Positions 1 through 26,031 of a stretch of 26,031 nucleotides of DNA are shown here, one piece after another. The stretch lies in the IMG/VR virus record IMGVR_UViG_3300044675_006717, positions 1 through 26,031 of that record. One strand, written 5' to 3'. The notes below the pieces were generated by a model. The model saw only the letters and a program-made list of their open reading frames with translations, did no database searches and was not told where the DNA came from. Position 1 is the first letter of the stretch, and every line of letters starts with the position of its first letter. Made by a program: the position numbers and the translations under genes. Source of the stretch: a virus.

Positions 1-1
1 T

Positions 2-2647
2 CAATCCTAATAATTCAGCGAATACTTCTTGTTTTTCAAGCACACTCCACAATCCGCTACCGTTGTCGTCTACCCAAACTTTGGCACCTGGTTCAATTGT
101 ATTGGCATAAGGAAGATTCAATATGTCACTGGCTTGTGCAACACGTTGCGTTTGCAAAGTAAAGCCCAGTCCTGTACCGTTGACCACAGTGCGGTCACCA
201 GTGAAACTAAATGCAACAGTAATTGTATCAAGACTTACCACACTGAGTACAGTGTACACACCATCAACTTCAGTGTCAAAAAATCGTATGACCAATTTGT
301 CGTTGACTGCGAGCCCGTGCTGTCCGGAGAATATAACCAAACTGGTTCCATCCAAATTATCACAAACGTGATTGATAGTGCCTGGTACTGATTGAGTTCT
401 ATAGATTGCCCAGTCGTATGCATTGATTTTTGCTACCCATACATTTGTACCAACACCAATTGAATTGATGTTTGCAGCCAAGCTGTCAGTGTTGTCAATG
501 TCAAACACTGTGATATCTACATCATTGAGATTTACATATCCTGCTGTGGGCAATGCAATGTCTGTGGGCAATGTGGTGGTAACTGGTAAGATGTCTGGGG
601 AAGTAATTTTGTAACTTTGTTTCCAAATATCTGACACCAGGACGGTTTGGTCCGCTTGACTGGTTTCTTGGGGGTTGACAATTTGTATCAAGCTAGGATT
701 AGAATCCAACAACGCACGATTCAATCGCAACTGGAAGAAACTGCGGTTGGCATTGGCACCGTATACAGCACGTTGCACTGCCCAGTTTTCGTAGATGCTG
801 TAGTCTGCGGATTCTTTACCAAGGTTGGCCTGGGCAAACAATTCAGCACTGAGAATGGTACCTTTGCTGCCCAGGAACTGTCGATACACATTTAACTGAC
901 TGACATCGTCAAGATTCAATGATGTCATGTATTGGCGTGGGCGGAATCCAATCAAGCCATAACTCAACAAATCGTTGTCTGTTTCAAGATTGGCCGTGTT
1001 GATATTGTAACTGTTTTGCAGTTGATTTGCCTTGTTGGACAAGTTAGGCAACAATCCCAATTCAATTTGAGTGTAGTCACTGGCTAGCCAGTCGTTGGCA
1101 TTGAACACTACCTTGGGCTGGACAATGCTGGCTGCTGACCAATAAGCACCTTTGTACTTGACAATTTCGCCTTTGGTATATGTTGTGTATGAGTTCCACT
1201 CTTGGATGTTATCTTGGTTGAGAATAAAGCCTTGTGCGTCAACTGAACCGTTCCATTCAGTTGTGGTCACTGCAATTAGATTCAGTCGACTTTGTCTAGC
1301 ACCAGTCACTGGTTGATAAATCAAATCACCAAACACACTGGCATTGTTCAACACAATCATGTGCTCATAAGACGTGTATTTTAAGTCAATGTAACTCAGT
1401 GTTTGATCTGTGGCAGGTTCACAGGTGAACGTGTTGTCTAGACGTGTGATAATGAGATTACGTGTGGGCAATTCTCTGCGATTTTGATCCAACAAAATGT
1501 TGTCAGATGTCTGTGCAGCAATGCTGTCTACCACAGCCTGCTCACGAGATATACTGAGTCTGAACGCCAATGGATTCAAATTGATCAGGGCGTTTTCGTC
1601 CCAACCTTGTTGACTCCAGTACAGGAATTCATTGACCATTTGCGACCAGTTCAACTCATAGCCATTGGTGCGGTTGTCAAATATCAGGCCTTGTCGCTCT
1701 AGATATTTCCCATAACTCAACAAAAAGTCCGACACTGCGGTTTCTGTGGCAAAAATAAATCCATATGGGATCTGTGTAACATTGTTGGTATAAAACGTAG
1801 GAACTTGTACAGTGATGCCGCCTGCACTGTAAGTTTGCAAACGTCCAGCATACACACTTTGAATTATGTTAAAATATGGCTGTGATGTACTGTAACCAAA
1901 CACTGCATAGCCACCTGCAACTTTTTGTATCACAACTGCTGAATAACTGGCACGATCAAACGGTTGGTTCTTGTACAACACCAAGTCATAACTTTCGTCG
2001 GGAATCAAAAAAGTTGTGTTGGTTGAGTTAGGACTAGATTTTTCAGTGTAAATTTTGATATACTGTTTGTCTGAGAAACTGGCCATTCTGTAACACAATC
2101 TCACATCCAATGCACCAAGATCAGCAGTGAGATCAGCAGTGCTGTCTACACCACTTTGGCGATTGAAGTCTACAATCCAATTTACGTAACTGGCTTTACT
2201 GACACCGTCGCCGTATATTTCCAAATCATTGGCATTTAATCTATAACGATTGTTGTAGAGATACTGATCAAGGTCTGCATCAAACTTGTACAGATCTCTA
2301 TCTGCAAACAGTGCAAAGAATTTGGCAGGGCGTGTAAGTGCCAACAATCGCATGACAGCAAATGGATATGCACTGCTATTCCACCATGATGCTTCTACTG
2401 GGCCACCGTCGCCCACTGCCCAACTCTTGCGGAATGTGTTATCGTTGTAATTGCCCACCACTGAGTTGAAAGGACTTAACAATTCACCTTCTGTGCCAGT
2501 GGGAATGACCGAAGTTAAACCTGGTCTTGCATATTCTGGAAGATAGTACGGTGCAACAGGATCTGCAACATAACCTGCTGTCAGATCGTCCCACAACACC
2601 AAGTTGTCTTGAGTGTATGGACCGTCGCCATACACAAGATTCCACCA
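2..2647 (-). CDS. Giant tail/baseplate structural protein, downstream part (frame-broken, runs off the left edge)
   Basis: Read on the minus strand, this frame has no stop codon from 2668 down to the left edge (I checked every triplet), which is about 882 codons counted from the break at 2647. It continues the 1489-residue protein to its right: joining the frames gives a run through DTQQFDQP-WWNLVYGDGPYT followed by ordinary phage structural sequence (for example WDDLTAGYVADPVAPYYLPE, TRPAKFFALFADRDLY and, near the edge, VWVDDNGSGLWSVLEK). There is no convincing start of its own: the first in-frame ATG is at 2353, well inside conserved-looking sequence, and no Shine-Dalgarno is seen near the break. 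It is therefore best read as the C-terminal part of one gene interrupted by a one-base shift, not as a separate gene. The true C-terminus lies outside the window. The role in the virion is inferred from position and composition only. Confidence 0.72.
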
Positions 2648-5600
2648 GGTTGGTCGAATTGTTGTGTGTCATAGTAGTAGCGGTTGATGCCACGCCACGC
2701 TCCAGGCAATGCTGCATTATCTAATCGGCTGGTACTGCCACTGTAGTTCCAGGTAAATTCATTGGCAGCTGAATAATCTTGTGTTTTGTAATCCAGTTTG
2801 TTCCAAGCAACATAACTCAAAAAGTCTGTGGCCAAGATATTGTTGATATCATCTATGCTGTAGCCAGTGTTTCTGAACTGTCCTGGCAGTACTTCTGCAA
2901 TGCTGATTGGCACAGGATTTCCGTCCAGTTTCAAGTTGTTGAATATTCTGGTTTCAAATTCCAACAACACGTCGTCGCGGATGTCACCAAATGTTCGAGT
3001 AATACTGCCATCATGGCCAACGATCACTGTTTGTGTACCTGAACTGATTTTTTGTGTGATAATTTCTGGACGGAATGCAGGATACAGTCCCAGTTTAGTG
3101 GGAGTGTTAGGCACAAAACTACCATAGGTAGCAGAGTATTCATTTATTGTGAGAACATCACCTAAGGTCAATGCGGTTGCTACCACAATGCGAGGCCCGT
3201 CTGTGGCCACAACATAATCAAGATCTCTGGTGAGAATTACGTCATTCAAGTACACATTCATGCCTTGATAATTGGCCGATGTGTAGTTGTAGATATTGAT
3301 AGTGTCAAATGTGTCGTTGGTGGTATTTGAAATGGTATATGTTGTGGTTTGATACACTGCGCCTGCAGGTATCATATCACTCCAGTAGAATGGCTGTGAT
3401 TCGATACGACCCAAGGTGATATCAGCCATGGCAATATCTAGTATTTGGCCAGCAGTTTGGTATTGAACCACTTGTTGAATTGCAGTGTTCAACATTTGAC
3501 CTTTGAATTTCAAATATTCATTGCTGTTGTATTGCAGGCTTGAAAATATATTGTATTTTTCACTGCGTAAGAAATACCCGGCCAAAGTTAATGGAGAACT
3601 TTGTTGCAGTATGGTCGCACCGTATGGCACCAGATTGCCCAGGTCTCTGGTGTTGTTTGAACCGTTGACTGGTCCAGACAATGTCATCAAGTTTTCGCAG
3701 ATGCTTTCATAATGAGTACGAATGGTACCCAGTGTAAAACTGGGACTGTTGGTATTCAACGGATTGTTTTGTAAGTTGATTGGAACTTGATAAAATGCAG
3801 TGGTACTGGTTTGATCACTTAATACCAACACTTCAATGATGTCAGTGGGCAGATAAGTGTTGACCAACGTAATGGTCGTGTCGTTGGTGCCTACAAGATA
3901 ACTGTACTCGTCAGGCATTAAAAAGTCTGAACTTACATAAATTTTCATCGGTGGCAATACTGTATTAGTGCCAACCGCCACATCAAGTTTTAGTGTTTGT
4001 CCAGTATAAGTGAATTTAAATTGTTGGTATTGTTGACTGCTTGCTGCTGCGGTCTGCCAACCAATGAGTTTGCCAAACACAGTTCTATCTACATATTCTC
4101 TAGCCACGCCCGAACTAATATCTGACGTAATTGACACGTTGTCTTGAACATACAAGAATGTGTCTTTGTACAAGTTGTTTTCAAATACAATGTCACCAAC
4201 GTTGTTGATGTTTAAATATTGCAATGGGAATTGCAAAATAGGATCAAGTATACCAGTGTCTCCCACTGCATAACTGAACAACTTGCTGCCAGTAAATGTA
4301 CTTGACGGATATTTGGCTCGATCGCCAAAACTGATGCCAGTCAAATCGTACACGTTGAACAACGGTGCTTGTTGTACTCCAGTTTTTTGTTGTGCTTCAG
4401 TCCATTGCACACCATTGTACCAGAATGTCACACCTTTTTGTGTGGTGCCTTCAAGACATACCACGCTTTGATCCAACAATACTAAACCATCGCTGGCCAG
4501 CACAAGATTGATGATTGGTTGTGCAATTAGCGGTGCCACACTGTCAGGTGTGATAAATTGAACCACATAAATTTTATCACGTACTTCAGGATCTGAATCA
4601 GCAGCAAAAATCACTCGAGACCCATCAACAAATGTATAACCGTCAACGCTATATGATGTGGCTCCTTCGATGTTGCTGAGTGCATCAGATTCTGAGAAGT
4701 CAATTATGTCCACTGGTTGTTTGCCTTCAGTGCCCATGTTGTACAATCTAATGTCAGGTCTAAAGTTGATAATTGGACGTTTGGCTCGATAGTTGTTGTC
4801 TAACGTGGCCACGTTGTTGTTGTAAGCAGCACTGGCTTGAATAACTTCTACATGGAACCAACGATTGCTACGTGTCCATGCATTTAGATCTTTGCTGGCA
4901 CGGTCAATGGTAAGATAGTCCACTTCGCCTGGCTCTGTGGCAATGGTACTGTCTCTAGCATCAACCACATAAGTTTCTGGGGTAACGAAGTCTCGCACAG
5001 GCAACAATTCAATTGCTGTGCCAACACCTGCCACATAAAATTCATTGTTGGCAATGGCCACCGCAGTGAATCCTACCACAGTAGCAGTACTCAATTCAAA
5101 TGTTGCACCGTCGGCCACTGTGGCTATTGAGAATTGAATGCCATTGGCTGCTAAAGATTTGATATAATAACTTTGGCCAGCAACAATGCCACCAGCGGTG
5201 GTGCCTGAAAACACAATCTCTTCACCTTCATACAATCCGTCAGTTGAACTGCATGTGATGTAATTGCTGCCAGCCTGTGTGGCTGTGCAAGTAAATGTAA
5301 TGGTGCCTGAACCGTAACTAACTGGCAGTACATCACCAGTGAAGCGTACTTTGAGTCCGTTGGTAAAGGCCACACCATTCGGGCTGGTATAGGTTTTTTG
5401 TCCAATAATTTGATCAACAAAAATTGTACTGGTTTCTGTTTGATCAAGTAGACGAATTTTACCAAAAATTTCTGGATCAGTTCCATCCTGATAGTACAGT
5501 TCATTGAACAGTGCTGTCAACAAAGGTATGCGTTGGAAGTAGCCAACAGCGTTTTTATACCAACTAGTGTTGCTGTATGTGTTACCATAACTGATGGTAA

Positions 5601-7050
5601 ATTTTTCATTAATGTCAACATCAGCAACTTTTGCCAGGCTAATATATTCCACACCATTGCGATTTACTATACTGATTTGCCATACTTGATAACGGTCCGC
5701 TAACGGTACTTGAGTAGACTGATCAAAGTTAATAGAATCATAACTACCAATTTGCCCGTTGAATGAGTCTAGTCTAGGCAATGGATCATAGAATGTGGTC
5801 TCAATCCAGCCTCCGTCCTCAGCATCAACAATGTTGTTTGTAAACACCAGTGTTCGACTATCTAAATATGTAGTGCCGTCAATTCCGCCATAGGTCGCAA
5901 TAAACTGTTCCAATGGCTGGTTGTTGATTTGATTGAATTTTAATTCTGTCAACAAATCAACTGGTCCTACATCAGTGAGGTTATAATAAAATTCTTGTGC
6001 TGTTTTTTGTGGTACATCAAATGTTACTATGCCTAGATCTTCGCCATTGTTGGTAACACCATACACATCACGATTACTAATGTTAGGAGTCGTAGGCACA
6101 ACCCCTGCTATTCCAGGTGAAGTTTGAATCCAAAAACCTGGACCAGTGCCAGGTGTGCCGTCAACAACATTGATAGTACCACGTAAGTTGGTTTGATTTT
6201 CGCTGACGTAATACAATGTGTCAGGAGCATCTTGTGGCACAGTAAATGTCACAAGACCAAAACTACTGCCGTTTCGCAACACACCTGAGTTATATGCATC
6301 GCCGGTGCCCAGACTCAGTGCAGTTTTGATCCAAAAAGGATACACTCCATTGAGTGTGATGTTGAAAACATAAGTGTTACCACGTGCCAGAGTCAGTGTT
6401 GGGTTTGCTTGAAAATCAATCAGATATGAGGCAGTACCGTTGTTGGTCACACGGTAGTTTACTGTCTCTTTATTGTTTTGTGCCACTTGGAATGTGTAAC
6501 TACCGCCTCGAACTACATCGATTGTGGGATTATTACCGGATAGTCCTGAGAACGTGTAAACGCCATTTTCTCTTGTGACCACAAAATTATCATTGGTGGG
6601 AATGCCAAGTGATCGCACATCCACTGTTTCTGGTCCACTGGGCAACCAGAAGTACTGACTGAAATTGATGAAAGCATCGTAATCAACAAATGGATCCCAG
6701 GTATAGTATTCACTGTTGTACAGTTGATCAGCACGTGCCTGATCACCACCTTGGAATCCAATGGCATCATTCATACCAGGATACGTTATGACATTCTTGA
6801 TTGTTTGAGTGTCGGGCTCAAGACTGATCACTCCTGGTTCAAGTTGATAGTCTTGTCTGGCAATATCTGGTTCAACAACATAACTGTCATTGGGGTTGAC
6901 ACCTGGTCCCACAGTGCGTCCAATAAAACCTTGTGTCTTTTTAAATTTTGGCTCTTGTACCATTTGGTCAAGAGTGGCTGCCAAGAATTGTTTGTTGACC
7001 GGAGTTCTAAAAATTTCTGGTAAAAAATCAACTGATCTAGTTCGTGCCAT
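2581..7050 (-). CDS. Giant tail/baseplate structural protein, N-terminal part (gp7 position)
   Basis: This 1489-residue frame follows gp6 directly (TAATG stop/start overlap at 7048-7052, GGAG 7 bases before the ATG), the place gp7 holds in T4; no clear similarity to T4 gp7 is visible, so the name is not assigned. The N-terminus (SVDFLPEIFRTPVNKQFLAA) and the segment YYTWDPFVDYDAFINFSQYF resemble, from memory, large uncharacterised structural proteins of marine T4-like phages. Residues about 213-296 look like a cupredoxin-type beta domain (NPTLTLARGNTYVFN, YPFWIKT, TVPQDAPDTLYY) whose metal ligands are replaced; a second diverged copy covers about 303-360 (GVTNNGEDLGIVTFDVPQ). The last 21 residues after DQP do not look like the rest, because the frame is lost near 2647 and runs into a chance stop. 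The function is inferred to be a wedge or tail-fibre-attachment component of the virion. Confidence 0.85.
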   Translation of the reverse strand: MARTRSVDFLPEIFRTPVNKQFLAATLDQMVQEPKFKKTQGFIGRTVGPGVNPNDSYVVEPDIARQDYQLEPGVISLEPDTQTIKNVITYPGMNDAIGFQGGDQARADQLYNSEYYTWDPFVDYDAFINFSQYFWLPSGPETVDVRSLGIPTNDNFVVTRENGVYTFSGLSGNNPTIDVVRGGSYTFQVAQNNKETVNYRVTNNGTASYLIDFQANPTLTLARGNTYVFNITLNGVYPFWIKTALSLGTGDAYNSGVLRNGSSFGLVTFTVPQDAPDTLYYVSENQTNLRGTINVVDGTPGTGPGFWIQTSPGIAGVVPTTPNISNRDVYGVTNNGEDLGIVTFDVPQKTAQEFYYNLTDVGPVDLLTELKFNQINNQPLEQFIATYGGIDGTTYLDSRTLVFTNNIVDAEDGGWIETTFYDPLPRLDSFNGQIGSYDSINFDQSTQVPLADRYQVWQISIVNRNGVEYISLAKVADVDINEKFTISYGNTYSNTSWYKNAVGYFQRIPLLTALFNELYYQDGTDPEIFGKIRLLDQTETSTIFVDQIIGQKTYTSPNGVAFTNGLKVRFTGDVLPVSYGSGTITFTCTATQAGSNYITCSSTDGLYEGEEIVFSGTTAGGIVAGQSYYIKSLAANGIQFSIATVADGATFELSTATVVGFTAVAIANNEFYVAGVGTAIELLPVRDFVTPETYVVDARDSTIATEPGEVDYLTIDRASKDLNAWTRSNRWFHVEVIQASAAYNNNVATLDNNYRAKRPIINFRPDIRLYNMGTEGKQPVDIIDFSESDALSNIEGATSYSVDGYTFVDGSRVIFAADSDPEVRDKIYVVQFITPDSVAPLIAQPIINLVLASDGLVLLDQSVVCLEGTTQKGVTFWYNGVQWTEAQQKTGVQQAPLFNVYDLTGISFGDRAKYPSSTFTGSKLFSYAVGDTGILDPILQFPLQYLNINNVGDIVFENNLYKDTFLYVQDNVSITSDISSGVAREYVDRTVFGKLIGWQTAAASSQQYQQFKFTYTGQTLKLDVAVGTNTVLPPMKIYVSSDFLMPDEYSYLVGTNDTTITLVNTYLPTDIIEVLVLSDQTSTTAFYQVPINLQNNPLNTNSPSFTLGTIRTHYESICENLMTLSGPVNGSNNTRDLGNLVPYGATILQQSSPLTLAGYFLRSEKYNIFSSLQYNSNEYLKFKGQMLNTAIQQVVQYQTAGQILDIAMADITLGRIESQPFYWSDMIPAGAVYQTTTYTISNTTNDTFDTINIYNYTSANYQGMNVYLNDVILTRDLDYVVATDGPRIVVATALTLGDVLTINEYSATYGSFVPNTPTKLGLYPAFRPEIITQKISSGTQTVIVGHDGSITRTFGDIRDDVLLEFETRIFNNLKLDGNPVPISIAEVLPGQFRNTGYSIDDINNILATDFLSYVAWNKLDYKTQDYSAANEFTWNYSGSTSRLDNAALPGAWRGINRYYYDTQQFDQPGGILCMATVHTLKTTWCCGTI
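2645..2652 (-). other. Frame break (apparent one-base shift) in the giant structural gene
   Basis: On the minus strand the codons CAA CCT at 2652-2647 are followed in frame by GGT GGA and, 19 codons later, a stop at 2583-2581. Shifting back one base at CCT gives TGG TGG AAT (WWN) and an open frame to the edge of the window. The site is not a canonical X XXY YYZ slippery heptamer. A single lost base, in the phage or in the assembly, is the simplest reading. Confidence 0.7.
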
Positions 7051-10000
7051 TAAATTACTCCGCTGCCTGGTGCAGTACGCAAGTTGGTACTGGTCAATGC
7101 TTCAATTACATCAATGTTGTCAATGGTAGCACCATTGGCAAAAATTTCGTTTGGCTGACTGCGAATTTCATACAGGTCGCCAAAACTCTTTTGTTGGTCC
7201 AAGGGAACTAACACCACAGAACTAATGATTGTGCCCAGTTGGCGGTGCAAATACGCTGCCAACTCTGAGAAATAGAAAGTATCGCCAAAACTCCATTTGT
7301 CAATACTGAAATATGCATTCATCTCAGCCAATACTGAACTTTTGATCTCGCTGGTACTGGCAGTGCTATTCTGCGCACGTATGACTTTGATTGTGGCTCG
7401 CAATTCTTGTGCGGCCTTGGGACCAAACAGTGGTTTAAATATCACTGAGTTGACCACAATATTGTCCGAAATCATTTTGTAATCTTGCAGTGCTTGATAA
7501 TCGGTTGACAATTGGTCAATGGTAGGCAATGCTGGCTCTGTCACAGTACCAGTGGTATCTCTCAACCAATTTTGATATGAAGTGTAATACGCCAATGTAA
7601 CCACATACAAGTCAATGATATTAGTAGAGCCAGGGTCAATACGATTGGTCAATGGTGAATTGTGACGGTATTGGAAATACAAACTTTGTCTGCCTGTTTT
7701 GGCAATCCAACCACTGACACTGATAATAGTACGTACACCAGTAACGGTGATACTAAGTTGGTAAAATGCATTTTCTTCGTAGGCGTAAAATATTTGTCCT
7801 GGAGTCCACTCAGTTTTTGCTAGTTCAATTTCATCCAATGTACCATAATCATATATCACAATGCCTTCTTCTACCAACAGGTAACGTTGCAAGTTGTCAA
7901 AGTCCACTGTTTGTTGCAGGAACACATAAGGTCCAGCGGTGGTAGCAGGTCCTACAATTTCATCAAAAAAATCAGGATTGTCAGGCACACCGTCATTGTC
8001 TGAGTCACGATAGCTCACCAGCACTTGGAAGTCGTCTACATAACCATCGCTTTCCACAGGTTGGCCAATTATGGTGGTGTAGATATCGCCAGGAAGAGGT
8101 TCTGTTGAGTCAGGCTTGGTGTTTACCGCCAACACATTGATAAAGTCTTTGATGATTGTGCCTGTGCGACTGTCGTATACCAGTTGATCTTCATAGAAGA
8201 AGAAACGTGTTTGTAACACTGATCCAAAGTTATAACTCAGCCCACGGAATGTGATTGTGTAGTTTTGATTTTGTACAACAAATTGCACCAGCCAACTGGC
8301 GTCAAGGTTGGCACCAGATGTATTGCCAGCATATTGCTGGCTCCATGGTGCAGGATTACTTTGCGAATAATCGTCAAGATTGGTACTGGTAATAAGGTAC
8401 CAAGTGTAAGGGGTTCCGGTGATATCACCGTTGCTGTCATAACCTAGACCAAAGTTGCGATACAACAAGATCTGTTCGGCCATTTGTTGTTCAATAGCGT
8501 TGGGAATATCTGTAACAAACAGTGGAATAATAGTGTCTACAATGGCACCAGATGGCACAAAATTGTTGATAGTAACTGGTCCAGCACCTGAGCTTAAATT
8601 GCCCAAGCCACCGTTGTAACCATCGCCCACAATTTGTTGTGGGCTGGCCCAGATTTCTACTCTCTCGTCGGCTTTTGTTGGGGTGCCTTGCACCAGTCTG
8701 TTGTTGCGGTCAAAATAGTAACCAGTGGGCGGCACAAACTTGATCAGACTACCAGGTATCACATACTTGAACATGGTGGTAGTGGTATCGCCTACAGGGA
8801 TAGGTGTGCCATCAGGCCATGTAGCACTGGTAGTTGTGTTTCTAAAGTAACCAGTGGTTTCGTTGGCCAATGTGGTGCTTTGATTCCAAGTGTAACCACT
8901 CAACCATGTTACTCCTGTTGGTTGTGTAGTAGATGTAATACGAGGAAAGTTTGAATAGTAAAATTGTCGTACAGTTTCACCATCAATGTTGGGTTGTACT
9001 TGATTGGTAATAATGTCTGCAATTTCGTTACGATTGGTATAAGAAAACAAAATAGTAGGCAATATATTTTGTCTCCATATGCCACCATCACTGGAGAATG
9101 TGTTGGTTGAACTGTACTTGCCAGTGTTGTCCACAAGATCAAGATAACGGCTAGTACCAATGCTGGCACGGTTCAACGCCTTGCTCTTGATAATACTGTT
9201 GTATTGTGTGTAAGGGAACAGATTGTAGTCTTCACCATTGACCATGCGGTTCTGTGTGTAGTAACGAGCAGGAGCACGTTGTTTGATTTCGCCAATGGGC
9301 TCACGTGCCTGACTGTTTGATACAGGACGTGTGATACCACAAGTAAATGTAATAGTTTGTAAATTGCCATTGCGGTCAGTGTAACTGATGGGTAGCACAA
9401 CGTTTTGCATTTCTTCTGGGTTGATAATATATTGCAACCCGTTTGATGCACGAACATAAGCGCGAAATATGCCTACAGGAATTTCTGAAAACACACCATC
9501 GCCAAACACCATGGTGATCTGATCATTGGCTCTACTGGTTACACTGTAGATAGGCTGTAAAATATTGTTTCGTTGTTCGGCTGCTGTGTAAACGTTTTCA
9601 ACGTACTGCCACTCACGACTGATATTGCCAATGTTGTCCAGTTGAAACAACCAACGATCGTCATTGTTTACACCTTCAACATTGATGTCTACTGTGCGGT
9701 TGGCAATGCGTTCGGCCAAGTTAAAATCTTGATTTTGCAAAATGCCTTGTTTGAAATAGAAAAAGTAGCCGGTGTTGGCTGATTGAAATCCCAGCTGATC
9801 GTTTCTGAACAGCATGTTGAACACTGTGTTGGGCACTGGAGCAGGTTCGTACACATAGTCTCTGCCCACTGAAGTAGAAGTTGTGGCTTCAAATGGCATG
9901 TTGACACCATCCACTGTGGCAGTGTAAGGAATCACTGGTAAAAATCCTGACACTAAATTGATGCCATATTCAGCAGTGTCCACGCCTAGTATAGTTTGAC

Positions 10001-10526
10001 GATTGCTTGGGCGGCCTATTTTTTGACTATCAACCAGACTGGCATTGATAATAGCTGTGAACTGTTCTTGCCAGTCTGGGTTGGTTGGGTCAGCCCAGTT
10101 AATTGTAACATTGCTCAGGTTTACACCATTGTAGTCCACAACATTTTCAGTTGTGGTAACGTTGAATACTTTGAGAAAACCTTCTGCCGCAGTGTTGCGT
10201 TTGGCTGTGTAACTCACAAGGTTTGCTAGTCGTACTACTGAATCTCTGCGTTCAGCAGTGTCTATGTAGTTTTCGCGAGTGTTTAAGTCTGTACGAAATG
10301 CCAGTGCCTGCCCCATAAACGCCATGACGTCCAGCAAGGCAATAAATTCTGATGATTCAATGTAGTCATTGAATGTTTCGGGGTAATACAAACGCAAATA
10401 GTCGATGAAACTTTTGCGAAGAGTTTCAAAGTCATAACTTTGAAAGTCGGCTTCGCGATAAGTTTGGTAGACTTGTTTCCAATCTTCTACACCAAATATT
10501 GCTGTTTGTCTTGTGGTTGTTGCCAT
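7050..10526 (-). CDS. 6: Baseplate wedge protein gp6 (enlarged)
   Basis: Homologue of T4 gp6, which forms the ring of the baseplate wedge around the hub and drives sheath contraction. The N-terminus is characteristic (FIALLDVMAFMGQALAFRTD about 61-80, then NTRENYIDTAERRDSVVRLA about 82-101). A baseplate-J-like segment follows about 340-450 (FGDGVFSEIP and QRAPARYYTQNRMVNGEDYN). The C-terminus (WSFGDTFYFSELAAYLHRQL) fits the assembly domain. At 1158 residues it is much longer than T4 gp6 (about 660); the excess lies in roughly residues 470-950 and includes DSDNDGVPDNPDFFDEI (about 841-857), which looks like a calcium-binding DxDxDG loop. The gene follows gp25 after a 47-base gap holding a late-promoter-like box, has only a weak ribosome site, and its stop overlaps the start of the next gene. 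Confidence 0.9.
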   Translation of the reverse strand: MATTTRQTAIFGVEDWKQVYQTYREADFQSYDFETLRKSFIDYLRLYYPETFNDYIESSEFIALLDVMAFMGQALAFRTDLNTRENYIDTAERRDSVVRLANLVSYTAKRNTAAEGFLKVFNVTTTENVVDYNGVNLSNVTINWADPTNPDWQEQFTAIINASLVDSQKIGRPSNRQTILGVDTAEYGINLVSGFLPVIPYTATVDGVNMPFEATTSTSVGRDYVYEPAPVPNTVFNMLFRNDQLGFQSANTGYFFYFKQGILQNQDFNLAERIANRTVDINVEGVNNDDRWLFQLDNIGNISREWQYVENVYTAAEQRNNILQPIYSVTSRANDQITMVFGDGVFSEIPVGIFRAYVRASNGLQYIINPEEMQNVVLPISYTDRNGNLQTITFTCGITRPVSNSQAREPIGEIKQRAPARYYTQNRMVNGEDYNLFPYTQYNSIIKSKALNRASIGTSRYLDLVDNTGKYSSTNTFSSDGGIWRQNILPTILFSYTNRNEIADIITNQVQPNIDGETVRQFYYSNFPRITSTTQPTGVTWLSGYTWNQSTTLANETTGYFRNTTTSATWPDGTPIPVGDTTTTMFKYVIPGSLIKFVPPTGYYFDRNNRLVQGTPTKADERVEIWASPQQIVGDGYNGGLGNLSSGAGPVTINNFVPSGAIVDTIIPLFVTDIPNAIEQQMAEQILLYRNFGLGYDSNGDITGTPYTWYLITSTNLDDYSQSNPAPWSQQYAGNTSGANLDASWLVQFVVQNQNYTITFRGLSYNFGSVLQTRFFFYEDQLVYDSRTGTIIKDFINVLAVNTKPDSTEPLPGDIYTTIIGQPVESDGYVDDFQVLVSYRDSDNDGVPDNPDFFDEIVGPATTAGPYVFLQQTVDFDNLQRYLLVEEGIVIYDYGTLDEIELAKTEWTPGQIFYAYEENAFYQLSITVTGVRTIISVSGWIAKTGRQSLYFQYRHNSPLTNRIDPGSTNIIDLYVVTLAYYTSYQNWLRDTTGTVTEPALPTIDQLSTDYQALQDYKMISDNIVVNSVIFKPLFGPKAAQELRATIKVIRAQNSTASTSEIKSSVLAEMNAYFSIDKWSFGDTFYFSELAAYLHRQLGTIISSVVLVPLDQQKSFGDLYEIRSQPNEIFANGATIDNIDVIEALTSTNLRTAPGSGVI

Positions 10527-10546
10527 TTTTCGTATCGTCCGTGCTT

Positions 10547-10554
10547 TATTTATT
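10547..10554 (-). promoter_or_regulatory. Late-promoter-like box before gp6
   Basis: The minus strand reads AATAAATA, matching the NATAAATA form of the T4-type late promoter. It lies 20 bases upstream of the gp6 ATG in the only real gap of the structural block (10527-10573), so a transcript starting about 7 bases downstream would have a short leader. The A/T-rich surroundings make a chance match possible. Confidence 0.5.
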
Positions 10555-10573
10555 AATAATAAAAACGGCGTAG

Positions 10574-10948
10574 TTATACGTAACTGGCATTACGTGTTTG
10601 TTCGTCGAAGAATATGCTGAGAATTTCAGCGTTAGTGGTGTTAATAACCGTGATCTGAAGTTGTATCAGTATGCCATTTTCCTGGGGGAACATCTGTATG
10701 TCATTTATGGTGAATCTAGGATCCCCGCCTGCCACACGTTGTACTTCAGCACGTAGTTGCTGTGACAGTTGTTCGACTTGATTCTCAAACACAAAGTCCC
10801 ATAGTGCAGTACCATATCCTGGACGGCCTGGCAATTCACCTTGCCGTATGCTAAAAGCATTCAGCAGATCTCGTTGGATTAGATCAAAGTCTGTGAGTGT
10901 AAACTTTTTGTATTGATCGATAGTGTTGAAGCCAATAAATGTGGTCAT
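10574..10948 (-). CDS. 25: Baseplate wedge protein gp25
   Basis: A 124-residue protein of the GPW/gp25 family, the conserved sheath-initiator wedge subunit shared by contractile phage tails and type VI secretion systems (TssE). It is close to T4 gp25 in length (132). The family signature lies in GRPGYGTALWDFVFENQ (about residues 40-56), and the C-terminal half has the expected alternating beta pattern (FTINDIQMFPQENGILIQLQ). It sits between the 466-residue protein and gp6, next to its expected partner in the wedge. Its ATG is only 5 bases downstream of a CATAAATA box and no Shine-Dalgarno is visible, so it may be expressed from a very short or leaderless late transcript as well as by read-through. 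Confidence 0.9.
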   Translation of the reverse strand: MTTFIGFNTIDQYKKFTLTDFDLIQRDLLNAFSIRQGELPGRPGYGTALWDFVFENQVEQLSQQLRAEVQRVAGGDPRFTINDIQMFPQENGILIQLQITVINTTNAEILSIFFDEQTRNASYV

Positions 10949-10953
10949 GACAA

Positions 10954-10961
10954 TATTTATG
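10954..10961 (-). promoter_or_regulatory. Late-promoter-like box before gp25
   Basis: The minus strand reads CATAAATA, an exact match to NATAAATA, in the 17-base gap between the 466-residue gene and gp25. If used in the normal way, transcription would start at about the gp25 ATG (10948). Confidence 0.5.
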
Positions 10962-10965
10962 GCTG

Positions 10966-12366
10966 TCAGGCAGTGGTGCGTTGCGCAATGATTTCTCGGA
11001 GTTTTTCAATGGTTGCTTCTATGCGTTTTCGGATGCCAACCAGTCTTGTGACGTCTTTTTCAATTTCTGCTGTGATACTATACAAAGGATTAATTTTGCC
11101 AAGTTGATCAGATATGCGTCGGTATTCTAAATATTGGCTGTCTACCAGCAGCAATTCTCCCAATGTGTCTTCTAATATTTGGATGCCTTCGGCTGCATTT
11201 GATGGCACAACAGTTTTTCTAATTTCAACCAGTTGCAATTCTATTCTGTTGAGTTCTTTGCTGGCTGTTTGTAATTTTTTAACCAATGCCAGTGATTCGT
11301 TTTGTGCATTGATTTGGTCTGACGCACTGTATTTTACTGTGGGAACTTTGTCATTGCCCACAATGCGTTTGCTGGCTGCATCTACAGTTTGTCGATCGGT
11401 TGTATCAACTGCTGGCAACGGAGTGATCACTGCTTTCATAGGATCATCTATTTTGAAGTCTGCAAAATCTACTGCAAATGCCCCGTCTCTGGCTGCGGTA
11501 TCAAATTCAGCCTTGATGTCTGCGGGCAACGGTAGTCCTTTGGCCCAATCCAGTGTGGTAGGTATACTTTTGGCAGCATTATTGGCCAAGCCGGCCAGTG
11601 ATGCAGTACTTAATTTGTCAACAGGTATGCCCAGTTGTTTGACTGCATTGAGTCCTTGACTCATGAGTTGTTGTTGAATACCATTTTGCGTTGGCACTGA
11701 ACCCAACAAACTGTCTAAGTTGTTGATGCCATCTTTGCCAGTAAACACTGCTGGACTTTTCAATACGTCAGTTAGTGAATTAATGCCTTGTTTCAAATAC
11801 GTGGCTGCGGTGCCTGGTTTGAGTACTCCCACTGATTCCAACTGTGACGCATCAAATCCAAATTTTCCTGCACCCAAAGCATCTGATATTGCACTTGATG
11901 CCTGTCCCACAAGTTTGCTGGCCGAAGACATGGCAGCAGTAACATCAGGTATACTCAATCCCTGCATAGGTACTAGAGCTGCTCCTTGTTTGGCAAAATC
12001 AGCCACATTGATGCCGTTGGTCACAGGCAAGTTGCTCACAGCGGCTGATATCCCAGACAGTGTTTTGCTGGCCACAGACTGTGCTTGTGCTGCAATGTCA
12101 CCAACTCCTGGTACATTTTTAATAGCTCCTGCTAGATCACCGCCGATACCTTTGGCTGCCTGTGACAGTTGTGCTTGAGCACCAGCCAGTCCGTCGGCAG
12201 CTTGTGTGGCAGCACTGAGTACATCACCTTTTTTGAATCCCACCAAACTGCCAGCACTGACTTGCTTGTCAAATATAGCCTTGGCTTGATCAAAACTGAG
12301 CCCTGGCGGGCCTTTGATTTCAAACGGTTGCCCATTGACCGGATTGGTGAAATTAAAAATACTCAT
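10966..12366 (-). CDS. Ala-rich virion-associated protein of unknown function (between gp5 and gp25)
   Basis: I do not recognise this 466-residue protein. The N-terminus (NPVNGQPFEIKGPPGLSFDQ, about 8-27) is compact and looks conserved. Residues about 50-330 are rich in Ala, Gly, Ser and Gln with amphipathic helix character (for example AGAQAQLSQAAKGIGGDLAG). Residues about 350-462 are charged with a heptad-like pattern (ELNRIELQLVEIRK, DVTRLVGIRKRIEATIEKLR) that suggests a C-terminal coiled coil. No signal peptide, membrane segment or catalytic motif is evident. Its start codon overlaps the gp5 stop (ATGA at 12363-12366), implying coupled translation, and it lies inside the baseplate operon. 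It is therefore probably a hub- or spike-associated structural or chaperone protein, by inference only. Confidence 0.8.
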   Translation of the reverse strand: MSIFNFTNPVNGQPFEIKGPPGLSFDQAKAIFDKQVSAGSLVGFKKGDVLSAATQAADGLAGAQAQLSQAAKGIGGDLAGAIKNVPGVGDIAAQAQSVASKTLSGISAAVSNLPVTNGINVADFAKQGAALVPMQGLSIPDVTAAMSSASKLVGQASSAISDALGAGKFGFDASQLESVGVLKPGTAATYLKQGINSLTDVLKSPAVFTGKDGINNLDSLLGSVPTQNGIQQQLMSQGLNAVKQLGIPVDKLSTASLAGLANNAAKSIPTTLDWAKGLPLPADIKAEFDTAARDGAFAVDFADFKIDDPMKAVITPLPAVDTTDRQTVDAASKRIVGNDKVPTVKYSASDQINAQNESLALVKKLQTASKELNRIELQLVEIRKTVVPSNAAEGIQILEDTLGELLLVDSQYLEYRRISDQLGKINPLYSITAEIEKDVTRLVGIRKRIEATIEKLREIIAQRTTA

Positions 12367-13865
12367 TTGGCTGAAATCTCCACTCCAGCCGGTACGGCTG
12401 TTGCTCCTGGCGGTGGGGTTGGTTTGCCTGGTTCAAATTTATTTTCCACTGCCACACCCTTGTTGTGATAAGGATAAGGTTCATGAGTGGGTGCTCGGGT
12501 AACAATGCTTTCTAGTTTGTCTTTTTGTACTTTCCATCCTGCACTCGTACTAAAAGTCACATCGTCCATGGTGGTTTTTTGTATAAGTTTGGGTGCTGTC
12601 ACAGACGGTGCTGTGGGACCATTTAAGTCTATGCCGCCGGCAGTAAACAACAGTGATTCGCCACCGTTCCAGGATCCACTTGCACTTTGCAACGCCATTG
12701 ACCCGTCGGCTTTGATGCCTATTTTGGCTTTGCTGTAGATGGTTATGTCTTTTTTCACTGTGGCCGTGAGATCAGCATCGGCTTCCAAATTGATATTAGA
12801 CATGGCCTTCATTTTTAGATTGCGGCCAGCATACATGTTGATGTCACGATCAGCATGCAAGTTGATATCGCCTTGTGTGCGTATGTTCACTGAGTTGGTT
12901 GAGAACACATCTACTGTGCCTTCCTGTCCAAACTCCAGCCAGGTTTGTCCATTGGCATGTAATATGTAGAAAAAGTTGCCGGAGTCGTTCATCATGATCT
13001 GATGACCTTTGGCTGTTCGCAGTCTAAACAAGGCATTTTTGCCGTCAATATCGCCATCGTCCATGACCAAGGTATGACCGCCCATGCGACTGATCACTTG
13101 TGCATCTTCAGGTTTGAGTTCTCCTGCGTTTATTTTTTTACGAATGTCATCGGGACTCATACCTCCCTGATACACAGCGACACCCGGTGTGCTTACCCCA
13201 AAAACAGCACTGGGACTTTCTCGTTGGCTGCTGGATCTTATGGGACCACGTTCTGCATCTTCGCTGATGCCTTGTTGAAACAATGCTTGTGCCACAACAC
13301 CTTGCACAGGTTTTGTCTGTTCAAAAAATCTGCTGGAGTTCACAATTTTTTCGTTGTTGGTGTTGATTTCTGTCACTGGCAACAGCGGTGCATCGGCAAA
13401 ATATGTTTCTTGATTTTTGTTGCCTGACACATAATTATTTGCTGCACCAATGGCCGGTACCATGTGACCTATGCCGTTGCCCGGAACAACACCAATGTAA
13501 TATCCTAGATTTCTGTCACCATTGGCAAACACACACAGCACCTGAATGCCAATGTCTGGCGGCGTAAACCACATGCCATATGAATTTTGATTGCCAGGAT
13601 ACGTACCAAAGTCACTGTCAGACGTTTTTCCCATGGGGGTGTATCCAAAAAATCCTGGCAGATAACTCACTGTGATCCACTTGGTCCTGTCAGTTTTATC
13701 AATACCAGAAAACGTTTCAATATACACTTGCAAACGTCCTGCTCGTGTGGGATCTGCGTTGTTCATCACAATGCCCGAGAATGGACCAAACTCTGCTGGT
13801 ACACCTCCACGATCTAATTTGTAGTTTGACGGACGGCCTCTACTGCGTTGTACTTCTTCTGACAA
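12363..13865 (-). CDS. 5: gp5-like baseplate hub/spike protein, no lysozyme domain
   Basis: Central spike of the tail, homologous to the OB-fold and beta-helix parts of T4 gp5 and related to VgrG. Residues about 25-130 form the OB fold (PFSGIVMNNADPTRAGRLQV; PPDIGIQVLCVFANGDRNLG). A linker about 130-260 follows. Residues about 260-412 show the short alternating repeats of a triple-stranded beta-helix (VNIRTQGDINLHADRDINMY; ASGSWNGGESLLFTAGGIDL). At 500 residues it has no room for the T4-type lysozyme domain. The tail end is Pro-rich (KPTPPPGATAVPAG). The start is TTG, chosen because AAGGAG lies 5 bases upstream (13871-13876) and SEEVQRSRGRPSNYKL then leads straight into the OB domain. The gene overlaps the next one by 4 bases. 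Confidence 0.85.
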   Translation of the reverse strand: MSEEVQRSRGRPSNYKLDRGGVPAEFGPFSGIVMNNADPTRAGRLQVYIETFSGIDKTDRTKWITVSYLPGFFGYTPMGKTSDSDFGTYPGNQNSYGMWFTPPDIGIQVLCVFANGDRNLGYYIGVVPGNGIGHMVPAIGAANNYVSGNKNQETYFADAPLLPVTEINTNNEKIVNSSRFFEQTKPVQGVVAQALFQQGISEDAERGPIRSSSQRESPSAVFGVSTPGVAVYQGGMSPDDIRKKINAGELKPEDAQVISRMGGHTLVMDDGDIDGKNALFRLRTAKGHQIMMNDSGNFFYILHANGQTWLEFGQEGTVDVFSTNSVNIRTQGDINLHADRDINMYAGRNLKMKAMSNINLEADADLTATVKKDITIYSKAKIGIKADGSMALQSASGSWNGGESLLFTAGGIDLNGPTAPSVTAPKLIQKTTMDDVTFSTSAGWKVQKDKLESIVTRAPTHEPYPYHNKGVAVENKFEPGKPTPPPGATAVPAGVEISAK

Positions 13866-13870
13866 AGTTG

Positions 13871-13876
13871 CTCCTT
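13871..13876 (-). promoter_or_regulatory. Strong ribosome binding site that fixes a TTG start (gp5)
   Basis: The minus strand reads AAGGAG followed by 5 bases and TTG at 13865-13863. It overlaps the stop codon of the upstream 930-residue gene (13877-13875). No in-frame ATG is available nearby, so the site decides the start. Confidence 0.7.
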
Positions 13877-16667
13877 ATGCTTCTTTTACTATGGTCTGTG
13901 TACGCCCTGCATTGGCGAACGGGTTGGTATTTAATGGTTGCGGTGCTGCTTCACCAAATGTAATGGGGTTGACTCCTGACCCAGTGGGTGCCCGTGGATA
14001 TGCTGATGGTGCAATTGCATTGTTGGTGTTTGCTGGCGACACTGGTGAAGAACTACCAATGTTTGTTGCTTGTTGCACGGCTGCTGGAAGAGCACCACCT
14101 TCGACAGCCGCTGCCGCAGTTTTTATGCCGTTGTCCAGTGCGGAATTGCCATTGGCCAATGCTGCTGCCGGAGACTGTGCGTTTCGTCTGGACAAAATGG
14201 GATTTTCTGCCACGCTGTCATTGCCTGCGGCTCTGTTTTGTGCTTCTCTCAAAGATGCACCATTGGTTGCCACAGCTGAGGCTGACTTGCCCACAGTGTT
14301 TGACCCATCAGGTTTGGGAAAGCGAAAATAAGAACCTTTGATGGTTTGTTCAAATTTACCTTGTTTGAATTCACTGATCACTCGTGTTGCAAGGTACACT
14401 GAACTTTGTATTGGCAGACGATTTTTTGTATCGCCTCCTGCATAAGGATCTGCCAGGCCAGTGTTTAAATCATAATCATTTGGCCGCTGCCAAGCAACTT
14501 CATACATCACTTGTTGTGCATCAAAATTTATAGTGCCATCAGGTAAAAATGGGGAATAACTGAATTCTGCGGCACTGACTCGGCCAGCCATGCTGCCTTG
14601 TTGTATCCAAGCAGGGTCGCCAATGATGCGTAGAGATCCATCCCCCATGTTGCCAGGACTGTAAAGATATTCAGCAGCATTGGCCTGTGCTTCCAGTGCT
14701 CGGCCTTCTTCACCTGTTCTGCTTTCTGTACTGCTGGCTGCATAGGTATATTTGGCTATGTCTCTCATGCTAGAAGTGAAATTTCTACGTATGGCTGCGG
14801 TACCCGAATCTTCTTTACTGGTACCTGTCACGGTCAAGTTATAGAGATTGTTGAAGTTGGCAGTGAAATCTAACACCGCTGTGTTTTGTCCAGTAAACCA
14901 GTAAGGATATGATTTATGAACTCCACGAAATTTGGTCAACGGAAAATATGTTGAGTCAAAGTCTTGCAGAGTGTAAGGTGTCACAACAAATGTAATATCG
15001 TAGGCATGGTCTCTGCGTAATTTGTCATATTTGCCTTGTTTTGCTTCCATGCTTATTTTAAACCAAGACATGGGTTTTTTCTGTGCTTGAGCATCAGGTC
15101 GGTCAACACCATTGGCATCTATGGTGGTCAATTGTTGTTTGGTAATATAACTGCTGTTGCGAATCACCAGATCAATCACCTGTATCACTTGCATACCAGC
15201 AGTAACACTCCAGTTGCGATTGCTGATCTTCATTGCGTCAGTTTCAGGATTCAATGCCTGATTGGCATCTTGGCTGGGTGCAACGTTCATTGACGTTCTA
15301 CTTTGAGTGACTGTGCTGCCAGGCAATCTTAACGTTGCATCAGCAATGTTGAGATCAGGATAGTCAGGGTTTTCATCAAATTCTATAGAATAAGTATCAG
15401 CCACTTCGTATTTGCCTTTTTTAACCAACTCTTGTTGATATGCATTCATGGCCTGCATGAGTCCTTGTTTGACTGTTTGACTAGAGGTAGGAGCACCTGA
15501 TGCTTTGGGAGGAGAACTAGTGTAACTACTTGAAGTGTTATTAACTGCAACAGGCGTAGTAACAAATTGCAATTCGCCGCCCAGTAACTCACGCACCGAT
15601 GACGCAGTAAATTGTGCATCATAAGGTATTGTGCCACGACGTGTGTAACCGGCAACCATTTGTGCCACCGGCGCACACTCAAAATCATAGGTGACCAATT
15701 TTGAACTCACACTCCAGTTGATTTTTTTAATAAGAAACGGTATGAACTTCTCAACCACAGCATTGGGATCAGTGAGTCCTGTGTTGGGATCAGCAGCACC
15801 CACTTGCACCAAGTTGCCATCAATATCATATCCGTACCAACGTAGGACCATGAGATACACCGCTGCTGTGTAGTTGACTGGTTGGTTGGAATCATTTACT
15901 TGTCCAGCGTCCTGTACTGCACGATACAACCTATCCAGCAGTGTGATGTTGCCAGGTTCTACCACAGTAAATTTTAAATCAGTGACCATGTGTGCGGCTT
16001 GAGTCTGTTGACCTGGCATTGCATTGTCTATGGTAATGGAATCAATGTAAAAGTCTTGGGGAAACGCTGGATTACGTCCGTAATCATCAGGGGAGTCATA
16101 TGCAAAATCAGCGTTAGGATCTTGTCCTCCTACTGAGCCTGCTCCTTTGCCCAAGAATCCACCTTTGTTGACCGGTGCACCGCCACTTTGAAACAACAAA
16201 AAGTATCCGTTGATGTTCTTTTTATTGCTGAGCAACAGTCGTTCATACTGTCTGGCACTCATTAGATACACACTAGCACTGTAGGTGTAACTAGCAAATC
16301 TATCCAGCACATTGGGCTGAGGCGTTATGTCATCCTTGGCTGACAGATTGCCAGACACATCAACCCGAGTTTGAGCTGCTGTGACTGTTACCTCTGGCAA
16401 TGTTCCATCGTCTTGCACTGTTGAAGGGTTGGTTGTTGAGTTGCTTCTATCAGTGGCATTGAGCGGTGTGTTGTTGTTGTTATTGTTGTTGGTTGGGGCG
16501 GTTCGAGTTGCTGTAATAGCATCTCGAATATTGGTGTTGGTTTGATTTACAAAATTTTGCCCAGTGTCACTGTTTTGAGGAGTGGGTATTTGATAATCAG
16601 ATATCTGACGTCTTTGTTCTTCCACTGTGTTGGGGAGAACTGGTGGTGCTGCTGGTCCGTAAGCCAT
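13875..16667 (-). CDS. Large baseplate-hub-region structural protein
   Basis: A 930-residue protein between gp53 and gp5 in the tail operon. The first 115 residues are low-complexity, rich in Asn, Thr, Gln and Pro, with seven Asn in a row at 60-66. The folded part starts near NVLDRFASYTYSASVYLM (about 119-136), a segment I associate from memory with large structural proteins of marine myoviruses. It continues with AFPQDFYIDSITIDNAMPGQ and VTDLKFTVVEPGNITLLDRL. The last 180 or so residues are again Ala/Asn/Ser-rich and probably flexible. No enzyme motif is seen. The position suggests a hub component (T4 has gp27 and gp29 here functionally), but I cannot assign either name. It begins 1 base after the gp53 stop and ends inside the gp5 ribosome site. 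Confidence 0.82.
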   Translation of the reverse strand: MAYGPAAPPVLPNTVEEQRRQISDYQIPTPQNSDTGQNFVNQTNTNIRDAITATRTAPTNNNNNNNTPLNATDRSNSTTNPSTVQDDGTLPEVTVTAAQTRVDVSGNLSAKDDITPQPNVLDRFASYTYSASVYLMSARQYERLLLSNKKNINGYFLLFQSGGAPVNKGGFLGKGAGSVGGQDPNADFAYDSPDDYGRNPAFPQDFYIDSITIDNAMPGQQTQAAHMVTDLKFTVVEPGNITLLDRLYRAVQDAGQVNDSNQPVNYTAAVYLMVLRWYGYDIDGNLVQVGAADPNTGLTDPNAVVEKFIPFLIKKINWSVSSKLVTYDFECAPVAQMVAGYTRRGTIPYDAQFTASSVRELLGGELQFVTTPVAVNNTSSSYTSSPPKASGAPTSSQTVKQGLMQAMNAYQQELVKKGKYEVADTYSIEFDENPDYPDLNIADATLRLPGSTVTQSRTSMNVAPSQDANQALNPETDAMKISNRNWSVTAGMQVIQVIDLVIRNSSYITKQQLTTIDANGVDRPDAQAQKKPMSWFKISMEAKQGKYDKLRRDHAYDITFVVTPYTLQDFDSTYFPLTKFRGVHKSYPYWFTGQNTAVLDFTANFNNLYNLTVTGTSKEDSGTAAIRRNFTSSMRDIAKYTYAASSTESRTGEEGRALEAQANAAEYLYSPGNMGDGSLRIIGDPAWIQQGSMAGRVSAAEFSYSPFLPDGTINFDAQQVMYEVAWQRPNDYDLNTGLADPYAGGDTKNRLPIQSSVYLATRVISEFKQGKFEQTIKGSYFRFPKPDGSNTVGKSASAVATNGASLREAQNRAAGNDSVAENPILSRRNAQSPAAALANGNSALDNGIKTAAAAVEGGALPAAVQQATNIGSSSPVSPANTNNAIAPSAYPRAPTGSGVNPITFGEAAPQPLNTNPFANAGRTQTIVKEA
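16470..16490 (-). repeat. Asn-codon microsatellite in the 930-residue gene
   Basis: Seven consecutive Asn codons (residues 60-66) produce a GTT/ATT triplet run on the plus strand. It lies in the disordered N-terminal region and could vary in copy number by slippage. Confidence 0.75.
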
Positions 16668-16668
16668 G

Positions 16669-16968
16669 TTAGAATCCCAACACAGATTTGAGTGTGGTAA
16701 TTTTGGGCAGGTAAATGTTGGTACCTACTGCAAAATCCACTGGAGGCTTTGTGAGTGTGTTGGGATTGCGTTGATAGAATACCCACCACAGTCTAGAATC
16801 ACCATACAAATCATGTGCCAGCAAGTCAGGGCGATATTGGTATGTGAGGTTGATGCTGAAACTCAAATCATCGCTTTCTTTGGGTATGGGTCTATCCACC
16901 ATGACATCAAGATAAAACTGATTGTATCCTGTGAGAAAATAAGGACTGGTTGAATCATAATTGGCCAT
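16669..16968 (-). CDS. 53: Baseplate wedge protein gp53
   Basis: A 99-residue protein resembling the conserved core of T4 gp53, the wedge subunit that follows gp6 and gp25 in wedge assembly. The recognisable stretch is QYRPDLLAHDLYGDSRLWWV (about 44-63), followed by NPVDF-like and IYLPK elements typical of the LysM-like fold of this family. It is about half the length of T4 gp53 (196), so only the core is present; both ends are clear, with ATG at 16968 and TAA at 16671-16669. Its ATG overlaps the stop of the gp48/gp54-like gene (TAATG), and it is followed after 1 base by the 930-residue gene. Confidence 0.82.
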   Translation of the reverse strand: MANYDSTSPYFLTGYNQFYLDVMVDRPIPKESDDLSFSINLTYQYRPDLLAHDLYGDSRLWWVFYQRNPNTLTKPPVDFAVGTNIYLPKITTLKSVLGF

Positions 16969-18434
16969 TACCAGAACCCTCCTTTGAGTAAATCACCATT
17001 GGCAAATCCGCTGACACTGAATTGTTGGCTTTGTTGATTTCTTGTTTGAATGGGCAACAAACTGACGGTCACTGTGATTTTGGTAGGCACGTAAGTTGAG
17101 TTGTCTATGTTGCTGACACTCTGACTCACTGTCAACAATTCTTGTGGAACATTGGGCAACGCACCTTTGGGCAACAAGGCATTTCTCAATCTGCTGATCA
17201 CTGCAGATATGGGATTGCCGCCACTTTGTGTTTTGGGCAATGTGTTGTTGAAGTTGACATTGTAGTTGTTGGGTTTGGTTCTGATATAATCTACATCATT
17301 GGGCAAACTGTAGTTGAAACTGCGAATCACACAAGGATGTGCGTTGAATTGATATTGTCCCAATCCAAACAAATACACCAAGGGCGGTGGTGCTCCACGC
17401 AATGAATCTTTTTCTCCATAAAACATTTTTGTAGCACTACGAAAGAAATGTATCACTGCCAAGAGATAGTTGGCCTCTTGAGTATTTTGTGCAGTGAATA
17501 CTCCAGTGATGTTGATATCGCCCACATATGAATTTTTGTAGAAATATCCGCGGTAGTTGCTGTGTACTAAATCTGTGGTGTCATAGTTGGCGTTGTATGT
17601 GGTCTGTATGTCAGGCATGTAAGGAAACACCACGCCATCACTGGCCGCCAGCGGTGCCAAAATTGAATCTGCCTTGCTGTCTTTGTACAGGTATGTGGCC
17701 TGAGGTGACAGTTTTAATTTCACTCTCCAATCGCCATTGGCTGGCGATTGGAACTGTGCCTGTATGGCCTGTTGTTCTCGTAGTCGTTGTTCGGTGACTC
17801 TTTGCTGAGCTGCATCAGCAGCGGCCACAGCATCTACTGCTGCTTCAGGATTTCTTGCGGCTGCATCGTTGAAGGCTGCACCGCCAAACGGTGATCTAGC
17901 ACCTGGATCCTGTGCAGGGTCCACAGGTGCAGGAGTTCTTGCTGTTGCATCATTAAATGCACCACCACCAAAAGGTGATCTCACACCTGGGTCAGCAGCT
18001 GGATCCACAGGGTCTCTTTGTGTGGTTCTAGCAGCAGCATCGGTGAAGGCGTCTCCACCAAAAGGTGATCTCACACCTGGGTCAGCAGCTGGATCTACTG
18101 GATCTCTTTGTGTGGTTCTAGCAGCAGCATCGTTGAAGGTGTTTCCACCAAACGGACTCGTTGCCCCTGGATCCTGTGCAGGGTTAACTTGGGCAGGTGT
18201 TGCATCAACAAAGGCCACTGGAGGGAATGAATTTACATCGGTAGGCACAAGTGGTACAAGAGCAGGTGTTGCGTCAACAAAGGCCACTGGAGGGAATGTA
18301 TTTACATCAGTGAGAGGCAACGTTGACAATGGCGCAGGATCTCTTACAGGTGGTCCCGGTACAGTCGTTGGTGGCTGAGGCAGTTCTGGGTCAACTGCGG
18401 GGTTTTGTTCAGCAGGGGCGTTTGTGGTGGCCAT
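16968..18434 (-). CDS. gp48/gp54-like baseplate-tail tube protein with repeat-rich N-terminus
   Basis: First gene of the minus-strand tail operon. The conserved part is the C-terminal half, residues about 233-488: DWRVKLKLSPQATYLYK, GVVFPYMPDIQTTYNANYDT, FTAQNTQEANYLLAVIHFFR, KMFYGEKDSLRGAPPPLVYL and SLPNDVDYIRTKPNNYNVNF. I associate this pattern with the family annotated in marine T4-like phages as tail tube cap or initiator (T4 gp48/gp54), which joins the tube to the hub; which of the two I cannot decide. The first 200 residues are Pro/Ala-rich and made of tandem repeats (two 23-residue units, then 30, 30, 28 and about 19 residues), followed by an Ala/Gln-rich helix (about 196-228). AGGA lies 7 bases before the ATG. 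Confidence 0.78.
   Translation of the reverse strand: MATTNAPAEQNPAVDPELPQPPTTVPGPPVRDPAPLSTLPLTDVNTFPPVAFVDATPALVPLVPTDVNSFPPVAFVDATPAQVNPAQDPGATSPFGGNTFNDAAARTTQRDPVDPAADPGVRSPFGGDAFTDAAARTTQRDPVDPAADPGVRSPFGGGAFNDATARTPAPVDPAQDPGARSPFGGAAFNDAAARNPEAAVDAVAAADAAQQRVTEQRLREQQAIQAQFQSPANGDWRVKLKLSPQATYLYKDSKADSILAPLAASDGVVFPYMPDIQTTYNANYDTTDLVHSNYRGYFYKNSYVGDINITGVFTAQNTQEANYLLAVIHFFRSATKMFYGEKDSLRGAPPPLVYLFGLGQYQFNAHPCVIRSFNYSLPNDVDYIRTKPNNYNVNFNNTLPKTQSGGNPISAVISRLRNALLPKGALPNVPQELLTVSQSVSNIDNSTYVPTKITVTVSLLPIQTRNQQSQQFSVSGFANGDLLKGGFW
17853..18173 (-). repeat. Tandem repeat, about 90-bp units, in the gp48/gp54-like gene
   Basis: Four successive units of 30, 30, 28 and about 19 residues, each beginning DPGxxSPFGG and containing AFxDAxAR, at residues 88-194. 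The two central copies are nearly identical in DNA (17971 onward against 18061 onward, offset exactly 90 bases), which points to recent duplication or to gene conversion. Confidence 0.9.
18174..18311 (-). repeat. Tandem repeat, 69-bp unit x2, in the gp48/gp54-like gene
   Basis: Two adjacent 23-residue units, both reading TDVNxFPPVAFVDATPA, at residues 42-64 and 65-87. They run directly into the 90-bp units without a gap. Confidence 0.88.
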
Positions 18435-18451
18435 TTCTTATTCCTATGCCT

Positions 18452-18459
18452 TATTTACC
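18452..18459 (-). promoter_or_regulatory. Late-promoter-like box before the tail operon
   Basis: The minus strand reads GGTAAATA, one mismatch from NATAAATA, 17 bases upstream of the first structural gene. Its position in the divergent gap suits a gp55-dependent late promoter for the baseplate operon. Confidence 0.45.
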
Positions 18460-18490
18460 CAATTTTTTAACCACGCAGTTTAAGATCAGG

Positions 18491-18518
18491 TTGACAACTG
18501 TTGTAAATGTGCTACAAT
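18491..18518 (+). promoter_or_regulatory. Sigma-70 promoter with extended -10, driving gp55
   Basis: TTGACA (18491-18496), 16-base spacer, TACAAT (18513-18518), preceded by TGC to give an extended -10. Transcription would begin near 18525, about 20 bases before the gp55 ATG. This is the closest match to the bacterial consensus in the window, and it faces away from the late-type box on the other strand. Confidence 0.82.
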
Positions 18519-18545
18519 AAGTACATATCTGGAGAAACCCCGCCG

Positions 18546-19442
18546 ATGACTTTAATCGCAAAACCCGCAGCCAAGGTTAACTACCTTAACAACCGTGACA
18601 TTTTAAAAGAAATACATCTCAGCAAAAACACCTACTGCTCATTTCAGGACCGAACAACTGATCATCAGTTTGACATGATCCTGCCTTCAGTGAGCAAAAT
18701 CAATCAAAAGACCATTGCAGAAGCACGCCGCAATCGTGCTGACCGTCACAAACGTGAAACTGGTGAGGTGATTGATCCCAAAAAAATACCCAATACGGAG
18801 GTGGTTTTTCGCATCATGACTTGGGAACACATACCCATGGCACCCAAGAAAGTGCCCAAAACTGCCACTAAAAAGAAAAAGATTGAAGACATTTTGGACT
18901 TGGATGATGTCACAGAAGATCCGCTAGCGGACCTTGTAGAGGACGTTGTGCTGGATCCCACACACATGCGAGTTAACTTTCCCCCGTTCTGGCATTACAG
19001 ATTGGATGAAGACAAGAACCCTGTGCTGGTGGGCAAAAGCCACTGGAAGGGCGATTTAGATACAGGCGAGTTCTGCAAGGATCACGGCAACATGACACGC
19101 AAACTGGCCACCATGTTTATGAAACTGTGTGAACGTTATGCCACAAGATCAAACTGGAGAGGATACACTTACAATGAAGAAATGCGTGGACAAGCCCTGT
19201 TACAACTCAGCCAAATTGGACTGCAATTTGACGAGTCAAAATCGCAGAACCCTTTTGCATATTATACTGCCGCTATCACTAATAGCTTTACTCGCATCCT
19301 GAACATTGAAAAGAAAAATCAAAACATCCGTGATGACATTCTTGAAATGAACGGACTCAACCCCAGCTGGACACGACAGAACTCTGGCAAGGCAAGCATG
19401 CAAGCCATGAGCGGTCCAGTTACTACCACCTATGAAGAGTAA
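18546..19442 (+). CDS. 55: Late-transcription sigma factor gp55
   Basis: Homologue of T4 gp55, the small sigma-family subunit that directs host RNA polymerase to late promoters. The sigma region-2 core lies at about residues 207-275: YTYNEEMRGQALLQLSQIGL, DESKSQNPFAYYTAAITNSF and TRILNIEKKNQNIRDDILEM. I start it at the ATG at 18546 (298 residues) because the upstream ATG at 18507 lies inside the promoter; GGAG at 18531-18534 precedes 18546. The protein is longer than T4 gp55 (185): residues 1-145 are an extension with a compact N-terminal part (NYLNNRDILKEIHLSKNTYC) and a Lys-rich then acidic linker (TATKKKKIEDILDLDDVTED). It overlaps the following radical SAM gene by 11 bases. Confidence 0.9.
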   Translation: MTLIAKPAAKVNYLNNRDILKEIHLSKNTYCSFQDRTTDHQFDMILPSVSKINQKTIAEARRNRADRHKRETGEVIDPKKIPNTEVVFRIMTWEHIPMAPKKVPKTATKKKKIEDILDLDDVTEDPLADLVEDVVLDPTHMRVNFPPFWHYRLDEDKNPVLVGKSHWKGDLDTGEFCKDHGNMTRKLATMFMKLCERYATRSNWRGYTYNEEMRGQALLQLSQIGLQFDESKSQNPFAYYTAAITNSFTRILNIEKKNQNIRDDILEMNGLNPSWTRQNSGKASMQAMSGPVTTTYEE

Positions 19443-20931
19443 GCTGACTTCAGAGGAACTCAAACAAGAACTTTGTAAAAAATTCAAAGTTCTTGAATTT
19501 ATAGACTTGGCATCAATTGCTGTCCGACCCACTGTGGGCTTTACAGTTTTTAAAAATCAATACAAAGAAGTATTTGAACCAGACGAGCGTATAGTTTTTT
19601 ACACAGGACAATCTGTTGGTGCAAAAACACTGGCATATTTACAGTATGCAGCTGACTTGTTTGACGTCAGTAGATGTTTTGTTTTGGTTTGTTGTGCAGA
19701 AACCAATAATCCAGTTATTGACAATGATATTGAATTTATGATTGCCGATCTTGATTCAGAACCGTTTGACGATAGCAACATGATCAGTGTGAACTCTATT
19801 TGTTCTTTGCCTTGGTTTCATTCTGAATATATGGGTGTTTCTAAAATTTGTTGTTTTAATTCTGAATACGCTCAGGACGGCACCATTGTTGAATTTTTTA
19901 ATTCTGACAAAATAAATTCATTGCGAACGCAACTTTTGTCTGGGGAATATCCATCAAGTTGTGATGTCTGTTGGACATCTGAATCCAAAGGATTCAGCAG
20001 TCTGAGACAGTGGCGTAATAAAACACACAAAGAAGAGTTTTTTACTGAATATCTTGAACAGCCCAAAATTAGAAGTTTGGTTGTTTTTCCCAGCACTGTG
20101 TGTAACTTCAAATGTCGCAGTTGCGGTCCTGACAAAAGTAGCCTATGGGCACAAGAAGAATTAGCGTATGCACCCAATGAGTTTGAAAAACAAAAGCTGT
20201 TTGAATTAATCTCCAGTACACAATGGTTTAATTCTAACAAGTCTAAAGAAATCTTTGATCTTTGGCCAACGTTGGAATATATTGATATCTACGGTGGCGA
20301 ACCCTTGATGAACAAACAATTCAAAGAGTTGCTGCAAACAAGTATCCAATCAGGTGTGGCTAGCAAACAAAGATTGCATTTCAACACCAATGGTTCGTTG
20401 TTTCCTGTTGAGTTAATTGAACTAATGCATGAATTTAAAGAAGTTACAATTTCATTGAGCATTGATGATATTGGCAAAAGATTCGAAATCATACGTGGCG
20501 GCACTTGGGCAGAGGTTGATCACCATGTTGATTTATTTTTATCTTGCAACCCTGAAATTTTCAAAATATCAGGACAGGTCACCGTGTCTAACCTAAATGT
20601 ACTTTACCTTGATGAGTTGTTGTCTTGGGCCGAAAATAAAAAATTACCATTGACCCTTCAGATGTTGTCCAGCCCAGAGCATCTGCAATATGACCGAGTT
20701 ACGCAAACTGTCAAGGACCTAGTGGTAAAAAAATATCATAATCATCCCAATCAAACTTTACAAAATATTGCCAATTCAATCCAGAAAGCATTGCCGGTGG
20801 ATGGACTGGACTGGGTTGCCAAAATGACTCGCTTGGATTCAAGAAGAAAACAAAACATGTTGACCAGTCATTTTGACCTGGCAACTGGAATGGGGTATCC
20901 AGATTTTTTGGCTGAATCGCAGCTTGAATAA
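19432..20931 (+). CDS. Radical SAM protein 1, N-terminal twitch domain type
   Basis: A 499-residue radical SAM enzyme: it should bind a 4Fe-4S cluster with the CxxxCxxC motif C224, C228, C231 (TVCNFKCRSC) and cleave S-adenosylmethionine; GGEP at 288-291 is the SAM-binding motif. In front of the core lies a twitch-like cysteine set, C124 (CSLPW), C140-C141 and C177/C180 (CDVC), with SLRTQLLSGEYPSSCDVCW and SLRQWRN, which matches the group known as twitch-domain-containing radical SAM proteins. Residues 1-115 are an extra region with no motif I know. The substrate is unknown. It starts inside the gp55 end and stops 26 bases before gp47. Rows I counted are about 30-33% GC against 45-50% in gp47/gp46, so its origin may differ. 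Confidence 0.88.
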   Translation: MKSKLTSEELKQELCKKFKVLEFIDLASIAVRPTVGFTVFKNQYKEVFEPDERIVFYTGQSVGAKTLAYLQYAADLFDVSRCFVLVCCAETNNPVIDNDIEFMIADLDSEPFDDSNMISVNSICSLPWFHSEYMGVSKICCFNSEYAQDGTIVEFFNSDKINSLRTQLLSGEYPSSCDVCWTSESKGFSSLRQWRNKTHKEEFFTEYLEQPKIRSLVVFPSTVCNFKCRSCGPDKSSLWAQEELAYAPNEFEKQKLFELISSTQWFNSNKSKEIFDLWPTLEYIDIYGGEPLMNKQFKELLQTSIQSGVASKQRLHFNTNGSLFPVELIELMHEFKEVTISLSIDDIGKRFEIIRGGTWAEVDHHVDLFLSCNPEIFKISGQVTVSNLNVLYLDELLSWAENKKLPLTLQMLSSPEHLQYDRVTQTVKDLVVKKYHNHPNQTLQNIANSIQKALPVDGLDWVAKMTRLDSRRKQNMLTSHFDLATGMGYPDFLAESQLE

Positions 20932-20952
20932 CACCAGAAATTAGTGTACAAT
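20924..20952 (+). promoter_or_regulatory. Possible sigma-70 promoter before gp47
   Basis: TTGAAT (20924-20929), 17-base spacer, TACAAT (20947-20952). The start of transcription would fall at about 20959, essentially on the gp47 ATG, so use of this promoter would give a leaderless message. It spans the end of the radical SAM gene and the short gap. Confidence 0.4.
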
Positions 20953-20957
20953 TGCAA

Positions 20958-21974
20958 ATGACAAATTTATTCAACAAGGCCGCGGTCTTCACAGACATAC
21001 ATTTTGGATTAAAGTCCAACAGTCAAATGCACAACGAAGACTGCTTGGACTTTGTCAAATGGGCAACTGCCAAGGCCCGGGAACAAGGTTGCGAAACCTG
21101 CATGTTCCTGGGCGACTGGCACAACAACAGGGCCAGCTTAAATATAGTTACCCTGAGTTACAGTCTCCGGGCCTTGGAGCACATGAATGACAACTTTGAT
21201 CGTGTATATTTTATTCCTGGCAATCATGATCTTTATTATCGAGACAAGCGAGATATTCAAAGTGTGGAGTGGGCCAAACATTTGCCAAAAGTTCAAATTT
21301 GCAATGATTGGTTCAGTGACGGTGACGTTGTTATTGCTCCTTGGCTATGCGGTGATGACCACAAACGTATCCCTAAACTGACAGGCAAGTACATGTTTGG
21401 GCATTTTGAATTGCCCGGCTACTACATGAATGCCATGGTACAAATGCCAGATCACGGTACAGTACAACGTGGAGACTTTGGCGGTTTTGATCATGTGTTC
21501 ACTGGACACTTCCACAAACGCCAAACTGCCAACAACATTACGTATATTGGCAATTGCTTTCCACACAACTATGCCGACGCCGGAGATGACGAGCGTGGCA
21601 TGATGATATTGGAATGGGGCAAAGAGCCAGAGTTCCATGCTTGGCCTAGTCAGCCTCGATACAGGGTTCATGGGCTTGCTAACTTGATCGACAATGCAGC
21701 CACTTTGCTTGCACCCAAGATGCATGTTCGTGTAAACTTGGACATTGAGATATCATACGAAGAAGCCAACTTTATCAAAGAAACATTTATCCGAGACTAT
21801 AGTTTACGTGAAATGGCCCTGATCCCAAACAAAACTGCCGGAGTGGATGTGGACCTTGCACCTGGTGATGTCAAATTTGAATCAGTGGATCAAATTGTCA
21901 CTGACCAACTCACAAACATTGAATCAGAATTCTACGACAACAAACTGCTGTTGCAAATATATCAAAACTTATGA
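20958..21974 (+). CDS. 47: Recombination endonuclease subunit gp47 (Mre11/SbcD-like)
   Basis: Nuclease subunit of the phage end-resection complex with gp46, which supplies 3' single strands for recombination-dependent replication and degrades host DNA in T4. All metallophosphoesterase motifs are visible: DIHFG (13-17), GDWHNNR (52-58), GNHD (88-91), GHFELPG (148-154) and GHFHKRQ (183-189), providing the Asp, His and Asn ligands for two metal ions. The length (339) equals that of T4 gp47. The start is taken as the ATG at 20958; a TTG at 20952 would add two residues. There is no clear Shine-Dalgarno. It overlaps gp46 by 4 bases (ATGA at 21971), as expected for subunits made in fixed ratio. Confidence 0.95.
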   Translation: MTNLFNKAAVFTDIHFGLKSNSQMHNEDCLDFVKWATAKAREQGCETCMFLGDWHNNRASLNIVTLSYSLRALEHMNDNFDRVYFIPGNHDLYYRDKRDIQSVEWAKHLPKVQICNDWFSDGDVVIAPWLCGDDHKRIPKLTGKYMFGHFELPGYYMNAMVQMPDHGTVQRGDFGGFDHVFTGHFHKRQTANNITYIGNCFPHNYADAGDDERGMMILEWGKEPEFHAWPSQPRYRVHGLANLIDNAATLLAPKMHVRVNLDIEISYEEANFIKETFIRDYSLREMALIPNKTAGVDVDLAPGDVKFESVDQIVTDQLTNIESEFYDNKLLLQIYQNL

Positions 21975-24052
21975 TCCAAATTAAAAACCTCACTGTCAAG
22001 AACTTCATGAGTGTGGGCAATGCCACACAAGGCATTGACTTTGACCGCCAAGACCTTACATTGGTACTGGGTGAGAACTTGGACCTGGGCGGCGACGGCA
22101 GCCGCAACGGCACTGGCAAGACCACAATCATCAATGCCTTGAGTTATGCCATGTACGGACAGGCTTTGAGCAACATTCGCAAGGATAACCTTGTGAACAA
22201 AACCAACGGCAAAGGAATGTTGGTTAGTTTGGACTTCTCTGTCAACGGTAAAACATACAAGATTGAACGTGGACGCAAGCCCAATGTGCTACGTTTCTAT
22301 GTGGACAGTGAAGAACAAACTGCCACAGATGATGCACAAGGCGACAGCAGAGAAACACAGGATGCCATTGAACATGTGTTTGGCATGAGCCACGACATGT
22401 TCAAGCATATCTTGGCCTTGAACACATATACCGAACCATTCTTGAGTTTGAAAGCCAATGAGCAACGAACCATCATTGAACAGTTGTTGGGTATTACTGT
22501 GTTGAGTGAACGTGCTGAACGTATCAAAGAACTCAACAAGGCCACAAAAGATTCAATCACCTCTGAAGAGTTCAGAGTACGTGCTGTGCAAGAAGCCAAC
22601 AAACGTATCGAAGAACAAATTGAAAGCCTGCGTCGACGACAAGGTCTTTGGCAAAAGAAATACGACAGTGACTTGGCTTATCTAGTGGGTCAGTACGATG
22701 ATCTAGCTCGAGTCAATATTGAAGCAGAGTTGTTGGCACACAAAGATCTTGCTGTGTGGAACGAACGTAAAAAACAAGCAGATGCACATGATCGACTGCT
22801 GGCATATCAAACTGCCTGGCAACAAACCCAAGCCAAAGAAACGGCTGCTTTGCAAGACAGTTATAACAAACTCAGTCACATCAATATTGTTGCAGAACTG
22901 CAAGCACATCAAGACTTGGCCGCATACAATCAACGAGCCAAGGACATTGCTGAACTTGAAAAACTTATTGCTCGTTGTGTAGCAGATGAAACACGAGAAC
23001 TAAAGACATCTGACAAACTCAAGGCAGAGATTGCTGAACTAGAAGCACACAAGTGTTATGCCTGTGGTCAAGAGTTTCATGATGGTGCTCATGAAACTGT
23101 GTTGGCGGCCAAGCGTAAACTGCTACAAGAATCAGCGTTGCAGTACTTGGCTATCAACGGCCAATGGATAGAAAACACAGATGCATTGTTAAAATTAGGC
23201 GAGTTGGGCACCCGACCCACAACACATTATCGAACTGAAGCAGAAGCAATTCGACACAGTAGCGAATTGGAAAATATTCAGCAGAAGATCACAGACAAGT
23301 CGGCAGAAACAGATCCTTATATTGAACAACTGTCAGGCTATATGCCTGTGGACCTGGGAGCACCACCAGTCACACACTACGACACAGAAGCACAGGCCAT
23401 CAAACATTCTACCCAGGTCAACAACTTACTACAACAGATCACCAGCAAGCATGCTGAAACTGATCCTTACAGTGAACAGATCGAGGACATGCAACAACAG
23501 GCCCTGCAGACAGTTGACTACAACCGAATCAATGAACTGACCAAAGTACAAGACCATCAAGAGTTCTTGCTCAAACTGTTGACCAGCAAAGATTCATTTG
23601 TTCGTAAGAAGATCATTGATCAGAACTTGAGCTACTTGAACGCACGCCTTACACATTACTTGGATCGTATTGGACTGCCACACACAGTAAAGTTCCAAAA
23701 CGACTTGAGTGTGAGCATTGAAGAACTGGGACGCGAACTGGACTTTGACAATTTGAGTCGTGGTGAACGCAATAGACTGATACTCAGTATGAGTTGGGCA
23801 TTCCGTGATGTATGGGAAAGTTTGTATCATCCTATCAACATCTTGTTTATCGACGAAATGATCGATTCGGGTCTGGACACACAGGGCGTGGAAGCCAGTT
23901 TGGCCTTGTTGAAGAAAATGACTCGCGAACGTAACAAGAGCATTTGGCTTGTGAGTCACAGAGATGAGCTTGCAGGACGTGTGGAGAACATACTCAAAGT
24001 GGTCAAAGAAAATGGATTCACCAGTTACAACACGGATATAGATCTTGCGTGA
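21971..24052 (+). CDS. 46: Recombination endonuclease subunit gp46 (Rad50/SbcC-like)
   Basis: ATPase subunit that partners gp47. The Walker A motif is GSRNGTGKT (43-51), the ABC signature LSRGERNRL (595-603), and Walker B ILFIDEMID (624-632) is followed by LDTQGVE. A long coiled-coil arm (about 180-360 and 370-530) flanks a zinc hook CYAC (362-365), which should join two arms. At 693 residues it is longer than T4 gp46 (560). The arm carries two internal duplications, one on each side of the hook: NIEAELLAHKDLAVWNER (249-266) against NIVAELQAHQDLAAYNQR (305-322), and 418-453 against 468-503 (for example AETDPYIEQ and AETDPYSEQ). It starts with ATG in the gp47 stop and overlaps the next radical SAM gene by 8 bases. 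Confidence 0.95.
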   Translation: MIQIKNLTVKNFMSVGNATQGIDFDRQDLTLVLGENLDLGGDGSRNGTGKTTIINALSYAMYGQALSNIRKDNLVNKTNGKGMLVSLDFSVNGKTYKIERGRKPNVLRFYVDSEEQTATDDAQGDSRETQDAIEHVFGMSHDMFKHILALNTYTEPFLSLKANEQRTIIEQLLGITVLSERAERIKELNKATKDSITSEEFRVRAVQEANKRIEEQIESLRRRQGLWQKKYDSDLAYLVGQYDDLARVNIEAELLAHKDLAVWNERKKQADAHDRLLAYQTAWQQTQAKETAALQDSYNKLSHINIVAELQAHQDLAAYNQRAKDIAELEKLIARCVADETRELKTSDKLKAEIAELEAHKCYACGQEFHDGAHETVLAAKRKLLQESALQYLAINGQWIENTDALLKLGELGTRPTTHYRTEAEAIRHSSELENIQQKITDKSAETDPYIEQLSGYMPVDLGAPPVTHYDTEAQAIKHSTQVNNLLQQITSKHAETDPYSEQIEDMQQQALQTVDYNRINELTKVQDHQEFLLKLLTSKDSFVRKKIIDQNLSYLNARLTHYLDRIGLPHTVKFQNDLSVSIEELGRELDFDNLSRGERNRLILSMSWAFRDVWESLYHPINILFIDEMIDSGLDTQGVEASLALLKKMTRERNKSIWLVSHRDELAGRVENILKVVKENGFTSYNTDIDLA
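22715..22936 (+). repeat. Internal duplication in the gp46 coiled coil, N-terminal side of the hook
   Basis: Residues 249-266 and 305-322 are copies 56 residues apart (13 of 18 positions identical by eye). Heptad spacing (56 = 8 x 7) is kept. Confidence 0.7.
23222..23479 (+). repeat. Internal duplication in the gp46 coiled coil, C-terminal side of the hook
   Basis: Residues 418-453 and 468-503 are copies exactly 50 residues apart (THYxTEAxAIxHS ... QQIT/QKITxKxAETDPYxEQ). The DNA is also visibly similar between 23222-23330 and 23372-23480. Confidence 0.8.
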
Positions 24053-24890
24053 AATAAAAGTGTTGCACTTAGAACCTACTGATGTTTGTCAGGCCACATG
24101 TGCGTTGTGTGCTAGAGAAACTGATCGTGATTTTGATAAAAAATCACAACATCACCTGGACCTGCGGAAAATCACAAAAGTTTTTGATGTTGACCTTATT
24201 GCACAGTTAGACAAAATGTTCATGTGCGGCAACTACGGTGATCCAGCTGCTGGCAAATACACTTTAGACATCTATAGAGAATTTCGCCGCCTCAATAAAA
24301 ATATTGTGTTGGGCATGAACACCAATGGCGGATTGCAAAATACCATATGGTGGCATGAGCTGGCACGTATTTTTAATCAGTCACAAGATTACTGTGTGTT
24401 TAGTATTGACGGATTAGAAGATACCAACGCAACATATCGTCAAGGTGTTGATTGGCACAGACTCATGCACAATGTTGAAGCGTACATTGCTGCTGGTGGA
24501 TCAGCACATTGGGACATGTTGGTATATCGACACAATCAACATCAAGTTGATGAATGTGAACGTTTAGCAAAAGCCATGGGCTTTAAATGGTTTAGAGCCA
24601 AAGTATCTAAACGTCCGTTTACTGAGCAATTGCAATTTCCCACCAACTGGCAACCAATTGTATCAACCACAACCGCGGTTGATTGTCGTGCGTTAAAAGA
24701 TCAAAGTGTTTATATAGACGCAAAAGGAAACATTGGTCCCTGCTGTTGGCTGGGAGCAAGACAAAAAGATTTTGTTACAGACATCAACTTGATCCCTACT
24801 CAGGATCCAATGTGTTCTGCAACCTGTGGCGTTACCAGTGCGGGTACTGTGTTTGATCAACAGTGGCAGAGAGAAGTTGAATTATGTTAG
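24045..24890 (+). CDS. Radical SAM/SPASM-like protein 2
   Basis: A 281-residue radical SAM enzyme with cluster motif C15, C19, C22 (CQATCALCARE) close to the N-terminus, CGNYGDP (61-67) in the place of GGEP, MNTNGG (91-96) and the FSIDG strand (119-123). A C-terminal SPASM/twitch-like set is C214, C233-C234 (YIDAKGNIGPCCWLG) and C257/C261 (CSATC), which probably binds an auxiliary cluster and recognises a protein or peptide substrate; that substrate is unknown. It is a paralogue of the next gene. The start is taken as TTG at 24045, inside the gp46 end, with a weak GGA 8 bases upstream; GTG at 24060 is the alternative. It overlaps the next gene by 7 bases, so the two are likely made together. 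Confidence 0.85.
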   Translation: MREIKVLHLEPTDVCQATCALCARETDRDFDKKSQHHLDLRKITKVFDVDLIAQLDKMFMCGNYGDPAAGKYTLDIYREFRRLNKNIVLGMNTNGGLQNTIWWHELARIFNQSQDYCVFSIDGLEDTNATYRQGVDWHRLMHNVEAYIAAGGSAHWDMLVYRHNQHQVDECERLAKAMGFKWFRAKVSKRPFTEQLQFPTNWQPIVSTTTAVDCRALKDQSVYIDAKGNIGPCCWLGARQKDFVTDINLIPTQDPMCSATCGVTSAGTVFDQQWQREVELC

Positions 24891-25894
24891 CCACTTGGCA
24901 TTTTCACATAGAGATATCCAGCAAGTGTACCTTGCGGTGTCCTCGCTGTGCTCGCCAAGAAGTGCCCGACGGATTGGTCAATACTGAATTAGACTTGGAG
25001 TTTTTCAAACGTAATTTTACTCCAGAGTTTGTGCAAGCAAATGTAGAGAAAATCACGTTCTGCGGCGATGATGGCGATCCTGTGTATGCACATGACTTGA
25101 TACCAGTGATACAATATCTCAAAGACATCAAGCCCATTGAGATTGTGATCATCACCAATGGCAGTCACAAAAAACTATCTTGGTGGCATGACCTAGGCCA
25201 ACTGTTGGATCACAACGACAGTGTGCATTTCAGCATTGACGGTTATGACAATGCCAGCAACAACTTGTATCGTGTGAACAGTGATTGGGATAGTATCATT
25301 ACAGGATTACAAACATTGCGAACCGCAAGTGCATGCAAGATAATCTGGGCTGCCATTGCATTTAAATTCAACGAAGACCACTTGGATCATATGCAGAAGT
25401 TTGCCAAACAACTGGGGGTTGATCGTTTTCAGTTGACCAAAAGCACAAAGTTTGGCAGCATGTATCCGTCCTACGGCACAGACGATCCACTGCAACCCAG
25501 TGTTAGATTTGTCAGCAACTCGCATCGCTTTGAACGAGACTCAGTTGCATTGACTGACACAGGCTCATGGCAAACAATTCCACTGACAAACAAACGATTA
25601 TTCAATCAAACCAAAAGTCGTAACGGAGTAACACCGTTATGCGAGATAGGCAACAAAGGCTTGTACATTGATGCTCGCGGCAGATTATTTCCCTGCTGTT
25701 GGGTAGCCAACAGATACAATCACAATTCAGACTGGCAGCAAATAGCAGAAAACTTTGATTTAAACACAAAAACAATAACAGACGTACTGGCAGATGATTT
25801 TTGGACCACAGAATTTCAGTCGTTTAAATGGCAGGAATGCCAGACCAAATGCCGAAGTTCTTTGGTAGATGAAAAATATGCATGTTTGTGGTAA
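24884..25894 (+). CDS. Radical SAM/SPASM-like protein 3
   Basis: A 336-residue radical SAM enzyme. The cluster motif C15, C19, C22 (CTLRCPRCARQ) is at the same residues as in protein 2, followed by CGDDGDP (60-66), ITNG (90-93) and FSIDG (116-120). The C-terminal cysteines C253, C271-C272 (YIDARGRLFPCCWVANR) and C319/C323 (CQTKC) repeat the arrangement of protein 2; an extra insert at about 180-250 (TKSTKFGSMYPSYGTDDPLQ and onward) accounts for its greater length. Shared pieces such as WWHDLGQL against WWHELARI show that the two genes are paralogues, strongly diverged. Substrate unknown; by analogy with SPASM enzymes a peptide or protein target is likely. The ATG lies 7 bases inside the previous gene. 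Confidence 0.88.
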   Translation: MLATWHFHIEISSKCTLRCPRCARQEVPDGLVNTELDLEFFKRNFTPEFVQANVEKITFCGDDGDPVYAHDLIPVIQYLKDIKPIEIVIITNGSHKKLSWWHDLGQLLDHNDSVHFSIDGYDNASNNLYRVNSDWDSIITGLQTLRTASACKIIWAAIAFKFNEDHLDHMQKFAKQLGVDRFQLTKSTKFGSMYPSYGTDDPLQPSVRFVSNSHRFERDSVALTDTGSWQTIPLTNKRLFNQTKSRNGVTPLCEIGNKGLYIDARGRLFPCCWVANRYNHNSDWQQIAENFDLNTKTITDVLADDFWTTEFQSFKWQECQTKCRSSLVDEKYACLW

Positions 25895-25902
25895 TATAGA
25901 TA
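25895..25902 (+). promoter_or_regulatory. Weak late-promoter-like box after the radical SAM pair
   Basis: TATAGATA, one mismatch from TATAAATA, 36 bases upstream of the gene that starts at 25939 and directly after the stop of radical SAM protein 3. No terminator hairpin is seen in the gap. Confidence 0.25.
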
Positions 25903-25938
25903 ACTATAACACGAAAGGCAAATCCGTAAAAAACTCAC

Positions 25939-26031
25939 ATGACATGGCTTTATCAAGACACCCCAGTTGAGACACTGCCCGAAGAATGTGTGGGATTTGT
26001 TTATCAGATCACAAATAATCTATCTGGACGC
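25939..26031 (+). CDS. GIY-YIG-like nuclease family protein, N-terminal fragment (runs off the right edge)
   Basis: Only 31 residues are in the window: MTWLYQDTPVETLPEE followed by CVGFVYQITNNLSGR. The second part matches the first strand and turn of the GIY-YIG nuclease fold (FVYxITNxxSGR, normally followed by KYIG), and from memory marine T4-like phages carry short proteins beginning this way. The catalytic residues would lie beyond the edge, so activity cannot be judged. No strong ribosome site precedes the ATG. It follows radical SAM protein 3 after 44 bases. Confidence 0.55.
   Translation, partial: MTWLYQDTPVETLPEECVGFVYQITNNLSGR

Follow-up and report, generated by a model that had tools for sequence, protein, structure and literature searches.

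T4-like phages rich in radical SAM genes are already known. The Campylobacter phages CP220 and CPt10 (T4-related Firehammervirus) encode 11 and 12 radical SAM proteins, respectively, five of which have been termed an interchangeable module (Timms et al. 2010, PMC2853527). The marine T4-like genome TARA_ERS488813_N000010 (183 kb) carries 12 radical SAM genes and an A-type Fe–S carrier, and T4-like genomes related to it encode IscU (Nishimura et al. 2017, PMC5332604). Pelagimyophages, in turn, differ by radical SAM cassettes beside their tail fibres (Zaragoza-Solas et al. 2020, PMC7029224).

The locus described here lies in a 26,031-base record of an uncultured giant T4-like virus of bacteria, analysed over its whole length (the window), and carries two adjacent radical SAM genes, rSAM2 and rSAM3, next to genes resembling gp46 and gp47 of T4. 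Three proteins of CP220 matched the rSAM2/rSAM3 profile (E 3e-34 to 4e-30) and have the same C-terminal twitch pattern, but at only 21–29% identity; in the one 25-kb stretch of CP220 that was read, their genes stand alongside amidinotransferase and sugar transferase-like genes and not in slots between gp55, gp47 and gp46. The account of TARA_ERS488813_N000010, compared by description only, contains neither slots at gp46, gp47 and gp55 nor independent turnover, and the hypervariable region of the pelagimyophages adjoins tail fibres, whereas the region examined here interleaves with gp55, gp47 and gp46. The repertoires also differ in size, with up to 21 radical SAM matches per uncultured contig here against the 11 and 12 proteins of CP220 and CPt10. 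No description of gp55^gp47^gp46 slots, or of about 20 radical SAM genes per phage, was found in the open-licence literature. As set out below, rSAM2 and rSAM3 do not form a fixed pair; they belong to an unusually large radical-enzyme repertoire whose many members are interchangeable.

Gene order and composition of the window

T4-type baseplate and virion genes occupy the minus strand of the window. On the plus strand, a co-oriented run from position 18507 comprises a gp55-like gene, rSAM1, gp47, gp46, rSAM2 and rSAM3, followed by the first part of a SegE-like gene (Table 1). The closest cultured DNA was that of gp46/gp47 from jumbo phages (e.g. Agrobacterium phage Atu_ph07 and Pseudomonas phage MIJ3), which accounted for ~4% of the query. 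From gp47 through gp46 and rSAM2 to rSAM3, successive genes overlap by 4–8 nt; the overlap at the gp46 stop is 8 nt and that between the rSAM2 and rSAM3 ORFs is 7 nt. rSAM1 is a third radical SAM gene of the same operon, from a subfamily (N_Twi_rSAM) other than that of rSAM2 and rSAM3. A full-length copy of the SegE-like gene in L169 matched PF19835 (SegE_GIY-YIG) with E 6e-33.

Table 1. Features of the co-oriented run, with positions in the window and supporting matches
Feature	Position	Strand	Evidence
gp55-like late sigma factor, first in the run	18507..19442	+	phrog_12791 'sigma factor for late transcription', E 5e-77
rSAM1, 499-aa radical SAM protein with N-terminal twitch; occupies slot gp55^gp47	19432..20931	+	NF033640 N_Twi_rSAM 240.5 bits (cut-off 170); PF04055 35.4 bits
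gp47-like recombination nuclease subunit (SbcD-like)	20952..21974	+	phrog_100, E 2.4e-59
gp46-like recombination nuclease subunit (SbcC-like)	21971..24052	+	phrog_77, E 6.4e-106
rSAM2, twitch-type radical SAM protein, 281 aa, TTG start	24045..24890	+	PF04055 28.8 bits; CxxxCxxC 15–22; C214-x13-G-x4-C233 + C257xxxC261; AlphaFold2 model
rSAM3, twitch-type radical SAM protein, 336 aa, ATG start overlapping the rSAM2 stop	24884..25894	+	PF04055 32.6 bits; CxxxCxxC 15–22; C253-x12-G-x4-C271 + C319xxxC323; AlphaFold2 model
SegE-like GIY-YIG endonuclease, first part of the gene, truncated where the window ends; downstream border of the third slot	25939..26031	+	MTWLYQDTPVETLPEECVGFVYQITNNLSGR

Among 114 rSAM2 matches examined, the codon at the position of the rSAM2 start was TTG in 86 and ATG in 9, for which reason the TTG start is credible. 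Values of dN/dS were ~0.09 for rSAM2 and ~0.10 for rSAM3, compared with 0.06 for gp46 and gp47, indicating that both are maintained as functional genes. GC3 was 0.344 for rSAM1 and 0.34–0.36 for rSAM1 and rSAM2 together, whereas rSAM3 (0.46) resembled gp46, gp47 and gp55 (0.465–0.503); the low values fit a more recent arrival of rSAM1 and rSAM2.

Sequence features and fold of rSAM2 and rSAM3

The initial annotation had described rSAM2 and rSAM3 as a diverged paralogous pair with a common cluster-binding signature, and the coordinates and motifs that it gave for both proteins were all present in the ORFs. Cysteines stand at residues 15, 19 and 22 of each protein, followed by A-R-E in rSAM2 and A-R-Q in rSAM3; the motif pairs CGNYGDP/CGDDGDP, WWHEL/WWHDL and YIDAKGNIGPCCW/YIDARGRLFPCCW could be located, as could a terminal CxxxC (CSATC and CQTKC, respectively). 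The likeness between the two proteins is far above chance (BLASTP, 24% identity over 275 aa, E 2e-24) and, with the tree described below, supports their placement as diverged members of a single phage-borne family. In other members of this family the first cluster cysteine falls at about residues 13–18, depending on the start site, and the equal residue numbers in rSAM2 and rSAM3 therefore carry little weight. Since E10, C15/19/22, R24, GxxGD, YR, W155, N163, the cysteine of PC and CxxxC were invariant in all 20 diverged members aligned, the signature is a mark of the family and not of this pair. Proteins bearing it come from T4-like phages that are uncultured and in many cases jumbo; CP220 has more distant ones.

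Both proteins also have the C-terminal twitch pattern C-x12/13-G-x4-C followed by CxxxC, only part of which had been noticed initially. Their sequences agree with the definition of a twitch domain (C-x9-15-G-x4-C followed by further cysteines, for one auxiliary cluster), by which such a cluster is predicted in each, and the twitch cysteines given in Table 1 are invariant or nearly so in relatives. Against the radical SAM profile PF04055 (cut-off 29.5 bits), rSAM1 and rSAM3 scored above the cut-off and rSAM2 just under it, with motif and fold present. The SPASM profile PF13186 (two auxiliary clusters; cut-off 21.5 bits) gave 18.1 bits for rSAM3 and 14.3 bits for rSAM2, which possess only four C-terminal cluster cysteines each. 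The N_Twi_rSAM cut-off was passed by rSAM1 alone, with rSAM2 at 31.9 bits and rSAM3 unlisted. The top family for both proteins, the tungsten cofactor oxidoreductase maturases (TIGR04317), fell far short (52.9 and 50.9 bits, cut-off 380), and rSAM3 reached 31.1 bits against the BlsE cytosylglucuronate decarboxylase family (TIGR04466, cut-off 400). A viperin-like antiviral enzyme was rejected on NF038283 (cut-off 180 bits), for which rSAM3 scored 29 bits and rSAM2 was unlisted. As every curated subfamily cut-off was missed, none of these profiles points to a substrate for either protein.

AlphaFold2 models of both proteins were confident (pLDDT 87.5 for rSAM2 and 81.3 for rSAM3). When realigned to twitch and SPASM structures, the rSAM2 model matched BlsE (Z 18.7) and SkfB (Z 18.1) near full length, as well as SuiB, anSME and MoaA (Z 17–19); the rSAM3 model likewise matched SuiB (Z 17.3) and BlsE (Z 16.5), together with DesII, MoaA and SkfB (Z 16–17). 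CteB (5wgg/5why) was also among the best fold matches. By sequence, the closest solved proteins were SkfB (E 2e-7) and BlsE. The solved enzymes BlsE, SkfB, MoaA, SuiB, DesII and BtrN have the same fold over nearly the full length, but at 11–18% identity in the structural alignments and with curated family cut-offs missed. SkfB and SuiB are peptide maturases, and BlsE, MoaA and DesII are small-molecule enzymes.

Occurrence of rSAM2 and rSAM3 in related phages

Relatives are abundant in viral contigs, where pattern searches gave more than 300 matches to rSAM3 and 197 to rSAM2. The initial annotation had asked whether the two genes are always found together; they are not. At loci fetched with rSAM3, the gene directly upstream was rSAM2 in 36 and gp46, without rSAM2, in 37. 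At loci fetched with rSAM2, rSAM3 or a diverged form of it followed in 44 and a different paralogue in 11, most of the remainder having other genes at this place, mainly a SegE-sized ORF of 142 aa. As both samples had been chosen by the very genes under test, a third was fetched with gp47, near-identical records being kept in; gp47 was present on at least 590 contigs. Among its 52 complete gp55..segE segments, 5 contained both genes, 15 only rSAM3, 7 only rSAM2 and 25 neither; the 5 with both compare with 4.6 expected under independence (Fisher p = 1.0). Nor did the missing partner lie elsewhere on the two large contigs tested: one of 332 kb, with rSAM3, had no rSAM2 orthologue (best match 33% identity), and one of 149 kb, with rSAM2, had no rSAM3 orthologue.

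Pairwise distances were compared across 44 dereplicated loci containing both genes. The correlation between rSAM2 and rSAM3 was r = 0.20, against 0.56 between rSAM2 and gp46 and 0.39 between rSAM3 and gp46; the lowest of the three correlations is not what would be expected of partners bound to each other. The initial annotation had offered three readings of the two genes, namely enzymes acting in turn, a heterodimer, or enzymes with two different substrates. That they work as a unit, whether one after the other in a single pathway or joined in a heterodimer, would suit two homologous genes that adjoin with an overlap on the same strand, are both under purifying selection and keep a constant order wherever both are present. 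Against this stand their independent occurrence, the many loci and two large contigs with one gene and not the other, the closer agreement of each with gp46 than with its neighbour, the frequent presence of a different paralogue downstream of rSAM2, and the fact that the two are not sisters in the tree. We therefore regard a working unit as very improbable, and reject an obligate pair or heterodimer on the strength of occurrence and distance correlation. The third reading, two different substrates, is possible and fits best.

Ancestry

A careful maximum-likelihood tree was built from 48 rows, in which 11 Bacteroidota proteins represented the bacteria, and rooted at its midpoint. rSAM2 was sister to other phage paralogues of the same locus (support 97/90), and rSAM3 formed an old clade of its own, joined to one diverged relative with support 100/100. 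A quick tree of 84 rows gave the same picture. The two are thus paralogues in the broad sense but not a duplication pair, and a recent tandem duplication is ruled out by this lack of sisterhood and by the 24% identity. Nor did the two fall into separate bacterial families with unrelated donors, as had been considered at the outset: the phage proteins, CP220 included, stood together on one side (100/99) of the midpoint-rooted tree, opposite a bacterial sample of 11 Bacteroidota proteins only.

A scan of genome contigs for bacterial donors returned only two MAG contigs. One, labelled 'Pacearchaeota', has genes for a T4-type clamp loader and for a baseplate protein, and so is evidently a phage contig that was binned; the match in the other, labelled 'Flavobacterium', is a 76-residue end fragment. 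Both were rejected as donors. Across 395 genomes of the phylum of this second MAG, the best match had E 4e-24.

A modular locus with exchangeable genes

The gene content of the three intervals gp55^gp47, gp47^gp46 and gp46^segE varies from phage to phage. Their cargo amounted to 174 ORFs in 43 clusters, the largest of which was the rSAM2/rSAM3 family (47), followed by the N-Twi type (16). Other cargo matched SDR dehydrogenases, DUF6071, a B12-type radical SAM protein and, more weakly (below Pfam cut-offs), sulphotransferase and AMP-binding enzymes; many slot partners had no recognisable domain. At least one radical SAM candidate was present in 40 of the 52 complete segments, some of these ORFs being called on the CxxxCxxC motif alone. 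Exchange at the slots could be driven by homing of the SegE-like neighbour. Since close relatives can be told apart by one enzyme at a set position, the slots amount to a natural experiment, whereby the role of phage-encoded radical SAM enzymes, a question dating from CP220, becomes approachable by comparison of neighbours; as rSAM2 and rSAM3 are independent, each should be assayed alone.

Proposed function

To rSAM2 and rSAM3 we would assign, at about an even chance, the role of independent, singly acting twitch enzymes, carried as cargo of an exchangeable tailoring repertoire that works on small molecules, sugars or glycans. From their motifs and models, each is predicted to hold one SAM-binding [4Fe-4S] cluster at CxxxCxxC and one auxiliary cluster at C-x12/13-G-x4-C plus CxxxC. 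By analogy with the superfamily, each would cleave SAM to a 5'-deoxyadenosyl radical and take hydrogen from a substrate of its own; the two may thereby install distinct modifications, each on some small molecule, sugar or glycan that is produced or changed in infection. Radical SAM and other tailoring-enzyme genes would be gained, lost and exchanged singly within gp55^gp47^gp46^segE of T4-like phages, so that the phage would have a chemical repertoire open to change, of use for example in counter-defence or in altering surface glycans. Our best guess for the substrate is a small molecule or sugar because the operon has no room for a precursor gene and the proteins have no long N-terminal domain, because the other slot cargo includes the SDR, weak sulphotransferase and AMP-binding, and B12-type radical SAM matches, and because sugar and small-molecule genes occur in the same genomes, where carbamoyltransferase, sugar epimerase, DegT aminotransferase and methyltransferase genes are encoded elsewhere. 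Counting against this explanation, sequence and fold fit the peptide maturases SkfB and SuiB as well as they fit BlsE, MoaA and DesII.

The strongest alternative to small-molecule or sugar tailoring is that the enzymes act on a polypeptide of the phage or its host, by cross-linking, epimerisation or some other change, as a RiPP-like maturase or by modification of a virion protein. SkfB as the nearest solved sequence, a StsB-family maturase profile covering most of rSAM3 (38 bits), and SuiB, CteB and anSME among the top folds all speak for it; but the overlapping operon genes leave no space for a precursor-sized gene, the first cluster cysteine is at residue 15 whereas alignments to SuiB and SkfB begin near residue 103 of those proteins, and the maturase family cut-offs were all missed by a wide margin. 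We consider peptide or protein modification a possibility, though an unlikely one. A RiPP cassette with an adjacent precursor was rejected for want of room in the 4–8 nt overlaps, while a precursor could lie elsewhere in the genome. Nucleotide or DNA modification, by hypermodification or by production of chain-terminator-like nucleotides, appears improbable. Viperin, which binds CTP, tops the Foldseek list for rSAM3, with MoaA and BlsE near; the genes are placed among those for DNA recombination, and GTP cyclohydrolase I is encoded elsewhere on one related contig (G007). Yet the viperin profile score is far below its cut-off, SuiB, MoaA, BlsE and SkfB rank above viperin in structural realignment, the slots contained no recognisable base-modification enzyme, and close relatives differ in whether they have the genes. 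A literature search on radical SAM enzymes and hypermodified phage DNA found nothing.

Radical SAM repertoire and Fe–S supply

Across 14 related contigs (81–343 kb), 179 radical SAM matches were counted at E <= 0.01, or 7–21 each, some of them below the Pfam cut-off. Two of the contigs contained large clusters with identical radical SAM gene order, and one of these clusters includes a carbamoyltransferase; in the large radical SAM cluster of contig G007, most genes were left unnamed by Pfam and PHROGs. Radical SAM enzymes need reduced iron–sulphur clusters and are costly, and yet up to ~20 are present per phage, with purifying selection on rSAM2 and rSAM3 nearly as strong as that on the core recombination genes.

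A broader idea, which we hold to be rather speculative and unlikely as a whole, is one of combinatorial radical chemistry: a locus within a late-sigma and recombination operon, bordered by a homing endonuclease, would allow single radical SAM enzymes to be swapped among phages, each of which would then make a modified metabolite or surface glycan of its own, to counter defences or exclude competitors, with phage-made Fe–S clusters serving 10–20 enzymes at once. On the small-molecule or sugar tailoring that we prefer, too, the large viral repertoire would be partly backed by phage-encoded IscU and A-type Fe–S carriers. No IscU or carrier gene was seen on 8 of the 14 contigs, which may be fragments; the other 6 encode both, including all five over 300 kb. 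On one contig (G003), the carrier and IscU genes flank a member of the rSAM2/rSAM3 family.

Genomic surroundings of the radical SAM genes

In most of the complete segments, which span gp55 to segE, the variable interval between gp46 and segE (the third slot) is followed by a gene for a SegE-like GIY-YIG endonuclease, a possible driver of exchange for the genes beside it. In a recurring cassette in this interval, a B12-type radical SAM protein (~490 aa) comes first, a small protein of ~160 aa follows, and a relative of rSAM2 stands last.

Among the related uncultured T4-like phage contigs, radical SAM genes lie among or adjoin phage genes for IscU and an A-type Fe-S carrier in G003, G004 and G009, the run being compact in G003 and G004; the radical SAM gene at this G003 locus belongs to the rSAM2/rSAM3 family. 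Larger clusters, each with eight or nine radical SAM genes, were found on two different contigs, G007 and G003, and their gene order is largely common to both. Many genes of these clusters had no Pfam match. The G007 cluster includes a carbamoyltransferase, and a gene for a virion structural protein of 4172 aa lies close to it.

Contig 42 of a Candidatus Pacearchaeota MAG (behind L177; stretches L257 and L258) carries rSAM2-like and rSAM3-like genes ~8 kb apart, together with a baseplate gene and one for a T4-type clamp loader, and is apparently a misbinned phage contig.

Positions of the features within the window or the fetched DNA stretches (L-numbers)
Feature	Position	Contig
SegE-like GIY-YIG endonuclease gene	window 25939-26031; L169:2451-2879	
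Recurring gp46^segE cassette	L233:10849-12775; also L195	
Radical SAM locus with phage genes for IscU and A-type Fe-S carrier	L174:8157-10757	G003
Same	L260:4181-5860	G004
Same	L261:3056-5721	G009
Radical SAM gene cluster	L166:2969-18960	G007
Radical SAM gene cluster	L171:3565-18133	G003
Virion structural protein gene	L167:7441-19959	G007
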